64,000 nucleotides of DNA from Fibrisoma montanum (GTDB lineage Bacteria; Bacteroidota; Bacteroidia; Cytophagales; Spirosomataceae). The position numbers were made by a program, and so were the translations under genes. Positions 1 through 64,000 of this stretch are shown piece after piece. The DNA lies in assembly GCF_003583365.1 (NCBI RefSeq), contig NZ_QXED01000004.1, positions 310,001-374,000 on the forward strand, in the 5' to 3' direction. Within the stretch, counting starts at the first letter, position 1. Each line of letters opens with the position of its first letter. The notes under the pieces are model-generated. The model saw only the letters and a program-made list of their open reading frames with translations, was not told where the DNA came from and made no database searches.

Positions 1-8
1 AGACAGTT

Positions 9-956
9 ATGCAACACACTTCTCTGGAGCGTCCCAGTGCGTCCGGGTTAACAAGCGGACAGAGACTAACTGAGAGCTCAACGCAACGGCTTTCTTCAAA
101 CGAACTGGATAAGCGGATTGTGGCAGGATCAGTAATTCTCTACAACTCCAGTACTGACGTTATCGAAAATATCCGGTCTTATGCTGACCAGGTAGATCAC
201 CTGATTGTTGTTGATAACTCCGATGCTCCGATTCCGGAGGTTATCGCTGCACTTACGCAATTTAAGTCGTTGACTTATATTTCGAATGAAGGCAATCCAG
301 GTGTGGCGTACGCCTTAAATCGGGCGGCAGAAGCAGCATTAACTTTAGGCTACACCTATCTGTTGACTATGGATGACGATACCCGCGTTCCACCCGGGAT
401 GGTTGATGCCATGCTGACGTATGTTAGTCAACAAGGACCAGATACCATTGGCATCGTCGGCGCTCAGTCGCTTCCCGATCAGGTGCAGTATACTGCGCAG
501 GATGTTTGGTTCACTATAACATCTGGAAATTTGCTCAATCTTCGGGCATATGCTGCCTGTGGGCCATTTATGGAGTCACTTTTCATCGACTGGGTCGACC
601 ATGAATATTGCTTTAGGCTCAAGGCCAACCACTATAGAGTTATTGAACTGAATTACCTGCCGCTGATCCATCGACTCGGTATGTTTAAGGAAGCTTCTGT
701 GCTGGGAGCGAGGGTGAGGAAATGGATTTCGCACAGTCCGCAGCGCATGTATTACAAAGCGCGGAACAGCTTGTATGTAATGAAAATGTACGAGGAGTTT
801 TTGCCGGTATCAATTCGGCGATTCTTCTACCGGGCTATGGTTACAGACCTGATAAACGTCGTTTTCTTCGACAGCAATAAGCTCCAACGACTACGCTTTC
901 TGCTTAAAGCGTATCAGGACTACAAACGTGGGCGATTAGGTAAGTTAACCGCTTGA
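9..956 (+). CDS. Family 2 glycosyltransferase (rhamnosyltransferase-like)
   Basis: This 315-residue protein is a GT-A fold glycosyltransferase of family 2, expected to add a sugar to a surface polysaccharide or glycan at the inner face of the cytoplasmic membrane. The fold begins near residue 37 (VAGSVILYN), followed by the nucleotide-binding VVDNS stretch and the metal-binding acidic motif MDDDTR near residue 122. The first 36 residues are Ser/Thr-rich and atypical. Because the frame is open to the window edge, the start at 9 is only the first ATG seen and the true start could be upstream. Its stop overlaps the start of the next glycosyltransferase by 4 bases (TTGA), so the two are translationally coupled. 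The acceptor and donor cannot be told from sequence. Confidence 0.82.
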   Translation: MQHTSLERPSASGLTSGQRLTESSTQRLSSNELDKRIVAGSVILYNSSTDVIENIRSYADQVDHLIVVDNSDAPIPEVIAALTQFKSLTYISNEGNPGVAYALNRAAEAALTLGYTYLLTMDDDTRVPPGMVDAMLTYVSQQGPDTIGIVGAQSLPDQVQYTAQDVWFTITSGNLLNLRAYAACGPFMESLFIDWVDHEYCFRLKANHYRVIELNYLPLIHRLGMFKEASVLGARVRKWISHSPQRMYYKARNSLYVMKMYEEFLPVSIRRFFYRAMVTDLINVVFFDSNKLQRLRFLLKAYQDYKRGRLGKLTA

Positions 957-1876
957 AAAAATCCGTGAGTAGACCAACAAACGCCCTAACTACCGTATCG
1001 ATTGCACTCGCTACCTATAACGGAAGCGCTTTTTTGCCTGAGCTGCTCGATTCATTAGAGCGGCAGACAGTCCGTCCGGATGAGGTTGTCATACACGATG
1101 ATGGGTCTCAGGATCAGACTGTATCCATTCTGCATCAGTATCAGCACAATCTGCCGCTGACTATCCATGTCAATGATCAATCGGTGGGTGTAGTCGCTAA
1201 TTTCAAGCGGGCTGTGGCTGGTTGTAAGGGTGATTACGTAGCGTTCTGCGATCAGGACGATGTCTGGTTACCCGACAAAATAGCCCGTTCGATCGAGAAG
1301 CTTAGAGAAATCGATGGTCCCTGGCCAGCCATGGTCTTTACCGATCTGGTAGTCGTAGATCAGCATCTGAACCGAATTGCTGATTCGTACTGGCAACACC
1401 GCAAACTGATGCCACAGAAGGAGACGTTTGCTTCACTGCTTTATGGCAACTTTGTGACAGGTTGTACAATGGTCATCAACCGGCCGATGGCCGAAGAAGT
1501 AGCCCGCATGCCCGATGACGTGCTTATGCATGACTTCTGGATAACTTGTGTGGCTTATGGAGTGGGTCGGTGTACCTATGTAGAAACACCAACGATACTT
1601 TACCGTCAACATACGACCAACGTCACTACGAATGATAAAATTACGTTGTCAACCCGCCTGAAGCGGCTGAAAACTTTTCTCCAGGATAGTGTGCAGGCGG
1701 CTCAGTTTTTGCTCCCTGAAGTAAAACAAGCCGAGCAGTTTGCTGGGCTTTACAGCCGACAGCTAAAATCTACCGATCAGAAGACGCTTAGTCAGTTTAT
1801 TGATTTGAAAAATCATTTACCACTATATCGTCGTTTACAGGCTTTTAAGATTAAATTTTTGCGCATTATTTCGTAA
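953..1876 (+). CDS. Family 2 glycosyltransferase
   Basis: A 307-residue family 2 glycosyltransferase. The N-terminal GT-A domain shows SIALATYNG, the HDDGS nucleotide-binding motif (about residue 48) and the CDQDD acidic motif (about residue 98) that would hold the metal and sugar nucleotide. The start is a TTG sharing four bases with the upstream stop codon, which fits translational coupling with the preceding glycosyltransferase. The C-terminal third is helical and basic, as in membrane-associated enzymes of O-antigen or capsule synthesis. Position at the head of a surface polysaccharide region supports such a role, but the exact sugar is unknown. Confidence 0.85.
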   Translation: MKKSVSRPTNALTTVSIALATYNGSAFLPELLDSLERQTVRPDEVVIHDDGSQDQTVSILHQYQHNLPLTIHVNDQSVGVVANFKRAVAGCKGDYVAFCDQDDVWLPDKIARSIEKLREIDGPWPAMVFTDLVVVDQHLNRIADSYWQHRKLMPQKETFASLLYGNFVTGCTMVINRPMAEEVARMPDDVLMHDFWITCVAYGVGRCTYVETPTILYRQHTTNVTTNDKITLSTRLKRLKTFLQDSVQAAQFLLPEVKQAEQFAGLYSRQLKSTDQKTLSQFIDLKNHLPLYRRLQAFKIKFLRIIS

Positions 1877-1984
1877 ACGGTAACTTATACCAAAAATAGT
1901 GGCATCTTTAGCTCATGTTTTCAATGATAAAGTAGACTTATCAACACCATTTTCCCCACTGTATAACCTAGAAACTGTCATTAT

Positions 1985-3706
1985 ATGAAGCAGGTATTAC
2001 CCGTAGGCCTATTGGCATTCAGTTGTTTAACTGCATTTTCGGCGCTCGCCCAATCAGGGCAGACCAACGTTGCTATTACAGCGCCAACGTCGACTTCTAC
2101 TGGTGGATCCGATAACACACTAATAGGGGTAGGTGCCGGCAACCAGAACATGAGTGGCAACGGCAACCTGATTCTCGGCAAGGGAGCGGGTGAACAAAAC
2201 ATGGCCGGTGCGCAAAATTCGTTTGCTGGTGGGCTGGCTGGCAGGAAAAATTCGTCTGGTAACTACAATAGCTTCTTCGGGTATGAATCGGGCGCCAATA
2301 ACACAACAGGCAGCAACAACGCTTTTCTGGGAAATGGTGCCGGATTCAACAACCTTGATGGGTACGACAACTTTTTTGGTGGTTATCGATCCGGCTATTT
2401 TAACGGTAGTGGACATCATAATGTATTTTTGGGTTCGGGGGCAGGCTACAGTAACAGTTCGGGTGCCGACAATACATTCATTGGAGCGGATGCTGGGGGC
2501 GGCAACACGACGGCAAGCGGTAACGTATTCATTGGCTCATTAACGGGGTCGTCGGTCACAACCGGAAACCAGAATACATTCGTCGGAACGCAGGCAGGGC
2601 AGAACTCAACATCCGCAACGGCCAACTCATTCTTCGGTTTTCGGGCGGGTGCCAACAATACAACCGGCCAATTCAACACCTTTTTGGGCGTTCAGGCAGG
2701 TCTGCGTAATACAACTGGTAATTCCAATTACTTCTTTGGGACAAATTCGGGTTTAAGCAACATTACGGGCTCAGGTAACTACTTTCTTGGCGATAACGCC
2801 GGCGGGGGTAATACAGGCGGTTCGTATAACATTTATATTGGCGCTAATGCCGGCAACGGTCAAAATGTCAACGGTGACAATAATCTGGCTATTGGCTTTG
2901 AAGCTGGTCGGGCTAATGTAGCGGGCATTAACAACACCTTCCTGGGCTTCCGGGCCGATGCCGGAGCCGCTGGGCTACAGAATGCAACGGCAATCGGTAA
3001 TAACGCCCGTGTGAACGTATCTAATGCCGTTGTGCTGGGTAATGCCGCCAACGTTGGTATTGGTAACTCAGCTCCTTCAACTCGTCTCCATATTACAACC
3101 GGAGTGGCCAATCAATCGGGTGTGCGCCTTGAAAATCTGACCAGCGCTTCTCCGGCAAACGCTACAAATCAGACTAAGTTTCTGACTGTCGACGGCTCGG
3201 GTAACGTTATCCTGGGCAGTACTACCAGCAGTGGTCGAATAGCCGCCGGGGCCGAAAGCCTGTGGCAGCTGAACGGTCGCTTTCTGACGAGCAAAGAAGA
3301 CAACGCTGTCATTATTGGTAGTGGGGTGAGTAAAACCCCGTCGGATTATAATCTGTTCGTATCAAAGGGTATTCTGACCGAGAAGGTGAAAGTAGCGATC
3401 AGGAACACCAGCGAGTGGAGCGATAAGGTATTCGAAAAGGGCTATCAGCTACGTACGCTGGAGGAAGTAGAGCAATATGTTGATCAGCATCAGCATCTAC
3501 CGGGTGTTCCGTCCGCTGAAGAGGTAGTTAAGCAAGGGGTAGATGTGGGCAAAATGGATGCCAAGCTGCTCGAAAAAATTGAGGAACTGACATTGTACAT
3601 GATTGATCTTAAAAAGCAAAATCAGCAATTGCAGCAACGCAGTGAACGACTGGAAAAGGAAAACCTGGAGATCAGGCAGGAAATTCGTCGCTTGCAGCAG
3701 AAATAG
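1985..3706 (+). CDS. Secreted beta-roll repeat fibre protein with coiled-coil tail (paralog 1 of 3)
   Basis: This 573-residue protein has an N-terminal signal peptide (cleavage likely after ALAQ, residue 23), then about 18 tandem repeats of ~17 residues with the pattern N-N-T-T-G-x-x-N-x-F-I/L-G-x-x-A-G-x (residues ~37-360). The pattern resembles YadA-type head repeats and suggests a left-handed beta-roll fibre. A conserved C-terminal module follows (EKVKVAIRNTSEWSDKVF, HLPGVPSAEEV, DAKLLEKIEELTLY) and ends in a charged coiled coil, reminiscent of phage tail-fibre and endosialidase-chaperone tails that drive trimerisation. Such Bacteroidota proteins are often named TMF family or tail-fibre-like. 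Function is probably adhesion or surface coating, by inference. A strong terminator follows. Confidence 0.75.
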   Translation: MKQVLPVGLLAFSCLTAFSALAQSGQTNVAITAPTSTSTGGSDNTLIGVGAGNQNMSGNGNLILGKGAGEQNMAGAQNSFAGGLAGRKNSSGNYNSFFGYESGANNTTGSNNAFLGNGAGFNNLDGYDNFFGGYRSGYFNGSGHHNVFLGSGAGYSNSSGADNTFIGADAGGGNTTASGNVFIGSLTGSSVTTGNQNTFVGTQAGQNSTSATANSFFGFRAGANNTTGQFNTFLGVQAGLRNTTGNSNYFFGTNSGLSNITGSGNYFLGDNAGGGNTGGSYNIYIGANAGNGQNVNGDNNLAIGFEAGRANVAGINNTFLGFRADAGAAGLQNATAIGNNARVNVSNAVVLGNAANVGIGNSAPSTRLHITTGVANQSGVRLENLTSASPANATNQTKFLTVDGSGNVILGSTTSSGRIAAGAESLWQLNGRFLTSKEDNAVIIGSGVSKTPSDYNLFVSKGILTEKVKVAIRNTSEWSDKVFEKGYQLRTLEEVEQYVDQHQHLPGVPSAEEVVKQGVDVGKMDAKLLEKIEELTLYMIDLKKQNQQLQQRSERLEKENLEIRQEIRRLQQK

Positions 3707-3730
3707 GCGCAACGGTTACGTTCGACTTGA

Positions 3731-3769
3731 AAAGGGGGTCACCCAGGTTTAGCCTGAGTGACCCCCTTT
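3731..3769 (+). terminator. Intrinsic terminator after paralog 1
   Basis: The 11-base arms 3731-3741 and 3759-3769 (AAAGGGGGTCA / TGACCCCCTTT) pair perfectly, with an inner CAGG/CCTG stem, and begin 24 bases after the stop codon. The stem ends in a short T run on both strands. Confidence 0.75.
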
Positions 3770-3872
3770 ACTATATGGACATAAAATAATTATCTCAAAA
3801 GTCACTAAACAAATACCGTTTAATCAATGTAATTCACATGCTCGATCAGCTATTAAATTAAAATCTGTAAGC

Positions 3873-5783
3873 ATGAACACATTTATTAAGTATGGCGCTT
3901 TGTCGATTTCATTGCTGCTAACAAACCATGTTCTTCTGGGACAGAACAACACGGTAGTACGTACTGGTCAGTCAGGACCCGGATCAGATAATGTTCTAAT
4001 TGGTGTTCAGGCGGGAAATAATGGCCAGACGGGTTCGGGAAACGTCTTTGTCGGGAAAAGCGCAGGAGAGGCTGCCACCACCGCTACGTACAATACGTTC
4101 GTGGGATTTGGTGCCGGAACGGCCAACAATGCTGGGGCTAACAATGTGTTTGTAGGGACTTTTGCTGGTAATGCCAACACAACGGGTGGAAACAATTCAT
4201 TTTTTGGTCGTTCTGCCGGCACCTACAACACAAACGGCAATAACAACGCATTTTTTGGGATAGGAGCAGGGCAAGAAAACAGAAGCGGCTCGTTAAATGC
4301 ATTTTTTGGAGCAAACGCAGGGGGAGCAAATACAACAGGAAGTTACAATAGTTTCTTTGGTTATGAAGCGGGGGTATTCAACACGACTGCTGAATACAAC
4401 ACGTTCATTGGCGTATTTTCGGGGAATAGGAATACGACCGGATCTGAAAATACATTTATTGGTCACTCCGCTGGTACGTATAACACCACTGGACGAGAAA
4501 ACGCATTTTTGGGGTCGTTTGCCGGCACGAATAACAACGCAAATTACAATGCATTTGTAGGTTATAGTGCCGGGAACAATAATACCAGCGGTTCGAATAA
4601 CACTTTTATGGGCTGGTACGCTGGGTGGGCCAATACAACGGCTACTCAAAATACGTTCGTCGGCAGTCAGGCCGGCTTTAGGAATACAGCTTCTGCCAAT
4701 ACGTTTATTGGTTTCAACGCTGGTCAGAACAATACAACCGGCCAGTTCAATACCTTCATTGGTGTGCAGACCGGACTGAACAATACAACTGGTTCGTCAA
4801 ACTATTTTCTTGGAACAAACGCGGGGGCATTTAACACCAGCGGAACAGGCAACTATTTTCTGGGTGACAACGCCGGCGGGGGTAACAGCACCGGAGGCTT
4901 TAACATTTACATTGGCGCAAACGCTGGAAACGGCCCAAACGTAAATGGCAGCAATAACTTGTCCATTGGTTTCGAATCAGGTCGAGCCAATCAGAGTGGA
5001 TCAACCAATACATTCCTGGGCTTTCGGGCCGATGCCGGAGCCGGTGGACTAACAAATGCCACGGCAATTGGTGCCAATGCACGCGTAACCGTATCAAACG
5101 CTGTAGTTCTTGGCAATGGAGCCAATGTTGGCATTGGTACAACCGCCCCTACCAGTCGTTTGCAGGTGACGAGCGGAGCCGGTGGACAATCTGGTCTGCG
5201 GCTCGAAAATCTTACTTCGGGAAATGCACCAACAGGAACAGCTTCTAAATTTTTAACTGTTGATGGCGTCGGCAACGTCATTTTATCCGGGCTTCCGGGG
5301 GGAGCCCGCGAGGCTGCGGTAGAGTCGCTATGGCGGTTAAATGGTCAGCAGCTAGAGAATGCGTCAGGCAGCAGCGTTGTAATCGGAAACCGGATTACTA
5401 GTAAGCCTGCCGGCTATAAGCTGTACGTAGAAGATGGTATCCTGACGGAGAAGGTCAAGGTGGCTATCAGGAACACCAATGAGTGGAGCGACAAGGTGTT
5501 TGAGCAAGGCTACCGGCTGCGCCCGCTGGATGAGGTTGAGCAGTACGTAAACCAGCATCAGCACCTACCCGGTGTTCCCTCGGCCGAGGAGGTAGTCCGT
5601 CAGGGGGTGGATGTAGGGCAGATGGATGCCAAACTGCTGGAGAAAATAGAGGAGTTAACTCTCTACATGATCGACATGAAGAAAGAACTCGGCACGTTGC
5701 GTAAAGAAAACAAGCAACTAAAAGAAAAAAATAGTAAGATTGAACAACGATTAAACCAACTCAGGCCCCATCGCGCTCATTAA
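3873..5783 (+). CDS. Secreted beta-roll repeat fibre protein with coiled-coil tail (paralog 2 of 3)
   Basis: This 636-residue paralog of the preceding fibre gene has a signal peptide ending near LLGQ (residue 24), about 22 repeats of ~17 residues rich in N-T-T-G and F-I-G (residues ~35-415), then a near-identical C-terminal module (NEWSDKVFEQGY, HLPGVPSAEEV, DAKLLEKIEELTLYMID) and a Lys/Glu coiled coil ending at residue 636. The C-terminal halves of the paralogs are more alike than the repeat regions, which differ in copy number, a pattern expected from unequal recombination among repeats. The gene is followed after 3 bases by a small T9SS-sorted protein, so the two are likely co-transcribed. 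A surface or extracellular fibre role is inferred. Confidence 0.75.
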   Translation: MNTFIKYGALSISLLLTNHVLLGQNNTVVRTGQSGPGSDNVLIGVQAGNNGQTGSGNVFVGKSAGEAATTATYNTFVGFGAGTANNAGANNVFVGTFAGNANTTGGNNSFFGRSAGTYNTNGNNNAFFGIGAGQENRSGSLNAFFGANAGGANTTGSYNSFFGYEAGVFNTTAEYNTFIGVFSGNRNTTGSENTFIGHSAGTYNTTGRENAFLGSFAGTNNNANYNAFVGYSAGNNNTSGSNNTFMGWYAGWANTTATQNTFVGSQAGFRNTASANTFIGFNAGQNNTTGQFNTFIGVQTGLNNTTGSSNYFLGTNAGAFNTSGTGNYFLGDNAGGGNSTGGFNIYIGANAGNGPNVNGSNNLSIGFESGRANQSGSTNTFLGFRADAGAGGLTNATAIGANARVTVSNAVVLGNGANVGIGTTAPTSRLQVTSGAGGQSGLRLENLTSGNAPTGTASKFLTVDGVGNVILSGLPGGAREAAVESLWRLNGQQLENASGSSVVIGNRITSKPAGYKLYVEDGILTEKVKVAIRNTNEWSDKVFEQGYRLRPLDEVEQYVNQHQHLPGVPSAEEVVRQGVDVGQMDAKLLEKIEELTLYMIDMKKELGTLRKENKQLKEKNSKIEQRLNQLRPHRAH

Positions 5784-5786
5784 CTA

Positions 5787-6335
5787 ATGAAACACATACT
5801 ACTTCCTTCGGTTTTGATTCTGGCAGCAGCTTCGGTGGCGGTTGGCCAGGAGTATCCCGTTCAGCAGGAGATTAGCCGTGCTGTAACGGCAGGTTCGTTA
5901 AACGAAGCCAAAGCGGTTGACCATCTGGCCGCTCACAACGTTGTTCAATCAGGTGCGGCAGCCTTCTATGCGGCCGGTAAATCAGTCACCCTGCGACCGG
6001 GCTTTACGGCCCAGGCAGGCGCTGTATTTCAGGCGACCGTTGAAAACGTGGTATCGCGCCCAGCTGAAAACGAAGTTGTGCTAACAGTCTCTGCTTATCC
6101 AAATCCATTCGAAGACGTGGCAGATGTTCAATACGTATTGCCCTCGGCTAGTAAAGTGTCCCAAACTCTAACTGATGGTCAGGGTAGGGTTGTGCGCTCG
6201 GTTGCCACGGGGGAGATTCAGGCCGCGGGTAAGCACCAAACAAAAATCGAAGGTCGTGACCTGCCAACTGGCGTGTATTTGTATCAGATTCAAACTGATC
6301 GTGAGCGGAAGCTGATCCGTTTATTGAAAAAATAA
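5787..6335 (+). CDS. Small T9SS-sorted protein (type A C-terminal domain)
   Basis: A 182-residue exported protein. It has a signal peptide (cleavage after VAVGQ, residue 21), a 3-coordinate-like segment (AAGKSVTLRPGFTAQAGAVF, residues ~63-82) often seen just before sorting domains, and a C-terminal type A sorting domain of the type IX secretion system. That domain has the YPNPF motif (residue ~107), a GRVVRS strand and a final GVYLYQIQ...KLIRLLKK strand. The type IX system carries such proteins across the outer membrane. There is almost no cargo between signal and sorting domain, so it may be a partner or anchor for the fibre protein encoded 3 bases upstream rather than an enzyme. Confidence 0.85.
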   Translation: MKHILLPSVLILAAASVAVGQEYPVQQEISRAVTAGSLNEAKAVDHLAAHNVVQSGAAAFYAAGKSVTLRPGFTAQAGAVFQATVENVVSRPAENEVVLTVSAYPNPFEDVADVQYVLPSASKVSQTLTDGQGRVVRSVATGEIQAAGKHQTKIEGRDLPTGVYLYQIQTDRERKLIRLLKK

Positions 6336-6400
6336 GTTTGTGTCGGCCACTGATTTAATCGAATGGCTAAACATATTGTTCTGTAACAACAAAGGAGTAC

Positions 6401-6432
6401 AAAAGGCCAGTCTCAGTTGAGGCTGGCCTTTT
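6401..6432 (+). terminator. Intrinsic terminator after the T9SS gene
   Basis: Perfect 10-base arms (AAAAGGCCAG at 6401-6410 and CTGGCCTTTT at 6423-6432), extended inward by TCTC/GAGG to about 14 pairs around a 4-base loop. The U-tract is part of the right arm. It closes the paralog 2 - T9SS transcription unit. Confidence 0.85.
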
Positions 6433-6524
6433 GCTGTTATTAAAAGGTCGTTAAAGCATTGTTCTGCCAAACGAAAGTGACTAATGTTGAAAGATTTATA
6501 ACAAGTTCAACGCACACAGCTACT

Positions 6525-9224
6525 ATGCCCAAACATGCTACTCTTCTAACTATTTGTACACTTATGGTACTGCCTGGATCGGCGATCCGGGCGCAGTTTA
6601 ATTTGGTTGTAAGCAGTCCGGCATCGGCAACTCCCGGAACGGCTAATACATTTGTTGGGGTTGATGCCGGTAACACGGGAGTTACCGGCATCAACAATAC
6701 GTTTGTAGGTAATGAAGCTGGAAAGGCCAATACGGCTGGTAACTCAAATGCCTTCTTTGGAAAGGCTGCGGGCGTTGCTAATACGATAGGTTCATCGAAC
6801 AGCTTTTTTGGAAGTGGAGCTGGTGCAGCTAATCAGACGGGTGGTTCTAACGCGTTTTTTGGACTCGGCGCGGGTGGAGCCAACATAGGTGGCAGCTTTA
6901 ACGGATTTTTTGGTCCAAACGCAGGTGCCAAAAATCAAACCGGTAATCTGAACGTGTTTATTGGCCCTTGGGCAGGTTTCAACAACACGGTTAGTAATAG
7001 TAACGTCGCGATTGGCGACAGTGCCGGGTACAGCAATGTACAGAACGGCAACGTATTTATTGGTTCCAAAGCAGGTATTCAAAACACAATCGGGAACAGT
7101 AACGTATTTGTTGGTGGTCAGGCAGGGTTCAGCAATACCGAAGGAAACTTCAATACCTTACTTGGTAATCAGGTGGGTTTTCGAAATACGACGGGCATTG
7201 AGAACGCGATGCTGGGGTACTGGGCTGGCTTTAATAACACGACCGGCAACAGCAATACCTTTCTGGGTACTTATTCCGGTTTCAATAATACGACTGGAAA
7301 TAACAATGCCTTTATTGGTACATCAGCCGGTTATTCCAATACAAGCGGTATCAATAACGTAGCTATCGGTACGCAGGCTGGTTACCGTAACACTTCCGGA
7401 GGAGGCAATACATTTATCGGCGCGTCGGCCGGCAATAACAACACGGTCGGCACGGGCAATGCCTTTATCGGTACGCAGGCTGGAAACAACAGCACAACGG
7501 GTAATAACAACGCCTTTATCGGCAATCAGGCAGGATACGGCAACAGTAGCGGCACCGACAATGCGTTTATTGGCACACAGGCAGGGTTCAACAATACAAC
7601 TGGCAGCACAAACGCATTTATTGGGTCTTACTCTGGGCTGAACAACCGTACCGGAAATAACAATGCCTTCATTGGGGCGTCGGCGGGCTATAACAACACA
7701 GACGGAAATAACAATGCCTTTATTGGCAATCAAGCAGGTTTCAATACCACGACTGGTTCCGATAACGTATTCATTGGCCGTCAGGCTGGTTATACTAACA
7801 GTACCGGAACAAGCAATACGTTCGTAGGGACGTCGGCTGGGTCAAATACCACTGGCTCAAACAATACCTTTCTTGGGCAATCGGCCGGAAGTGCAACAAC
7901 CAGTGGCCGCACGAATACCTTTGTTGGAGGATTAGCCGGTCAGAACAATATTAATGGTGTCGGCAACGCAACACTTGGCTTTTCAGCAGGTCTGCGGCTG
8001 CAGTCGGGCAACTACAACGTGCTGGTCGGAGATAGCGCCGGAGCCAATACAAACACAACCGGCAATGTAATGATCGGCTCTAAAGCCGGCTACAGTAATC
8101 AATCGGGCGCTCAAAATACCTTTATCGGGTATCAGACTGGCTACAGTACGTCTGGAACGGCTAATACCTTTATCGGGTATTTAGCGGGGCGAAAAAATAC
8201 CACCGGACAGTTCAATACATTCATCGGTGTACAGACTGGGGCTAATAATACAACTGGTTCCTCTAACTATATGATGGGCACTAATGCTGGTTTATCCAAC
8301 GTCAGCGGAACTGGTAACTATTTTTTAGGAGACAATGCCGGAGGGGGGAATACCGGGGGTTCGTTTAATATTTACATCGGTGCCAATGCTGGTAACGGAA
8401 CGAACGTGAATGGCGACAACAACGTAGCGATTGGTTTTGAGTCAGGCCGGGGAAATCAGGCTGGTATCACCAATACTTTTATAGGTTTCCGGGCCGATGC
8501 AGCCGCTTTTGGGTTGAGTAATGCAACCGCTATCGGAGCTAACGCTAAAGTGACAGCCGCTAACTCGCTGGTATTGGGCGATGGCGCTAACGTCGGAATC
8601 GGTGTAACAGCTCCAGCCAACAAACTGCACATAGTCAGCAACACAGCGGGAACCAGTGGCCTACGGTTAGGCAACCTGACCTCAGCAACGACCGCTACGG
8701 TTAATGCGAGTAAATTTCTGACTGTCAACGCTCAGGGAGATGTTATTCTGGCCAATTATGTTGCTGGTAGCCGGTTAGCCGCCGATGAATCGGTTAGCGA
8801 AGCCTTATGGCAACGAAATGGCCAGTTTGTGCAGGCTGTTAATGGAGGAAATGTCATTATTGGTTCAGGCATTGTTAAAACTTCGGCTGATTATAACCTG
8901 TTCGTATCAAAAGGGATACTGACCGAAAAGGTGAAGGTAGCCGTTAAAAATACTTCCGAATGGTCCGACTATGTGTTTGATGAAGGTTATGCCTTAAGAC
9001 CCCTTTCTGAAGTAGAGCAATACATCAGACAGCACAAGCATTTGCCAGGTGTGCCTTCCGCGCAGGAAGTAGTCAGTGAGGGCGTTGATATGGCTCGAAT
9101 GGATGCCAAACTGCTGGAAAAACTAGAGGAGTTAACGCTGTACGTGATTCAGTTGCAGAGGGAGAATAAACAAATGAAGCAGCAGATTAAACGGCTGGCT
9201 GCCGTGTCGAAAACGCGCCGGTAA
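6525..9224 (+). CDS. Secreted beta-roll repeat fibre protein with coiled-coil tail (paralog 3, longest)
   Basis: The longest of the three paralogs. An in-frame TTG at 6459 exists, but the ATG at 6525 is chosen because it gives a proper signal peptide (MPKHATLLTICTLMVLPGSA, cleaving near IRAQ) and the upstream 22 codons look non-coding. The mature protein has close to 37 repeats of ~17 residues (consensus A-G-F-N-N-T-T-G-N-N-N-A-F-I-G-x-x), then the shared module (NTSEWSDYVFDEGY, HLPGVPSAQEV, DAKLLEKLEELTLYVI) and a basic coiled coil ending KTRR. Length is therefore set by repeat number: ~18, ~22 and ~37 in the three genes. A trimeric fibre on or beyond the outer membrane is inferred; no catalytic motif is seen. 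Confidence 0.75.
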   Translation: MPKHATLLTICTLMVLPGSAIRAQFNLVVSSPASATPGTANTFVGVDAGNTGVTGINNTFVGNEAGKANTAGNSNAFFGKAAGVANTIGSSNSFFGSGAGAANQTGGSNAFFGLGAGGANIGGSFNGFFGPNAGAKNQTGNLNVFIGPWAGFNNTVSNSNVAIGDSAGYSNVQNGNVFIGSKAGIQNTIGNSNVFVGGQAGFSNTEGNFNTLLGNQVGFRNTTGIENAMLGYWAGFNNTTGNSNTFLGTYSGFNNTTGNNNAFIGTSAGYSNTSGINNVAIGTQAGYRNTSGGGNTFIGASAGNNNTVGTGNAFIGTQAGNNSTTGNNNAFIGNQAGYGNSSGTDNAFIGTQAGFNNTTGSTNAFIGSYSGLNNRTGNNNAFIGASAGYNNTDGNNNAFIGNQAGFNTTTGSDNVFIGRQAGYTNSTGTSNTFVGTSAGSNTTGSNNTFLGQSAGSATTSGRTNTFVGGLAGQNNINGVGNATLGFSAGLRLQSGNYNVLVGDSAGANTNTTGNVMIGSKAGYSNQSGAQNTFIGYQTGYSTSGTANTFIGYLAGRKNTTGQFNTFIGVQTGANNTTGSSNYMMGTNAGLSNVSGTGNYFLGDNAGGGNTGGSFNIYIGANAGNGTNVNGDNNVAIGFESGRGNQAGITNTFIGFRADAAAFGLSNATAIGANAKVTAANSLVLGDGANVGIGVTAPANKLHIVSNTAGTSGLRLGNLTSATTATVNASKFLTVNAQGDVILANYVAGSRLAADESVSEALWQRNGQFVQAVNGGNVIIGSGIVKTSADYNLFVSKGILTEKVKVAVKNTSEWSDYVFDEGYALRPLSEVEQYIRQHKHLPGVPSAQEVVSEGVDMARMDAKLLEKLEELTLYVIQLQRENKQMKQQIKRLAAVSKTRR

Positions 9225-9274
9225 GCGGAATTTCAACGGCAATAAAAGGTTGAAATACCTAAAGTTATTGTATT

Positions 9275-9334
9275 AAACGCCCTTCGCTGACTCATCCCGT
9301 ACGATAAGTATGAGTGGGTTAACGAAGGGCGTTT
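9275..9334 (+). terminator. Hairpin terminator after paralog 3
   Basis: 12-base perfect arms AAACGCCCTTCG (9275-9286) and CGAAGGGCGTTT (9323-9334) followed by TT, with an inner ACTCAT/ATGAGT pairing (9290-9295, 9310-9315). The hairpin covers an in-frame ATG at 9310, which argues against that codon being the start of the next gene. Confidence 0.75.
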
Positions 9335-9379
9335 TTGTACTTTACCGTGAAAGGTGGGCGAATTCATGTGAAAAAACTA

Positions 9380-9387
9380 TATATTTG
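9380..9387 (+). promoter_or_regulatory. Putative -7 promoter element (TAnnTTTG)
   Basis: TATATTTG matches the Bacteroidota -7 consensus TAnnTTTG and lies 19 bases before the ATG at 9406, just after the terminator. No clear -33 TTG is seen at the right distance, so the assignment is weak. Confidence 0.4.
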
Positions 9388-9405
9388 ACTGCCAATTTAG
9401 GTTCT

Positions 9406-10752
9406 ATGCGCAAAGCTGTCTTTTCAATCGTCGCCAAGAACTACCTCCCCATGGCTAATGCCTTGGGAAACTCGGTGAAAAATCAACATCCGGACGTGCC
9501 CTTTTTCGTTATCGTTGCCGACCGCGAGGATGGGATTCTGCAATTCAGTGAACAGCGATATCCAACTATTCCAGCCACCGAGCTAGGCATTGGAGATACC
9601 GACCATGTCTTGCTGGAGCAAATGGCTTTTAAATACAATGTAACAGAATTCTGTACAGCACTTAAACCATATGCGTTCGATTACTTCCTCCGACAGGGGT
9701 ATGAGAAGGTTATTTATTTTGATCCGGACATCTACGTTTTTGCTAGTCTGGACGAAATCTTTAACCAGCTCAATACTTCCTCAATGGTAGTAACGCCCCA
9801 CATCTGTACGCTGCAAACGCAGTATACCGGATTGGTACCCGAGGGGATGCTGATGCACGTAGGAATATTCAACTTCGGATTTTGCGCAGTGGCAAATTCA
9901 GAAAATGGTCGGCGGGTGATCGATTGGTGGAAAGTCCGACTGACGGATCAGTGTTATGCCGACAAAATCGATGGGTTGCACACCGACCAAAAATGGATGG
10001 ATTTCATACCCTCGTTAGTTGAAGATTTGCATATCGAGCGGGGGCTTGGTTATAACATGGCTATCTGGAATTGGCATGAACGGCGCATTGAAGTGCACAA
10101 TGGCCAGTTTTGGGTCTCGAACCGGATTGACGGTTCTGGGCTGATGCCGTTGGTGTTCTTTCACTTCTCAAATTTTCATTTTAAAGAAGCCGCGAATCCT
10201 GAGCAGTTCAGACCAAAGTATATCCAAAAATTTTCGGACCTCTTTCCGGTGGGTGATCATTATGCCGGGCGGTTAGCTGATGAAAAGATGAGCGAGTCTG
10301 GAAGTAAAGGAGTTTACTCTTATGCGACATTTGAAAACGGAAGCGAGATAACCCATTTTCACCGGCGACTGTTTCGGCGGTTGCTTGAGTCGGGATACAG
10401 CTTTAGTCGACCGTTTGATGTGAATGATCAGGCGGGATTTTACCAGATGCTGAAGCGCAACAGCCTGATTGAAAAATCATCGGGGGCAGCGGGGAAAGTT
10501 AACGAAGAAACTTATGCCGGGTTCGAGCAAAAGCTGCTCTACATTCAAAGATTGGCCCGTGTATTGAAGAGTTTGTTGGGGATTAACCGGTATGCCTTGT
10601 TGTGTAAATTTGCACAGCGGTTCGTCCGGCCTGAAAATCAGACCTTTTTAATTGATGAAGTGAACGGGAAAATAGCGTTCTACAACGAAAACAGGTATAT
10701 CAACTGGCAGATGTCAGCCGATCCGAAATCACAACCGGAATCGGTTGAGTAA
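9406..10752 (+). CDS. Nucleotide-sugar glycosyltransferase (GT-A fold)
   Basis: A 448-residue protein beginning MRKAVFSIVAKNYL. It has a GT-A nucleotide-diphospho-sugar transferase N-terminus: the KNYLPMANALGNSV start, a VIVAD strand and the metal-binding YFDPDIYVF motif (DxD type) about 100 residues in. A conserved FHFSNFHF stretch lies near the middle. An earlier in-frame ATG at 9310 lies inside the terminator hairpin and its extra 32 residues look non-coding, so 9406 is used. The following polymerase, GT4 and Wzi genes run the same way and likely form one operon for an exported polysaccharide. Donor and acceptor are unknown. Confidence 0.72.
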   Translation: MRKAVFSIVAKNYLPMANALGNSVKNQHPDVPFFVIVADREDGILQFSEQRYPTIPATELGIGDTDHVLLEQMAFKYNVTEFCTALKPYAFDYFLRQGYEKVIYFDPDIYVFASLDEIFNQLNTSSMVVTPHICTLQTQYTGLVPEGMLMHVGIFNFGFCAVANSENGRRVIDWWKVRLTDQCYADKIDGLHTDQKWMDFIPSLVEDLHIERGLGYNMAIWNWHERRIEVHNGQFWVSNRIDGSGLMPLVFFHFSNFHFKEAANPEQFRPKYIQKFSDLFPVGDHYAGRLADEKMSESGSKGVYSYATFENGSEITHFHRRLFRRLLESGYSFSRPFDVNDQAGFYQMLKRNSLIEKSSGAAGKVNEETYAGFEQKLLYIQRLARVLKSLLGINRYALLCKFAQRFVRPENQTFLIDEVNGKIAFYNENRYINWQMSADPKSQPESVE

Positions 10753-10815
10753 TCCTGTTAGTGAATGCTTTCGTACGTATAGTAAAACATTGGCGTTGGC
10801 ATTAACAGGTTCTGA

Positions 10816-11952
10816 ATGACAATTTCGCTTACTCTACTCCGTCCGGCAGCCATTAATCGGGCAATGTGGTATCTGCTATTTTTACTGTCTATCGGCTATA
10901 ACTTCCATCGTTATCTGTTATACTACAGCAATGGGGCACTTGGCAAAGAAGGCTATCAGCAGACCCCATTTGTCTGGCAGGTTGGAAAGTATATTCTGGT
11001 GGCTGGCGTATTGAGTGTGATTTATATAAACAGCCGGTTCACCCGCCGTATTCCGGCTAAATTATTAGCAGTATATGCGTTGATAGGTCTAATTCTGCTC
11101 ATTAACGTTGGATCAGTCCTGTTGTTTGGAAAGGTATCTACAGAAGAGCTGGAATACGTCGTTTTTGCGTTACTGGTACTGCCCATCGGATTTATAGCTA
11201 AAGACGAATTATATCCAGTCGCTGACCAAATCGACCGGATGTTAAACATCACGCAATATCTGCTGATTGCTTCAAACCTGTATGTTATCCTGGGATACCT
11301 GCTCTTTCGGCGAATTCCTTTTCATGCCTATGAAGGTATTTTAATGCGCTTCGGCGGGTTGTGGGACGATCCTAATACATTTGCCATTATCAGCGTTTTG
11401 ATGCTTGGGTACGCTTTATTTAAAAAACAGTATGTACTTGCTGGATTCCACATTGTCAACGTACTCCTAACTGTGTCGCTCAATGGTTATCTGTTGCTGA
11501 TAACGCTGGTTTCGTATTGGTTTCTGAATACGCCCACAAACCGGTTGTTGAGGGTCGTCCTATTTATTGGTCTGCTTGTGCTATTTGCGCTGGGTGTTGC
11601 GTATAATCTGGAGTATGCCGTTCAAATTTACGAAGCTAAACGGGAGTCTATTGAGCAGCACTCATCGTTCTATATGGACTTTTACCCGATACCTTTGCTG
11701 CAGCCAATCGTGTTCCATGAAACATGGTTTCTGAGCATGAACGTAAATTACTTTCCGTTTTCAGTTCCGTTTACGGTGGCGGCACTCGTTGTATTTGTTC
11801 GCTTCTTTCTGTTTAAACCAAAGAGCCTGCAGCGGTTGATGTTTATTCTGTTCTTCGTGACTAGTTTATTCCTGCCCTTTCTGTATATGTTTCCGGTTAA
11901 TTTTCTGGCGTTTCTGCTACTGGCCCTGTATACAAAAGGTATTCAATTTTAA
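10816..11952 (+). CDS. Wzy/O-antigen polymerase-like membrane protein
   Basis: A 378-residue integral membrane protein with about ten hydrophobic segments and a larger extracytoplasmic loop near residues 270-305 (EYAVQIYEAKRESIEQHSSF), the layout of Wzy-type polymerases and WaaL-type O-antigen ligases. An RFGGLWDDPNTFA stretch near residue 180 fits the conserved region of that superfamily. Family identity is poorly conserved at sequence level, so the call rests on topology and on context between glycosyltransferases and Wzi genes. It would join repeat units on the undecaprenyl carrier at the periplasmic face. Confidence 0.6.
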   Translation: MTISLTLLRPAAINRAMWYLLFLLSIGYNFHRYLLYYSNGALGKEGYQQTPFVWQVGKYILVAGVLSVIYINSRFTRRIPAKLLAVYALIGLILLINVGSVLLFGKVSTEELEYVVFALLVLPIGFIAKDELYPVADQIDRMLNITQYLLIASNLYVILGYLLFRRIPFHAYEGILMRFGGLWDDPNTFAIISVLMLGYALFKKQYVLAGFHIVNVLLTVSLNGYLLLITLVSYWFLNTPTNRLLRVVLFIGLLVLFALGVAYNLEYAVQIYEAKRESIEQHSSFYMDFYPIPLLQPIVFHETWFLSMNVNYFPFSVPFTVAALVVFVRFFLFKPKSLQRLMFILFFVTSLFLPFLYMFPVNFLAFLLLALYTKGIQF

Positions 11953-11962
11953 CCTGTAAGTG

Positions 11963-13078
11963 ATGCTTCGATTTTGCGCCGATGTTCGAATGATAAACAA
12001 CTCTGGAATAGGAGTTTACATTCGTCAGTACATCCGGCACATACTGGCTTCAGCTAAATATGACGTAACTTTGTTGGGCCGTCGGCCTGACTTGGACAAG
12101 CATTTTGGAGAATATACAAACTGGCAATTTATAGAAGCTGATTTTCCAATATACTCAGTACAGGAGCAACTTCGGTTACCGTTGATGGTACCGTCCTGCG
12201 ATGTGTTCTGGTCGCCCCATTATAATATTCCGCTACTACCTGTTCGGGCTCGGCGCCACCTGGCAACGGTTCCGGACGTATTTCACCTGGCTTATTACCA
12301 TACACTCAGTGCGGCTCAGAAAGTGTATGCCAAAGTGGTGGCCAATGCAGCCGTTCGTAAGCCCAATCTGGTATCGACTATATCGGACTACTCAAAAAAG
12401 GAAATTATTGAACTGACGGGAGCAACGGCCGAAAAAATACGGGTGATTCATCTGGGTATTGATCAGAACCTGTTTCGACCAATAACTGATACGGAGCAGC
12501 AACGTAGTGTGAAGGAGCGATATCAACTGCCCGACCGATATGTACTGTTTGTTGGCAATGTAAAGCCAAATAAGAACCTGAGCAGTCTGGTGGAGGCTTT
12601 CGCCATGCTGATCGATGAAATTGACAGCCTTGATCTGCTAATAGTAGGAAAGAAGGAAGGATTCATCACGGCTGATAGTAGTCTGTTCCATCGGATTGAG
12701 TCAAATACAGCGTTGGCTCGCCGAGTACACTTCACTGGCTACGTTGAAACGGCTGATTTGCCGGTATTATACAGTATGGCACATTTATTCGCTTTTCCAT
12801 CGCTATACGAAGGGTTTGGTTTCCCACCGCTCGAAGCAATGGCCTGTGGCTGTCCAGTCGTGGCCTCGCACGTAACGAGCATCCCTGAAATCTGTGGTGA
12901 CGCTGTTCAGTACGTTGATCCGATGGATACACGAAACATTGCCGACGGTCTGCGTGCTGTTGCTACAGATTCGACGTTGCGCAGCCGATTAGTATCAGCA
13001 GGCGATCAGCAGTATAGACAATATAACTGGAATGATTCGGCTGTCGCTTTTACGAATTTAATTGAGTCATTGGCGTAA
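11963..13078 (+). CDS. GT4 family glycosyltransferase
   Basis: A 371-residue GT-B fold family 4 glycosyltransferase. The N-terminal acceptor half has [15 protein letters not shown] and [12 protein letters not shown]. The C-terminal donor half has [18 protein letters not shown] and the E-x7-E hallmark in [18 protein letters not shown], followed by CPVVAS. The ATG at 11963 is preferred over the overlapping GTG at 11960. It lies 10 bases after the polymerase gene. It probably adds hexose or mannose-like sugars to the repeat unit of the exported polysaccharide at the cytoplasmic face of the membrane. Confidence 0.9.
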
Positions 13079-13141
13079 GACTATTGTTAAAGAACAAAGC
13101 AGTGAGTAATAACCAACGTTAAACTGACGGAGAAAGCAGGT

Positions 13142-14290
13142 ATGAAACTAGCAATTGTGCAGGATGGATTGATGTGTCGGGCCGGTGGCGAGCAGGTCGC
13201 CCTCTGTTTTCACAAGGCTTTTCCCGAAGCTCCTATTTATACACAGTGCTACCAGCCGCAATTAACCTTCCCTGAATTCAAAGAGTGCGATATTCGAACA
13301 ACGTGGTTACAGAACATCGCTAAAACCGACGATGTGATGAAGAAGCTATTTTATCCGCTAGGGGTAATGGCTATGAAGTCACATGATCTGACCGAATATG
13401 ATGTTGTGTTGATGTCGGGAACCCACTGTGCCAAATACGTGAAAGTGAGTCCGCACGCTCTGGTAATTAGCTACAGCTTCACGCCATTCCGGTTAGCATG
13501 GAATCCCGAATCATACGCTCAATACGCCGAATCCGGCTGGTTTGTCAAAAAAGTGTTCGATTTGGTTCTCAGCAGGCTGCGTGCCATCGATTTTAAAGCG
13601 GCTCAACGGCCTGATCACTTTGTAGCGATGACCGAGGAAACAGCCGACCGTCTGCGCAGTGCATACCAATTGAAAAAACCGCTTAAGATCATCAATCCGC
13701 CAGTTAACGCCCATAACTTTTTTGTATCCGATGCTCCAAAGCCGTATTACCTGGTGGTTTCCCGATTGGAGTATTACAAGAAGGTAGACCTTGTCATTGA
13801 TGCGTTTAACAGGCTAGGATACCCGCTGGTGGTAGTTGGTAAAGGTTTACAGGCTGATGAGATTAAAGCTCGGGCCAGCAGCAACGTTACGTTTAAAAGT
13901 GGGCTTTCAGCTCAGGAAATCGCTGAAGTGTATGCGAACTGCCGGGCGTTTATTTTTCCTCAACACGAAGATTATGGTATTACGCCCCTGGAGGCAAATG
14001 CAGCTGGGCGTCCAGTCATTGCTTTTGGGGCTGGCGGGGTACTAACGACGCAGATACCGGTGACTGACGATCCCGCAAAGGCAACTGCTCTGTTTTTTGA
14101 GGAACAGACGGTCGATAGTTTAATCAACGCCATTGAGCAGTTTGAGCGCATTCAGCACCGCTTCGACACAACGTTTATCCGTCAACACGCCGAGCAGTTT
14201 GATGAAACGTATTTTATTGAGCAGATTCGCAGCTTCGTTCGCAGTACGTATCAGCAACACTATCAGCCTGATCAAATGGCAATAAAATAG
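13142..14290 (+). CDS. GT4 family glycosyltransferase
   Basis: A 382-residue GT-B enzyme. It opens with MKLAIVQDGLMCRAGGEQVA, the glycine-rich acceptor loop of family 4. The C-terminal domain has VVSRLEYYKKVDLVIDAFN, an FPQHEDYGITPLEANAAGRP segment (E-x7-E region) and VIAFGAGG. A GGAGAAAGCAGG ribosome-binding stretch precedes the ATG. It sits in the polysaccharide operon between another GT4 gene and a Wzi gene. Enzymes of this subgroup are common in mannosyl transfer, but the sugar is not decided by sequence. Confidence 0.9.
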   Translation: MKLAIVQDGLMCRAGGEQVALCFHKAFPEAPIYTQCYQPQLTFPEFKECDIRTTWLQNIAKTDDVMKKLFYPLGVMAMKSHDLTEYDVVLMSGTHCAKYVKVSPHALVISYSFTPFRLAWNPESYAQYAESGWFVKKVFDLVLSRLRAIDFKAAQRPDHFVAMTEETADRLRSAYQLKKPLKIINPPVNAHNFFVSDAPKPYYLVVSRLEYYKKVDLVIDAFNRLGYPLVVVGKGLQADEIKARASSNVTFKSGLSAQEIAEVYANCRAFIFPQHEDYGITPLEANAAGRPVIAFGAGGVLTTQIPVTDDPAKATALFFEEQTVDSLINAIEQFERIQHRFDTTFIRQHAEQFDETYFIEQIRSFVRSTYQQHYQPDQMAIK

Positions 14291-14329
14291 TGTCGTTTGA
14301 CGTACTCATTAAACACCAATCCCGCCCGA

Positions 14330-15871
14330 ATGGTAGCAAAGGTCAATTGCATAGCAACCCGTTTTGCATCGTACTATACAGGACTACTGGTAATGACCTG
14401 GCTGACCAGTGCCATATCAGTCGCTCAGGGTTTACGCGCTCCGGGTACGTATGAGGTTGAAACCGGCGCTTATTTTTCGAGTTCTTACAAAACACCTTTC
14501 TGGTTGCGGTCCAACCAGTATGGTATTGTACCATACAACTCACCGGCATTTACACTGCGGCTTGGTGCCTATGCCAATTACGATTCAACCCTCGACAAAC
14601 GCAAGTTTGATATTGGTTATGGTCTTAACGTAGTCGGAAATCTCACTCAGGAGCCGTTACCTTATGAGCGGCAGGTGTTATTGCCTGAGGCCTATATTAA
14701 AGTACGGAAAGGTATATTCGAAGCCTATGTAGGCCGTCGACGGGAGAAGTTCGGTCTGGCCGACTCGACTTTATCGACCGGGTCATATGCCTGGTCGGGC
14801 AATGCCATACCCATTCCTAAAATTCAACTGTCCATCCCAACGTTCACCCCAATTGGTTTTACCAAAGGCTGGGTAGCTATTCAGGGGACCTACGCCCATG
14901 GATTCCTTGGTGGAACAGGTTTCGTGCGGAACACCATGCTTCATCAAAAAACATTTTATGTGCGGCTTGGCCGGCCAAAGGATGTAGTCCGGGTGTATGG
15001 TGGCTTTAATCATCAGGTTATTTGGGGGGGACGTACAGACTATCTAAAGGGGACAGGTCTTGTACGGGACGATGGACGATTGCCGTCCAGTCTGATTGAC
15101 TACTATTATGTTGTAGTTGGTGATCGTTTCAGCCGAACAGATTCCAGTGCCTACACAACGTTTGAAATAACGAATCGGGTTGGCAATCACCTTGGCACAC
15201 TGGATGTGGGGCTGGAAATAGATCTGGTTAAACACACACTGTTTTTTTACCGGCAGAACATTTACGAAGATGGTTCACTGTTTTATCTGATCAACATCGC
15301 GGATGGTTTGAATGGCTTGCGTATTCGCCGAAATAACCCGGATGCGCTTGTCCGGGACTTTATTATAGAATTTTTAAATACGACCAGCCAAGGTGGACCG
15401 CTTTTTGTATGGGGCGATCCGTATCGTCAAGGAAAGGATAATTATTTCAATCATCAGCAATACCGGGATGGGTGGGCGTACCGACAGCACACGATTGGAA
15501 CGCCGTTTATTCCCCCAGCCCTGGGTCCAAACGGCGAATATCCCTTCGGAACATTCACCGCTAACAACCGTGTGCGCGTCCTGCATGCGGGTATGGCAGG
15601 AAGTTTGCCCGACATCAGATGGCCCATTTTGGATGGTCGTATAACTTATCAGCTAAAATTGTCCTACAGCACAAATCTGGGAACCTACGATCAACCGTAT
15701 CTACCTGTGCGGAACCAGTTTTCTGGTTTTGCTAACCTGGTAGTACCCTTATCCTTGTTAGGAGGTATGCAATTGACAGGGTCTTTAGCAACGGATTCAG
15801 GTCCATTGTATACTAACGGCGTGGGTGTATATTTGGGACTTCGTAAAGTTTTTTCTACTGAAGCCTACTAA
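14330..15871 (+). CDS. Capsule assembly Wzi family outer-membrane protein (copy 1)
   Basis: A 513-residue predicted beta-barrel of the capsule-assembly Wzi family. A TTG 33 bases upstream is in frame, but the ATG at 14330 gives a clean start and a signal peptide ending near SVAQG (residue ~34). Family hallmarks include TPFWLRSNQYGIVP, LLPEAYIKVRKG, EAYVGRRREKFGL, STGSYAWSGNAIPIPKIQ and FNHQVIWGG. The chain ends in alternating-residue strands typical of a barrel (GVYLGLRKVF). Wzi proteins bind capsule or exopolysaccharide at the outer membrane. A second copy lies just beyond the sugar transferase gene. Confidence 0.88.
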   Translation: MVAKVNCIATRFASYYTGLLVMTWLTSAISVAQGLRAPGTYEVETGAYFSSSYKTPFWLRSNQYGIVPYNSPAFTLRLGAYANYDSTLDKRKFDIGYGLNVVGNLTQEPLPYERQVLLPEAYIKVRKGIFEAYVGRRREKFGLADSTLSTGSYAWSGNAIPIPKIQLSIPTFTPIGFTKGWVAIQGTYAHGFLGGTGFVRNTMLHQKTFYVRLGRPKDVVRVYGGFNHQVIWGGRTDYLKGTGLVRDDGRLPSSLIDYYYVVVGDRFSRTDSSAYTTFEITNRVGNHLGTLDVGLEIDLVKHTLFFYRQNIYEDGSLFYLINIADGLNGLRIRRNNPDALVRDFIIEFLNTTSQGGPLFVWGDPYRQGKDNYFNHQQYRDGWAYRQHTIGTPFIPPALGPNGEYPFGTFTANNRVRVLHAGMAGSLPDIRWPILDGRITYQLKLSYSTNLGTYDQPYLPVRNQFSGFANLVVPLSLLGGMQLTGSLATDSGPLYTNGVGVYLGLRKVFSTEAY

Positions 15872-15888
15872 GACCATGAGTATAAAAA

Positions 15889-15920
15889 CTTAATTTTTAA
15901 GGCATTGCCTTTTATTAAGT
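15889..15920 (+). terminator. Possible weak terminator
   Basis: ACTTAAT and ATTAAGT arms flank an AAGGCA/TGCCTT core, giving an imperfect hairpin 18 bases after the Wzi stop. The pairing is A/T-rich with an internal loop, so this is tentative. Confidence 0.35.
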
Positions 15921-15997
15921 GCTCTGAAATAGGTTAAGCCGTAGGATAATTTTAAGTTAAGCCGTCGGCTTTAACCGTCTATCTTAGCGTCGGCGTT

Positions 15998-16018
15998 CTG
16001 GCTGTTATAAATAGCCAG
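15998..16018 (+). promoter_or_regulatory. Leader hairpin before the polyprenyl sugar transferase
   Basis: CTGGCT (15998-16003) and AGCCAG (16013-16018) enclose a 9-base A/T loop, ending 13 bases before the ATG at 16032. A second dyad centred on GCCGTCGGC lies at about 15955-15976. Both sit in the 160-base leader between the first Wzi gene and the sugar transferase and could affect translation. No consensus promoter was recognised here. Confidence 0.3.
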
Positions 16019-16031
16019 TTGTCAATTAATA

Positions 16032-17423
16032 ATGCCAATAAGTATGAGACACCGGTATTCCATACTACTTTTTCCGCTTCATGTATTCTTCGACTTTCTG
16101 AGTCTGAATGCGGCTTTTGTGGGGGCGTACTGGATTAAGTTTCGATCATTAGATGCCGTAGCAGAGCCCCCTTATGCTATGCTCTGGGCTGTATTTAACC
16201 TGGTTTGGCTGGCGGACATTCTGCTGTTAAAACCGTATACCTTTCCCCGACAATTATTTAAAGCGTATCATCTGATTCAGAAACTGATGTTGATGACGGC
16301 GATACACGTAGCCATCGTATCCGTGTTTTGGGTCATTGTCAAGGGATATTACTACTCTCGCGAACACCTGCTGATTACGTATTTTCTGTTTTTGGGACTT
16401 GGGTCCGTAATTCGTATTGGTGGCTTAATTTTTTTGCGCGAGTATCGAGCCAGAGGATATAATAACCGGCGATACGTTATCGTGGGCTATGGCAAACTGG
16501 CCACTATGATTAACCGATTTTATGAAGCGCATCCGGAAATGGGCTTCCATTTTTTTGGCTACTTCGATCAGCCGGGTCCAGATAATCAGCACCTGCTCCG
16601 GGGTAACTATGATCAGCTTCGGGAGTACGTTCGTCAAAACAATATTGACTGCGTTTACTGTTGCTTGCCCTACATTGACAACAGCCGCTTAAAAAGTATT
16701 GTCGATGATGCCGAAGATGTTGATTTTCAGGTGAAGCTGCTGGTTGATTTCCGAGGATTCCTGGCCAAAGGCGCGTCGGTTGAATACCACGATTTCCTGC
16801 CTGTCCTGAATCTGTCGTCACAGATGCTGGCCGACTTTCGGGTGAACATTTTCAAGCGATCATTCGATGTTGTTTTTTCCCTGAGCGTTTTGATTTTTGG
16901 CTCACCGGTGTTCCTGCTGATGGCGCTTATTACCCGGATTACTTCACGGGGTCCGGTATTGTATGCGCAGGAGCGAGTTGGACGGGAGGGCAAACCATTT
17001 ACAATTTACAAGTTTCGGAGTATGTATATAAACTCCGAGAAGACCGTGCCTCTCCTGTCCAAAGGACAGTACGACAGCCGAATTACACCTTGGGGACAAT
17101 TTATGCGTCAGACCCGCCTGGATGAGCTGCCCCAATTTTACAACGTGCTCATCGGCGATATGTCGGTGGTTGGACCTCGGCCAGAGCGGCAGTATTTCAT
17201 TGATCAGATTGTAGAAATTGCCCCAGAGTACCGTAATCTGCTCAAAGTAAAACCCGGAATTACCTCCATTGGCCAAATCAAATTTGGATACGCTGCTAAT
17301 GTAGAAGAAATGGTACAGCGTTTGCGGTATGATTTATTGTATCCGCAGCGTCGTTCGTTCTTACTCGACATGTGGATTATCGCTCAGACCGTCCGGGTCA
17401 TGGTGCAGGGGCGCGGTAAGTAA
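16032..17423 (+). CDS. Undecaprenyl-phosphate glucose/galactose phosphotransferase (WcaJ/WbaP type)
   Basis: A 463-residue polyprenyl glycosylphosphotransferase that moves a sugar-1-phosphate from a UDP-sugar to undecaprenyl phosphate, the first membrane step of exopolysaccharide synthesis. It has four N-terminal membrane helices (residues ~8-135), a Rossmann-like CoA-binding_3 domain (RRYVIVGYGKLA, residues ~145-240) and the catalytic C-terminal transferase domain (KRSFDVVFSLSVL, RVGREGKPFTIYKFRSM, TRLDELPQFYNVL, VGPRPERQYF, KPGITS). It lies between two Wzi genes, which marks the locus as a complete exopolysaccharide initiation and export unit. Start is ATG 16032; an internal ATG at 16044 is also possible. 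Confidence 0.9.
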   Translation: MPISMRHRYSILLFPLHVFFDFLSLNAAFVGAYWIKFRSLDAVAEPPYAMLWAVFNLVWLADILLLKPYTFPRQLFKAYHLIQKLMLMTAIHVAIVSVFWVIVKGYYYSREHLLITYFLFLGLGSVIRIGGLIFLREYRARGYNNRRYVIVGYGKLATMINRFYEAHPEMGFHFFGYFDQPGPDNQHLLRGNYDQLREYVRQNNIDCVYCCLPYIDNSRLKSIVDDAEDVDFQVKLLVDFRGFLAKGASVEYHDFLPVLNLSSQMLADFRVNIFKRSFDVVFSLSVLIFGSPVFLLMALITRITSRGPVLYAQERVGREGKPFTIYKFRSMYINSEKTVPLLSKGQYDSRITPWGQFMRQTRLDELPQFYNVLIGDMSVVGPRPERQYFIDQIVEIAPEYRNLLKVKPGITSIGQIKFGYAANVEEMVQRLRYDLLYPQRRSFLLDMWIIAQTVRVMVQGRGK

Positions 17424-17465
17424 TACGTTCAGGACACGTTCAATCAGGTAACGTGTAAGGCACTT

Positions 17466-19019
17466 ATGAGCAGTTTAATCTTCCGTTTGCAATGCAGCCT
17501 TGCCGTACTTCTGGTTACAACCACGGCGGTGTTTGGGCAAAAGCTAATCGAATACCACGCTGAAGCGGGAGGTATGTCTGCGTCTGACCAAACGCCGTTT
17601 TGGTTGCGGGCTAATCAATACGGTACAGTGCCGCTCCGGACTCCTTTTTTCCGGTTGAACGCAGGTATCCGCTCTGATTATGTACAGCGAGATAGCACCG
17701 GCTTTCGACCCAAATTAGACTGGGGATACGGCGTTGATGTAATAGCCAACGCAGGGAGTAATTACAATAGCCAGTTTTTGTTACCTGAAGCGTATGTCAA
17801 AGGGAGGTTTGGGGCCTTTGAAATTTATGGTGGTCGTCGACGCGAAATCGTTGGCCTGGTTGATACATTACTAACCACAGGCGGTTATGCCTGGTCAGGT
17901 AATGCCTTGCCGTTTCCCAAAATTCAGATCGGCATTCCTGTATTTACCCCCATACCGTTCACTAAAGGAATTGTCTCTGTAATGGGGGCGTATGCACACG
18001 GATGGTTTGAAAATTCCGGCCGGTTAGTCAAAGGCTCTTACCTTCACCAGAAATATTTTTATGGTCGGCTTGGTAAGCCAACCTGGCCGTTCCGATTTTA
18101 TGCTGGATTCAATCATCAGGTAATGTGGGGCGGGGAATCATCCTTCATCAGTCCGAATGCATCATTGAATGGTCAGTTGCCAACAAGTTTAAAAAATTAT
18201 TGGATGTTGGTCTTCGGCATTCGGGGTAATCCGGGCGATAAAACGATCTCATCGTTTGAGTGGAACCGGATTGGTAATCACCTTGGCTCTATTGATGTTG
18301 GTGTTGATGCCAACCTTGGAGCCTGGAATGTGATGCTATACCGCCAATCACTTTATGATGACGGCTCGTTGTTCTATTGGATCAACATTGCTGACGGCTT
18401 AAATGGCCTTCGCATTAAAAATCGGCGTAACCCTGATGAAACAGCGTTCTTCCTCCGTCAGATTACCTTCGAGTACCTCTACACCGCAAACCAGGGGGGC
18501 GACAAATTCGTAATCGAGGATGAACTGCAACGGGGTAAAGATGATTATTTTAACCATAGCCAGTTTCTGGACGGCTGGACTTATTTTGGCCGTACTGTTG
18601 GTACTCCCTTTTTAACGCCTGATACTGAAACCTCCCGGTCATTACCTCGACATGGTGCCGGTATTGCCAACAATCGTGTCAGTGTTGGCCATTTTGCAGC
18701 GAGTGCCCTGGTGCTCAACAAGTTGGATATTACAGCCCGCCTTTCTTTCGGCACAAACTATGGCACCTACAACGTTCCGTTTCCAACCAGCCCAAGACAG
18801 TTCTCAGGCATGCTGACGGCCTCGTTGCCAGTCAATCTGCTGGGTGGTATGGTGGTCAACGGTTCGGTGGCACTGGATAGCGGAGAGTTGCTACCGAATA
18901 GCGCTGGCTTCTACCTCGGCCTACGTAAGACGGGTTTCTTCGGCACACCCAATCGGCCAACCCCTAACCGGTCCCGTCCGGCCCCCGCACCGACTACGCC
19001 AACTTATCGCTGGCCTTAA
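17466..19019 (+). CDS. Capsule assembly Wzi family outer-membrane protein (copy 2)
   Basis: A 517-residue paralog of the Wzi protein upstream. Signal peptide ends after AVFGQ (residue ~25). The same motifs recur: TPFWLRANQYGTVP, LLPEAYVKGRFG, GGRRREIVGL, TTGGYAWSGNALPFPKIQ, FNHQVMWGG and ADGLNGLRIK. It differs by a Pro/Arg/Thr-rich tail after the last barrel strand (residues ~495-517). Two Wzi-type proteins on either side of a single initiating transferase suggest either two polysaccharide ligands or a hetero-oligomeric export complex. Confidence 0.88.
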   Translation: MSSLIFRLQCSLAVLLVTTTAVFGQKLIEYHAEAGGMSASDQTPFWLRANQYGTVPLRTPFFRLNAGIRSDYVQRDSTGFRPKLDWGYGVDVIANAGSNYNSQFLLPEAYVKGRFGAFEIYGGRRREIVGLVDTLLTTGGYAWSGNALPFPKIQIGIPVFTPIPFTKGIVSVMGAYAHGWFENSGRLVKGSYLHQKYFYGRLGKPTWPFRFYAGFNHQVMWGGESSFISPNASLNGQLPTSLKNYWMLVFGIRGNPGDKTISSFEWNRIGNHLGSIDVGVDANLGAWNVMLYRQSLYDDGSLFYWINIADGLNGLRIKNRRNPDETAFFLRQITFEYLYTANQGGDKFVIEDELQRGKDDYFNHSQFLDGWTYFGRTVGTPFLTPDTETSRSLPRHGAGIANNRVSVGHFAASALVLNKLDITARLSFGTNYGTYNVPFPTSPRQFSGMLTASLPVNLLGGMVVNGSVALDSGELLPNSAGFYLGLRKTGFFGTPNRPTPNRSRPAPAPTTPTYRWP

Positions 19020-19066
19020 CCAAAAAGGCGTTTCTATAATTTGTGTGCAAATTTTCAGGAAGCGAG

Positions 19067-19097
19067 TTGACACGCATAAGGCAATGCTTATTTTTGC
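19067..19097 (+). promoter_or_regulatory. Bacteroidota-type promoter
   Basis: A TTG at 19067-19069 and a TATTTTTGC at 19089-19097 match the -33 and -7 (TAnnTTTGC) elements with a 19-base spacer. The element lies about 42 bases before the ATG of the serine-hydrolase lipoprotein at 19139 and is the best promoter match noticed in the window. Confidence 0.6.
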
Positions 19098-19138
19098 GTT
19101 AGTTAGTTGGTATAGTAAAGGGGATTTGTAGCGAAGGG

Positions 19139-20395
19139 ATGGTGCGAATGTTAAGTATGCGTCGTTTGATAGCCGGTTTATTCGTGCTAAGTGTAGTTAC
19201 ATCCTGTGGGCAGGGTGATCAGAAACAACTGAAGCGCTCAGCCGACGCGCTTCGTAACTGTGCGGGCGATCAGGTGCTGTCAGCCGCCGAACAACAGGCC
19301 ATCCGGACCGAGATTGGAGCCGACGAGAAAACCCGGAAGATTGCTCAGGTTATTGAGCAGAAAGTACGAGCCGGTTTCAATGGCAACGTACTGGTTGCCC
19401 AAAAAGGCCTTGTCCTCTATAAAAAGTGCTTTGGGTATGCCCACTTTGAGCGTCATGAGCGCGACTCATTGGTTGAAGACTCCAAGTTTCAACTGGCCTC
19501 CTTATCAAAAACGTTTACGGCTGTCGGGGTGCTTAAGCTGATTGAGGCCGGTAAGCTCAGCTTTGAGGACACCATCCAGCGTTTTTACCCTGATTTCCCG
19601 TATCACGGCATTACGATTCGTGATCTGCTCTGTCATCGCAGTGGATTGCCTAATTACGCCTATGCTTTTGACGACAGCATGAAGGTGAATTTTTATAAAC
19701 GTGAAAAGCCATACCCGACCAATGCCACTATTATGCACTGGTTTGCAACGGTAAAGCCAACGCCCAAGCGCTACAACGTACCGGGCCGACATTTTAGCTA
19801 CAGCAACACCAATTATATGGTGCTAGCGTCTATCATCGAAAAGGCAACTGGAAAAAGCTACGAGGCATTTATTCGGAAAAATATCTTCGAGCCGCTGGGT
19901 ATGCACAACACGTTTGTTGCTACCACTCACAGTGATTCTATTAATATGCACCGCACTGCGGGGTATCAGTGGAATCGGCGACTGCCCAAGGATTATTACG
20001 ATGATGTAGTAGGCGACAAAGGCATTTATTCGACCACGGGCGATCTGTTTCGCTGGTACCGGGCGCTGAATGGCGATTGTGTCCTGCAACGAAAGACCCT
20101 GGCCGAGGCTTTCGTACCCCGTAGCTTTGAGAAAAAAGGGACTAAGAACTACGGATACGGGTTTCGGATGTTCGTCAATGAAATGAATCAACCCGAGGCT
20201 ATTTATCACTCAGGCTGGTGGAAAGGCTATAATACTATGTTCTGGTTTAGCCCAAAAGACGAGTACGTAATTATTCTGCTTTCCAATCGGTACAACAAGT
20301 CCGTGTATCGCGTCAAGGAACTGATTGATGTGCTGCAGACTCATTCGAACCCGACTGAAGCAGGCACGGACGAAGATGGCGAAGTGGAAATATGA
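19139..20395 (+). CDS. Serine hydrolase lipoprotein (class C beta-lactamase fold)
   Basis: A 418-residue protein of the beta-lactamase/D-alanyl-D-alanine carboxypeptidase-like serine hydrolase family. It has a lipoprotein signal with lipobox VTSC (Cys23), so it is likely tethered to a membrane. Catalytic motifs are S121-x-x-K124 in LASLSKTF, a YSN motif in HFSYSNTNYMV, and HSGWWKGY as the third box in place of KTG. Members hydrolyse peptides or esters of cell-wall-like or small substrates and rarely antibiotics, so resistance should not be assumed. It has its own promoter upstream. Confidence 0.87.
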   Translation: MVRMLSMRRLIAGLFVLSVVTSCGQGDQKQLKRSADALRNCAGDQVLSAAEQQAIRTEIGADEKTRKIAQVIEQKVRAGFNGNVLVAQKGLVLYKKCFGYAHFERHERDSLVEDSKFQLASLSKTFTAVGVLKLIEAGKLSFEDTIQRFYPDFPYHGITIRDLLCHRSGLPNYAYAFDDSMKVNFYKREKPYPTNATIMHWFATVKPTPKRYNVPGRHFSYSNTNYMVLASIIEKATGKSYEAFIRKNIFEPLGMHNTFVATTHSDSINMHRTAGYQWNRRLPKDYYDDVVGDKGIYSTTGDLFRWYRALNGDCVLQRKTLAEAFVPRSFEKKGTKNYGYGFRMFVNEMNQPEAIYHSGWWKGYNTMFWFSPKDEYVIILLSNRYNKSVYRVKELIDVLQTHSNPTEAGTDEDGEVEI

Positions 20396-20473
20396 GTAGA
20401 GTTACGTTTGAGCCGGACTTTTGACGTAAATCAGTCGTATTCCATAACGTGTTACCCGCTGCTCATCGTTCGT

Positions 20474-21403
20474 ATGCGTCGAATCCTCTCTACACTCCTG
20501 TTAAGCGCTGTGTTCGCTTGCCCCGCCATGTCGCAGGAAGTTATTAAGCTCTGGCCCGACAACGCCATTCCGAACGCAGTTGCAGGCGTAAATCTCACCG
20601 AAAAGTCTGTTACGACCGATGGTATTCTCCGCATCAGCAACGTAACGGTCCCCACACTAACAGCGTATCCGGCACCTAAAGACAAAGCTACAGGCGCGGC
20701 CGTAATGATTTGTCCGGGGGGCGGCTACTCGATTCTGGCGGCCAGCCATGAGGGCGAGGATGTAGCCCGGTGGTTTAATACAATGGGTGTTACGGCGTTC
20801 GTGCTGAAGTACCGCTTACCCGATTCGACGGTGATGACTAACCCTCACGAGGTACCGCTGATGGATGCCATGCAGGGAATGAAACTGATCCGGCAAAATG
20901 CCGCCCGCTACGGGGTTGATCCCAACAAGATTGGCGTTATGGGTTTCTCGGCGGGAGGACACCTGGCATCGACCTTATCCACGCATTACTTTCGGGGGCC
21001 GCAGGCCAGCGAACAGGCAAAACCTAATTTTGCCATTCTGCTTTACCCCGTCATCACGTTCGGTGATAAAGCGCATACCGGCTCGCGGGATAGACTGCTC
21101 GGTAAGCTTACAAAATCACCCGATATGATCGCGTACTACTCGAACGAACAACAGGTCACAAACCTGGCACCACCGACATTTCTGGTGCATTCCATGGACG
21201 ATAAGGCGGTTCCGGTCGACAATAGCATTAATTATTACCTGGCCTTACTGAGAAACGGAATTCCGGCCGAAATGCACCTTTACCCAACCGGCGGGCACGG
21301 ATACGGACTGCGAACGGATAAGTTCGGTTCGCTCAGTACGTGGCCGACAACGTGTCAGGCCTGGCTCACTAACAACGTAATTGCTGGTAAGACTGTAAAA
21401 TAA
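20474..21403 (+). CDS. Exported alpha/beta hydrolase (acetyl-xylan esterase-like)
   Basis: A 309-residue secreted alpha/beta hydrolase. The ATG at 20474 is chosen because it gives a signal peptide (MRRILSTLLLSAVFACPAMS, cleaving before QEV); an in-frame TTG 66 bases upstream would add a non-signal extension. Features include the LWPDNAIPNA start common to the acetyl-xylan esterase-like group, the oxyanion loop CPGGGY, the nucleophile elbow GFSAGG, and late Asp (SMDDKAVP) and His (GGHGYG) that complete the triad. The substrate is probably an acetylated or esterified polysaccharide. A bidirectional terminator follows directly. Confidence 0.88.
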   Translation: MRRILSTLLLSAVFACPAMSQEVIKLWPDNAIPNAVAGVNLTEKSVTTDGILRISNVTVPTLTAYPAPKDKATGAAVMICPGGGYSILAASHEGEDVARWFNTMGVTAFVLKYRLPDSTVMTNPHEVPLMDAMQGMKLIRQNAARYGVDPNKIGVMGFSAGGHLASTLSTHYFRGPQASEQAKPNFAILLYPVITFGDKAHTGSRDRLLGKLTKSPDMIAYYSNEQQVTNLAPPTFLVHSMDDKAVPVDNSINYYLALLRNGIPAEMHLYPTGGHGYGLRTDKFGSLSTWPTTCQAWLTNNVIAGKTVK

Positions 21404-21439
21404 TAAACCGGGACGGCTCAAACAGCCGTCCCGGTTTAT
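21403..21439. terminator. Bidirectional terminator between convergent genes
   Basis: Perfect 16-base arms (21403-21418 and 21424-21439) with a 5-base loop and A/T ends on both sides. It separates the hydrolase (+) from the SPFH gene (-) and overlaps the hydrolase stop codon region. Confidence 0.9.
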
Positions 21440-21451
21440 CTATGCGCTTGC

Positions 21452-22357
21452 CTACTTCTCGTTCAGGATCAAAGGCGTATTACTCCGCCCTCCCATAATT
21501 ACAATCTTGGCGTTGGGAGACGCAGCCAGTTCCCGTTGAGCCTTAATTTGTTCGTACTGCAGCTGCCGGTCCGACAAGCCGGTGGACAGAATTTTCTGAT
21601 AGTCGGCAATACCCTGTGCTTCAACCCGCTTCCGTTCGGCCTCCTGCCGTTCCTTCTGTAATACAAACTGCATCTTCTGGGCCTCCTGCTCAGCATTGAT
21701 CTTTGATTCGATCGTTTGTTTTACCGAATTAGGCAGATTGATGTTGCGGATCAGTAACTGTTCCAGCAGCAATCCCCGCTTTCTGAAATCAGTGTCGATT
21801 GTTTTGTAAATCCGACTTTGAAACTCATCACGACGCGTTGAATACAAGGCTACCGCGTCGTAATAAACGGCATTGTCACGAATGCGGGTGCGGGTAATGG
21901 GCCGGACAATCTTATCGGTATAGTCCGTGCCAATTTCGCTGAAGATTTTAGGAGCATCGGCCGGAATCATCCGGTACAGCACCGTCAGGTCAATGACTAC
22001 CTCCAGCCCGTCGGCGGTGAGTACCCGGATTGCATCGTCGCCAATCTTCTGGCCTTCATCATTGGATGCCGACATCGTGTAATTCTGCGTTTTGATGTCA
22101 AACTCCGTTACGGTGGCCAATGGATTTACCAGGTTCAGGCCTGAATTCAGTGTGCGGTCACTGACATTACCAAAGAGTGAAATAACCCCAACGCGACCGG
22201 CGTCGATCTGTCGGACGCTGGCCGTTAGAAACCCTAGAACAATCAGAATGACGCCAATCAGTTTAATCGGGCGTGAATACCGCGAAAACGCCAGCGCCGG
22301 CGTATTAATTGCGAACCCGGCGAACAACGCCAGTACGCCGATGATGAGAAGAAACAT
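21452..22357 (-). CDS. Prohibitin-like SPFH domain protein
   Basis: A 301-residue membrane protein of the SPFH/prohibitin family. Two N-terminal hydrophobic stretches (residues 1-20 and 34-48) anchor it. The SPFH domain follows (VGVISLFGNVSDRTLNSGLNLVNPL, residues ~54-200), and a Gln/Glu/Ala-rich helical coiled coil (INAEQEAQKMQFVLQKERQEAERKR) spans ~215-275. Such proteins form large ring or cage assemblies that organise membrane microdomains and often regulate membrane proteases. Nearest neighbours give no clear partner protease. The ATG start at 22357 is unambiguous. Confidence 0.9.
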   Translation of the reverse strand: MFLLIIGVLALFAGFAINTPALAFSRYSRPIKLIGVILIVLGFLTASVRQIDAGRVGVISLFGNVSDRTLNSGLNLVNPLATVTEFDIKTQNYTMSASNDEGQKIGDDAIRVLTADGLEVVIDLTVLYRMIPADAPKIFSEIGTDYTDKIVRPITRTRIRDNAVYYDAVALYSTRRDEFQSRIYKTIDTDFRKRGLLLEQLLIRNINLPNSVKQTIESKINAEQEAQKMQFVLQKERQEAERKRVEAQGIADYQKILSTGLSDRQLQYEQIKAQRELAASPNAKIVIMGGRSNTPLILNEK

Positions 22358-22687
22358 GGTTTTGTGTGTTTATGATACGGTGCGCGATAGTCCCAACTAC
22401 AGTCAGGTGACTGTTATATCGCAATAAAAGGTAAGGAAAAGGCCGTAGATAACAACCGGTACGGAAAGAGCCGGGAAGTTACCGGCGGGGTGGCGGAGTC
22501 ATAGTCGCTTATGTCAGAAGACAGGTCAAATATACAAAGACTGAAGCGGCAAAAAAGCTGTTTTACAGGAGCGGACGCCGGCTGTTTATGTTGGTCAGAA
22601 AGACTGACGATTGGGATAGGCATTAAAAAAGGCATCCGGTAAACAACCAGATGCCTTTTGGGTACTATCAATTAACCCTTCAGCGCA
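22358..22687. other. 330-base intergenic region
   Basis: Lies between the SPFH gene start and the DUF1573 gene stop, both on the minus strand. It contains the terminator of the DUF1573 gene (22627-22659). The remaining ~220 bases should carry the SPFH promoter. I see no convincing gene or consensus promoter in it. Confidence 0.5.
22627..22659 (-). terminator. Intrinsic terminator of the DUF1573 gene
   Basis: Arms AAAAGGCATC (22627-22636) and GATGCCTTTT (22650-22659) pair over 10 bases with an inner GGT/ACC. On the minus strand it is followed by a T run, 28 bases after the DUF1573 stop codon. Confidence 0.8.
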
Positions 22688-23146
22688 TTACCGTGAAGTC
22701 TTGGTACCTTTTTTCTTGTCTTTTCCTTTGTCGGCCGGAGAAGCAGCGGGCGAAGCAGCCGTCTGGGCGTCTTTCTGCGCTACAACCTCACCTTTCAGGA
22801 AAAGTGTAATCTGACCGCCTTCCGCGTTGCTGGTTACCGTTACTGACTTATTGAACGGACCAGATGCAAGTGCGTTATAAGTAGCTGATACAGAACCCGT
22901 TTTGCCTGGCAGAACCGGCTCGCGAGTCCAGCTTGGTTTGGTGCAACCACAAGAGGCCGTAGCGTCGTTGATGATGATCGGGTCGCTACCCATGTTCTTG
23001 AATTCAAACACATAGGTAACTGGCTTGCCTTGCTCCACTTTGCCAAAGTCGTGCGTTTCTTTGGCAAACTTCATAACCCCTTTCTGCGCGTAGCCAACTG
23101 CAACAAACACAAATAAAGCTACAAATAGTGAAAAAATCTTTTTCAT
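22688..23146 (-). CDS. DUF1573 periplasmic/secreted protein
   Basis: A 152-residue exported protein with signal peptide MKKIFSLFVALFVFVAVGYA. The mature part is a single DUF1573 Ig-like domain with hallmarks KETHDFGKVEQGKPVTYVFE, FKNMGSDPIIINDATASCGCT and VLPGKTGSVSATYN. The CGCT motif is the best-known family signature. The C-terminus is a Lys/Ala tail (DKGKDKKKGTKTSR). DUF1573 proteins are abundant in Bacteroidota, but no biochemical role is established. It appears to be a single-gene unit with its own terminator. Confidence 0.92.
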   Translation of the reverse strand: MKKIFSLFVALFVFVAVGYAQKGVMKFAKETHDFGKVEQGKPVTYVFEFKNMGSDPIIINDATASCGCTKPSWTREPVLPGKTGSVSATYNALASGPFNKSVTVTSNAEGGQITLFLKGEVVAQKDAQTAASPAASPADKGKDKKKGTKTSR

Positions 23147-23386
23147 TGGACTGGAGAAAATTATGGTTTGGTTGTTTAATGGACCACCTTATAAACACAA
23201 ACTCAAGCAAAGATTTAGCCAAATAGTTGTTGGCTGTTGTCCGCTTAACAAAGAAACGTAAAAAATCGTTTTTTTGAAAGCTGAGTTGTTTTATATTATT
23301 TTTACTTTCGCTCGATCCGAATTTCCAGGTCCAGCGACTTCATCAATGAACAGACATGTTGAACGCTTTCAATCAATAGCAGCGCT

Positions 23387-25798
23387 GTGATAGCAAACGA
23401 ACAACTCCGCTCGACTGATATTCTCTCCCGCGAAAAAATCCTATCCGACTACCGCTTAGCCTGCGAAAGTCGACAGGTCAGTTTGCTGGGCCGGAGAGAC
23501 GTAATGGGTGGGCGTGCCAAGTTTGGTATCTTCGGCGACGGCAAAGAACTGGCGCAGCTAGCTGCCGCCAGCGCTTTCCGACGGGGCGACTTCCGCTCGG
23601 GCTACTACCGCGATCAGACCTTCGTGGCTGCGCTGGGTGAACTGCGCTGGACTGAATTCTTTGCGCAGTTATATGCCGATACCGATGTCACGCGCGACCC
23701 TAATACGGCGGGCCGATCTATGAACGGCCACTTTGCCACCCGTTGGCTCGATGAAAACGGACTGTGGCGTAATCAAACCGAATTCTTCAATTCCGTCTGC
23801 GATATTGCCCCCACGGCAGGCCAGCTTCCGCGTTCGCTCGGGCTGGCTTATGCATCGCGGCTGTTCCGGCACAACCCAGGGCTGAGTGACCTGACCAGTT
23901 TCTCTAGGCATGGCAACGAAGTCGTATTCGGTACCATCGGCGATGCATCTACGTCGCAGGGGATGTTCTGGGAAACCATGAACGCAGCCGGGGTGCTGCA
24001 GGTCCCGCTGCTAATGTCGGTCTGGGACGATGGGTATGGTATCTCCGTTCCGGTCGAGTACCAGACCACTAAGGGGAGTATTTCGAAAGCGATGGCCGGT
24101 TTCCAACGGGATGCTATCGACGAGAAAGGGTTTGAAATCTTTACGGTCAAGGGCTGGGATTATATAGCACTCCTCGAAACGTACCAACATGCCGCCCGAC
24201 TCTGTCGTGAGCAGCACGTACCGGTGCTGGTCCATGTGCAGGAACTGACCCAGCCTCAGGGGCACTCAACCTCTGGTTCGCACGAACGGTATAAGTCGAC
24301 AGAGCGGCTGTCGTGGGAGGTTGAACACGATTGCAACCGCATGTTCCGGCTGTGGATTCTGGAAAACGGTTTTGCAACCAGCGACGAGCTGGATGCCATC
24401 GAAGCCGAAGCAAAACAAACTGCCCGGCAAGCCCGGGTTGATGCCTGGAACGCGTTTCAGGGGTCGATGCAGAACGATCATAATGAAGTCGTTGATTTGT
24501 TGCAGCAGGCCGCCCGGAATCATCCGAAATCGGCTGAACTGATGGCCATTCGGGAGGAGCTTCGCCGGATCGTCAATCCGCTGCGCCGTGACGACGTAGC
24601 AGCCGTTCGCAAGGCCCTGCGCCTGCTGCGAAATGATACGAGTAAAACCAGAGAAGGGCTCCGGAACTGGCTTATCCGCACAAAGCCCGAAAACGAAGAT
24701 CGGTTCAGCTCGCATTTGTACAGCCAGTCACCTGAGTCGCCGATGCTGATCGAAGGGGTACCGGCCCACTATCCGGAAAGCGGACCCATGGTTGACGGCT
24801 ACGTACTTATGCAGCACTACTTTGATGCGCTCTTTACCCGCGATCCGCGGGTGGTGGCGCTGGGCGAAGACGTTGGCCGGATCGGTGATGTAAACCAGGG
24901 CTTCGCGGGTTTGCAGGAGAAATATGGAGAAGAACGTATTACGGACACCGGAATTCGTGAAACTACCATCATCGGTCAGGGCATCGGCCTGGCTATGCGG
25001 GGGCTGCGCCCAATTGTGGAGATTCAGTACTTCGATTACATATTTTACGCGCTGGCTACCTTGACGGACGACCTAGCGACGCTGCAATACCGTACCAAAG
25101 GCGGGCAAAAGGCTCCGCTGATCGTTCGGACGCGTGGCCATCGGCTGGAGGGTATCTGGCATTCCGGATCGCCGATGGGTGCCATGCTGAGCACCCTGCG
25201 GGGAATGCACGTACTGGTGCCCCGCAACATGACCCAGGCAGCCGGTTTTTACAACACATTAATTAAGGGCGACGATCCGGCGCTGCTGATTGAGTGCCTG
25301 AATGGCTACCGGCTTAAAGAGCGGCTTCCCGACAACCTGGATGAATTCTGCCTGCCGCTCGGCGTTCCTGAGGTGCTTCGCGAAGGAACCGACGTAACGC
25401 TGGTCACCTACGGATCGATGTGCCGAATCGTGATGGAGGCAGCGGCTCAGTTAGCCGATATGGGTATCAGTGTGGAGGTCATTGACGTGCAGACCCTACT
25501 GCCATTCGACGTGCATCATTCAATTGTTGAATCCATCAAGAAAACGAACCGGGTGTTGTTTGCCGACGAAGACGTACCGGGTGGCGCAACGGCGTATATG
25601 ATGCAGGAAGTAGTAGAGGTGCAGAAAGCGTACCAGTACCTTGATTCGGTTCCGCGCACGCTGACGGCTAAAGCACACCGGCCGCCCTACGGCTCGGATG
25701 GCGATTATTTCTCGAAGCCGAACGTAGATGATGTCATTGAAACCGTTTATGCGCTGATGAACGAAGCCGAACCAGCGCGATTCCCGGAATTATATTAA
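23387..25798 (+). CDS. 2-oxoacid (branched-chain) dehydrogenase E1, fused alpha and beta subunits
   Basis: An 803-residue thiamine-diphosphate enzyme that decarboxylates a 2-oxoacid and passes the acyl group to lipoyl E2. The N-terminal half (~1-400) is E1-alpha-like, with a thiamine-diphosphate motif beginning GDASTSQGMFWETMNAAG and ending WDDGYGISV (DD where NN or NK is more usual). The C-terminal half (~445-803) is E1-beta-like: DPRVVALGEDVG, ITDTGIRETTIIGQGIGLA, PIVEIQYFDYIFYA and VTYGSMCRIV. Single-chain alpha/beta fusions are frequent in Bacteroidota and normally serve branched-chain oxoacids. The only in-frame start after an upstream stop is the GTG at 23387. E2 and E3 genes are not adjacent. 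Confidence 0.88.
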   Translation: MIANEQLRSTDILSREKILSDYRLACESRQVSLLGRRDVMGGRAKFGIFGDGKELAQLAAASAFRRGDFRSGYYRDQTFVAALGELRWTEFFAQLYADTDVTRDPNTAGRSMNGHFATRWLDENGLWRNQTEFFNSVCDIAPTAGQLPRSLGLAYASRLFRHNPGLSDLTSFSRHGNEVVFGTIGDASTSQGMFWETMNAAGVLQVPLLMSVWDDGYGISVPVEYQTTKGSISKAMAGFQRDAIDEKGFEIFTVKGWDYIALLETYQHAARLCREQHVPVLVHVQELTQPQGHSTSGSHERYKSTERLSWEVEHDCNRMFRLWILENGFATSDELDAIEAEAKQTARQARVDAWNAFQGSMQNDHNEVVDLLQQAARNHPKSAELMAIREELRRIVNPLRRDDVAAVRKALRLLRNDTSKTREGLRNWLIRTKPENEDRFSSHLYSQSPESPMLIEGVPAHYPESGPMVDGYVLMQHYFDALFTRDPRVVALGEDVGRIGDVNQGFAGLQEKYGEERITDTGIRETTIIGQGIGLAMRGLRPIVEIQYFDYIFYALATLTDDLATLQYRTKGGQKAPLIVRTRGHRLEGIWHSGSPMGAMLSTLRGMHVLVPRNMTQAAGFYNTLIKGDDPALLIECLNGYRLKERLPDNLDEFCLPLGVPEVLREGTDVTLVTYGSMCRIVMEAAAQLADMGISVEVIDVQTLLPFDVHHSIVESIKKTNRVLFADEDVPGGATAYMMQEVVEVQKAYQYLDSVPRTLTAKAHRPPYGSDGDYFSKPNVDDVIETVYALMNEAEPARFPELY

Positions 25799-25814
25799 CG
25801 GAACAGGAGTTTCT

Positions 25815-25928
25815 AACCGCAAATCGGATCGCCGAAGCGGACGGCGGGAAAAGCAAAGTACGCAGAGAAAAATCTTTGCGTACTTTGTGCTATACTTGGC
25901 GTTCGCTTCGGCGGTCCGATTTGCGGTT
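25815..25928. repeat. 114-base nested inverted repeat (dispersed-repeat-like hairpin)
   Basis: 25-base arms 25815-25839 and 25904-25928 are complementary except for one G-T position. Inside them a second stem pairs 25852-25864 with 25877-25891 (one 2-base bulge). The whole forms a long two-stage hairpin filling the gap between the E1 gene and nuoI. The inner part (CAAAGTACGCA type) resembles dispersed intergenic repeats common in Bacteroidota. It may act as a terminator or be a non-autonomous repeat element. Confidence 0.8.
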
Positions 25929-25940
25929 TCAATTTAACTG

Positions 25941-27368
25941 ATGAGCTACTTTCAGGACATACAGGATGGCATCCGGACAACACTAAAGGGACTCAGCCTG
26001 ACACTGCAGCATTTACGTAATTCTACCCAGCGTCGGAAACCCGTCGGTGTGGCCAGCGACAATTATTTTGAGCAGCAGAACGGTCTCGTTACGTTGCAGT
26101 ACCCGCATGAACAACTGCCCATCCCGGACAATGGTCGCTACCGGCTCAACAACGAGATCGATGATTGTATCGTCTGCGATAAATGCGCCAAAGTATGCCC
26201 CGTTGATTGCATCACGATCGATGCCATCAAAGCGACTGAGGAGGTAGGCCGGGCATCCGACGGTTCACCCATTCGTCTGTATGCGGCCAAGTTCGACATC
26301 GACATGGCCAAGTGCTGTTATTGTGGGCTCTGTACGGTTGTGTGCCCCACCGAGTGCCTAACGATGGAGAAAACTTTCGATTACAGTGAGTTTGAACTCG
26401 GAAAGCTTACCTACCATTTCGCGGATCTGACGCCTGAGCAGGCCGATGAAAAGCGGGCGCTCTACGAACAGTTCGTCCGGGAGAAAGAAGAACTGAAAGC
26501 GCAGAAAGCGCCTGTTGCCCAGTCGGCCGAAGTAGCTCCGGCGGCCAAACGGCCCGTTTTCCGGCCTACCGCCAAACCCGCGGCTTCATCACCCGCCGAA
26601 ACGGACGTACCATCTGAACCCCAGCAAAAGGCTTCGGTAGAGCCGGCAACGACGCCACCGGCTCCTAAACGGCCGGTGTTCAAACCAACGCAGAAGCCAA
26701 CCGCAAAGACAGAGGCAACCGACGAGCAGAAACCCGCAGAAATAGCTCCTGCAGACCAGCCGCAAACGGAAGGTCCAGCCGCACAGCCGGCCGCTCCAAA
26801 ACCGGCCTTCCGCCCCACTATGAAGCCCCCGGCGGCTAAATCAGTGGCCCCGGGAAATTCGGAAGATAAGGAGTTGAAAAAGCCGATTGAAAAACGTAAT
26901 TCGGTTGGGTCTGCGTTAGCGCATCCGGTCACAGATGCGACACCCGACGAAGCTGGACAGATTGCCCTGGAAGCTCGTCAGGAAGCGGTTGAGCGCGGGG
27001 AAGTGCAGCAACCGGCTCCGGATGCACCGGGAGCCGATGCGCCCAAACCGCGACCAGCGTTTCGGCCGACGATGAAACCAGCCGCTCCAACAGCTGAAAA
27101 CACCCCGGCTGATTCGCCGAAGGCCGATGCCGAAGCGGTTGCTCCCGAACCACCCAAACCACGTCCGGCGTTCCGGCCGACGATGAAACCCGCTCAACCG
27201 GCTACAACTGAGCCGATTGAATCGGCTTCTGACAAACCGGCCGACGTTCCTCAACCGACGGCCGCCGAACCTGCCAAACCGAAACCGGGGTTCCGGCCAA
27301 CGATGAAGCCAAAACCGAACGAAACGGCTGATGATGCCGGCGAAACAACCCAGGAGAAATCTGTCTAA
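25941..27368 (+). CDS. nuoI: NADH-quinone oxidoreductase subunit I with long Pro/Ala repeat tail
   Basis: The first ~185 of 475 residues are subunit I of respiratory complex I, which holds iron-sulfur clusters N6a and N6b. The two C-x2-C-x2-C-x3-CP motifs are C76-C79-C82-C86 and C125-C128-C131-C135. The rest is unusual: a 290-residue low-complexity Pro/Ala/Glu/Lys extension containing six copies of a ten-residue motif [KR]P[AVG]F[KR]PTxKP (starting near residues 204, 244, 287, 371, 408 and 448). Ordinary NuoI is about 150-230 residues. The tail is probably disordered and cytoplasmic. It heads the nuoI-J-K-L-M run, with nuoJ 12 bases downstream. Confidence 0.93.
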   Translation: MSYFQDIQDGIRTTLKGLSLTLQHLRNSTQRRKPVGVASDNYFEQQNGLVTLQYPHEQLPIPDNGRYRLNNEIDDCIVCDKCAKVCPVDCITIDAIKATEEVGRASDGSPIRLYAAKFDIDMAKCCYCGLCTVVCPTECLTMEKTFDYSEFELGKLTYHFADLTPEQADEKRALYEQFVREKEELKAQKAPVAQSAEVAPAAKRPVFRPTAKPAASSPAETDVPSEPQQKASVEPATTPPAPKRPVFKPTQKPTAKTEATDEQKPAEIAPADQPQTEGPAAQPAAPKPAFRPTMKPPAAKSVAPGNSEDKELKKPIEKRNSVGSALAHPVTDATPDEAGQIALEARQEAVERGEVQQPAPDAPGADAPKPRPAFRPTMKPAAPTAENTPADSPKADAEAVAPEPPKPRPAFRPTMKPAQPATTEPIESASDKPADVPQPTAAEPAKPKPGFRPTMKPKPNETADDAGETTQEKSV

Positions 27369-27385
27369 TCTGCGAAATCTGTGGC
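27356..27385 (+). repeat. Dispersed AATCTGTGG-type repeat at the nuoI/nuoJ junction
   Basis: The stretch AAATCTGTCTAATCTGCG followed by AAATCTGTGG is a degenerate tandem of AATCTG units. It supplies the stop codon of nuoI (TAA at 27366-27368) and the GTG start of nuoJ (27381). A related sequence in the other orientation overlaps the GTG start of gldD near 49133-49166. Confidence 0.5.
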
Positions 27386-27932
27386 TCTACTTGCATTCTA
27401 CGGCTTTGCAGCCCTGACCATCGGCGGTGCAATAGCTATGTTATTGACCCGAAACGTATTGTATGCCGCCTTTTTTCTGTTGTTGACCCTGCTGGGCGTA
27501 GCCGCTTTGTTTGTGCTGGCGGGTGCCGATTTTCTGGCCATTGCGCAGATCATGATCTACGTGGGCGGGGTGCTGGTGCTGGTCATCTTTGGGGTCATGC
27601 TTACGCACAAACGGGAGCCCCAGGCCGCTACGGATAGCCAGCAGCCCAACCGGATTCTGACCTTGAACCGAAACTGGGTGGGTGTACTGTTGGTAGCGAT
27701 GCCTTTGTTTCTGGCCTTGTACACCCTGTTGACGCGAACCAATTTTGCGATCATGAATCAGCCCAGCCCAGTCTGGCGGACAACGGTCGACACGATTGGT
27801 AAGCAACTGATGACCGAATACATTGTGCCGTTTGAGCTTGTTGGCATACTATTACTCGCGGCTCTGGTGGGAGCAACGTACCTGGCCTCCCCGCGTTCGA
27901 ACCCATCTACCAAACATGGAAACCGTACCTAG
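27381..27932 (+). CDS. nuoJ: NADH-quinone oxidoreductase subunit J
   Basis: A 183-residue, five-helix membrane subunit of complex I. It shows the typical NuoJ pattern: FYGFAALTIGGAIAMLLTRN, AAFFLLLTLLGVAALFVLAGADFLAIAQIMIYVGGVLVLVIFGVML, and a last helix PFELVGILLLAALVGATYLA. NuoJ forms part of the proton pathway next to the quinone site. Translation seems to start at a GTG within a dispersed repeat, giving MALLAFYGF. The 3' end overlaps nuoK by 17 bases. Confidence 0.95.
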   Translation: MALLAFYGFAALTIGGAIAMLLTRNVLYAAFFLLLTLLGVAALFVLAGADFLAIAQIMIYVGGVLVLVIFGVMLTHKREPQAATDSQQPNRILTLNRNWVGVLLVAMPLFLALYTLLTRTNFAIMNQPSPVWRTTVDTIGKQLMTEYIVPFELVGILLLAALVGATYLASPRSNPSTKHGNRT

Positions 27933-28227
27933 TCAGTTGTTTCTTATTGTCGGAGCCGCCCTGTTCAGCATCGGACTGGCCGTTGTGCTGCTCAAGCGTC
28001 ATGTAATTATGGTGCTGATGGGCATTGAATTGATGCTTAATGCCGTAAATCTTAATCTCGTGGCGTTTAGCCGGCACGACCCCGATCGTCTGCAGGGGCA
28101 AATGCTGGCGTTATTCGTGATGGTAGTAGCGGCTGCTGAATCGGCGGTGGCGCTGGCGATTGTGCTGCAAGTGTACCGGCATTTCCGGACGGCTCAGCTG
28201 GATGAGCTGAACGAATTGAAACAATAA
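27916..28227 (+). CDS. nuoK: NADH-quinone oxidoreductase subunit K
   Basis: A 103-residue three-helix subunit related to MrpC. The ATG at 27916 gives METVPSQLFLIVGAALFSIG. An earlier in-frame ATG at 27823 would add 31 residues read out of frame from nuoJ and is rejected. The conserved buried glutamates appear in MGIELMLNAVNLNLV and VVAAAESAVALAIVL, and these take part in proton transfer. The gene overlaps nuoJ by 17 bases and is followed after 4 bases by an oxygenase gene instead of nuoL. Confidence 0.95.
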   Translation: METVPSQLFLIVGAALFSIGLAVVLLKRHVIMVLMGIELMLNAVNLNLVAFSRHDPDRLQGQMLALFVMVVAAAESAVALAIVLQVYRHFRTAQLDELNELKQ

Positions 28228-28231
28228 CGGC

Positions 28232-28852
28232 ATGGACGAGCGTTTTGAGCCCATCATCGACGGAATCCTGAACCAGGGTTTTGGCATCGTTGATAATTTT
28301 CTAACGGCCGATGAGGTGGCAGCTCTGGCTTCCCGCCTGCACGAACGACGGGCACAGGGCCAGTTCCGGGCGGCTGGTATCGGTAATCAGCAGGTCGCGG
28401 TGGAAAAACAGATTCGGGGTGACGAAATCCTGTGGCTTGAGAACGAAACGGCTACACAGGAAGAAACAACGTTTCTGGCTCGGGTCGATCAGTTTATGGA
28501 GTACATGAACCAAACCTGCTATTTAGGGCTGCGGGATTCCGAATTTCATTACGCGGTGTATCCACCCGGTACGTTCTACAAACGCCACCTCGATCAGTTT
28601 CGCAGCGATTCCCGTCGGAAGCTGTCGGTAATCTGCTACCTGAATGATAACTGGCAGGAAAGCGACGGGGGGCAACTGGCGTTGTTTCTGCCGGCTACTC
28701 AACCCGGCGAGACCGAACAGGAAGTCACGATTCAGCCGATTGGAGGGCGGTTGGTGTGTTTTGAAAGCGGGCGTCTTGAACACGAAGTTCGGCCAGCCGG
28801 TCGGGAGCGATTAAGCGTAACGGGCTGGCTGAAGACGGAGGGCGTTTATTAA
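28232..28852 (+). CDS. 2-oxoglutarate/Fe(II)-dependent oxygenase (prolyl-hydroxylase-like)
   Basis: A 206-residue 2OG-Fe(II) oxygenase. The double-stranded beta-helix shows the iron triad H119-x-D121 (KRHLDQF) and H184 (RLEHEVRP), with R191 or R193 in AGRERLSVTGW as the oxoglutarate anchor. SVICYLNDNW and GGQLALFLP are typical of the PHD/EGLN-like prolyl hydroxylase group. It is inserted in the nuo operon between nuoK and nuoL. One inference is that it hydroxylates a proline-rich protein, and the neighbouring NuoI tail is an obvious candidate substrate. A role in oxygen sensing for complex I, or a translation-factor target, is equally possible. Confidence 0.85.
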   Translation: MDERFEPIIDGILNQGFGIVDNFLTADEVAALASRLHERRAQGQFRAAGIGNQQVAVEKQIRGDEILWLENETATQEETTFLARVDQFMEYMNQTCYLGLRDSEFHYAVYPPGTFYKRHLDQFRSDSRRKLSVICYLNDNWQESDGGQLALFLPATQPGETEQEVTIQPIGGRLVCFESGRLEHEVRPAGRERLSVTGWLKTEGVY

Positions 28853-29022
28853 GTGGCCGCCACCTACCTAAGCCTTTGCCGCTGATTCCGACATGCTGCT
28901 GCCGACACAACGGGCAGGCGATAAGGGAAGACGGCGTACTGACAGGCTACTAAGTGGCCAAAACACGAGTTTGGTTAAAGGCGGCAGATTCGGGATATTT
29001 GCGGCCAAATCGATTGCTGCGA

Positions 29023-30936
29023 ATGCCCGACGACGTACCACCCATTCTTCCTTTGCTGACGGCTGCGATTCTGCTTATGCCCTTCGCCGGTTTCCTGAGC
29101 CTGCTGGAGGCCGGGCACCGCTCGGCTGGTCGTATGGCCGTGCTGCTGACGGGCCTGGGCCTGGTTGCTTCAAGTCTACTGGCCTACTCCTTGCCGGTGC
29201 AGCCTGTTGCGTTGCAAACCAATTGGGTATCCTTTCAGAATAGTACAGTTAACGTAGGCTTCCGGCTCGATGCGCTGACCGGGCTCATGCTGATACTTGT
29301 GCATGGCGTAGCTTTGCTGGTGCAACTCTATTCGATTTCGTACCTGCACGACGAGCCAAAACTACCCCGCTATTTTGCGTATCTGCAATTGTTTGTCGGG
29401 GCCATGCTGGGCATCGTACTGGCTGGTGATTTAATCATCATGTACGCATTCTGGGAACTGGTAGGGCTCGCGTCGTACCTGCTCATCGGCTTTTATACGG
29501 AGCGCCCATCGGCGGTTCGGGCGGCTAAAAAAGCATTTCTGATGAACCGGATCGGCGACGTTGGCTTCCTGATCGGTATCTTCCTGGTGAATTTCTATAC
29601 CAATTCCACTGAGTTGCCGGCTGAGGGGGCTTCGGTTTTGCCTACGGTCGTTGGGCTGTGTCTGTTCATGGGCTGCGTGGGCAAGTCGGCGCAGTTTCCG
29701 CTGCTGACCTGGCTCCCGGATGCGATGGAGGGGCCAACGCCTGTATCAGCGTTGCTTCATGCGGCTACGATGGTGGCTGCGGGTATCTTCCTGCTACTAC
29801 GTATCTACCCGATCTTGTCGCCGGATGCGCTGAGCATCATAGCACTGGTGGGTACCATTACGGCTGTATGGGGTGGGTACTCCGCCGTTTTTCAGCATGA
29901 TATCAAGAAGGTGCTGGCGTTCTCAACCGTTTCGCAACTGGGCCTGATGGTGGCTGGGGTAGGAACGGGGAATCCGACGGGCGCTTTGTTTCACCTGCTG
30001 ACCCACGCGTTCTTCAAAGCCGGCTTATTTTTGAGTGTCGGCGCCGTCATTCATGGCGTAGAAACGCAGGATATGCGGCTCATGGGCGGTCTCCGAAAAG
30101 CGTTGCCCGTTACGTTCGTGGCCTACACGGTCTGTGCGGCTGCGTTGGCCGGCCTGCCTTTATTATCCGGATTTTTATCCAAGGAAGTGATTATAGCCGG
30201 GGCGTTTCAGTGGGCTGACGCACAGGAAGCCGGTTTGCCGCACGCCATCCCGGTGCTGTTGCTCTTTTCGTCAGGGTTGACGGCTCTGTATATGGTTCGG
30301 CAGTGGCAGCTGGTGTTTTTTGGCCCGTACCGGAACGACGAGCTGCCTCTCCAGCAGGTCCACGAACCCGATGCGCTGATGCGCATACCCGTTGGCTTGC
30401 TGGCCCTGCTGTCGGTTGGCTTCTGGTTCTCGCTTAACCCCTTTCACGCCCAGGACGGCTGGTTTTTCAATCAATTTCCCCCGGCGACTGAACTGCCCGA
30501 GATAAGCTGGCTGGCACCTGTCTCCATCGCCCTGGTGGCGATGGGCGGTTACGTTGGCTACCGGCTGCGCAACCACGACAGCAACGCCGGCGCCATGACC
30601 CGCAGCTACGTCCGGCTGTCGGTCGAATACGGGTTCCTGGATACGCTGTATCAGGTTGTTGTCATCAAACCGGTTCGACAACTGGCCTCGCTGTTATACC
30701 GGGCCGACCAACGCGTAGTTGACGGGGCGGTCAATGGACTGGGCATTGGTTCGGTTGTTACGGCGCACCTGACTAACGTGCTGGATCGGTGGGGTGTCGA
30801 TGGCATTGTCAACGGTGCAGCCTGGGTAGCTGGTCGGCTGGGCCGGCTGACGCGTTCGGTTCAGAACGGCCGCATACAGTCGTACATTACGGCGGCCGTT
30901 GTGGGGTTGCTATTAATGTTGTGGTGGCTCCTGTAA
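29023..30936 (+). CDS. nuoL: NADH-quinone oxidoreductase subunit L
   Basis: A 637-residue antiporter-like proton-pumping subunit of complex I. The ATG at 29023 (MPDDVPPILPLLTAAILL) puts the first helix at the N-terminus; an in-frame GTG at 28954 would add a hydrophilic 23-residue leader. Conserved features include the FWELVGLASYLLIGFY glutamate helix, MNRIGDVGFLIGIF, LLTWLPDAMEGPTPVSALLHAATMVAAG and HDIKKVLAFSTVSQLGLM, with the long lateral helix and last membrane helix at the C-terminus. NuoL lies at the far end of the membrane arm. It follows the oxygenase after about 170 bases. Confidence 0.96.
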   Translation: MPDDVPPILPLLTAAILLMPFAGFLSLLEAGHRSAGRMAVLLTGLGLVASSLLAYSLPVQPVALQTNWVSFQNSTVNVGFRLDALTGLMLILVHGVALLVQLYSISYLHDEPKLPRYFAYLQLFVGAMLGIVLAGDLIIMYAFWELVGLASYLLIGFYTERPSAVRAAKKAFLMNRIGDVGFLIGIFLVNFYTNSTELPAEGASVLPTVVGLCLFMGCVGKSAQFPLLTWLPDAMEGPTPVSALLHAATMVAAGIFLLLRIYPILSPDALSIIALVGTITAVWGGYSAVFQHDIKKVLAFSTVSQLGLMVAGVGTGNPTGALFHLLTHAFFKAGLFLSVGAVIHGVETQDMRLMGGLRKALPVTFVAYTVCAAALAGLPLLSGFLSKEVIIAGAFQWADAQEAGLPHAIPVLLLFSSGLTALYMVRQWQLVFFGPYRNDELPLQQVHEPDALMRIPVGLLALLSVGFWFSLNPFHAQDGWFFNQFPPATELPEISWLAPVSIALVAMGGYVGYRLRNHDSNAGAMTRSYVRLSVEYGFLDTLYQVVVIKPVRQLASLLYRADQRVVDGAVNGLGIGSVVTAHLTNVLDRWGVDGIVNGAAWVAGRLGRLTRSVQNGRIQSYITAAVVGLLLMLWWLL

Positions 30937-30991
30937 AGTGGCTTTATGTCCACTTCGTGCGTTAATTGCGGGTTCAGGCCCGCTTATATCT

Positions 30992-32671
30992 ATGGTGCTA
31001 ACGTTACTTATTTTCATACCCATCGCCGGATCGTTGCTGGTTGCTCTGCTGCCCGATCAGCGGGCTGCGCTGTTCAAATGGATAGCCCTCGGAGTGGCTA
31101 TTCTTGAACTGATACTGAGCGGCTTCGCCTACGTTGGATTCGATACAAAGCAGGTGGGCTATCAGCTGCTCGAACAGACCGACTGGATAACCGTACCGCT
31201 GGGTAATCTGGGGGTGGCCTCAATCGACTACGTCGTCGGTGTAGATGGAATCAGCCTGCCGCTGGTGGTGCTGTCGGCGGTCGTCCTGCTGGCGGGCGTT
31301 ATTTCGTCCTGGACCATCGACCACCGGCAGAAAGCCTATTTTGCGTTGTATCTGCTCCTGACGGGCACGGTTATGGGGTGCTTTGTCGCGCTGGATTTCT
31401 TTCTGTTCTTCCTGTTTTTTGAGTTCATGCTCCTGCCGATGTATTTCCTCATCGGGCTCTGGGGCGGTCCCCGGCGCGAATACGCGTCTATCAAGTTCTT
31501 CCTGTATACGCTGCTGGGGTCGCTGCTGATTCTGTTGGTCATGATTGGATTGTACCTGTCGGTAATCGATCCGATCAGCACGGCCGTAGCGGTTGGCCTC
31601 ATAAATGATTCTTCGGAGGCAACGGCCGACGTAGTACGCCTGATACAGATTCAACTCCGCGATTATCAATTAAATCCGGCCGTGGTAGTGCATACGTTTG
31701 ACATGCGATACCTGGCCGACGGTGGGAATTACCTGCCCAATGCTTTCCTGAGCCTGACCGGCGAAACCATCGTACTGGGGCTTCCGGCCCGGCTCCTGGC
31801 CTTTTGGGCGGTGTTTATTGGCTTTGCTATCAAGCTGCCTATTGTTCCACTGCATACCTGGCTGCCGGACGCCCACGTTGAAGCGCCAACACCCGTGTCG
31901 GTTGTGCTGGCGGGCGTACTGCTCAAGATCGGTGGCTACGGGTTTCTGCGTATTGCGTGGGGACTGTTTCCGGATGGCGGTGCCGAGTTCGCCCGGACGC
32001 TGGCCGGGCTGGGTACATTGTCGATTGTGTACGGTGGGCTGAATGCCCTGGCGCAGTACGACGTAAAGAAAATGATTGCGTACTCGTCGGTGTCGCACAT
32101 GGGATTCGTCTTGCTGGGCGTAGCTTCCCTAACGGCCGAAGGCATCAACGGTGCGATTTACCAGATGGTGAGCCACGGGGTGCTGTCGGCGATGCTGTTC
32201 CTGATTGCGGGCGTGGTGTATGACCGGACCCACGACCGGCGGATTGACTCGTACCGGGGGTTAATGCAGCCTATGCCTCAGTACACTACGTTAACGGCCA
32301 TTGCGTTTTTTGGATCGCTCGGTCTGCCGGGCTTCTCTGGTTTTGTGGGCGAACTGTTCACCCTGATGGGCAGTTTTCAGTCGCTCTGGCTGCCGGGCTG
32401 GTATACGGCGGTTTCGACACTGGGCATTGTGCTGGCAGCCGCCTACTTCCTCTGGACGCTGCAGCGAATGTTCTTCGGGTCGTTCTGGTCGCGGCACGAA
32501 ACGAGTACCCAGACCGGTGTGTCAGTGCTGACCGACCTGACCGCCCGGGAAAGACTCCTGCTCATTCCGCTGGGAATCCTGGCGCTGGTTCTTGGCCTTT
32601 TCCCTAATCTGATCTTCAACCTGACGAGCGCTACAGTGGCGCAATGGCTGGAGAAGTTTATGGTGCAGTGA
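30992..32671 (+). CDS. nuoM: NADH-quinone oxidoreductase subunit M
   Basis: A 559-residue antiporter-like subunit. The ATG at 30992 (MVLTLLIFIPIAGSLLVALL) begins the first helix; an in-frame GTG at 30938 would add 18 less convincing residues. Conserved motifs include FFLFFLFFEFMLLPMYFLIGLWGG (the proton-channel glutamate), KLPIVPLHTWLPDAHVEAPTPVSVVLAGVLLKIGGYG split across the central helices, and YDVKKMIAYSSVSHMGFVLLG. It ends the operon: nuoN, which usually follows, is not present. The next gene is on the opposite strand. Confidence 0.96.
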   Translation: MVLTLLIFIPIAGSLLVALLPDQRAALFKWIALGVAILELILSGFAYVGFDTKQVGYQLLEQTDWITVPLGNLGVASIDYVVGVDGISLPLVVLSAVVLLAGVISSWTIDHRQKAYFALYLLLTGTVMGCFVALDFFLFFLFFEFMLLPMYFLIGLWGGPRREYASIKFFLYTLLGSLLILLVMIGLYLSVIDPISTAVAVGLINDSSEATADVVRLIQIQLRDYQLNPAVVVHTFDMRYLADGGNYLPNAFLSLTGETIVLGLPARLLAFWAVFIGFAIKLPIVPLHTWLPDAHVEAPTPVSVVLAGVLLKIGGYGFLRIAWGLFPDGGAEFARTLAGLGTLSIVYGGLNALAQYDVKKMIAYSSVSHMGFVLLGVASLTAEGINGAIYQMVSHGVLSAMLFLIAGVVYDRTHDRRIDSYRGLMQPMPQYTTLTAIAFFGSLGLPGFSGFVGELFTLMGSFQSLWLPGWYTAVSTLGIVLAAAYFLWTLQRMFFGSFWSRHETSTQTGVSVLTDLTARERLLLIPLGILALVLGLFPNLIFNLTSATVAQWLEKFMVQ

Positions 32672-32893
32672 GACAGGGCCACATTTTCCAATAAATGTTG
32701 GCAGTTATTTCCAGCGCGTTACGGGCGACCCGTCGGTAGTAATTACACAACGCAATCACCGTAGTGCGGTCCTGAAGCCATAAACTCAGGACGTACCTAC
32801 TATGCTGAGGCCATAGTTTAAACGTTTTTACAATTAGCAGGATACGTCTACGGCGCTTAGGCTACGTTCTGCCAGTCATCCATGCCGGGACCG

Positions 32894-34558
32894 CTACCGG
32901 GCGTATTGCCGTCTGCGTATGAACTGCCACACTACGCCGACAAGACCAACCAGCACCAGCGGGCCAAGCAGGTTCAGGAGCTGCCAGGTCGTCCGTTCAC
33001 TCTTCAGGCGGATGGTGTCCAGGGGCCGCAGCGTAACGGTCCGGTTCCGGGCCGCTATTACTCCGTCCGGGTCGATCAGGTAATCGATGGCGTTCAGCGT
33101 AAAGTCTTTGTTGGCAAACGTCGTGCGCGTGAAACGGTCGTAGCCGAGGGGCAGTGGCGCATTCCGTTTGTAGTCAACGTCGTTAACAACCAGATCACCG
33201 TCAGAACAAACCATCACCCGCGACGCAGCCCCTTCCGGCTTGAAACCACTGGCGCGGGGGTCGCCGGGGAGGATGCGGTTCGCGAACAGTGATCGAAACC
33301 GACCTTCCATCAGGCAACCGATGATGCGAACGCCACCGTCGTAGGTGCTTGGGTCGGGTTGCTGGCGGGCTTCGTTATACGCAACGACGGCCGGTGCCTG
33401 CAAAACCTTGGTGTACGGCGAGGTGAGCAGCAACGGCGTCTTCTGAATACCCGGCGAACGTACGGTATCCAGCGTACTGGTGAAACGCGCCCAGACCAGA
33501 TCGAGGTTGCGGACAATCGGGTTGCGCGAGTTGCCGAAATTGTTGATGATCGGATAAAACCGCCAGGGGAGCAACTGGACGTTGGGTTTATCGCCCAGGT
33601 TCCCGACATTGAGCGGGATAGAGGCACACCGCAAATCCTTCACTACGTCGCGGTTGACCCGAACGCCCCAGCGAAAAAACAGGTCATCGAGGTTCAGGTT
33701 CAGCGGTTGAGCAAACGTACCATCAGCCCCGACGCTATCGACCCGCTGTCCATCTACAAAAAACAGCGCCCGACCGCCGTTGACCACGAACTGATCCATC
33801 TTGAACACTTCATCGTCGGAGAAAGGCTGGTCGGGTTTGGGTACCAGAATCAGATCAAGACCCGCAATAGGCCCCGGTTTGGTCATGTCGACGAAAAACA
33901 GGTCGTAGTTCTCCTGCACCGATGCCAGCAGGTCGGAGAAGCGCGAAGGCGGTACGTTCGTGTGCGCAACCAGCCCGACGCGTCGGCGATTTCCTTCCGT
34001 CTGGGTCAGCTTCCGAATGGCCGCTGCCAGCTGGAATTCAACGCCTTCGTACGACTGGTTCAGTTGCTCCTGGGGCGAACTGGCTTTGTTGCCTTTCAAC
34101 AGCAGAACGGCCGTTTCTTTCCCTTTGTACGACACCAGTGCTCCCGGAAAAATCAGCTTTTCGACCCGCTTTCCTCCTTCGTTGTTGATCACGTTGGTAG
34201 GCAACAGACCCTGCTGCTGGAGCCGGTCAATCAACTTGTTTTTCGCGTCGGTTTCGGTAATGCCATCCGGATCAATGAAGCGATACGTTACGTTCTTACC
34301 TGCCCGGGCCTGAAACTCATCGAGGGTTTCGCGGACTGCGTTTTCCAGTCGTTTGAAGCCGGCTGGTAATTCACCCGTCAGGTATACGTTGACATGAACA
34401 TCGTCGTCCAGACCTTCCAGCAGGTTGCGGGTGGCCGTTGACAGCGTGTAGCGTTTTTCTTCGGTGAGGTCAACCCGAAAGAATACGAATGCCGAAAGAA
34501 TATTGATAATCACCAGAACGGCCACGATCAGGCCGGTGCGTAACAAAGCAGATCTCAT
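32894..34558 (-). CDS. gldG: Gliding motility ABC transporter-associated protein GldG
   Basis: A 554-residue protein of the GldG/IftA ABC-type uncharacterised transport family. One membrane helix lies at the N-terminus (residues ~8-28), followed by FRVDLTEEKRYTLSTATRNLLEGL, a typical GldG opening. A large extracytoplasmic domain (KGNKASSPQEQLNQSYEGVEFQLA) follows, and a C-terminal helix (LLNLLGPLVLVGLVGVVWQF) precedes a basic tail. GldG works with GldF and GldA in the gliding/T9SS-linked ABC system of Bacteroidota. gldF, which often sits directly upstream, is absent here: the upstream neighbour is a divergent SRPBCC gene. Confidence 0.9.
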   Translation of the reverse strand: MRSALLRTGLIVAVLVIINILSAFVFFRVDLTEEKRYTLSTATRNLLEGLDDDVHVNVYLTGELPAGFKRLENAVRETLDEFQARAGKNVTYRFIDPDGITETDAKNKLIDRLQQQGLLPTNVINNEGGKRVEKLIFPGALVSYKGKETAVLLLKGNKASSPQEQLNQSYEGVEFQLAAAIRKLTQTEGNRRRVGLVAHTNVPPSRFSDLLASVQENYDLFFVDMTKPGPIAGLDLILVPKPDQPFSDDEVFKMDQFVVNGGRALFFVDGQRVDSVGADGTFAQPLNLNLDDLFFRWGVRVNRDVVKDLRCASIPLNVGNLGDKPNVQLLPWRFYPIINNFGNSRNPIVRNLDLVWARFTSTLDTVRSPGIQKTPLLLTSPYTKVLQAPAVVAYNEARQQPDPSTYDGGVRIIGCLMEGRFRSLFANRILPGDPRASGFKPEGAASRVMVCSDGDLVVNDVDYKRNAPLPLGYDRFTRTTFANKDFTLNAIDYLIDPDGVIAARNRTVTLRPLDTIRLKSERTTWQLLNLLGPLVLVGLVGVVWQFIRRRQYAR

Positions 34559-34792
34559 ACTGGACTATAAACGAACGAGCCGGGTAAGTTGGTAGCCGGA
34601 AGGCAAAAAAACGAATTGTCGGTCAATTAATCGCAGCCGCTGCCCGCGATGCCGGCCAAGAGACTCCATTCAATCATAAATCGCAACATTCGTGTAGTAG
34701 CTAAGTTTGCATATAGAGTAGCGCGGGTCATTCGGCTTGCGCTTTTTTCTTTTACGACAGGAAGTCATCAAACAACGTAAACCTCAATCATT

Positions 34793-35683
34793 ATGGCAAG
34801 AACCGCAAATTTAGCGCAGGCCGGCGTGCTGGACATCGCACCCGTCGACCCGATTCCGAGCGGATCAAGTAAGATTAATGTCGGTCAGAATGAACGCTGG
34901 CTATCGGTGGGTGCCGGGTTGCTGGTAGCCAATATCGGTATACGCCGGGGCGGTATCGGCGGAGTTCTGCTGACGGCGCTCGGCGCGACATTAGCCTTGC
35001 GGGGCGCTTCCGGGTATTGCCCGATCAACGACGCTCTGGGCCGCGATACGTCCGACGATAAAACCGAAACCAACGTACTGGAAATTTCCAAGTCCGTTAC
35101 GATCAACAAACCCCGCGAGGAGGTGTATCAGTTCTGGCGGAAGCTGGAAAACCTGCCGCAGTTCATGCGGCATCTGGAAGACGTGAAGCAGACTGACGAA
35201 CGCCGGTCGCACTGGGTTGCGCGGCTCGACAGCGAGAACATAGCGGCCAAAGCGTTACCGAAAGTGGAATGGGATGCCGACATCGTTGAGGAAGAAGAAA
35301 ACAGCCGGCTGGTCTGGCGGTCGGTTCCGGGGGCTACCATCGACAACTCAGGCGAGGTCCGTTTTGTGGACGCGCCCGGTAACCGCGGCACCGAAGTACA
35401 CGCGACCATCAAGTATCGTCCACCGCAGGGGATCGTGGGCGAGGCCGTGTTGAAGCTGCTTAATCCGGCTTTCAAACAGATGGTTAAAGAAGACATCCGG
35501 CGGTTCAAGCGGCTGATGGAAACCGGCGAAATTCCGACGAATGAAGGGCCCTCGGGCCGGAAGCCGGAAACGATCAACCCCGCGTTGCGGCAGCCAATCC
35601 AGAATACGCAGACCACGCCCCAACAGGATACCCCTCAAAGTCAAACTAAACCCTCGATCACCGATGAGAGCATTGTGTTATAA
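34793..35683 (+). CDS. SRPBCC (polyketide cyclase/dehydrase-like) protein with N-terminal DUF2892-like segment
   Basis: A 296-residue protein. Residues ~30-80 form a DUF2892/YgaP-type membrane hairpin (NERWLSVGAGLLVANIGIRRGG, LLTALGATLALRGASGYCPIND). Residues ~93-245 form a START/SRPBCC helix-grip domain (ISKSVTINKPREEVYQFWRKLENLPQFMRHLEDV, VEWDADIVEEEENSRLVWRSVPG). A Gln/Thr/Pro-rich tail ends it. Such proteins bind hydrophobic ligands, but their role is not established. The stop overlaps the start of the next gene by 20 bases, so the two are coupled. Start is ATG 34793. Confidence 0.85.
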   Translation: MARTANLAQAGVLDIAPVDPIPSGSSKINVGQNERWLSVGAGLLVANIGIRRGGIGGVLLTALGATLALRGASGYCPINDALGRDTSDDKTETNVLEISKSVTINKPREEVYQFWRKLENLPQFMRHLEDVKQTDERRSHWVARLDSENIAAKALPKVEWDADIVEEEENSRLVWRSVPGATIDNSGEVRFVDAPGNRGTEVHATIKYRPPQGIVGEAVLKLLNPAFKQMVKEDIRRFKRLMETGEIPTNEGPSGRKPETINPALRQPIQNTQTTPQQDTPQSQTKPSITDESIVL

Positions 35684-36833
35684 CGGCCGCAACGATCTAC
35701 GGGTTGAGCGGGTACCCGATCCTGAAATCGTAAACCCGCAGGACATTATCTTACGGGTCATCATGTCGTCGGTATGTGGCTCCGACCTGCATCTGCTCAA
35801 TGGCTACGTACCGACCATGCAGGAAGGCGACATCATTGGCCATGAATTCATCGGCGAGGTCGTGGAGATTGGGCCGGACGTGAAAAAGCTACGTCGGGGC
35901 GACCGCGTGGTAGTCGGCTCGATCATTGGCTGTGGCGAATGCAGCTACTGCCAGTCGCAATCGTGGTCACTTTGCGACAACTCGAACCCGAACGCCTACA
36001 TGGTTGAGCCGCTTTATGGCTATTCACCCGCGGGTATTTTTGGGTATTCGCACGCGTTTGGCGGATACGCCGGCAGTCATGCCGAATACATCCGCGTACC
36101 ATTTGCCGACCGCGGTTGTTTCCTGATTCCGGAGGGGGTGAAAGATGAGTCGGCGGTGTTCTGCTCTGATGCTTTCCCGACGGGATTCATGGGCGCTGAT
36201 ATGGCCGACATCCGGCCGGGCGATACGGTGGCGGTCTGGGGCTGCGGGGCTGTCGGGCAGATGGCCATTCGCAGTGCTTACCTGCTGGGCGCTGAGCGCG
36301 TGATTGCTATGGATCGCCATAAACACCTGCTTGAACAGGCCAAAAACAACAGCAACGCCGAGGTGCTGAGCATTGACGAAATTGACATCCAGGAAGCGTT
36401 GAAGGAGATGACCGGTGGCCGCGGCCCCGACCGCTGCATTGATGCTGTCGGGATGGAGGCCGTCAGCAGCAGTCCGCAGTACTACTACGATAAAGCCAAG
36501 CAGTGGGTACGGCTCGAAAACGACCGGCCCATCGTTCTGCGCGAAGCGATCAAAGCCTGCCGGAAGGGCGGTACGATTTCCATAATCGGTGTCTACGGTG
36601 GCTTTGTCGATTCAATACCGATGGGCGCGGCCATGAACAAGGGCCTGACGTTCAAGATGGGGCAGATGCACGCTCAGAAGTACATTCCGCGCTTGCTCGA
36701 CTACGTAGCCAACGGTCAGGTAGACACCTCCGATCTGCTGACGTACAAGATGCCGCTGGAAGAAGGACAACGCGGTTACGACTACTTTAACTCGAAGTCA
36801 AACAACACAACCCGGGTCGTTTTCACGCCGTGA
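35664..36833 (+). CDS. Zinc-dependent alcohol dehydrogenase (formaldehyde dehydrogenase-like MDR)
   Basis: A 389-residue medium-chain dehydrogenase. The ATG at 35664 begins MRALCYNGRNDLRVERVPDP, the usual start of glutathione-independent formaldehyde dehydrogenase-like enzymes; a longer in-frame reading would include 41 residues from inside the SRPBCC gene. Catalytic zinc ligands lie in MSSVCGSDLH and GHEFIGEVVE, structural zinc cysteines in GCGECSYCQSQSWSLCDN, and the NAD-binding site in VWGCGAVGQMAIRSA. The SRPBCC-MDR pairing with overlap is a two-gene operon. The substrate is uncertain. Confidence 0.9.
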   Translation: MRALCYNGRNDLRVERVPDPEIVNPQDIILRVIMSSVCGSDLHLLNGYVPTMQEGDIIGHEFIGEVVEIGPDVKKLRRGDRVVVGSIIGCGECSYCQSQSWSLCDNSNPNAYMVEPLYGYSPAGIFGYSHAFGGYAGSHAEYIRVPFADRGCFLIPEGVKDESAVFCSDAFPTGFMGADMADIRPGDTVAVWGCGAVGQMAIRSAYLLGAERVIAMDRHKHLLEQAKNNSNAEVLSIDEIDIQEALKEMTGGRGPDRCIDAVGMEAVSSSPQYYYDKAKQWVRLENDRPIVLREAIKACRKGGTISIIGVYGGFVDSIPMGAAMNKGLTFKMGQMHAQKYIPRLLDYVANGQVDTSDLLTYKMPLEEGQRGYDYFNSKSNNTTRVVFTP

Positions 36834-36836
36834 AAG

Positions 36837-36910
36837 GGCAGGGGCTTGGGGCTAAGGGCAGGGGGTAACTACTATCCCGAGCCCCACGCCCTTAGCCCCA
36901 AGCCCCTGCC
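36837..36910. repeat. Perfect 23-base inverted repeat between convergent genes
   Basis: Arms 36837-36859 and 36888-36910 are exact complements separated by 28 bases. The units are GGGGCTTGGGGCTAAGGGC-like and resemble dispersed G-rich intergenic repeats. It fills the gap between the dehydrogenase (+) and lptD (-) and probably serves as a two-way terminator. Confidence 0.85.
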
Positions 36911-36911
36911 A

Positions 36912-39900
36912 TTACCGACCGTAGAAACCGCCGTAGTCGTAGAAGCTCCGACGACGGCTCAGCTTCAGCTCCTGCAGGATTGATGACCGGGCCCGCAGGT
37001 CGAATGAGTAGTTGCCGGCGCGTTGGTTGCTGCCCGCGTAGGGTGTCCAGTTAAACGACATATCCCAGCAGTGCAGGTCGCGCGTGATACCGATAGTAGT
37101 TAGCGTTGGCCGCTTGAATTGAAAATCATAGCCTGTATTAACGGTTATTTTCCACTTGGGCGTCAGGCTCAGGTCGCCGGTTAGTGTTAGTGCCTGCACT
37201 ACCTGGCTAAGTTCGGGGGTCAGGCGCGTGTAGCTGAACGTGTAGCTGACGTTGATCGACCAGGGGATGTTGAAATCAACGTACAGCTCCGGGTTGGTAT
37301 TGATCGCCCGCATGGTCGCGGCAGACGCCCCGTTGCTTTGCTTAGGCTGGTCGGCTTGCTTGGGAGCCAGACGAGTACTGATATAGGCCTGCAGGTTGGT
37401 CAGGCGTAACAGGCCCTGCCCCTCCTGGAAAGCGAAGCGGTTTGGAACCCGAATGTACTGCTGATTATCGTAGCTGAGCGGATTAAGAATAAACGGCGAA
37501 TAACTAATTGGCGGGTAAGGGGTTATGCCGGTAGCGGCCACGGGCAGGCCATAAACGGGCGTTCCGCCATACGCCCGGGTGGCGTACGGATCAAACGTCG
37601 ACGAGAAGTTAAAGCTGACATTCTTTAAAATTTGCGTGTTCGCACTAACGGCAATCGGCGAGAATTTATAATCGGGCGCCAGGAAGTTGTAGCTGCCCGT
37701 GATGCTCAGGTTATCGAAAATCGAAATCTTCTTGAACTCCTGCCCGGCCGAGTCGCTGCGCGTTCGCACCTTCATCTCCAGCTGGTTGACGATACCGAAA
37801 GAAATAAACGCCGACGCCGTGCTGCTGGCACTACCGCCACTACCACCCAAGCCCCGGAACACGGAGAGCGTCCGGCGGTACTCAGGTAGCCCCCGTAAGC
37901 TGCCAACACTATCCAGTCTGACGAACTGACCAAACACTGGATTCGTAAAGTCCGGTACGTAGCTGAACGAGATAGAGGGCGCTACGGTATGTCGAATCGC
38001 TTCAACGCGCTTGCCCCGGATGAAGTACGTGCCGTAAAAGCGCGTGTTCATACTGAGGTTGGTGGAAAAGTTATACGACGGAAAAACCCCTCGACTTGTG
38101 TCAACCCGCACGGCATTACTATCCGCTACGTATACATAATTGAGCTTCTTCGTGTAGATATCGCCCTGCAACGAGAAACCTGGCGTTAAGTTGATGTATC
38201 GGAGAATTTTAAAATTAGGCAACGCAACAGGAATACTGTAACGAGCCTGAACTTGCCGGTTTTCCCAGATGCGCTGTAAATTTTGAAAGTCAAAATCAAC
38301 CAGATTCGGATCAGCTATGGTACGTCCCTCACGAGCGGCATTGGCCCGGTTGGTACTATCAATAATGCGCGTTATGGCACTAACTGGCTGTAGGTCGGTA
38401 ATCACCGGAAAGCCCAGGCCAGTTGTGTCAACCTGCGTCCGAATGGTGTTGCTGATACCCATCGAGCCGCTGATATCCAGGCCAACACGGAAACTTTCAT
38501 ACCAGCGGCCCGAACCACCCCGTAGGGCAAACGGCGCAATCTGGTTTAGCCCAAAGTTGAAATCCGTCGATACGTCGGTTTTGCCATTCTCCCGTACGTT
38601 TGTTATCCGGTTAATCTGCCCAAACTGCTGGTTAACGCGTACGTTAGCCCCGGCCCGGGCGTACTGCCCGAATGTGCGGCTGTACTGTACGGATGAGCCC
38701 GCTACGTTGGAGGTGTATTGTTGGGTGTTATAGGCATTGAACTGATTGAAGCTGTTGCTGGTGACATTGACGTTGGCCGAAAACGTACCCCGACCGCGCG
38801 GCACCGGCGAGTGCGACCACGTCACAGCGAAGTCATTCCGGGCAGGAGTCACATCAACCGGGTCGCCGGTGCGGTTGCGGTTGAAACGCAGATCAATGCC
38901 GCCACTATACCGGTAGCGCTTGTTGTAGGCCGACGAAACACCGAGTCCCCAGCTACCCCGCGAGTAAATCTGCCCCCGAAACTGAATGCCCAGGTTTTCG
39001 TTGACCGCCCAGTAATAGCCACCGTCGCGCAGGTAGTAACCCCGGCCATTCGGTTCCTCGCCGTACTGCGGCACGAGAATTCCGGATACGCCGATTTCTT
39101 TCTTTTTCGGGAACGGGAAAAAGCCAAATGGTAAGCCAATGGGCAGTGGAATCTGATTGACCACCAGATTAAATGGTCCGGCTACGACCTGCTTATTGTG
39201 AATAACTTTAAGCTTGCTGGCGTTAATATGGAAGTGGGGCGTGGCCAGGTTACAGGTCGTGTAGATAGCCTTGCCGATGTACAGGTTTTCGTCGGCGTCT
39301 TTCTTCACGTTCTGACCACGGATGTTGCCCTCGCCCTGTTGGGTAATAACTCCCTGAATCTTACCCTTTTTGGTCTTAAAATTGTAGCGGATCTCTTTAG
39401 TGTCGTACTTATCGGCTCCGTCCTGAAAAATAGGTCGTCCGATGTACTTCTGGGTTGTCGAATCGTAGCGGCCTTTGGCGTAGACCTCGTTGGTCAGATA
39501 GTTCAGCCGAATGTACTCGGCTTTCAGCGAAATGTCGCCGTAGGTGACCTGCGCATCGCCGAAAAGCTCAACGGTCTGGCCGTCGGCTGAATAGATGGTC
39601 GAATCCTTCGACGTATACTGGACCGTCGTGCGAAAGGCCGCGTCGGCTGAGGCCGAATCGGCTATTGCCGAATCAGCGGCTGCCACCTGGAGGCTGGTCG
39701 TATCGCGGCTTTCGGGTCGTACAATATTGGGCGTAACCAGACCCGGACGTAACCGACCGGGCTGATTTGGCGTTGTTGTTTGTGAAGTGGGGGGCGTAAC
39801 GGGGCTTATAGCCGAGTTGGCTGGCGAAGCCGGAACGCGCTGCGACGGTACCGTAGCGGGCGGAATGCCGCCTTTCCCGGGCTGTTGAGCCGGTGTACTC

Positions 39901-40001
39901 TGCCCCAGTGCGCTGAGCGCCAACAGAATCCAGATGAGGCAGCTAAAAGCCCCAAAGCAATGGGGCCGTAAAATAAAGTATGCTTTTTTCAGTTGTATCA
40001 A
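36912..40001 (-). CDS. lptD: LPS-assembly outer-membrane protein LptD-like
   Basis: A 1029-residue outer-membrane protein that would insert LPS into the outer leaflet. After a signal-like helix (CLIWILLALSALGQ) and a Pro/Thr/Ala-rich stretch (~35-115) comes an OstA/LptA-like jellyroll (DGQTVELFGDAQVTYGDISLKAEYIRLNYLTNEVYAKG, ~140-250). A C-terminal beta barrel (PLPIGLPFGFFPFPKKKEIGVSGILVPQYG onward) runs to the end. The Bacteroidota form is longer and more divergent than the E. coli one. The start is not an ATG: TTG at 40001 is the only reasonable codon. A dedicated lptE is not seen nearby. Confidence 0.85.
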   Translation of the reverse strand: MIQLKKAYFILRPHCFGAFSCLIWILLALSALGQSTPAQQPGKGGIPPATVPSQRVPASPANSAISPVTPPTSQTTTPNQPGRLRPGLVTPNIVRPESRDTTSLQVAAADSAIADSASADAAFRTTVQYTSKDSTIYSADGQTVELFGDAQVTYGDISLKAEYIRLNYLTNEVYAKGRYDSTTQKYIGRPIFQDGADKYDTKEIRYNFKTKKGKIQGVITQQGEGNIRGQNVKKDADENLYIGKAIYTTCNLATPHFHINASKLKVIHNKQVVAGPFNLVVNQIPLPIGLPFGFFPFPKKKEIGVSGILVPQYGEEPNGRGYYLRDGGYYWAVNENLGIQFRGQIYSRGSWGLGVSSAYNKRYRYSGGIDLRFNRNRTGDPVDVTPARNDFAVTWSHSPVPRGRGTFSANVNVTSNSFNQFNAYNTQQYTSNVAGSSVQYSRTFGQYARAGANVRVNQQFGQINRITNVRENGKTDVSTDFNFGLNQIAPFALRGGSGRWYESFRVGLDISGSMGISNTIRTQVDTTGLGFPVITDLQPVSAITRIIDSTNRANAAREGRTIADPNLVDFDFQNLQRIWENRQVQARYSIPVALPNFKILRYINLTPGFSLQGDIYTKKLNYVYVADSNAVRVDTSRGVFPSYNFSTNLSMNTRFYGTYFIRGKRVEAIRHTVAPSISFSYVPDFTNPVFGQFVRLDSVGSLRGLPEYRRTLSVFRGLGGSGGSASSTASAFISFGIVNQLEMKVRTRSDSAGQEFKKISIFDNLSITGSYNFLAPDYKFSPIAVSANTQILKNVSFNFSSTFDPYATRAYGGTPVYGLPVAATGITPYPPISYSPFILNPLSYDNQQYIRVPNRFAFQEGQGLLRLTNLQAYISTRLAPKQADQPKQSNGASAATMRAINTNPELYVDFNIPWSINVSYTFSYTRLTPELSQVVQALTLTGDLSLTPKWKITVNTGYDFQFKRPTLTTIGITRDLHCWDMSFNWTPYAGSNQRAGNYSFDLRARSSILQELKLSRRRSFYDYGGFYGR

Positions 40002-40007
40002 AAAAAT

Positions 40008-40016
40008 TACATTTGC
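40008..40016 (+). promoter_or_regulatory. Putative -7 promoter of the amidase gene (TAnnTTTGC)
   Basis: TACATTTGC at 40008-40016 fits the Bacteroidota -7 element and would place the transcript start about 90 bases before the amidase ATG. A clear -33 TTG at the expected distance is lacking. It lies in the divergent region shared with lptD. Confidence 0.45.
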
Positions 40017-40114
40017 CTGAACGGCCCAAAAACCTCAGGCTTACAAAGGTATTACGAACCGTTTATCTCCCTATCGCTTTGGAACGATTTAGGCTGTTAA
40101 AAATTATTAAATCG

Positions 40115-40966
40115 ATGGGCGATCATATTAAAAGTTCGGGTCTCGGAAAAGTGACAACCATCGTATTGGGTATGTTTCCGCTGCTGGCCCTGACCCTCGA
40201 GCCGGTTCAGCAGTTGCCGCAGGACACAACGGCGGCCCATCAGACCGAAAGTGCGCCCAATCAGATCCGGACGGTCGTTCTTGACGCCGGTCATGGCGGC
40301 AAAGACCCCGGCTGCATCGGTCGGCGGACGCGCGAATCGCGGGTGGTGCTGAAAATTGCCCTGGCGCTTGGCCGCCGGATCAAAGCCGAAATGCCCAACA
40401 TGCGGGTAATTTACACCCGGGCGTCGGATCGGTTCATTGAGTTGAGCGAGCGGTCGGCCATTGCCAACCGCAACCGGGCCGATCTGTTTATTTCCATTCA
40501 TTGCAACGCCAGTCCATCGTCCAGCCGGGTCTATGGTACCGAGACCTACACGATGGGTCTGCACAAAACGGAGGGCAACCTCGACGTAGCGAAGCGCGAA
40601 AACGCGGTTATTCTGAAGGAAGAAAACTACCAGCAGACCTATAAGGGCTTCAACCCGAACTCACCGCTCGCGCACATCATGCTGGCTAACTACCAGCATG
40701 CGTTCATGGGCAGCAGCATCAATTTTGCCGAGAAAGTTGAACGTAGCTTCCGCCGTAATGCCGACCGGACCAGTCGGGGTGTGAAGCAGGCCGGATTTCT
40801 GGTGTTATGGCGTACGACCATGCCCAGTGTCCTGATTGAAACCGGCTACCTGACCAATCCGACCGAAGAGCTGTTTCTGATGTCGGAAGACGGACAGTCC
40901 GAAATTGCCAACGCGATTTTCCTGGCTTTTCAGCAGTACAAGGAAGAACTGGAATCGGCGAATTAG
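40115..40966 (+). CDS. N-acetylmuramoyl-L-alanine amidase (Amidase_3)
   Basis: A 283-residue zinc amidase that cleaves the bond between N-acetylmuramic acid and the stem peptide of peptidoglycan. The ATG at 40115 gives MGDHIKSSGLGKVTTIVLGMFPLLAL with a signal/anchor helix. A longer frame from 39980 overlaps lptD and reads as non-coding. Catalytic features are VVLDAGHGGKDPGC (zinc His), a conserved Glu region (RRTRESRV), FISIHCNAS (zinc His) and LIETGYLTNPTEE (catalytic Glu). Insertions around residues 150-215 are as in Bacteroidota AmiC-like enzymes. Divergently placed from lptD, so both envelope genes may share regulation. Confidence 0.93.
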   Translation: MGDHIKSSGLGKVTTIVLGMFPLLALTLEPVQQLPQDTTAAHQTESAPNQIRTVVLDAGHGGKDPGCIGRRTRESRVVLKIALALGRRIKAEMPNMRVIYTRASDRFIELSERSAIANRNRADLFISIHCNASPSSSRVYGTETYTMGLHKTEGNLDVAKRENAVILKEENYQQTYKGFNPNSPLAHIMLANYQHAFMGSSINFAEKVERSFRRNADRTSRGVKQAGFLVLWRTTMPSVLIETGYLTNPTEELFLMSEDGQSEIANAIFLAFQQYKEELESAN

Positions 40967-40973
40967 GTGGTTA

Positions 40974-40998
40974 TCCGGGCTTGCAGCTTGCGCCCGGA
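40974..40998 (+). repeat. Small G+C-rich hairpin after the amidase gene
   Basis: TCCGGGC (40974-40980) and GCCCGGA (40992-40998) pair around an 11-base loop 8 bases after the stop. There is no T tract, so it is either a weak terminator or a dispersed intergenic repeat. Confidence 0.45.
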
Positions 40999-41179
40999 CT
41001 GAGGATAAAGCAGGTAGGGTAGGTTACCAAATCGGTTGTTTTCCGGACCGTTTACCTAATTACTGATACCAACCAATAAGCAAATTGACCAACTTTACGG
41101 CACAAATGCCCCCGTATGTTGGTTATACGTTAGGCCAGTAAAGTTGGCGCGGCCTGGTAGGTCGTTCATTCTCACACGC

Positions 41180-42187
41180 ATGAAATTTTCTCAGGAAGTA
41201 AAAGTAGGTTTGCTGGCAGCCGTTGCTCTGCTGATGTTCTACTTCGGATTCAATTTTCTTAAAGGCTCTGACTTCTTTTCGTCATCGAATCGCTACGAAG
41301 TTGTTTACGATAATATCGACGGTCTGGCGGTTTCCAACCCGGTTCGCATCAACGGTCTGTCGGTCGGCCGCGTTGGCCGAATCGACATTCTACAGGATCA
41401 GGGTAACAAATTGCTGGTTACACTCGAACTGAATAAGAAGATTCGGGTGTCGCAGGGATCAAAAGCGGTCCTGTCTGACGATGGCCTGCTGGGCGGTAAA
41501 CTCATTCAGCTGGAGATTCAGCCGGGAACGCCCCTGCTCAACGAGGGCGGGCGTCTGGTTGCGGTGAAAGAAACCGGATTAACCTCACTGATCCGGGAGA
41601 AAACCCTGCCTGTTCTGAACAACGTCGACTCGCTGACGCTGCAGTTGAATCGGGTGGTGGCCCAGTTTGATCAGACGGGGGCCGTGCTGAACCAAACGTT
41701 ACGGAGCGCCAACGCGGCCGTCGGTACGCTCGATCTCACCATTGCCGAAAACCGGGCCGGGCTGAAAGAAACGCTCGGCAACGTGAATCGACTGTCGGCC
41801 TCGCTGGTAGAAACCGAACAGCAGCTGAAGCCTATCCTCGCCAAAGCCGACAACATCGTCGATTCGTTACGTGGATTGCAGTTGCGTCAGACGCTCGCCA
41901 GTGTGAATCAGGCCGTCGGTAACCTTCAGCAGATACTGGCCGATATTGATCAGGGGAAAGGCTCGCTCGGTAAACTTACTTCCGACGAAGCCCTGTACCG
42001 AAACGTTAATAACACAACGGCTAGTCTGGAGCGGCTGCTGACTGATTTACGCCAGAACCCAAAGCGGTACGTACATTTCTCGCTGTTTGGTCGTAAAGAA
42101 AAAAACAAACCCAGCGAGCCGGAGTCCGTTACTATAACAGCCACGCAATCGCCTGGTGCGGCCAGCGATACGAGTCGCCAGCAGTAA
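41180..42187 (+). CDS. MlaD/MCE-domain lipid transport protein
   Basis: A 335-residue protein with an N-terminal membrane helix (VKVGLLAAVALLMFYFGFNFL, residues ~5-25) and a single MCE domain (YEVVYDNIDGLAVSNPVRINGLSVGRVGRI, ~38-125). A long alpha-helical region (NNVDSLTLQLNRVVAQFDQTGAVLNQ onward, ~140-290) can form a coiled-coil barrel. MCE proteins carry phospholipids between inner and outer membranes with an MlaE/MlaF ABC module, which is not in this window. The ATG at 41180 (MKFSQEVKVG) is chosen over an in-frame TTG at 41144. A strong hairpin follows. Confidence 0.9.
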   Translation: MKFSQEVKVGLLAAVALLMFYFGFNFLKGSDFFSSSNRYEVVYDNIDGLAVSNPVRINGLSVGRVGRIDILQDQGNKLLVTLELNKKIRVSQGSKAVLSDDGLLGGKLIQLEIQPGTPLLNEGGRLVAVKETGLTSLIREKTLPVLNNVDSLTLQLNRVVAQFDQTGAVLNQTLRSANAAVGTLDLTIAENRAGLKETLGNVNRLSASLVETEQQLKPILAKADNIVDSLRGLQLRQTLASVNQAVGNLQQILADIDQGKGSLGKLTSDEALYRNVNNTTASLERLLTDLRQNPKRYVHFSLFGRKEKNKPSEPESVTITATQSPGAASDTSRQQ

Positions 42188-42204
42188 AGAATTGATATAA
42201 TCTG

Positions 42205-42246
42205 GTTTACACAAGCGGGCGACAAAAGTCGCCCGCTTGTGTAAAC
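42205..42246. terminator. Perfect 19-base hairpin between mlaD-like and carboxylase genes
   Basis: Arms 42205-42223 and 42228-42246 are exactly complementary with an AAAA loop. It lies 17 bases after the upstream stop and 25 before the next ATG. There is no U-tract, so its action could be termination, attenuation or mRNA-end protection. Confidence 0.65.
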
Positions 42247-42271
42247 ACCAGTCATTACCATCAACAAACCC

Positions 42272-43906
42272 ATGACCACAACGACGAATCAGCCACTACA
42301 GGCCCTACTTGACGAACTGAACCGCCGGACCACTGAAACGCAGCTTGGGGGCGGCCCTAAAAAGATTGAAGATCAGCACCGCAAAGGCAAGCTGACGGCC
42401 CGCGAACGCATCGACTACCTGACGGATTCCGGCAAACCATTCGTGGAAGTTGGGCTCTTTGCCGGCGACGGGATGTATACCGAGCACGGTGGTTGCCCAT
42501 CCGGGGGCGTCGTAACGGGCATTGGCTACGTATCGGGTCGGCAGTGTGTGATCGTGGCTAACGACGCAACCGTAAAGGCCGGTGCCTGGTTTCCCATCAC
42601 CGCCAAGAAGAACCTCCGGGCGCAGGAAATCGCCATGGAGAATCACCTGCCCATCATTTACCTGGTCGACAGCGCGGGGGTGTACCTGCCGCTTCAGGAT
42701 GAGGTATTTGCCGATAAAGAACACTTCGGGCGGACGTTCCGGAACAATGCCATGCTGTCGTCGATGGGAATTTTGCAGGTTGCAGCCATTATGGGCAGTT
42801 GCGTAGCCGGTGGCGCTTACCTGCCGATCATGTCCGACGAAGCCCTGATTGTGGAAGGAACCGGTTCCATTTTCCTGGCCGGGCCTTATCTGGTCAAGGC
42901 ATCCATTGGTGAGGATGTGGATGCCGAAACACTGGGGGGCGCTACTACCCATACCGAAATTTCAGGCGTAACAGACAACAAGTATCCGGATGATAAAAGC
43001 TGTCTGGATGCCATCAAGCGCATCTTTGATAAGCTCGGTCACCGCGAAACAGCCGGTTTCGACCGGGGTGAACCGGCTTTACCCACCAAAAATCCGGACG
43101 ATATATACCAACTCCTGCCAGTTGACCGGGTCAAACCCTACGATATGCTGGAGATCATACATCGGCTGGTGGATCGGTCTGAGTTCGACGCGTATAAACC
43201 CGACTACGGCCAGTCGCTGTTGTGTGGATACGCCCGGATCGATGGGTGGGCGGTGGGTGTTGTGGCCAACCAGCGCAAAGTAGTGAAAGCGAAGGGACGT
43301 ACCGGTCAGCCAACTGAGATGCAGATGGGCGGGGTGATCTACGGCGATGCCGCCGACAAAGCGGCCCGGTTCATCATGAACTGCAATCAAAAGCGCGTAC
43401 CACTGGTGTTTTTGCAGGACGTAACCGGCTTCATGGTCGGGAGTCGGGCCGAGCAGGGTGGCATCATTAAAGACGGGGCCAAGATGGTGAATGCCATGGC
43501 TAATTCGGTCGTCCCGAAGTTTACGGTGGTAGTCGGCAACTCCTACGGAGCCGGTAATTATGCCATGTGCGGCAAAGCCTACGATCCTCGTCTGATCGTA
43601 TCGTGGCCAACCGCCCAGATGGCGGTGATGAGTGGCTCATCGGCGGCCAAAACCCTGCTTCAGATTCAGGTCGCGACCATGAAAGCCAAAGGTCAGCCCC
43701 TGACGCCCGAGCAGGAACAGGCGTTGTTGCAGAAAATCACGGATCAGTACAACGCTCAGTTGTCGCCGTATTACGCTGCCGCCCGGCTTTGGGTCGATGC
43801 CGTCATTGATCCGCTGGCAACGCGCCAGGTTCTTTCGGAAGGAATAGCTGCTGCCAACCACGCGCCAATCACGCGGCCGTTCAACGTCGGGGTAATTCAG
43901 ACGTAG
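42272..43906 (+). CDS. Acyl-CoA carboxylase, carboxyltransferase (beta) subunit
   Basis: A 544-residue carboxyltransferase that moves CO2 from biotin to an acyl-CoA. It has two crotonase-like domains. The N-terminal half includes RKGKLTARERIDYLTDSGKPFVEVG, GRQCVIVANDATVKAGAW and YLVDSAGVYLPLQDEVF; the C-terminal half includes VPLVFLQDVTGFMVG, GIIKDGAKMVNAMANSVVPKFTVVVGNSYGAGNYAMCG, and WPTAQMAVMSG. The sequence fits the methylcrotonyl-CoA carboxylase beta group better than propionyl-CoA carboxylase, though this cannot be settled here. The biotin-carboxylase alpha subunit is not adjacent. Confidence 0.9.
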   Translation: MTTTTNQPLQALLDELNRRTTETQLGGGPKKIEDQHRKGKLTARERIDYLTDSGKPFVEVGLFAGDGMYTEHGGCPSGGVVTGIGYVSGRQCVIVANDATVKAGAWFPITAKKNLRAQEIAMENHLPIIYLVDSAGVYLPLQDEVFADKEHFGRTFRNNAMLSSMGILQVAAIMGSCVAGGAYLPIMSDEALIVEGTGSIFLAGPYLVKASIGEDVDAETLGGATTHTEISGVTDNKYPDDKSCLDAIKRIFDKLGHRETAGFDRGEPALPTKNPDDIYQLLPVDRVKPYDMLEIIHRLVDRSEFDAYKPDYGQSLLCGYARIDGWAVGVVANQRKVVKAKGRTGQPTEMQMGGVIYGDAADKAARFIMNCNQKRVPLVFLQDVTGFMVGSRAEQGGIIKDGAKMVNAMANSVVPKFTVVVGNSYGAGNYAMCGKAYDPRLIVSWPTAQMAVMSGSSAAKTLLQIQVATMKAKGQPLTPEQEQALLQKITDQYNAQLSPYYAAARLWVDAVIDPLATRQVLSEGIAAANHAPITRPFNVGVIQT

Positions 43907-43940
43907 CGGTCTGACCGGTGTAGCCGGCAAGGGCAGGCGC

Positions 43941-44930
43941 TTACCGTTTCATCAGCAAAGCGCCCAGCACTACTCCGGCTACTACCGAGGCCGCAATGGG
44001 AACAGCTTGGTGCCGGCCCAGCCAGCCAACGGCGCTGACATCGTACGACTGGTCGTCGAACCGACCGCGAGCGCCGTACTCACCTTTTACCGTGTCGTAC
44101 AGGTTGTCCGGGCGGCCGGGGGTTTCGGGTTCGTCGGTCTGCTGCCCCTGGTAGCCATTGCGGGCCAGTACCCAGTCGCCAACCATAGGCGCTAGTTTAT
44201 TGCCTAGGATGGCTTCTACGGCCGTATAGCCAACTTTAAACTCCCGGTTCGGGTGGTGGGCTGCGTAATAGATTGTGCGGGCGGCTACTTCGGGCTGGTA
44301 GATTTTGCCCATCGGGCGCGACTTGTTCGGCATCCGGCTGCGCATCCAGTCAAACTGCGGGGTATTCATCGCCGGAAGCTGTACCATCGTCACCCCGACG
44401 TTGCTTTTATCGTGGATGATTTCCGTGCGCAGGGAGTCGTAAAACCCCTGCACAGCGTGTTTGGCCGCGCAATAGGCCGACTGGAGCGGAATACCCCGGT
44501 AGGCCAGTGCCGAGCCGACCAGCACAATGGTGCCCTTATCGCGTGGCCGCATTCGTTTCAGGGCCGCCAGCGTGCCGTATACCTGACCGAGATACGTCAC
44601 CTCCGTCACGCGCTTATACTCATCCGGCTGCATCTCATTGACGGGACTGAGCACACTGACCATGGCGTTGTTCACCCATACGTCGATTGGTCCCCAGGTT
44701 TCTTCTATTTCGGCGGCAATAGCGTCGAGCCGGTCTGCATCCGCTACGTCGGCGGGGAAAACCAGCGCCTGGCCTCCCAGATCTTCTACTTCCTTTCTGG
44801 CGGCTTCGAGCCGTTCCTGGTCCCGGGCAATCAGGGCAACACGGGCACCGTATCGGGCAAATTCGTGGGCAATCGACCGGCCCAGACCGGCTGATGCGCC
44901 AGTCACGACAACTACTTCCTGTTGATTCAT
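43941..44930 (-). CDS. SDR family oxidoreductase with C-terminal membrane helix
   Basis: A 329-residue short-chain dehydrogenase. The ATG at 44930 (MNQQEVVVVTGASAGLGRS) is preferred because it starts the Rossmann fold directly; 23 further upstream codons look non-coding. The cofactor motif is TGASAGLG, the NNAMVS segment follows, and the catalytic S-Y-K set is VGSALAYRGIPLQSAYCAAKHA. Residues ~300-325 form a C-terminal helix (AVPIAASVVAGVVLGALLMKR) that could anchor the enzyme to the membrane. It is convergent with the carboxylase gene, 34 bases apart. The substrate is unknown. Confidence 0.9.
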   Translation of the reverse strand: MNQQEVVVVTGASAGLGRSIAHEFARYGARVALIARDQERLEAARKEVEDLGGQALVFPADVADADRLDAIAAEIEETWGPIDVWVNNAMVSVLSPVNEMQPDEYKRVTEVTYLGQVYGTLAALKRMRPRDKGTIVLVGSALAYRGIPLQSAYCAAKHAVQGFYDSLRTEIIHDKSNVGVTMVQLPAMNTPQFDWMRSRMPNKSRPMGKIYQPEVAARTIYYAAHHPNREFKVGYTAVEAILGNKLAPMVGDWVLARNGYQGQQTDEPETPGRPDNLYDTVKGEYGARGRFDDQSYDVSAVGWLGRHQAVPIAASVVAGVVLGALLMKR

Positions 44931-45240
44931 GCGAGTACGTTGAGAGTTAACGGGTAAATGGTGAGACCAGACCGAAAAGAACGCCTTTACCGGCAGCATG
45001 GCCAGCCTGAGCCAGCGAGTAAAGAAAGGAACTGCTCCGCACCATACGTTCTGCTGCTTCCAAATGTAGATCTGCTAATCAGCCGAGCGATTTACTAGAA
45101 TAAACGATCTGATTGAAAAAGGGTTTGAGCTGACAGGACGAACGGTGATCGTTGATTTACTGGATGGAACATTAGAAAACATAAATCTATAGGACAAGTT
45201 GGTAATGTACATGGATTAGAACCTACAATGGCCAGTCGCT
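44931..45240. other. 310-base intergenic region with possible gene remnant
   Basis: Between the divergent SDR and SPW-VKOR genes. A 37-codon open stretch at 45079-45192 (+) has no start codon but reads protein-like (NDLIEKGFELTGRTVIVDLL). No consensus promoter was found, though both flanking genes must be transcribed from here. Confidence 0.4.
45079..45192 (+). pseudogene. Possible remnant of a decayed ORF
   Basis: Bounded upstream by an in-frame TAA and ending with TAG, the stretch translates to 37 residues including ERFTRINDLIEKGF and a following TGRTVIVDLLDGTLENINL. It lacks a start codon. The composition looks like a real protein C-terminus, but chance cannot be ruled out in so short a span. 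Confidence 0.2.
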
Positions 45241-46740
45241 ATGGAGATGAATATGGGTAACCGCGGAGTAACCCGGCCGATGCAGAAGGGGAAGGACCAG
45301 CAGGAAGACCATGCACAGCCGTCCGGACACGGAATGAAACCCGATCAGCGTCGGGATATGCTGACCATGCACCAGCAGCAAACCTTATGGATCTACTGGC
45401 TGGTGATCATTCTGGGGGTTTGGGTGCTACTCTCGCCGTTGACGTTCGACTACGGCAAAGGAGCGGTGCTGCCCAGCGGAGGGCGTCCGGTGTGGCTGTC
45501 GCTGGAAAAACGGGTACAGGTGCTTACCTGGAGCGACATCATTAGTGGCGCATTGCTTATCATATTTGGGTATCGATCGCTGACTCCCAACCGGCCCGTC
45601 AGTGTCTGGATCTGCTGCTTTGTGGGCGTCTGGCTGAGCATAGCTCCCCTGATTTTCTGGTCCCCCTCGGCCGCTGCCTATCTAAACGATACCCTGGCAG
45701 GAGCGTTGGTCATTGGTCTTACCATTCTCATTCCCGGTATGCCCAACATGATCATGTACATGGAAATGGGCCCCGATACGCCACCGGGCTGGAGCTATAA
45801 TCCGTCCAGCTGGCCGCAGCGCTGGATCATGATCGTTACGGGGCTGATGGGCTGGATGGTATCCCGCTACATTGCTGCGTTTCAACTGGGTTACATCGAC
45901 AACGCCTGGGACCCGTTTTTCGGCGATGGTACGGAACGGGTATTAAATTCGACTATGTCGCATTCGCTGCCCGTTTCTGACGCCGGGCTGGGGTCACTGG
46001 CGTATACGTTCGAATTCCTGATGGGCTGGATGGGTAGTTCGTCGCGCTGGCGGACTATGCCCTGGATGGTGACCTTTTTCGGGCTCCTGGTCATACCACT
46101 CGGGCTGGTTCATATCGTCCTGGTTATTTCCCAGCCGCTGATCGTCGGTTACTGGTGTACGTTCTGCATCCTGGCGGCCGTTATCATGCTGCCCATGATT
46201 CCCCTGGAAGTAGATGAGGTGATTGCCATGGTTCAGTACATGAAACGAGCCACCCGAAAAGGCGAAGGATTCTGGAAGGTGTTCTGGAAAGGGGGTGGTA
46301 TAGACGAAGGCGATATGGACGAACGGTCGCCGACTATGCTATCCTTTCCAAAACAGAGGGGGCCGGTGTTCCGGGCGTCGATCTGGGGCATGAGTTTTCC
46401 GTGGACGCTGACGGTGTCCATGCTGCTGGGTATCTGGCTGATGGCATCGCCGGTAGTTTTCGGGGCCGAAACCCAAAGTTCTGCTGCCAACCTGAATCAC
46501 CTCTGTGGCGCCCTGATTGTGGTCGTAGCCGTGATTGCCATGGGCGAAGTGCTGCGAATCGGCCGGTGGCTGAACGTACTGCTTGGACTGGCCGTAGCCG
46601 CTGGCGTGTGGTTCACAGGAAATGCCACTACCGCGCTTAGCCTGAACGACCTGTTCGTTGGCGGATTGGTGGCCCTGCTGGCTATACCGCGTGGCCCTCA
46701 GACGGAAACTTACGGTGCCTGGGATGAGTACATCCGTTAG
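45241..46740 (+). CDS. SPW-VKOR-SPW fusion membrane protein
   Basis: A 499-residue membrane protein with three parts. An N-terminal SPW-repeat domain (~48-165; WIYWLVIILGVWVLLSPLTF, FVGVWLSIAPLIFW) is followed by a vitamin K epoxide reductase-like domain (~195-330; LGYIDNAWDPFFGDG, SLPVSDAGLGSLAYTFEFLMG, WCTFC). A second SPW domain (~385-495; LLGIWLMASPVVFG, NHLCGALIVVVAVIAMGE) closes it. VKOR enzymes reduce quinones while oxidising DsbA-like partners. Here the active CxxC (C306, C309) is kept, but the upstream loop cysteine pair is replaced by W and other residues (AWDPFFGDGTERVL), so full shuttle chemistry is doubtful. Eight bases from its stop, a split version of the same architecture ends on the other strand. 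Confidence 0.8.
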   Translation: MEMNMGNRGVTRPMQKGKDQQEDHAQPSGHGMKPDQRRDMLTMHQQQTLWIYWLVIILGVWVLLSPLTFDYGKGAVLPSGGRPVWLSLEKRVQVLTWSDIISGALLIIFGYRSLTPNRPVSVWICCFVGVWLSIAPLIFWSPSAAAYLNDTLAGALVIGLTILIPGMPNMIMYMEMGPDTPPGWSYNPSSWPQRWIMIVTGLMGWMVSRYIAAFQLGYIDNAWDPFFGDGTERVLNSTMSHSLPVSDAGLGSLAYTFEFLMGWMGSSSRWRTMPWMVTFFGLLVIPLGLVHIVLVISQPLIVGYWCTFCILAAVIMLPMIPLEVDEVIAMVQYMKRATRKGEGFWKVFWKGGGIDEGDMDERSPTMLSFPKQRGPVFRASIWGMSFPWTLTVSMLLGIWLMASPVVFGAETQSSAANLNHLCGALIVVVAVIAMGEVLRIGRWLNVLLGLAVAAGVWFTGNATTALSLNDLFVGGLVALLAIPRGPQTETYGAWDEYIR

Positions 46741-46748
46741 TTGATGAT

Positions 46749-47123
46749 TTACCGCTGGCTGGCCTGACGAGAGTGGTCCGGATCGTCCTGGAACAGCGAC
46801 CGCCAGCCCCCGCCGAACTGGTGACCGACGTGGCCCCTGACGAGCGACAGCCCGATTGTCAGTGAACCCACCACGAGGTCGTTGATAGTCGCCGGTAGGT
46901 TATTGTATCCCATTACCCAAGGAGCAATGAGCAGCCAGCCACCGCACAACGTGTTGACCAGCCGAACGTTCCGGACCGAATCGCTGATGGCGATTACGGA
47001 CACAGTCACAATAATTGGCCCTACGATGTGGGCGTTGTCGGCGATGTTCGTATCGACCTGCAAAACGGCCGGGGAAACAATCAGCCAGAGCCCCAGGAGC
47101 GCGTTGAGGATTCGTGGTAGCAT
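46749..47123 (-). CDS. SPW repeat membrane protein
   Basis: A 124-residue membrane protein with two SPW-type repeats (ILNALLGLWLIVSPAVLQ and LVNTLCGGWLLIAPWVMGYN), each followed by a helix (IVGPIIVTVSVIAISDSV and INDLVVGSLTIGLSLVRG). It matches the C-terminal SPW domain of the fused protein on the opposite strand. It starts 2 bases after the VKOR-like gene stop, so the two are surely co-translated, and a physical complex between them is likely. The function of SPW repeats is unknown. Confidence 0.85.
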   Translation of the reverse strand: MLPRILNALLGLWLIVSPAVLQVDTNIADNAHIVGPIIVTVSVIAISDSVRNVRLVNTLCGGWLLIAPWVMGYNNLPATINDLVVGSLTIGLSLVRGHVGHQFGGGWRSLFQDDPDHSRQASQR

Positions 47124-47125
47124 AA

Positions 47126-47692
47126 TTACCGTACAGTTGCTGTAATGGCCTTATCGCCCCAGAACGCTTTCCAGACCGACTGACCGTTTCGTTTAACGCG
47201 CTGCAGAAATTGCAGACTCGCCAGAACTTCGTCCATGGCCGGGCCGATCATAGCAATCGATATGGCCGCCGAAGCCAGGCACATCGTACACCAGGCGTTT
47301 TCAAGAACCGGCTGGGCAATTACCAGCAGTACGCTGACGGTCCCCAGGGGCCCGACTGCAATACCGAACAACACCACGAGCCAGGGCAGGGTTTTCCACC
47401 GGCCGGTTCGGCCAAAAACACCGGTAAGCGCATCCACACCGTAGGCAATTGCGCCCAGTAAGGCATCCGGAATGGGCAGAACGCGGGAAAGCGGGGAATT
47501 AAGTACTTTCTGGCTGGAGGCCGGGCCAAAAAACGGGTCCCAGACGGAAGATATCACTCGCAGCTGATACAAACCCAGGTAGAGCGAAATGCCTAACCCA
47601 ATCACCGCAACGGCAACTAGTGGTAGTCGCTGCCCCCATGTTGAAGGATTGTAATCCCAGCCCGGCGGAATTTCAGAAGATAGCTTCTCCAT
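47126..47692 (-). CDS. VKOR family membrane protein (stand-alone)
   Basis: A 188-residue vitamin K epoxide reductase-like protein from the ATG at 47692; a TTG 9 bases earlier is also in frame. It keeps the IPPGWDYNPSTWGQRLP lead-in found in the fused homolog, then SVWDPFFGPASSQKVLNS, VLPIPDALLGAIAYGVDALTG and the CxxC in NAWCTMCLASA. The upstream loop cysteine pair is missing, as in the fused form. With the SPW gene 2 bases downstream, it reproduces the VKOR-SPW part of the neighbouring fusion. A thiol-redox role in the envelope is inferred. Confidence 0.83.
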   Translation of the reverse strand: MEKLSSEIPPGWDYNPSTWGQRLPLVAVAVIGLGISLYLGLYQLRVISSVWDPFFGPASSQKVLNSPLSRVLPIPDALLGAIAYGVDALTGVFGRTGRWKTLPWLVVLFGIAVGPLGTVSVLLVIAQPVLENAWCTMCLASAAISIAMIGPAMDEVLASLQFLQRVKRNGQSVWKAFWGDKAITATVR

Positions 47693-47926
47693 CGGCTTCA
47701 ACGTGCTAGTGTCTACCTACTGATTACGGGCGAAGTCGAAAAATGTTTAAACCATAACGCCCGGAATCTACCAATCCGTTACTGATAAAGAACAGTTACC
47801 GGTCAGGCTGGTTAGCATAAAAAAAGCGGGTCGGGGCATGTTCATTTCGTTGCCAACGTAGCGGCACAGACGTAGTTCAGAAACGCAGCCGACCTGATCA
47901 TACGGCTATTAAATGCACTCAAAGCT

Positions 47927-48541
47927 ATGAAAATCAAGAAGATAATAAGTGAAGTCAAACATGAGCTGGACGTACTCATGGGAAACGAAACCAAGGATAA
48001 ATGCTTCTCCAGCGACCACACGTTTCCGGATGTTTCTGCGGCCTCCAAAGCTTTTGCCCGGTCAGTGGATAAATTGTTCGACGTGAATGCCTGGACCAAT
48101 TTACCCGGTATTAATTCTGAGTTTCGACTCTATGATTCGGCTGGTCGGCCAAAAACGGGTAGCGCGGAGGTAGGCGATTTCATTCGGATTGATATTCCCG
48201 GCCCGACGCCCGAAAACTGGGTAAAGGTGATTGACCGCAGGTCGGAAGAAAAACTGGCGGAGTTTACCGTTAAGCCCTGCGCTGACCCGGCCGAAAATGA
48301 CGAATCGGTACAAGGCGAAATCGAGCATTTCTTCGGCGAAGAAGCCCGCAGTACGTTCCGGGTCCAGCAGACAGATAACCGGCTCGTTGCGTACGAGATC
48401 GGTCAGAACGAAAGCATCAACAATCAGGGGGGCGAAGCCGGAGATCGGGCCGTCGCCAATACGTTGATCGCCGAAGGGGGCTGGTTATTTTTTCAGAAAA
48501 TGCAGTGGAAAAAACTCACGGACTACCTCGTACACCTGTAA
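47927..48541 (+). CDS. Hypothetical protein, unrecognised
   Basis: A 204-residue soluble protein starting MKIKKIISEVKHELDVLMGNE. No signal peptide or membrane helix is visible. There is a predicted helical N-terminus, a beta-rich middle (GDFIRIDIPGPTPENWVKVIDRRSEEKL) and a Gly/Asp segment (NNQGGEAGDRAVANTLIAEGGWLFFQKMQWKKL) near the end. It contains two cysteines only (C26, C117). I recognise no family. It is preceded by a 225-base gap with no identifiable promoter and faces gldD convergently, 6 bases apart. Codon usage looks like that of its neighbours, so it is probably a real gene. Confidence 0.7.
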   Translation: MKIKKIISEVKHELDVLMGNETKDKCFSSDHTFPDVSAASKAFARSVDKLFDVNAWTNLPGINSEFRLYDSAGRPKTGSAEVGDFIRIDIPGPTPENWVKVIDRRSEEKLAEFTVKPCADPAENDESVQGEIEHFFGEEARSTFRVQQTDNRLVAYEIGQNESINNQGGEAGDRAVANTLIAEGGWLFFQKMQWKKLTDYLVHL

Positions 48542-48547
48542 CCTGAG

Positions 48548-49135
48548 TTACTCCTGCCGCCATGTCAGGGTCTTCAGCATGTGGACCATGTCGTTTTTGA
48601 TGTAGTCGATAACCGGTGCCAGCGAATCGTTCTCGGTAGCCGTGTTGAAATACAGCGCTCCGCGGAGAAAGTGGGTAGTGGTATCGGTGGTGATAAACTG
48701 AAACTGGCTCGGTACTTCGCCCGACAGGGAAATCAGATTGGCCCATTGGCCCGATGGCAGTTTCACAACCTGCTCCTTGATCTCATACGCCTTGATGTTG
48801 TGGCGGCCGGCCAGTTTGTACGCGTCTTCCAGCATGGCTTTGAGCCGCTGGGGATCGTTCCGTACGGGCTTGTACGTCAGTTGGACGCTGGCGTTGAAGG
48901 ACGGGTAATTGATAAAAATCCAGTGCGGCTCCGAGCGGGCAAAGCTGTCGGGCAGAATGCGGGCAACTTTGTTGTATTCAAACTGATAGGGATGCGTGGG
49001 CGCCAGAGGGGTATACGCCGGTTTCGGCAAATCAATACGTGGGTAGCCTTTGGGTTTAGGTACGTAGTTGTCAGAACGGTTACCACAAGCCGCCAGCAGC
49101 ATACCGGCACACAGGATCAGAATGTATTTTACCAC
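48548..49135 (-). CDS. gldD: Gliding motility lipoprotein GldD
   Basis: A 195-residue lipoprotein. The lipobox is LLAAC (Cys17). The family hallmark near the N-terminus is YVPKPKGYPRIDLPKPAYTP, and HWIFINYPSFNASVQLTYKPV and HFLRGALYFNT follow. GldD is required for gliding and T9SS-linked functions in flavobacteria, and its mechanism is unknown. The start codon is GTG at 49135, placed exactly at the end of a dispersed CACAGATTACAC-type repeat, with no alternative giving a full signal peptide. In other Bacteroidota gldD often neighbours gldE, which is not here. Confidence 0.9.
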   Translation of the reverse strand: MVKYILILCAGMLLAACGNRSDNYVPKPKGYPRIDLPKPAYTPLAPTHPYQFEYNKVARILPDSFARSEPHWIFINYPSFNASVQLTYKPVRNDPQRLKAMLEDAYKLAGRHNIKAYEIKEQVVKLPSGQWANLISLSGEVPSQFQFITTDTTTHFLRGALYFNTATENDSLAPVIDYIKNDMVHMLKTLTWRQE

Positions 49136-49166
49136 AGATTACACGAATTAACACCGATGTATAAAC
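49133..49166 (-). repeat. Dispersed CACAGATTACAC-type repeat overlapping the gldD start
   Basis: ACCACAGATTACACGAATTA followed by ACACCGATG on the plus strand is the complement of an AATCTGTGG-type unit. On the minus strand it reads into GTGGTAAAA and provides the gldD start codon. A similar stretch lies at the nuoI/nuoJ junction. Confidence 0.5.
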
Positions 49167-49199
49167 GAAAAGCCCGGCTGTTTCGTGCCGGGCTTTTCG
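49166..49199 (-). terminator. Intrinsic terminator upstream of gldD
   Basis: Perfect 13-base arms CGAAAAGCCCGGC (49166-49178) and GCCGGGCTTTTCG (49187-49199) around an 8-base loop. It would end transcripts of the 96-residue minus-strand gene before gldD. Confidence 0.8.
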
Positions 49200-49256
49200 A
49201 AGGCTGTACCGGGTCTGACCGCTAACATCTGACGCCCGGTATGCAGATAATCCGAC

Positions 49257-49547
49257 TCAGGAATTGACTTCTTCCAGCTCCTCCTGCCGGACAGGCTGAC
49301 CCAGCAGCGTAGCAAAGCGGTTGATGTTGAACGTCGGTTCAAACCATACTTCACCCAGCACCGGATGGCGTACCGGCACTTCGGGATTCTGAATTTCATT
49401 GAGCAGGACGCCCGTTTCGCCGTTGGTGTGGCGCTTTACCTGACGAACCGTATAGAGCTGGTCTTTCTTGGGTGTCTGCACGCCAAACTCAGCGTAGAAA
49501 GCCAGCACCGGTGCCGGAAAATTGTCGTTTATGCAAATAACTTCCAT
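49257..49547 (-). CDS. Small conserved-looking hypothetical protein
   Basis: A 96-residue protein, MEVICINDNFPAPVLAFYAE, with a beta-rich pattern (DQLYTVRQVKRHTNGETGVLLNEIQNPEV, HPVLGEVWFEPTFNINRF) and an acidic tail (QEELEEVNS). No signal or membrane helix. I do not recognise a named family. The GEVWFEPTFNINRFATL segment looks conserved, so a small cytoplasmic SH3-like or barrel fold is possible. It sits between an AIM24 gene and gldD, all minus strand, and is followed by a strong terminator. Confidence 0.75.
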   Translation of the reverse strand: MEVICINDNFPAPVLAFYAEFGVQTPKKDQLYTVRQVKRHTNGETGVLLNEIQNPEVPVRHPVLGEVWFEPTFNINRFATLLGQPVRQEELEEVNS

Positions 49548-49585
49548 GATCGTATGGCCGAAGCAATAATCATAGAATAGACAAT

Positions 49586-50365
49586 TTAATCCTCAAACAA
49601 GTTTCCTAATCCGCCCAACACGGAGCCGCCTTCCTTGTTAGCCTGGGCACCGGCCGGATTGAGTCGCTGAATGAGTTTCGAGATTGGCATCGATTGAATC
49701 CAGACTTTACCGGTTCCGCTCAACGTAGCCACGAACAGCCCTTCGCCCCCGAAAATCATGCTTTTCAGACCGCCCGACCGCTGAATGTCAAAGTTGACCT
49801 GCGGCTCAAAGGCAACCACGCAGCCCGTATCGACCCGCAGCACTTCGTTATTCAGCTGGCGTTCGATCACTACCCCGCCGGCGTGGATGAAGCTGAGGCC
49901 ATCCCCCTGCAGCTTTTGCAGAATGAAGCCTTCTCCACCAAAAAAGCCGGCACCCAGCCGCTGGTTGAAATGAATGCTCAGGCGTGTGCCAAGGGCAGCA
50001 CACAGGAATGCGTCTTTCTGGACGATGAGTGAATTGCCGTAGATGTTGGCCAGATTTACAGGCAGGACCGTACCGGGATAAGGAGCCGCAAACGCCACTT
50101 TCCGTTTGCCAACGCCCCGGTTGGTGAAGTGGGTCATAAACAGCGATTCGCCCGTGATAAGCCGGGAGCCGGCCTGGAGCAGCTTGCCCATGAAGCCCTG
50201 ATTTGGCTGGGAGCCATCGCCCATTTTGGTTTCAAACTGGATGCCGTCTTCCATGAACAGCATGGCACCGGCTTCCGCGATTACGGTTTCGTTGGGGTCC
50301 AGTTCAATCTCAACAATCTGGATGTCTTCGCCAATGATTTTGTAATCAATCTCGTGTGAATACAT
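49586..50365 (-). CDS. AIM24 / TIGR00266 family protein
   Basis: A 259-residue AIM24-fold protein. Motifs include [87 protein letters not shown] and [21 protein letters not shown]. The Gly-rich strands form a trefoil-like beta fold. The yeast homolog helps mitochondrial inner-membrane organisation; in bacteria the role is unknown. A C-terminal Gly-rich segment ([12 protein letters not shown]) may bind membrane. The gene sits upstream of the 96-residue gene with a 38-base gap. Confidence 0.92.
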
Positions 50366-50458
50366 AGAGGTTTCGGTTTACAGAACAGAAATGTAGCCGA
50401 AAACTACAAAGTCCGCCTTACATTGACCCGGTTTTATCGTACAAACGGCGTAAAAAAA

Positions 50459-50486
50459 GCCCGACCGGACGCTGGGCTGGTCGGGC
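50459..50486 (-). terminator. Intrinsic terminator downstream of the acidic small protein
   Basis: GCCCGACC (50459-50466) pairs with GGTCGGGC (50479-50486). On the minus strand the stem is followed by a seven-base T run. It terminates the gene starting at 50891. Confidence 0.8.
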
Positions 50487-50585
50487 CTACATGGGTGGCC
50501 GCCGAGTATACAGATTGGACAGATAAACGGATAAGGCGAACAGGCCGTTGCCAGCCGGCTGCACAATCCGTGTCGCTGTGGCAGC

Positions 50586-50891
50586 TTACCGCGTGTTAAT
50601 ATCGTCGGGAAGATCGTCGTCGGTTTCGTCGAAGAGATGTTCCTCGTCGTCCTCACCGTTTGCCGCATTCTTCGGTTCTTCATCTTCCGTTTCACCTTTG
50701 AGCGCCTTCAGGTCGTCGCGGTGACGGAGCTTTTTGTCATCGACCGTTTTGTTAAGAAACTGATTGATCTTGTCGATATCAAAACTCGTCGTGATTTCGC
50801 CGAATGAATTGATCTGTATGTCGAACCCTTCGAGCTCTTTATGTACCCGGGGCTTTTCGTCTTCGCTGGGGTTGGTTTTTTTCTTCGCCAT
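50586..50891 (-). CDS. Acidic small hypothetical protein
   Basis: A 101-residue protein with a Lys-rich start (MAKKKTNPSEDEKPRV), a structured centre (ELEGFDIQINSFGEITTSFDIDKINQFLNK) and a very acidic tail (EDEEPKNAANGEDDEEHLFD, DDDLPDDI). The central block appears conserved in related bacteria as far as I recall, but no function is known to me. No signal peptide or membrane segment. It is read in the same direction as gltX, which ends just upstream, and is followed by its own terminator. Its acidic tail suggests a protein or metal interaction role, without evidence. Confidence 0.75.
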   Translation of the reverse strand: MAKKKTNPSEDEKPRVHKELEGFDIQINSFGEITTSFDIDKINQFLNKTVDDKKLRHRDDLKALKGETEDEEPKNAANGEDDEEHLFDETDDDLPDDINTR

Positions 50892-50923
50892 GGATTCGTC
50901 GGGTTTGCGTAAACTTTACTACG

Positions 50924-52465
50924 TTAACTAGCAGGTGTTTTCAATGTTTCCAACGCTTGTTCTAATCGCTTGATCACTTCGTCTTTACCAATGATTTCCA
51001 TCGTCAGCATCAGGTCGGGACCCGTACCGGAGCCGGTCAGGGCCAGTCGCATAGCCTGCATGATCTTGCCCTGCTTGATGCCTGCCTGCTGTAACGTATC
51101 AGACAGGGTGTGCTTGATCGTATCGGCCATGAACTCGCCGTCGAACGACTGGAGCGCATCGCGGAATACGGTTACCGCCCGAACGGCGTCCGCATTCCAT
51201 TTGGCGGCTGCAATCGTTTCGTCGTAGACTTCGGGGGTGTAGAAGATCGTGCGGGCTTCCGTGAAAAGCTCGTGGGCAAAGTTGACGCGTTCCTTAAGCA
51301 GCCCGGCAATTTTAATCGCCTTGTCGGCCGAACAGGTCAGTCCGTTGGCTTCGGCCTGCTGCTGCACGGCGGGGGCCAGTTCTTCGTTGGGGCGCTGGCG
51401 GATGTACTGGTGGTTGAACCACTTCGCTTTTTCAATGTCGAATCGCGCTCCGGCTTTGTGGATCTGCGCAATGTCGAACGAACTGATCAGTTCGGCCATC
51501 GTAAACAGTTCCTGCTCAGTGCCGGGATTCCAGCCCAGCAAGGCCAGAAAATTGACGACGGCTTCGGGCAGGTAGCCGTCTTCGCGGAAGCCCCGGGCGA
51601 CGGTACCGCTGAACGGATCGGTCCATTGCAGCGGGAAAATCGGGAAACCGCCCAGGTCAGCGTCGCGCTTGCTGAGCTTGCCGTTGCCTTCCGGCTTCAG
51701 CAGCAGGGGCAGGTGCGCAAACTGCGGCATGGTGCTTTCCCAGCCGAGGTAGCGGTACAGCAGCACGTGGAGTGGGGCAGAGGGCAGCCATTCTTCGCCC
51801 CGGATCACGTGCGTAATGCCCATGATGTGGTCGTCTACTACGTTGGCCAGGTGATACGTCGGCAGCCCGTCGGATTTGAGCAGCACCTTGTCGTCGATGG
51901 CTGAGGAATGGACATTGACCCAGCCGCGGATCAGGTCGTTGAGCCGGACTTCTTCCTTACGCGGGGTTTTCAGCCGGATCACGTACGGATCGCCGGCATC
52001 GATGCGGGCCTTTACGTCCTCGGGTTTCAGCGTCAGCGAGTTTTTCATCTGCATCCGCGTGATGGCATTGTACTGCGCGGCCGGAGCGTTGGCGGCTTCG
52101 AGCCGCTTGCGCATGGCATCCAGTTCGTCGGCCGTATCGAAGGCATAGTACGCCTTGCCTTCGGCTACCAGTCGTTCGGCTTCAACGCGGTAAATGTCTT
52201 TGCGCTCCGACTGCCGGTAGGGCGCGTGTGGCCCCCCAATGCCCTGGCCTTCGTCAATCTCAATGCCGACCCACCGCAGGGATTCCAGAATGTACTCTTC
52301 AGCACCCGGTACGAACCGGTTCTGGTCAGTATCTTCAATGCGCAGCAGCATTTTGCCACCCATTTTGCGGGCGAACAGATAATTATACAGAGCGGTTCGC
52401 ACCCCGCCGATGTGCAGCGGACCCGTTGGACTGGGAGCGAAACGAACGCGTACTTGTTGGGACAT
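50924..52465 (-). CDS. gltX: Glutamyl-tRNA synthetase
   Basis: A 513-residue class I aminoacyl-tRNA synthetase that attaches glutamate to tRNA-Glu. The ATG at 52465 begins MSQQVRVRFAPSPTGPLHIGG with the HIGH-type motif. A longer frame to 52561 would be translated from a purine-rich repeat and is rejected. GEEWLPSAPLHVLLYRYLGW, the KMSKS equivalent KLSKRD (GNGKLSKRDADLGG) and a C-terminal anticodon-binding helical domain follow. Length is normal for the family. The 5' region holds an unusual purine/pyrimidine tract. Confidence 0.97.
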   Translation of the reverse strand: MSQQVRVRFAPSPTGPLHIGGVRTALYNYLFARKMGGKMLLRIEDTDQNRFVPGAEEYILESLRWVGIEIDEGQGIGGPHAPYRQSERKDIYRVEAERLVAEGKAYYAFDTADELDAMRKRLEAANAPAAQYNAITRMQMKNSLTLKPEDVKARIDAGDPYVIRLKTPRKEEVRLNDLIRGWVNVHSSAIDDKVLLKSDGLPTYHLANVVDDHIMGITHVIRGEEWLPSAPLHVLLYRYLGWESTMPQFAHLPLLLKPEGNGKLSKRDADLGGFPIFPLQWTDPFSGTVARGFREDGYLPEAVVNFLALLGWNPGTEQELFTMAELISSFDIAQIHKAGARFDIEKAKWFNHQYIRQRPNEELAPAVQQQAEANGLTCSADKAIKIAGLLKERVNFAHELFTEARTIFYTPEVYDETIAAAKWNADAVRAVTVFRDALQSFDGEFMADTIKHTLSDTLQQAGIKQGKIMQAMRLALTGSGTGPDLMLTMEIIGKDEVIKRLEQALETLKTPAS

Positions 52466-52469
52466 GATT

Positions 52470-52559
52470 AGGAGGAGAAAGGGAGGAAAGGAGAAAGGGA
52501 GGAAAGGAGGAAGGACTTTGGCAGGACCCTTTCTCCTTTCTTCCTTTCCTCCCTCCTCC
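52470..52559. repeat. Homopurine/homopyrimidine tract upstream of gltX
   Basis: An unbroken 46-base purine run (52470-52515) is followed after 11 mixed bases by a 33-base pyrimidine run (52527-52559). The tracts can pair with each other over much of their length or adopt a triplex form. It fills the gap between ridA and gltX on the minus strand. Confidence 0.8.
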
Positions 52560-52566
52560 ATTCATT

Positions 52567-52950
52567 TTATTGAATAGCTATAACCGAAATTTCAACGTTT
52601 ACGTCTTTGGGCAGGCGGGCCACTTCAACCGTTTCGCGGGCGGGCGGTTCGGCGGTGAAGAACGTGCCGTACACCTCGTTGATAGCCGCGAAGTTGTTCA
52701 TGTCTTTGACAAAGATGCTGCTTTTGACAATGTGGCTGTAGTCCAAACCGGCTTCCTTCAGAATGGCCCCGATGTTTTCCATAACCTTCCGGGTTTCGGC
52801 CTGAATGTCGCCCTGCGGAGCCAGGTCAATGGCTACCTGGCCCGATACGAATACCATCGAGCTGGTGTTACGAACATCAATCTTAACGGCCTGACTGTAG
52901 GGGCCGATTGGGGCAGGCGCCTGATCGGTGTAAACAATTTGCTTGCTCAT
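52567..52950 (-). CDS. ridA: RidA family enamine/imine deaminase
   Basis: A 127-residue RidA protein, which hydrolyses reactive 2-aminoacrylate and related enamines to ketoacids. Typical blocks are QAPAPIGPYSQAVKI, MVFVSGQVAIDLAPQGDIQAETRKVMENIGAILKEAG, SHIVKSSIFVKDMNNFAAINEVY and PPARETVEVARLPKDVNVEISVIA. The substrate-anchoring Arg lies in PPARETV. It forms a homotrimer. Likely co-transcribed with gltX, from which it is separated only by the purine/pyrimidine tract. Confidence 0.96.
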   Translation of the reverse strand: MSKQIVYTDQAPAPIGPYSQAVKIDVRNTSSMVFVSGQVAIDLAPQGDIQAETRKVMENIGAILKEAGLDYSHIVKSSIFVKDMNNFAAINEVYGTFFTAEPPARETVEVARLPKDVNVEISVIAIQ

Positions 52951-52959
52951 AGATTTCTA

Positions 52960-53046
52960 TTGACGACGTTGGCGTACCGGACATCAATCATTGGACTTGC
53001 CGCCATGGAAAAGTCTGACGGCTGATGTCCGGCCCGCAACGTCAAT
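52960..53046. promoter_or_regulatory. Imperfect dyad between divergent genes
   Basis: CCGGACATCA (52977-52986) pairs with TGATGTCCGG (53023-53032) and outer TTGACG-type arms (52960-52971 and 53038-53046) extend it with a small insertion. It lies between the ridA and DUF2064 starts, so it could be a regulator site or a leader structure. Confidence 0.4.
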
Positions 53047-53075
53047 TTTTTCGCAAGTTACCGACAAACCACCGT

Positions 53076-53660
53076 ATGGCAGAAAATCACCTGATGATCT
53101 TCGTTAAAAACCCGATTCCCGGCAATGTCAAAACCCGAATTGCCCGTTCGGTTGGTAACGACAAGGCCGTTGAGGTTTACCGGCATCTCCTTCAGTACAC
53201 ACAGCAGCTTACCCGCATGCTGCCTTATAACCGGGTGGTTTACTACGGCGATTTCGTTAACTCCAACGATGGCTGGAATGGCTACGAAAAGCGGTTGCAA
53301 ACCGGCAGGGATCTGGGTCAGCGCATGCACAATGCGTTTCAGGAACAGTTTGCCGCCGGCGCCGAGCGGGTGGTAATTATCGGCAGCGACTGTCTTGATA
53401 TTACTCCGGATCATATTCAGCAGGCATTTCAGGCGCTGTCGCGGGCTGATGTGGTCATTGGGCCCGCCACCGACGGCGGGTATTACCTGCTGGGTATGAA
53501 ACAGTTACATCCGTTGCTGTTCGAAGATAAACCCTGGAGCGAACCCGGTCTTCGCGACCTGACCGAACAGGCGCTACAGGCGCATAATCTAACTTTTGAG
53601 CGGCTGGCCGAGTTATCGGATATTGACGAATGGGAGGATTACGCTAAGTACGTTCGATGA
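53076..53660 (+). CDS. DUF2064 glycosyltransferase (TIGR04282 family)
   Basis: A 194-residue GT-A-like protein of the TIGR04282/DUF2064 family, some members of which take part in arsenosugar biosynthesis. The ATG at 53076 gives MAENHLMIFVKNPIPGNVKTRIA, the conserved opening. IIGSDCLDITPDHIQQAF and VIGPATDGGYYLLGMKQ follow, with W-S-E-P near residue 160. A more upstream frame at 53025 is rejected. It ends four bases into the next gene (ATGA), so both are translationally coupled. The sugar nucleotide is unknown. Confidence 0.88.
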   Translation: MAENHLMIFVKNPIPGNVKTRIARSVGNDKAVEVYRHLLQYTQQLTRMLPYNRVVYYGDFVNSNDGWNGYEKRLQTGRDLGQRMHNAFQEQFAAGAERVVIIGSDCLDITPDHIQQAFQALSRADVVIGPATDGGYYLLGMKQLHPLLFEDKPWSEPGLRDLTEQALQAHNLTFERLAELSDIDEWEDYAKYVR

Positions 53661-54787
53661 ACTGGAAAGAACTTCTTCAGACTACAGCCGTTGGCGCAGA
53701 GGCACACTTTGATCGGCTCAAAAACCGGTTGTTTGGTCGGCTTGATGCCCACAAACCGTATCAGATCGTGTATTACCGGGGCTTCGGCAGCCCGACGGCC
53801 GTGTGGCTCAAAGGGCGCGTACTGCGGCAACGGGATCTGAGCACCCCGAGCGACAACGATACGTTCTGGCAGAATCTGCTGGCTACGTACCAGCGCTTCG
53901 AGAGTGATGAGGTACCGGGCGTGACGGTACGCATACAGGCCTTTGGGCAGACGCACACGACCGTTTCGGACGAGGAAGGGTACTTCGAACTGACCATCAA
54001 CCCGCCCAACGATCTGCTGCCCGGCCGGGCCTGGTTTCCGGTACGGTATGAGCTGCCGGACGTAGTGCAGCCAAACGGCGACCCGGTTATCAAGGATGGC
54101 TACCTGATGATTTCGCCGACGTTCAGCCAGTTTGGGATCATCTCCGACATCGACGATACGGTGCTGGTGACAGAAGCCACCAGCCTGCTGCAAACGGCCA
54201 GACTGACATTCCTGGGCAATGCCTACACGCGGTTGCCATTCGGGGGTGTTGCGGCATTTTACCGGGCGCTGCAGAGTGGGCCGGTTACGACGCTGTTTAA
54301 CCCGATATACTTCGTGTCGAGCAGCCCGTGGAACCTCTACGATCTGCTGGTCGATTTCTTTCGCATTCAGGGGATACCAAAGGGCCCCATTCTTCTGCGT
54401 GATCTGGGCCTCAGCAAAACTCAGTTCATTAAAAGCTCGCACCATGATCATAAGCTCGGCATGATCCGAAAGGTCATGGACGTGAACCCACAGTTGCCGT
54501 TTGTACTCATCGGCGACAGCGGCCAGCAGGACCCCGAAATTTATTCGCAGGTACTGCGGGAAAATCCAGGCCGTATTCTGGCCATCTATATTCGCGACGT
54601 ATCTCAGGAGGATCGGCGCGACGAAGCCGTTCGCGAACTGATCCGCACGGCCGAAGCGGCTCGGGTACCCATGCTGCTGGTGCCCGACACCGTAGCAGCC
54701 GCCGAACATGCAGCCTCGATCGGGCTGATCGACTCCGATACGATCCCGGAGATCCGGGCTGACCGCCGGGCCGATGAGGGGCAGTGA
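53657..54787 (+). CDS. App1-type phosphatidate phosphatase domain protein (DUF2183)
   Basis: A 376-residue protein with a C-terminal App1 catalytic domain, a haloacid dehalogenase-like Mg-dependent phosphatase that in yeast acts on phosphatidate. The DxDxT motif is D164-I-D166-D-T168 (ISDIDDTVLVTEAT). Downstream are YFVSSSPWNLYDLLVDFF, KSSHHDHKLGMIRKVM and LIGDSGQQDPEIYSQVL, containing the later HAD motifs. Residues ~35-150 form a beta-rich lead domain (VRIQAFGQTHTTVSDEEGYFELT). Coupled to the DUF2064 gene by a 4-base overlap. Confidence 0.88.
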   Translation: MNWKELLQTTAVGAEAHFDRLKNRLFGRLDAHKPYQIVYYRGFGSPTAVWLKGRVLRQRDLSTPSDNDTFWQNLLATYQRFESDEVPGVTVRIQAFGQTHTTVSDEEGYFELTINPPNDLLPGRAWFPVRYELPDVVQPNGDPVIKDGYLMISPTFSQFGIISDIDDTVLVTEATSLLQTARLTFLGNAYTRLPFGGVAAFYRALQSGPVTTLFNPIYFVSSSPWNLYDLLVDFFRIQGIPKGPILLRDLGLSKTQFIKSSHHDHKLGMIRKVMDVNPQLPFVLIGDSGQQDPEIYSQVLRENPGRILAIYIRDVSQEDRRDEAVRELIRTAEAARVPMLLVPDTVAAAEHAASIGLIDSDTIPEIRADRRADEGQ

Positions 54788-54877
54788 GACTTTTCAAATG
54801 TATAAAACCCGTTGCTAGGGACGCCTACCTGACCGCTGCTGTATGGCAGGTGCTTAGCTGACTTTCAAACCTACAAA

Positions 54878-54891
54878 TCCGATATATCGGA
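54878..54891. promoter_or_regulatory. Perfect 14-base palindrome
   Basis: TCCGATATATCGGA is a perfect palindrome lying 118 bases before the TPR-HTH regulator start. It could be an operator or chance; there is no further copy noticed. Confidence 0.25.
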
Positions 54892-55008
54892 CCTGAATTG
54901 TATAAGTAAAAATACTTAAAAAATTTAACATCGGGATAGCCGCAGTGTATTGCTGTGTTGTGTAAATTTATCAGCGGTTTTGTTGACAAATGATCTATCC
55001 TACCCTTG

Positions 55009-56790
55009 ATGAATGTTCAATTGTGTATCGTTGCGCTCCTGCTTTTTAGGGCACAACTCCTCTCTGCACCAATAAATCGAGTCCATTTTCAGCAATTGTC
55101 TGATGGAGAGCAATTCACTTATGCTGATGCTTATCTGACCAAACACTGGTTTGACTTTTACGATTCGATACAGCGGCCCGCCAAACGACCAGCCATGCTG
55201 GCGGAATATAACTTTATGAAAGCCGAGGCCAAAGGCCCCAGAGCGGCCACACTTATGCGGGTCTTCTGGTGTCGTAATCAGCAGTTCGTCGATCTCTACG
55301 TCAGAAAACAGGCACAGGGAGTTATTGACTCTCTGGTGTCAATCCGGACGTATGCTCATCAGCACAACCTCCTGGCAGAAGAAGGTATATGCTGGCTGGC
55401 ATGGTGCAAAGTTATCATTGAGCATCCGGGCAAAATGGACGAGCGCACGCGCCGGATACTGGTTTACGACGGGGCCATTCGGGGGATGTCTTTACTGCAA
55501 AATTTACCCTTATCAGTTATTCACCAGTACCACGGAGCTACTTATGACATTATTCATCACATCTGGTGGATGAGTATGTATTTCTTCAAGATTCAGGAGT
55601 ATGATTTAGCCAGACGGGTAGCGGCATTAGGAAACCAATGGGCTCACCCTCAACTGGATACCAAAGAGGGGCATCCTTACGGCTACAACTATTACAAGTG
55701 GCAGTTCCTGAACGATTTAGGTTCTTGCCATCTGCGTTTAGGCAAGTTAAAGGAAGCGGCTTACTGGTATCAGAAAGCATACACCTTTGGTCTTTCGTAT
55801 GGCTCGTCGGTTCACTCTTCCGTTAGCTACGGTAATCTCGGCGTTGTATTGAGCAGACAGGGGAAACACGCAGCCGCCATTCCTTATCTGAAAAAAGCTA
55901 TTGAAGCTGTTCGGCGCGGTAACGACCGGCAGTCTGAATTCAATGCAATGGTGCCGCTGTCAGAGATTTACTTAAAGCTTAAACAATACGATAAAGCTTA
56001 TCCGGCTTTGTTACGATCAATGGCGCTGTATGACTCAGTACGTGCGTTTGTTGACCAAACGGATAGTCTGGATATCATCCCGCTCTTCACGGGCCTGGGT
56101 GAGGTTTACCAGCACCGGGGTGATTTACAGAAAGCCCTTTACTACACTCAACTGGCTAACCGACTGGAGGAGAAACAACGCAAGAACGACGATGCCAGCA
56201 TCTTTCATCAGAAGCAGGAAAAACTCGAAGCCGAAGCTTACCGATCCAAACTGAATCAGATTGACGCCGACCGCGATTACGCCGTATGGCTGCGCAATGC
56301 GTCGATAACGGGGTTGGTGCTGGTTTTACTTATATCATCAGTTTATCTGAGTTATCAACGCAAACGCCGACGTGAGGCAGAACAACAATTAGCGTTTATT
56401 ACACAGGAAGCACGAACTCGAACCGAGCAGCTTGCTCAATTACAACAGCTACGGGAAGCAACTGCCAAATCGGCAACCGACGAAAACCTGCCCCACATCG
56501 CTGAGTTGATGGAACTGGCGATCCTGACCGAGGCCGACTGGGAGCGCTTTCGTGAACTCTTTGAGCAGGTGTACCCGAATTACCTGCTCCGCCTGCGCCA
56601 GAAATACACCCTGCTCACGCCTGCCGAAACGCGTATCATCTGCCTGAGCCGTCTGGCACTGTCGACCAGAGAAATGGCCGATATGCTGGGCATTTCGGCG
56701 GATACCATTGTCAAAACCCGCTACCGGATCCGTAAGAAAACCAACTTGCCCGAAGGGGCCGATCTGGGCGAAGCCTTCGCCGACGTTTGA
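55009..56790 (+). CDS. Membrane-anchored TPR protein with C-terminal LuxR-like HTH
   Basis: A 593-residue sensor-regulator. It has a signal-like N-terminus (LCIVALLLFRAQLLSAPINR), then tetratricopeptide-type helical repeats (~60-400; for example LGSCHLRLGKLKEAAYWYQKA and YLKKAIEAVRRGN). One membrane helix follows (~430-448; SITGLVLVLLISSVYLSY), then a basic coiled-coil linker and a LuxR-type helix-turn-helix (~540-590; LTPAETRIICLSRLALSTREMADMLGISADTIVKTRYRIRKK). A periplasmic TPR sensing part with cytoplasmic DNA-binding part is inferred from this order. ATG at 55009 is chosen over the overlapping TTG at 55006. Targets are unknown. Confidence 0.85.
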   Translation: MNVQLCIVALLLFRAQLLSAPINRVHFQQLSDGEQFTYADAYLTKHWFDFYDSIQRPAKRPAMLAEYNFMKAEAKGPRAATLMRVFWCRNQQFVDLYVRKQAQGVIDSLVSIRTYAHQHNLLAEEGICWLAWCKVIIEHPGKMDERTRRILVYDGAIRGMSLLQNLPLSVIHQYHGATYDIIHHIWWMSMYFFKIQEYDLARRVAALGNQWAHPQLDTKEGHPYGYNYYKWQFLNDLGSCHLRLGKLKEAAYWYQKAYTFGLSYGSSVHSSVSYGNLGVVLSRQGKHAAAIPYLKKAIEAVRRGNDRQSEFNAMVPLSEIYLKLKQYDKAYPALLRSMALYDSVRAFVDQTDSLDIIPLFTGLGEVYQHRGDLQKALYYTQLANRLEEKQRKNDDASIFHQKQEKLEAEAYRSKLNQIDADRDYAVWLRNASITGLVLVLLISSVYLSYQRKRRREAEQQLAFITQEARTRTEQLAQLQQLREATAKSATDENLPHIAELMELAILTEADWERFRELFEQVYPNYLLRLRQKYTLLTPAETRIICLSRLALSTREMADMLGISADTIVKTRYRIRKKTNLPEGADLGEAFADV

Positions 56791-56816
56791 TTCCCGGGTA
56801 TGTGAAACGGCGTTCT

Positions 56817-56849
56817 CTCTACTAGTTCTACTCAGCCATATTAGTAGAG
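56817..56849 (+). terminator. Weak hairpin after the TPR-HTH gene
   Basis: CTCTACTA (56817-56824) and TAGTAGAG (56842-56849) pair around a 17-base loop 27 bases after the stop. No clear U-tract. Confidence 0.3.
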
Positions 56850-57002
56850 TAAGACGATGCTGCTCGCTGTCTATCAGGCAACTAATAATTGTCCGGGTAT
56901 TTGTCCGGGTGGGTTTTCTTTGCTGTCAATCCGAAGTTACATAGGTTAACGCAAGCTTTCCGCTTCTACCTTTTAACTTTTTCCTATATAAAAAACTTCA
57001 CT

Positions 57003-57710
57003 ATGAAAAAGCTTGCACTCACCCTCCTCATTCTTCCGGCTTTCTGCCTGCTGGCCACCGCCCAGACCATGCCCACAGCCGACGAAGTCATTGACAAATA
57101 CCTTGCGGCCATCGGCGGTAAAAAAGCCCTGATGAAGGTCAAAGACGTGACGTCTGAGGGCTCGTTACAGTACGATAATGCCCTGATAAAAATCTCGTTA
57201 AAGCGTAAAGCACCGGCTAAGGCAATGACGCTGATTACGGGCGACAATGGCCAGCTTCTTTACAAATTTGTGACAGATGGGACCAGCGCGGTCGATGTTA
57301 CCCAGCAGGGTACCAACCGCCAAAGTGAACAGAATACCCGACTTTCCCTGATGTATAACCGGTTTTGCCCAGAGCTGGTGTACAAAGCAGAAAGCATCAA
57401 ATCGACGCTTGAGGGTAAGGAGCCGATCGACGGTCAGGAGGCTTATAAAGTCACCAGTACGTTTGCTGATGGTACCCCTTTTTGTACCAACTATTACGAC
57501 GTGGCAACCGGCCTGAAAGTACAGACGATTATCAAGTGGGACCAGAACCGTACCGCCACGCTTAAGCCTAGCGATTACAGGGCGGTCGATGGCGTAAAGA
57601 TCCCGTTTGTTTCGATGTACCAGGAAAACGGTGGCGGTGTGTCCAAGACCCAACTAAACTCGGTCCAGATCAACAAAGGCGTCAGCGACACTGAGTTCAA
57701 CGTGCAGTAA
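57003..57710 (+). CDS. LolA-like outer-membrane lipoprotein-sorting fold protein (tandem copy 1)
   Basis: A 235-residue exported protein. The ATG at 57003 gives signal peptide MKKLALTLLILPAFCLLATA; 38 upstream in-frame codons look non-coding. The mature part begins TMPTADEVIDKYLAAIGGKKALMKVKDVTSEGS, the opening seen in LolA/LolB-like 'lipoprotein-sorting' domain proteins of Bacteroidota. KAPAKAMTLITGDNG, KVTSTFADGTPFCTNYYDVATGLKVQ and RAVDGVKIPF follow. Such proteins bind hydrophobic ligands in the envelope; the cargo is unknown. It shares the GGKKALMKVKDVTS block with the next gene. Confidence 0.82.
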   Translation: MKKLALTLLILPAFCLLATAQTMPTADEVIDKYLAAIGGKKALMKVKDVTSEGSLQYDNALIKISLKRKAPAKAMTLITGDNGQLLYKFVTDGTSAVDVTQQGTNRQSEQNTRLSLMYNRFCPELVYKAESIKSTLEGKEPIDGQEAYKVTSTFADGTPFCTNYYDVATGLKVQTIIKWDQNRTATLKPSDYRAVDGVKIPFVSMYQENGGGVSKTQLNSVQINKGVSDTEFNVQ

Positions 57711-57738
57711 ACCTATCCATCCCGTAACTATCACCCCT

Positions 57739-58443
57739 ATGAAAAAGCTATTTCTTACCCTGCTCCTCTTACCTGTTCTTCTCGGATCGGCTACCGCCCA
57801 GACCCTGCCCACGGCCGACGAAGTCATCAACAAGTACCTTACGGCCATCGGCGGTAAAAAAGCCCTGATGAAGGTCAAAGACGTGACCTCTCAGTTAACA
57901 CTGCAGGTTAATGACATTCCTTTGCAACTTACGACTAAGCAAAAAGCCCCGGCTAAGTCATTACAGATCACAACCGATGACAAGGGCCAGCTTATTTACA
58001 AAACTGCAACCGATGGTACCCGCATGATAGCGGTTAGTCCGCAGGGGACGGTTCCTGTGAATGGGCCAATTGCCAAACGTTCGATCATGGCCTATGGATT
58101 ATTTCCGGAGCTGTCGTACAAAGCAGAAGGCATCAAGTCAACGGTTGAGGGCAAGGAACAGATTGATGGTCGCGATACGTATAAAGTAACCAGCACATTC
58201 GCAGACGGTAGTCCATTGTGGACAGATTACTATGATGCCGAAACCGGACTGAAAGTGCAGAACATTGGCATGTTTGATACAGATGGAGCTAGAACCACCA
58301 AGTTTACCGACTACAAAGAGGTGAACGGGGTGAAAATTCCATTTAGCACGAACATTGTGTCGCAGAGCATGACTATTTCATTGAAATTGAATTCAGTAGA
58401 AGTTAACAAAGGCATTAGCGACGCGGAGTTTGCGGTTCAGTAA
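57739..58443 (+). CDS. LolA-like outer-membrane lipoprotein-sorting fold protein (tandem copy 2)
   Basis: A 234-residue tandem paralog 28 bases downstream of the first copy. Signal peptide MKKLFLTLLLLPVLLGSATA. The first ~60 residues are nearly the same as copy 1 (TLPTADEVINKYLTAIGGKK). The middle has diverged (LTLQVNDIPLQLTTKQKAPAKSLQITTDDKG, MIAVSPQGTVPVNGPIAKRS), while the end stays close (FTDYKEVNGVKIPFSTNI). Unequal divergence after tandem duplication suggests different ligands in the same transport step. A strong hairpin after the stop closes the two-gene unit. Confidence 0.85.
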   Translation: MKKLFLTLLLLPVLLGSATAQTLPTADEVINKYLTAIGGKKALMKVKDVTSQLTLQVNDIPLQLTTKQKAPAKSLQITTDDKGQLIYKTATDGTRMIAVSPQGTVPVNGPIAKRSIMAYGLFPELSYKAEGIKSTVEGKEQIDGRDTYKVTSTFADGSPLWTDYYDAETGLKVQNIGMFDTDGARTTKFTDYKEVNGVKIPFSTNIVSQSMTISLKLNSVEVNKGISDAEFAVQ

Positions 58444-58477
58444 AGCGTCAGGTTTAAGTAAGTACCTACCTGCGTCC

Positions 58478-58513
58478 GTATATAAAACTGCCCATGTGAG
58501 CAGTTTTATATAC
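58478..58513. terminator. Terminator hairpin after the LolA-like pair
   Basis: Perfect 14-base arms 58478-58491 and 58500-58513 around an 8-base loop, A/T-rich at the base and extended by one C-G pair, then CGTTTT. It separates the tandem pair from the convergent PmoB-like gene. Confidence 0.8.
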
Positions 58514-58583
58514 GCGTTTTGCCAACTTGCTTTTGCTATCGAGTCAGACGTACGTCAGACACTTTACAGACGAGTAAAGAGCA

Positions 58584-60275
58584 TTACAGCAAACTCTCTT
58601 TCACCTGCGTATCAAACACGCCCGTCAGTACGCGGCCGTTGCGCTTGACCTGAATCCAGATGCGGTAGTGGCCCGCCCGTGGGAACGCATACGGAAACTC
58701 AACCATGTTGTTGACGGTCATGGTGTGGTTCATCGTGGGCATGGCGGCCATGATCAGCTTGTTCTTTTCGGCTTCCGGTAAATTCCTGAGCTTCGCTACG
58801 TACGCATCAATACTGTCTCGGAAGAGTTTAGGGTCGGGGAGTTTCACCGTCCGGGCTGTATCAGCAATGCGGCTGACCATCGACTCTTCGGCCGCCATGG
58901 AATACGTACCGACCGGGTGCAGGTGAATGTAGACCGTACCATCGGAGCGCACAATGGCTGCGTGACCGCTCATGCCCAGATACGGTTCCAGTTTGGCGGC
59001 TTTGCCCTGCTCGTCGGCAACGGCAAATTTGAGCATATAGGGCTTGCCGACTTCCAGAATTGGGCTGGGTTTGTCGGTCCAGACCATAGTGGACCCGTCG
59101 TCCAGTCTGGCACTGGCACTTGGCTTGCCGCAACTCACCATGTCATCGTCGAGGTGCAGCTTGCCGATGGCGTTCGATTTGACCCCCATCGGTTCGGTAA
59201 CCAGCCAGCTATCGTCGGCATCCGTTGGCGTGCGGGCGGCTGCCTGTTCGGCCGATAGCTTGACGAAAGGCACCTCGACCGTATCCGTCAGCGTTTCGGC
59301 ATAACCCGACCGGTACACGACATCGGCGTAGAGCAGGTACCGCCCACCGGGCAGCGCCGGCAATTTCGACTCATACCGCAACGTATCACGTCGGTCGGGA
59401 TGGAGGTGCGCAAAGGCGTCCAGACCGGGCGTTCTGACCAGAAAAACGTGCATCAGCTTCCCGTGGTCGGGCACGATAAAACTCAGCGGCCGACGCCACC
59501 GACGGTTCTGCGCAAAGCCGGTCGTGTCGACCTGAATCGTAAGAGCAAGCTGGCCGTTCTCGGGTTTTACAACGGAGTTGACAGGAAGTCGGCGGTAGAG
59601 CTGATCGGTCTGATATTCATCGGCCCAACTGTCCCACCAGGTTCGTCCACCGGCCAGCAGCAGCACCAGCAGTACTGCGCCGATGCTCATGCCGACGATC
59701 CGTTTCCGGCGGAACACGGGCGGGGCCGACTGGCCGGGCTGGAGAGTCCCATCGGCCGAACTGGCTCCGATGATGGTCACCATCAGTACGACCAGCAACA
59801 AACCCAGTATCGACAGGATAATACCGGTTTCGGCGGGCATGGTTCGCTGGGCCGTGGCTACCGACATCACCGGCGCGACCACCGTTGCTTTTCCGTCGGG
59901 GCCGTCGATCTGGAGTTCAACACTCGTGGAACCACTTTCCATGAACCAGACGTCGCCGGTAAACTGCGTGGATGAGACCGCGTTGAGTTGATCATGCGTA
60001 GGGGCCCCTTCGTCGCCGGTCCAGAAATACACCGGCCGGGCCTGAATGGTTTTAACCTGTCCCTGCTCCACAAATACAGTCACCTTAGCGGTTCCCGGCA
60101 CAACGTCCGGTGGCTGCACATTGATCAGCACCCGGTACTTACCGGCCTGTTTCTGCACCAGCACACCGGGGCTGCCCACGTGAGCGTAGCTGATGAGCGA
60201 AAGGGCAAATGCGTAAATGAATGAATAAAGGAAGACGAGTTTGTTGCCTCGCGACCAGATTCGGGTTGGATTCAT
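58584..60275 (-). CDS. His-rich envelope protein with PmoB-like layout
   Basis: A 563-residue protein. The signal peptide probably ends SYA|H, leaving His32 as the mature N-terminus, as in the copper subunit PmoB (His33 in M. capsulatus). A beta domain (~32-140) is followed by helix 1 (~150-170), a cytoplasmic loop, helix 2 (~196-210) and then a large His-rich extracytoplasmic part. That part has DHGKLMHVFLV, AFAHLHP (H290, H292), a YtkA-like strand set (LPALPGGRYLLYADVVYRSG) and a repeat of the pattern at GHAAIVRSDGTVYIHLHP (H438, H451, H453). The order signal - His - beta domain - two helices - beta domain is that of PmoB, but the PmoB HxH in the first domain is absent. Copper binding is inferred. 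Confidence 0.6.
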   Translation of the reverse strand: MNPTRIWSRGNKLVFLYSFIYAFALSLISYAHVGSPGVLVQKQAGKYRVLINVQPPDVVPGTAKVTVFVEQGQVKTIQARPVYFWTGDEGAPTHDQLNAVSSTQFTGDVWFMESGSTSVELQIDGPDGKATVVAPVMSVATAQRTMPAETGIILSILGLLLVVLMVTIIGASSADGTLQPGQSAPPVFRRKRIVGMSIGAVLLVLLLAGGRTWWDSWADEYQTDQLYRRLPVNSVVKPENGQLALTIQVDTTGFAQNRRWRRPLSFIVPDHGKLMHVFLVRTPGLDAFAHLHPDRRDTLRYESKLPALPGGRYLLYADVVYRSGYAETLTDTVEVPFVKLSAEQAAARTPTDADDSWLVTEPMGVKSNAIGKLHLDDDMVSCGKPSASARLDDGSTMVWTDKPSPILEVGKPYMLKFAVADEQGKAAKLEPYLGMSGHAAIVRSDGTVYIHLHPVGTYSMAAEESMVSRIADTARTVKLPDPKLFRDSIDAYVAKLRNLPEAEKNKLIMAAMPTMNHTMTVNNMVEFPYAFPRAGHYRIWIQVKRNGRVLTGVFDTQVKESLL

Positions 60276-60300
60276 GGTTGTTTGGTTTCTTTTGCGTTCG

Positions 60301-60360
60301 GGTCTGACGGTACGTCAGACCCGTTTGTTTGAGTCAGGCGGTCTGACGTATCGTCAGACC
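60301..60360. repeat. Twin 21-base palindromes between the PmoB-like and PmoC-like genes
   Basis: GGTCTGACG-N3-CGTCAGACC occurs twice, at 60301-60321 (centre GTA) and 60340-60360 (centre TAT), 18 bases apart. The first is extended by one more G-C pair. Together they occupy most of the 113-base gap between two co-directional genes. They could be operators, or mRNA hairpins setting the ratio of the two proteins. A degenerate half-copy lies near 58542-58560. Confidence 0.8.
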
Positions 60361-60388
60361 ATTGGGCTCCGGTCTGGCCTCCTTTTCC

Positions 60389-61612
60389 TTACCTCACTAC
60401 CCGTTTCATCCAGTTGCCCCACCAGAGGCCAATCCGGGCGGAGATGGCCGCGTATAGGATGGCAAACGCAAAGTTTTTGGCGAATACGGCCGTTGGCTCC
60501 AGCAGACCTGGGTGGAACTCGTAGCGGTACTTCCAGTCCGGAGGGCTGTCGTATGACCACGCGTTCGACAGGAAGAACCAGTTGCGGGCGTAGGGCGACG
60601 TGTGCAGGAACTCCCCAAACGGCCATTGAACCGCCAGGAACAGCACCATGAAGACAACCGCGGCAAGACCAGCCAGTATCCAGTCGTTGCCTTTATAGCG
60701 TTTCATGAGCTGGTCCAGCGCAAAGGCCGGTACGATCAGCAGCAGCGGAAACGAAAACGCCTGATACGTCGTGATGGGGTTATACACCGGACCAAGCTTG
60801 GGTGTAGCCGAAAACAGAGGCAGTATCCAGTTGGGAAGCAGCAGCGTGATCATGTATACGGCCGTGATGATCGTAATCGGGTTCTTCAGCATCGACGCCC
60901 GGCCAACCGCCAGCAGGTAGATCGGAAAGGCGATGGCGGCTGTGGTGTAGCAGAGGGAGTTGTGCATCAGCCACTTGCCCATGTTTTCAGACAGCAGAAC
61001 GTACAAGACCGTCAGCAGCAGGCCGGCGGCAATACCGAACAGCAGTTTCAGGCGGCTGGCCCGTCGCTGGTCCAGGTCGTTGGTCAGGGTTTGGCTGCGG
61101 GTGCGGTTCTGCAGCGCCAGCACCCCGATCATCGCTCCGAATTGCACCATCATCATGCCCAGCACCAGCACCGTATGCGGGGGTGTCAGAATCTGGACAT
61201 CCAGTCCGTAGGTGTTGTGCCACCAATCGTCGAAAGGGGCCGAGGTTAGCATGGCCATAGCACCCCACACGCAATAAAGCGCGCCCAGCGAGCCGTAGAA
61301 AACACCCCAGAAGCGAACGGAACCGGCCCGCTCGGGGTGTTTTTTTTGAAAGGTCATGCTGAGGATCTGGTAACCCGAAAACAGGCCGGATACGACAGCG
61401 CCGACGTACATGACCAGGTGCGGAGGAGCAAACAGCCCATCGCGGCCGATGCTGATGTGCCACATGATGTCCCAGAGCAGCCCCCAGACAATACATAATG
61501 ACGCAAACACGACAGCATAGACGTACGTGGGAATGCCCAGCCGCCAGTCAATGGCGCGGGACCGGACAGCTTCAGCCGAGGGAGAAAAGGAGGAAGGGAT
61601 CGTTGATTCCAT
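60389..61612 (-). CDS. Multi-pass membrane protein with PmoC-like metal-ligand spacing
   Basis: A 407-residue protein with about ten membrane helices. Helices 1-2 carry WDIMWHISIGRDGLFAPPH: D48-x3-H52-x12-H65. Helices 3-4 carry DDWWHNTYGLDVQILTPPH: D128-x3-H132-x13-H146. These spacings equal those of the CuC site (D156, H160, H173) and the CuD site (N227, H231, H245) of particulate methane monooxygenase subunit PmoC, and H..I.RD..F.P.H residues also align. Overall length and helix number differ from PmoC (about 250-290 residues), so homology is distant at best. It is upstream of the PmoB-like gene, likely in one operon. A PmoA-like gene is not seen. Substrate unknown. Confidence 0.6.
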   Translation of the reverse strand: MESTIPSSFSPSAEAVRSRAIDWRLGIPTYVYAVVFASLCIVWGLLWDIMWHISIGRDGLFAPPHLVMYVGAVVSGLFSGYQILSMTFQKKHPERAGSVRFWGVFYGSLGALYCVWGAMAMLTSAPFDDWWHNTYGLDVQILTPPHTVLVLGMMMVQFGAMIGVLALQNRTRSQTLTNDLDQRRASRLKLLFGIAAGLLLTVLYVLLSENMGKWLMHNSLCYTTAAIAFPIYLLAVGRASMLKNPITIITAVYMITLLLPNWILPLFSATPKLGPVYNPITTYQAFSFPLLLIVPAFALDQLMKRYKGNDWILAGLAAVVFMVLFLAVQWPFGEFLHTSPYARNWFFLSNAWSYDSPPDWKYRYEFHPGLLEPTAVFAKNFAFAILYAAISARIGLWWGNWMKRVVR

Positions 61613-62027
61613 ACCCGTTTGTAAAAATTGTATGACCTGAAAAATTATAAACGACCTGAATTTTGTCTTAAATTAATAGGGTTCGTTGATACAATAGCCA
61701 GCCTTTTACTCAAATGCCTTATTTCTGGTCCGAAACGCTGAATCAGGGCACTGAAAGAACAGCCGGCTACCGGCATTACGACCAGAAGACCGTTGACAAG
61801 TCATTTCCCCCTACAACGTCTGAAAAAATTGTTGAATTACGTATACCCCTGTCCATGAATCGATTGGTTTTCCGGCTATAGACTGTTTCTGCCCTTCCGC
61901 TACGTTGGAATAACGGCAGCAGTCATAAGCTCATGGTAGCTGGTCTCTACGATAGCGTTCGCCTGCCCGACGCTGAACAAAGTTATTTCAGGCGGGTTGC
62001 TTTTGTAATACGTAACTACCTCTTTAT
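61613..62027. other. 415-base divergent intergenic region
   Basis: Lies between the PmoC-like gene (-) and the P-type ATPase (+) starts. It contains an A/T-rich stretch near 61640-61680 that probably holds the minus-strand promoter, and a 55-codon open frame at 61714-61881. No consensus promoter was identified with confidence, and no copy of the twin palindrome is present. Confidence 0.5.
61714..61881 (+). CDS. Possible small ORF (55 residues)
   Basis: ATG at 61714 to TAG at 61881, beginning MPYFWSETLNQGTERTAGYR. It has no obvious ribosome-binding site and no known domain. It is in the same direction as the ATPase gene. It may be chance or a decayed gene end. Confidence 0.2.
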   Translation: MPYFWSETLNQGTERTAGYRHYDQKTVDKSFPPTTSEKIVELRIPLSMNRLVFRL

Positions 62028-64000
62028 ATGCCGACCTCTACTACTGCCCCTCTCAACGTACCGGAACTGCCACACACTTTACCGGCCGATCAACTGGTCA
62101 GTGCGTTGACCGTTAATCCCAAAAGCGGCCTGACCGGCGAGGAAGCCACCCGGCGGCTTGATCAATATGGGCCCAATGCGCTGGAGGAAGCCAAACGCGA
62201 AAGTGCTCTGAGCATCGCCATTCGGCAATTCAACAGCGTTATTGTCTGGATTCTGGCGGCTGCGGCTATTGTGTCGTTCCTCCTGGGCGAAACCGTTGAA
62301 GGGTGGGCCATCATCGCCGTCATCCTGATCAATGCCATCACCGGATTCGTACTGGAGTTCAATGCCAGCCAGTCTATGGACGCGCTGCGGAAAATGGACA
62401 CCAATCCGGCGCGGGTCTGGCGCGATGGCCGTGTCCACGAAATTTCGTCGGAAGACGTAACGCTGGGTGATATTCTGATGGTCGAAGCGGGCGATCTCAT
62501 AGCCGCCGATGCCAGCCTGCTGGAGGCTAACCAACTGCAGGTTGACGAATCGGCACTGACGGGGGAGTCGTTGCCGGTCGAAAAAGCCACTGCGCCTACC
62601 GCCGAAGATGCCCCCCTGGGCGATCAGCACAACCGACTGTTCAAGGGAACGGCCGTAACGGGCGGCAACGGCCGGGCTGTCGTGACGGGTATCGGGCAGC
62701 AGACCGAGCTGGGGAAAATTGCGACGATGGTGGAGCAGGCCGAGCGGACGGCCACCCCGCTGGAAGCAAAACTCGATTCGCTCTCCAAAGTGCTGATCTG
62801 GGTAACGGTCGGGCTGGCGGGCTTGTTTCTGATCGTTGGCCTGATCCGGGGCGAAGAAGTGCGGCAGCTGATCGAAACCTCCATCGCGCTGGCCATTGCG
62901 GCCATCCCGGAAGGCATGTCGGTGGTGGCTACGATCGCCCTGGCCTACGGTATGCTGCAATTGGCCGAGAAGAAAGTCATCGTAAAGCGACTGTCGGCGG
63001 TTGAAACACTGGGCGGGACCAACGTCATCTTTACGGACAAAACCGGTACGCTGACGCAAAATCGTATTGAAGTGCATACCATCCAGCTTCCGGACGCCCG
63101 GGCCGATGTGGACGTACAAGCCGACGACCAGACGCTGAACGTAACAAACGGCGATGCGCAGATTACCGAAAGCGACGTGTACCAGCGGCTGGTGCTGGCG
63201 GGGGTTCTGGCCAACAACGCCGATTACAATCCCCACGATACGGATACCAAAGAAGTAGGCGATCCCGTGGAGGTAGCCTTGCTCAAGTTTGCGTACGCGG
63301 CTGGTCAGGACCCGGATACCATCCGGGAGCAATATCCGCGCAAAGCCGAGAAACCGTTCAGTTCCGATACCCGCATGATGGGAACGCTTCACCAGACCAA
63401 CGACCGCTACATTGTGGCCGTCAAAGGGGCCGTGGAAGAAATCATGGATCGCTGCCCCGATATGGATGAGGCTCTTCAGCAGGAGCAGCGTGACATCTCG
63501 GAAAAAATGGCGGCCGATGGGTTGCGGACGCTGGCGTTTGCGTACCGGGAAATCGACGAAAAACCCGGCGACGATTTTGCCGATAATAACCTGACGTACC
63601 TAGGGCTGATCGGTTTTCTGGACCCTCCCCGTACCGAAGTAACGCCCGCGCTGGAATCCTGCCGCGAGGCTGGTATCAAAGTAATCATGGTTACGGGCGA
63701 CCACCCCGCAACCGCCCTGACCATTGCCAGGCAGGTGCACCTGGTCGAACCCGGCGAAGAAATGGCGCTGACCGGCCGTGACCTGAAACCGCTCGATCAG
63801 CTCACGGAGGAGGATCGAAAACGACTGATGGCCTGCCGGGTGTTTGCCCGGGTCAGCCCGACGCAGAAACTGGACATGATCGATCTGTACCAGCAGCAGG
63901 GCGATATTGTCGGGATGACCGGCGACGGGGTCAATGATGCGCCCGCCCTGAAGAAGTCCGACATTGGCATCGCGATGGGGCAGCGTGGCACGCAGGTGGC
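62028..64000 (+). CDS. P2-type cation-transporting ATPase (3' end outside window)
   Basis: A partial ORF of 657 codons running to the window edge. It is a P-type ATPase of the Ca2+/cation P2 class: N-terminal cation-ATPase domain (GLTGEEATRRLDQYGPNAL), first helix pair (~70-110), TGES actuator loop (DESALTGESLPVEKA), IPEGM in helix 4, phosphorylation site D337 in TDKTGTLTQN, KGA nucleotide motif and GDGVNDAPAL hinge. It lacks the CPx motif and N-terminal metal-binding domains of copper P1B pumps, so calcium or a similar cation is more likely than copper. The C-terminal helices are missing because the window ends. Confidence 0.93.
   Translation, partial: MPTSTTAPLNVPELPHTLPADQLVSALTVNPKSGLTGEEATRRLDQYGPNALEEAKRESALSIAIRQFNSVIVWILAAAAIVSFLLGETVEGWAIIAVILINAITGFVLEFNASQSMDALRKMDTNPARVWRDGRVHEISSEDVTLGDILMVEAGDLIAADASLLEANQLQVDESALTGESLPVEKATAPTAEDAPLGDQHNRLFKGTAVTGGNGRAVVTGIGQQTELGKIATMVEQAERTATPLEAKLDSLSKVLIWVTVGLAGLFLIVGLIRGEEVRQLIETSIALAIAAIPEGMSVVATIALAYGMLQLAEKKVIVKRLSAVETLGGTNVIFTDKTGTLTQNRIEVHTIQLPDARADVDVQADDQTLNVTNGDAQITESDVYQRLVLAGVLANNADYNPHDTDTKEVGDPVEVALLKFAYAAGQDPDTIREQYPRKAEKPFSSDTRMMGTLHQTNDRYIVAVKGAVEEIMDRCPDMDEALQQEQRDISEKMAADGLRTLAFAYREIDEKPGDDFADNNLTYLGLIGFLDPPRTEVTPALESCREAGIKVIMVTGDHPATALTIARQVHLVEPGEEMALTGRDLKPLDQLTEEDRKRLMACRVFARVSPTQKLDMIDLYQQQGDIVGMTGDGVNDAPALKKSDIGIAMGQRGTQV

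Follow-up and report, generated by a model that had tools for sequence, protein, structure and literature searches.

Methane and ammonia are oxidised by enzymes of the pMMO/AMO family, of which particulate methane monooxygenase (pMMO) is hard to study biochemically. In a phylogeny of the recognised xmoCAB operons, thaumarchaeal AMO is the most distant group (PMC6215863). Here we analyse a gene pair from Fibrisoma montanum that lies in a 64,000-nucleotide window (contig NZ_QXED01000004.1, positions 310,001 to 374,000), and all coordinates refer to this window. Both open reading frames are present on the minus strand where the initial annotation had placed them. Gene 1 (60389..61612) encodes 407 amino acids comprising a PmoC-like core and a PmoA-like half, with ten predicted membrane helices, and gene 2 (58584..60275) encodes a predicted exported copper-module protein of 563 amino acids with a PmoB-like order of parts. 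The gap between them (60276..60388) contains two 19-bp palindromes (60302-60320 and 60341-60359) that look like operators but belong to a dispersed repeat with 14 sites in the F. montanum genome, and were rejected as operators for that reason. The same genome carries a second copy of the pair (locus L101) that the initial annotation missed.

Metal sites and fold of gene 1

The PmoC-like core of gene 1 spans four helices (residues 29-172; 61097..61528, minus strand) and was recognised using HHalign and VIA-align. It carries a CuC-like site comprising D48, H52 and H65 (61418..61471, minus strand), with R57 and D58 within it and Y69 just behind, and a CuD-like site comprising D128, H132 and H146 (61175..61231, minus strand). 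All six residues were found at the numbers first reported, and their arrangement, D48-x3-H52-x12-H65 and D128-x3-H132-x13-H146, has the CuC and CuD spacings of PmoC. The Asp, His and His of both sites are invariant in 82/82 alignment rows, as are R57, D58 and Y69. Profile alignment places D48/H52/R57/D58/H65 in register with PmoC D156/H160/R165/D166/H173, and by this register Y69 provides an aromatic residue at the position of PmoC Phe177; the surroundings of the PmoC copper sites, including Arg165, Asp166 and Phe177, are described in PMC12576850. With M. capsulatus PmoC as the reference (identical to PDB 7ev9_C over 260/260 residues), 9 of 18 positions are common to both proteins at the first site (D..WH..I.RD..F.P.H), in agreement with the additional shared residues that had been claimed there, and 4 of 19 at the second. 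Gene 1 contains the CuC ligand pattern of PmoC (Asp-x3-His-x12-His). The CuD pattern (Asn-x3-His-x13-His) is retained in its spacing and both histidines, but Asp128 occupies, in 82/82 rows, the position of Asn227, which is present in 62/62 reference PmoC rows (56 of these from IMG/VR contigs). The adjacent D129 is also invariant in 82/82 rows, but we did not use it because it is Asn in L101 and in a further locus, L106.

The paired motif goes beyond chance: among 882 non-family ORFs around loci L021-L100, five carried the first motif, five the second and none both in order (L001-L020 were excluded because they repeat the family), and none of 20,000 shuffles of the gene 1 protein contained both. 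HHalign aligned the gene 1 profile with PmoC over residues 48-158 at E 6.3e-4 with both sites in register, and profile matches to PmoC ranged from E 6e-4 to 2e-4 at HHalign probabilities of 28-49%. PmoC scored 34.8 with the Bacteroidota profile, 39.4 with the Actinomycetota profile and 37.5 with both, and none of the 52 control families, few of which are strongly hydrophobic membrane proteins, scored above 23.65. Structural comparison using VIA-align superposed PmoC chain 7s4m_C on residues 17..162 of the gene 1 model (Z 4.8, 3.6 A, 135 aligned). Searches of PDB sequences with single proteins and profiles returned no row or chance rows, and Pfam (at E <= 1, CopD included), NCBIfam and PADLOC assigned gene 1 to no family. 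The CuMMO Pfam models (AmoC, AMO and Monooxygenase_B) matched neither protein at E <= 1, and known PmoC, PmoA and PmoB, used as the positive control at E <= 0.1, were matched strongly. The AmoC model found no match in the F. montanum genome, but control genomes were equally without a match, so that this result is no evidence of absence. As judged from the profiles and the register of the sites, a distant relationship of gene 1 to PmoC is supported.

The AlphaFold2 model of gene 1 (pLDDT 88) agrees with the earlier count of about ten helices. Six of these form the second half (residues 175-407; 60392..61090, minus strand), for which a PmoA-like fold is predicted. The 14 best VIA-align rows for residues 173-407 were all PmoA or AmoA chains, with Z scores of 9.1-14.0 and the next row at 6.2; values as high as Z 14 can occur with helical models even where no true relative exists. 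The match covers about 200 residues at 11-17% identity. Kinship to PmoA by sequence was dropped as evidence, as profile scores reached 24.86 at best (18.45 with the gene 1 profile alone) against a control maximum of 24.75. Foldseek of gene 1 against the PDB and viral structures gave no row at E <= 0.001, and a PmoA scan of viral contigs gave no true match. With PmoA/AmoA chains taking all 14 top structural places for residues 173-407, gene 1 has the appearance of a PmoC core to which a PmoA-like half has been joined. The earlier statement that no PmoA gene is present holds for a separate gene and overlooked this predicted fold.

The predicted exported partner and the distribution of the pair

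Gene 2 starts with a signal peptide predicted by inspection (residues 1-31; 60183..60275), with cleavage expected before His32 (60180..60182), which would become the first residue of the mature protein. This histidine is invariant in 78/78 sequences, the residue at -1 is A, G or S in 78/78 and that at -3 is A, S, V, L, G or T, so that inspection supports the N-terminal histidine proposed at the outset. A first periplasmic beta domain in the predicted structure (residues 33-146; 59838..60179), two membrane helices within residues 148-224 (59604..59834; hydropathy and model) and a His-rich module of two domains (residues 225-563; 58587..59603) follow, all on the minus strand. The module contains DHGKLMH, AFAHLHP and GHAAI...YIHLHP, and the histidines of the two clusters already noted, AFAHLHP and YIHLHP, are invariant in 78/78.

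The order of signal peptide, histidine, beta domain, two helices and beta domains matches that of PmoB, which is characterized by an N-terminal His and the HxH of CuB. The former is predicted in gene 2; the latter, as noted before, is missing, none being found on reading the first beta domain. Profile comparison with PmoB gave E 0.22, and the 50 structural rows that were listed for the whole 563-aa model did not include PmoB; we do not claim gene 2 as PmoB. Of the relation to PmoC and PmoB originally proposed for the pair, distant kinship to PmoC is supported, with profile scores above 52/52 controls and sites in register, whereas kinship of gene 2 to PmoB is not supported by these comparisons. 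For the first beta domain, two VIA-align rows tied at the top Z of 10.2, one for CrdA (9ll2_A; 2.5 A, 99 aligned) and one for a carbohydrate-binding module (5t7a_A); residues 384..558 matched CrdA 9ll4_A (Z 10.5, 2.2 A, 101 aligned). Foldseek returned 41 rows for gene 2 at E <= 0.001, and those listed were generic beta-sandwich proteins. All four exported proteins compared with the two-domain module proved homologous to it, at HHalign E values from 3.6e-12 to 8.7e-17.

The two genes are co-conserved. In 80 loci, drawn from 322 relatives in GTDB genomes, gene 2 follows gene 1 in 77, and the remaining three are cut off by the end of the contig. Among 59 genomes (F. montanum included), 21 had a true match to gene 1 and 20 of these also carry full-length gene 2; we counted 21 rather than 22 because a weak match in genome G051 (27% at E 5e-5), lying within a frame of 1285 aa, was judged to be chance. 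Four gene 2 matches were flagged with an internal stop, which was the last codon of the match in 4/4. Relatives of gene 1 are also found on plasmids of Mycolicibacterium, Streptomyces, Leifsonia, Rubrobacter and Nonomuraea, an Actinomycetota branch that the initial annotation missed. Actinobacterial and Bacteroidota proteins match at profile level (E 1.6e-19), and the Asp and two His of each site are among the 14 columns that are invariant over eight remote members. Actinobacterial relatives have x13 at the second site in 8/8 and x12 at the first in 6/8, the exceptions being M. vanbaalenii (x14) and Nonomuraea (x11). Five proteins (two from Streptomyces and those of Leifsonia, M. chubuense and M. 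aubagnense) carry a signal-like A-x-A and HDPGQG behind the membrane part of the same chain. The reading frame of the Rubrobacter relative appears to be broken. None of the literature entries listed, from a library with few subscription papers and no bioRxiv preprints, names such a gene pair.

Genomic neighbourhood and possible function

Plasmids are rich in metal resistance. In four of seven annotated plasmid loci, CopC, a cupredoxin, a multicopper oxidase, a four-helix copper protein or heavy-metal ATPases are encoded within 5-6 kb of the gene 1 relative, and two more have a YHS protein and/or a CopY/BlaI-type regulator nearby; the Rubrobacter relative has no copper gene within 5 kb. For the gene 2 module we viewed four relatives of 25 records: those of Tsukamurella, Gloeocapsa and Hymenobacter adjoin heavy-metal ATPase genes or heavy-metal-domain and RND genes, and that of Priestia has no copper neighbour within 4 kb. 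Nothing is constant beside the pair in the 80 loci. The Bacteroidota neighbours, of which 107 of 117 families from the 80 loci were scanned (nine of the ten left out are among the longest), included no copper-specific family among the 25 Pfam families listed of 121, and no substrate pathway genes adjoining the pair were recognised in these scanned families. Two neighbours, a P-type ATPase gene (3/80 loci) and an NlpC/P60 gene close to Dyadobacter loci, were regarded as local features.

The reading we prefer is that the two genes specify a membrane complex with distant kinship to pMMO/AMO, most likely for copper handling at the inner membrane, and we assign it a probability of roughly 0.45. Gene 1 would combine the PmoC core and the predicted PmoA-like half in one chain, with its Asp-His-His sites at helix ends, probably on the periplasmic side, and copper probably held in each. 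The first three loops opposite the sites contain 3, 4 and 0 Lys/Arg and the two site loops 1 and 0. Gene 2 is predicted to be exported, to begin with His after cleavage and to be anchored by its two helices, and its His/Met-rich copper module would lie on the predicted periplasmic side. Its probable role is to cover gene 1 as a cap and to supply it with copper, perhaps electrons. Copper binding, oxidation or delivery would be a more likely job than methane or alkane oxidation. In favour of this reading we count the PmoC profile match, the PmoA-like fold, the strict pairing, the cytoplasm-type loop charges and the copper neighbours of relatives. Against it we count the lack of copper genes among the Bacteroidota neighbours viewed, copper contexts that come from plasmids only, the absence of a CuMMO Pfam match, PmoA scores that are not significant by sequence, a Foldseek search that alone is null for gene 1, and site conservation, R57 and D58 included, that fits an enzyme.

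A less likely alternative is that the pair forms an oxygenase proper, a copper membrane monooxygenase of divergent type acting on a hydrophobic substrate other than methane through two Asp-His-His copper sites. The invariance of both sites, of the Arg165 and Asp166 equivalents and of the aromatic Tyr69 is consistent with it, as are the succession C, A, B, with a PmoA-like half and an exported third part both present, and a cytochrome c-like gene (cluster 22) that lies behind the pair in six of the 80 loci, all from Larkinella. The missing CuB HxH, the lack of recognised substrate pathway genes and the metal-resistance surroundings of several relatives speak against it, as does the change of CuD Asn227. 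The CuD site is neutral in pMMO, according to PMC11194816, and because Asp in place of Asn would charge it, the change argues against pMMO-like chemistry.

Less probable still, the pair could work like CopC-CopD, an exported binder and a membrane protein bringing copper into the cell or to a respiratory oxidase without redox chemistry, its likeness to PmoC confined to metal-site hairpins. CopC-CopD has the order of a His-first beta domain and a multi-helix membrane protein, which the gene pair also has, and TlpA, CcdA, ResB or CcsB lie close to some Actinobacterial gene 1 relatives. Two gene 2 domains resemble CrdA, itself described as similar to CopC (PMC9182242), but neither the structural match of residues 173-407 to PmoA nor the register with PmoC would be expected of CopD, and gene 1 has no match to CopD or to any other Pfam family at E <= 1. 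We regard convergence, in which the Asp/His helix hairpins arose independently of PmoC and the PmoA match reflects a common helical arrangement, as very unlikely: sequence scores are weak in absolute terms, Foldseek is null for gene 1 and helical models can attain Z 14, but the register of both sites, together with that of R, D, F, P and W, argues against it, as do profile scores higher than those of every control and 14 best rows from one family, PmoC's known partner, in the order C then A.

Returning to a copper-handling relative of pMMO/AMO, we tentatively suggest that the family is a deep sister branch of this fold in which Bacteroidota have a C-A fusion and a separate exported partner, some Actinomycetota have these joined in a single chain, and both sites are Asp-His-His. 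It may preserve a copper-handling state ancestral to the methane and ammonia oxygenases, or be a new class of oxygenase in soil heterotrophs. If so, a non-methanotrophic outgroup from culturable bacteria would let the pMMO/AMO family be rooted, whether that family arose from copper handling could be asked, and the natural Asn-to-Asp change at a site held to be active, together with the two-gene layout, would allow the parts needed for oxygen chemistry to be tested. A relative from easily grown bacteria could serve as a model for pMMO, and what appears to be an unnamed distant cousin of the methane and ammonia copper enzyme in ordinary soil bacteria could show the origin of this enzyme or its other abilities.

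Comparison with known copper systems

Gene 1 shares with PmoC/AmoC (PF04896) the spacing and order of both sites, the D, H and H of CuC, the two histidines of CuD and the equivalents of R165 and D166. It differs in the Asp at CuD, in the PmoA-like half fused behind and in having no Pfam match, and the PmoC residues before the first site have no sequence counterpart in it. We did not class the pair as a CuMMO (xmoCAB) because the CuD Asn is Asp and the CuMMO Pfam models fail to match; some archaeal CuMMOs are also without the D site (PMC9038741). Gene 1 resembles PmoA/AmoA (PF02461) in the fold predicted for residues 173-407, with Z reaching 14.0, and in the position of this half after the PmoC part, whereas the half is 11-17% identical, lies in one chain with the PmoC part and has a profile score not clearly above controls. 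CopD is set apart from gene 1 by its Pfam domain, which gene 1 does not match at E <= 1.

Gene 2 has the order of parts of PmoB/AmoB (PF04744), including the predicted mature N-terminal His, but differs from it in lacking the CuB HxH, in its extra His-rich two-domain module and in having no Pfam match; verrucomicrobial PmoB is likewise without CuB ligands (PMC6572826). CrdA of Helicobacter pylori resembles two beta domains of gene 2 in fold, the first (Z 10.2, tied with an unrelated carbohydrate-binding module) and the last (Z 10.5), but has no His and uses methionines (PMC9182242). The plasmid H.HP exported proteins (Gloeocapsa WP_015328528.1 and Hymenobacter WP_264694549.1) are without the His-first beta domain and two helices of gene 2, and have its whole two-domain module in common (E down to 8.7e-17).

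A gene pair conserved in Bacteroidota

Two ORFs on the minus strand of the window encode a 407-residue membrane protein (gene 1; 60389-61612) and, directly behind it after a gap of 113 bases, a protein of 563 residues (gene 2; 58584-60275). Pfam and NCBIfam scans gave no real match for either gene, and no description of the pair appeared among the papers listed in searches of the open-access literature. The Fibrisoma montanum genome (~7.8 Mb) holds a second pair elsewhere, 50-54% identical and with gene 2 again right behind gene 1 (locus L101, 7047-9924); gene 1 of the close relative Fibrisoma limi is 95% identical. With its own genome included, we found gene 1 in 21 of 59 close genomes (22 matches were reported and one was dropped) and in 5 of 395 genomes drawn across the phylum. 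Scanning GTDB with patterns derived from the gene 1 protein of the window returned 322 relatives, 80 of which were kept; judging by organism name, 79 of these 80 are presumably Bacteroidota.

Co-conservation of the two genes, which the initial annotation had asked about, was evident: gene 2 lies behind gene 1 in 77/80 loci, and in the other three the contig stops 119-163 bases past gene 1. Full-length gene 2 was present in 20 of the 21 close genomes with gene 1 (adjacent in 19, with a contig break in one), and one genome with gene 1 (G033) has gene 2 as fragments only. Among 117 neighbour families in the 80 loci, none is constant besides the pair, and when 107 of them were scanned against Pfam, the 25 of 121 families listed revealed no link to copper.

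Between the genes lie two near-identical 19-bp palindromes (GTCTGACGNNNCGTCAGAC; 60302-60320 and 60341-60359). Their pattern has 14 sites genome-wide and the reversed control pattern none; they are a dispersed small palindromic repeat. Gene 1 is tandemly duplicated at L022 (5980-8488), where both copies keep the site residues, and at L112 (G005:C1:314102-318514), where one gene 2 follows the copies. The exported proteins encoded at 56889-57710 (273 residues) and 57739-58443 (234 residues, with a weak LolA-like match) are adjacent and clearly alike, a local tandem duplication; at locus L021 this place behind gene 2 is taken by three related ORFs (cluster 93).

Likeness of gene 1 to PmoC and PmoA

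The six Asp and His residues that had been likened to the CuC and CuD copper sites of PmoC are all where the initial annotation placed them (D48, H52 and H65 in site 1; D128, H132 and H146 in site 2). Together with R57, D58, Y69 and W131 they are invariant in 82 aligned rows (the window protein and 81 copies from 80 loci) and likewise in the 66-row folding alignment, which includes the second copy from the same genome. Compared with M. capsulatus PmoC (sequence identical to PDB 7ev9_C over 260/260 residues), 9/18 residues are identical at site 1 (DGTWHQTIVRDTDFTPSH versus DIMWHISIGRDGLFAPPH in gene 1) and 4/19 at site 2 (NEWGHTFWFMEELFVAPLH versus DDWWHNTYGLDVQILTPPH). None of 882 ORFs outside the family near loci L021-L100, and none of 20,000 shuffles of the gene 1 protein, contained both motifs in order.

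The proposed distant relation to PmoC was borne out by HHalign, which aligned residues 48-158 of a 66-row gene 1 profile with a 62-row PmoC profile (56 rows of IMG/VR contig origin, 5 plasmid rows and 1 PDB row), the two sites falling in register (E 6.3e-4, score 34.8). The reversed PmoC profile gave E 0.21, and 52 unrelated neighbour families scored at most 23.65, an imperfect control since few are strongly hydrophobic. Adding Actinobacterial relatives to the gene 1 profile gave E 2.6e-4, and those relatives alone gave E 1.7e-4. HMMER found no match for the gene 1 profile among all PDB sequences, so the link is visible only in profile-profile comparison and in the sites. HHalign also pairs one site hairpin of gene 1 (60392-61612) with the other between families (E 1.8e-4 and 5.8e-4), which suggests from sequence an origin of the CuC-like and CuD-like sites in an internal duplication; the PmoC sites may share this origin.

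An AlphaFold2 model of gene 1 (mean pLDDT 88.1, pTM 0.88) has ten long helices, in line with the earlier estimate of about ten. Foldseek alone returned no row at E <= 0.001. When its 1000 best chains were passed to VIA-align (one row displayed per entry, other chains of the entry hidden), the first 14 rows were all PmoA or AmoA chains (Z 14.0 to 9.1; 168-206 residues at 3.1-4.4 A), all inside model residues 173-407; the next row was unrelated (Z 6.2), and the PmoC chain 7s4m_C covered residues 17..162 at Z 4.8. A score of Z 14 is within reach of helical models that lack a true relative, so the weight rests on 14 rows of one family, on that family being PmoC's known partner and on operon order. 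Sequence alone did not support PmoA (best profile score 24.86 versus a control maximum of 24.75); the best stretch, residues 286-331 (FPLLLIVPAFALDQLM versus FPASLVPGAIILDTVLM), sits at about the position implied by the structural ranges. We consider kinship with the pMMO/AMO fold well supported, with a probability of about 85%.

In the model, D48 and H52 close helix 29-54 and H65 opens helix 63-88, while D128 and H132 close helix 109-135 and H146 opens helix 144-172. Lys and Arg are fewer in the two site loops (1 and 0) than in the first three loops of the opposite side (3, 4 and 0), a distribution suggestive of a periplasmic orientation for both sites.

The exported partner and Actinomycetota relatives

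Gene 2 has a signal-peptidase-like site directly before an invariant His32 (78/78), as had been predicted; the preceding residue is A (68), G (8) or S (2), and position -3 is A, S, V, L, G or T. In pMMO, according to PMC6572826, the PmoB chain likewise starts at His33, a CuB ligand, compared with the predicted mature start at His32 here. The proposed likeness to PmoB held for the order of parts, with a predicted His-first start, a beta domain and two helices, which the model places between the first beta domain and a His-rich part; profile comparison did not find PmoB (E 0.22). CrdA of H. pylori resembles the first and last beta domains (Z 10.2 and 10.5), tied at the first with a carbohydrate-binding module. 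Of 25 plasmid records that match the His-rich part, we compared exported proteins from four (Tsukamurella, Hymenobacter, Priestia and Gloeocapsa), and all proved homologous to it (E 3.6e-12 to 8.7e-17). Three of these four adjoin heavy-metal ATPase or heavy-metal-domain and RND genes, whereas the Priestia homologue has no such neighbour. A genome without gene 1 carries only the His-rich half (G032:C1:319045-320034; profile positions 223-550), so this module can stand alone.

Searching plasmid records by tblastn gave eight Actinomycetota records (E 4e-8 to 6e-2), and Streptomyces mirabilis turned up with a second query. The x13 spacing of site 2 was present in all eight proteins read and the x12 spacing of site 1 in six (x14 in M. 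vanbaalenii, x11 in Nonomuraea); a profile of six matched the Bacteroidota family at E 1.6e-19. In 5/8 (loci L194, L196, L197, L199 and L209) the chain runs on past the membrane part into a signal-peptidase-like A-x-A and then directly HDPGQG, an arrangement that would fit cleavage leaving His at the mature N-terminus. Among seven annotated non-duplicate loci, drawn from plasmids, which are themselves rich in metal resistance, four have genes for CopC, cupredoxin, multicopper oxidase, a four-helix copper protein or heavy-metal ATPases nearby, a YHS protein and/or a CopY/BlaI-type regulator accompanies two others, and the Rubrobacter locus has none of these. The relative on the Rubrobacter marinus plasmid (L193, 4908-6022) is not annotated as one gene and its frame appears broken.

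Proposed role and comparison with pMMO

The conserved sites of gene 1 would hold two copper ions within the membrane, close to its periplasmic side, and the exported partner would bind copper through its first His and the H.HP module. Given the carboxylate at both sites and the copper gene contexts, we tentatively favour copper handling, a role that we infer at slightly below even odds. The pair could instead be an oxygenase acting on another substrate, which we judge less likely. Methane-type chemistry appears less likely because both sites of gene 1 have a carboxylate. Neither protein matches the CuMMO Pfam models, the CuD-like site has Asp instead of Asn, and the CuB HxH is absent from the first beta domain of gene 2; on these grounds we do not class the pair as a CuMMO.

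According to PMC11194816 (ligands from PMC12576850), CuD, the active site of pMMO, is neutral, with Asn227, and the carboxylate present at CuC alters the oxidation state of its copper. On this description pMMO has a carboxylate at CuC and not at CuD, whereas gene 1 has one at both sites.
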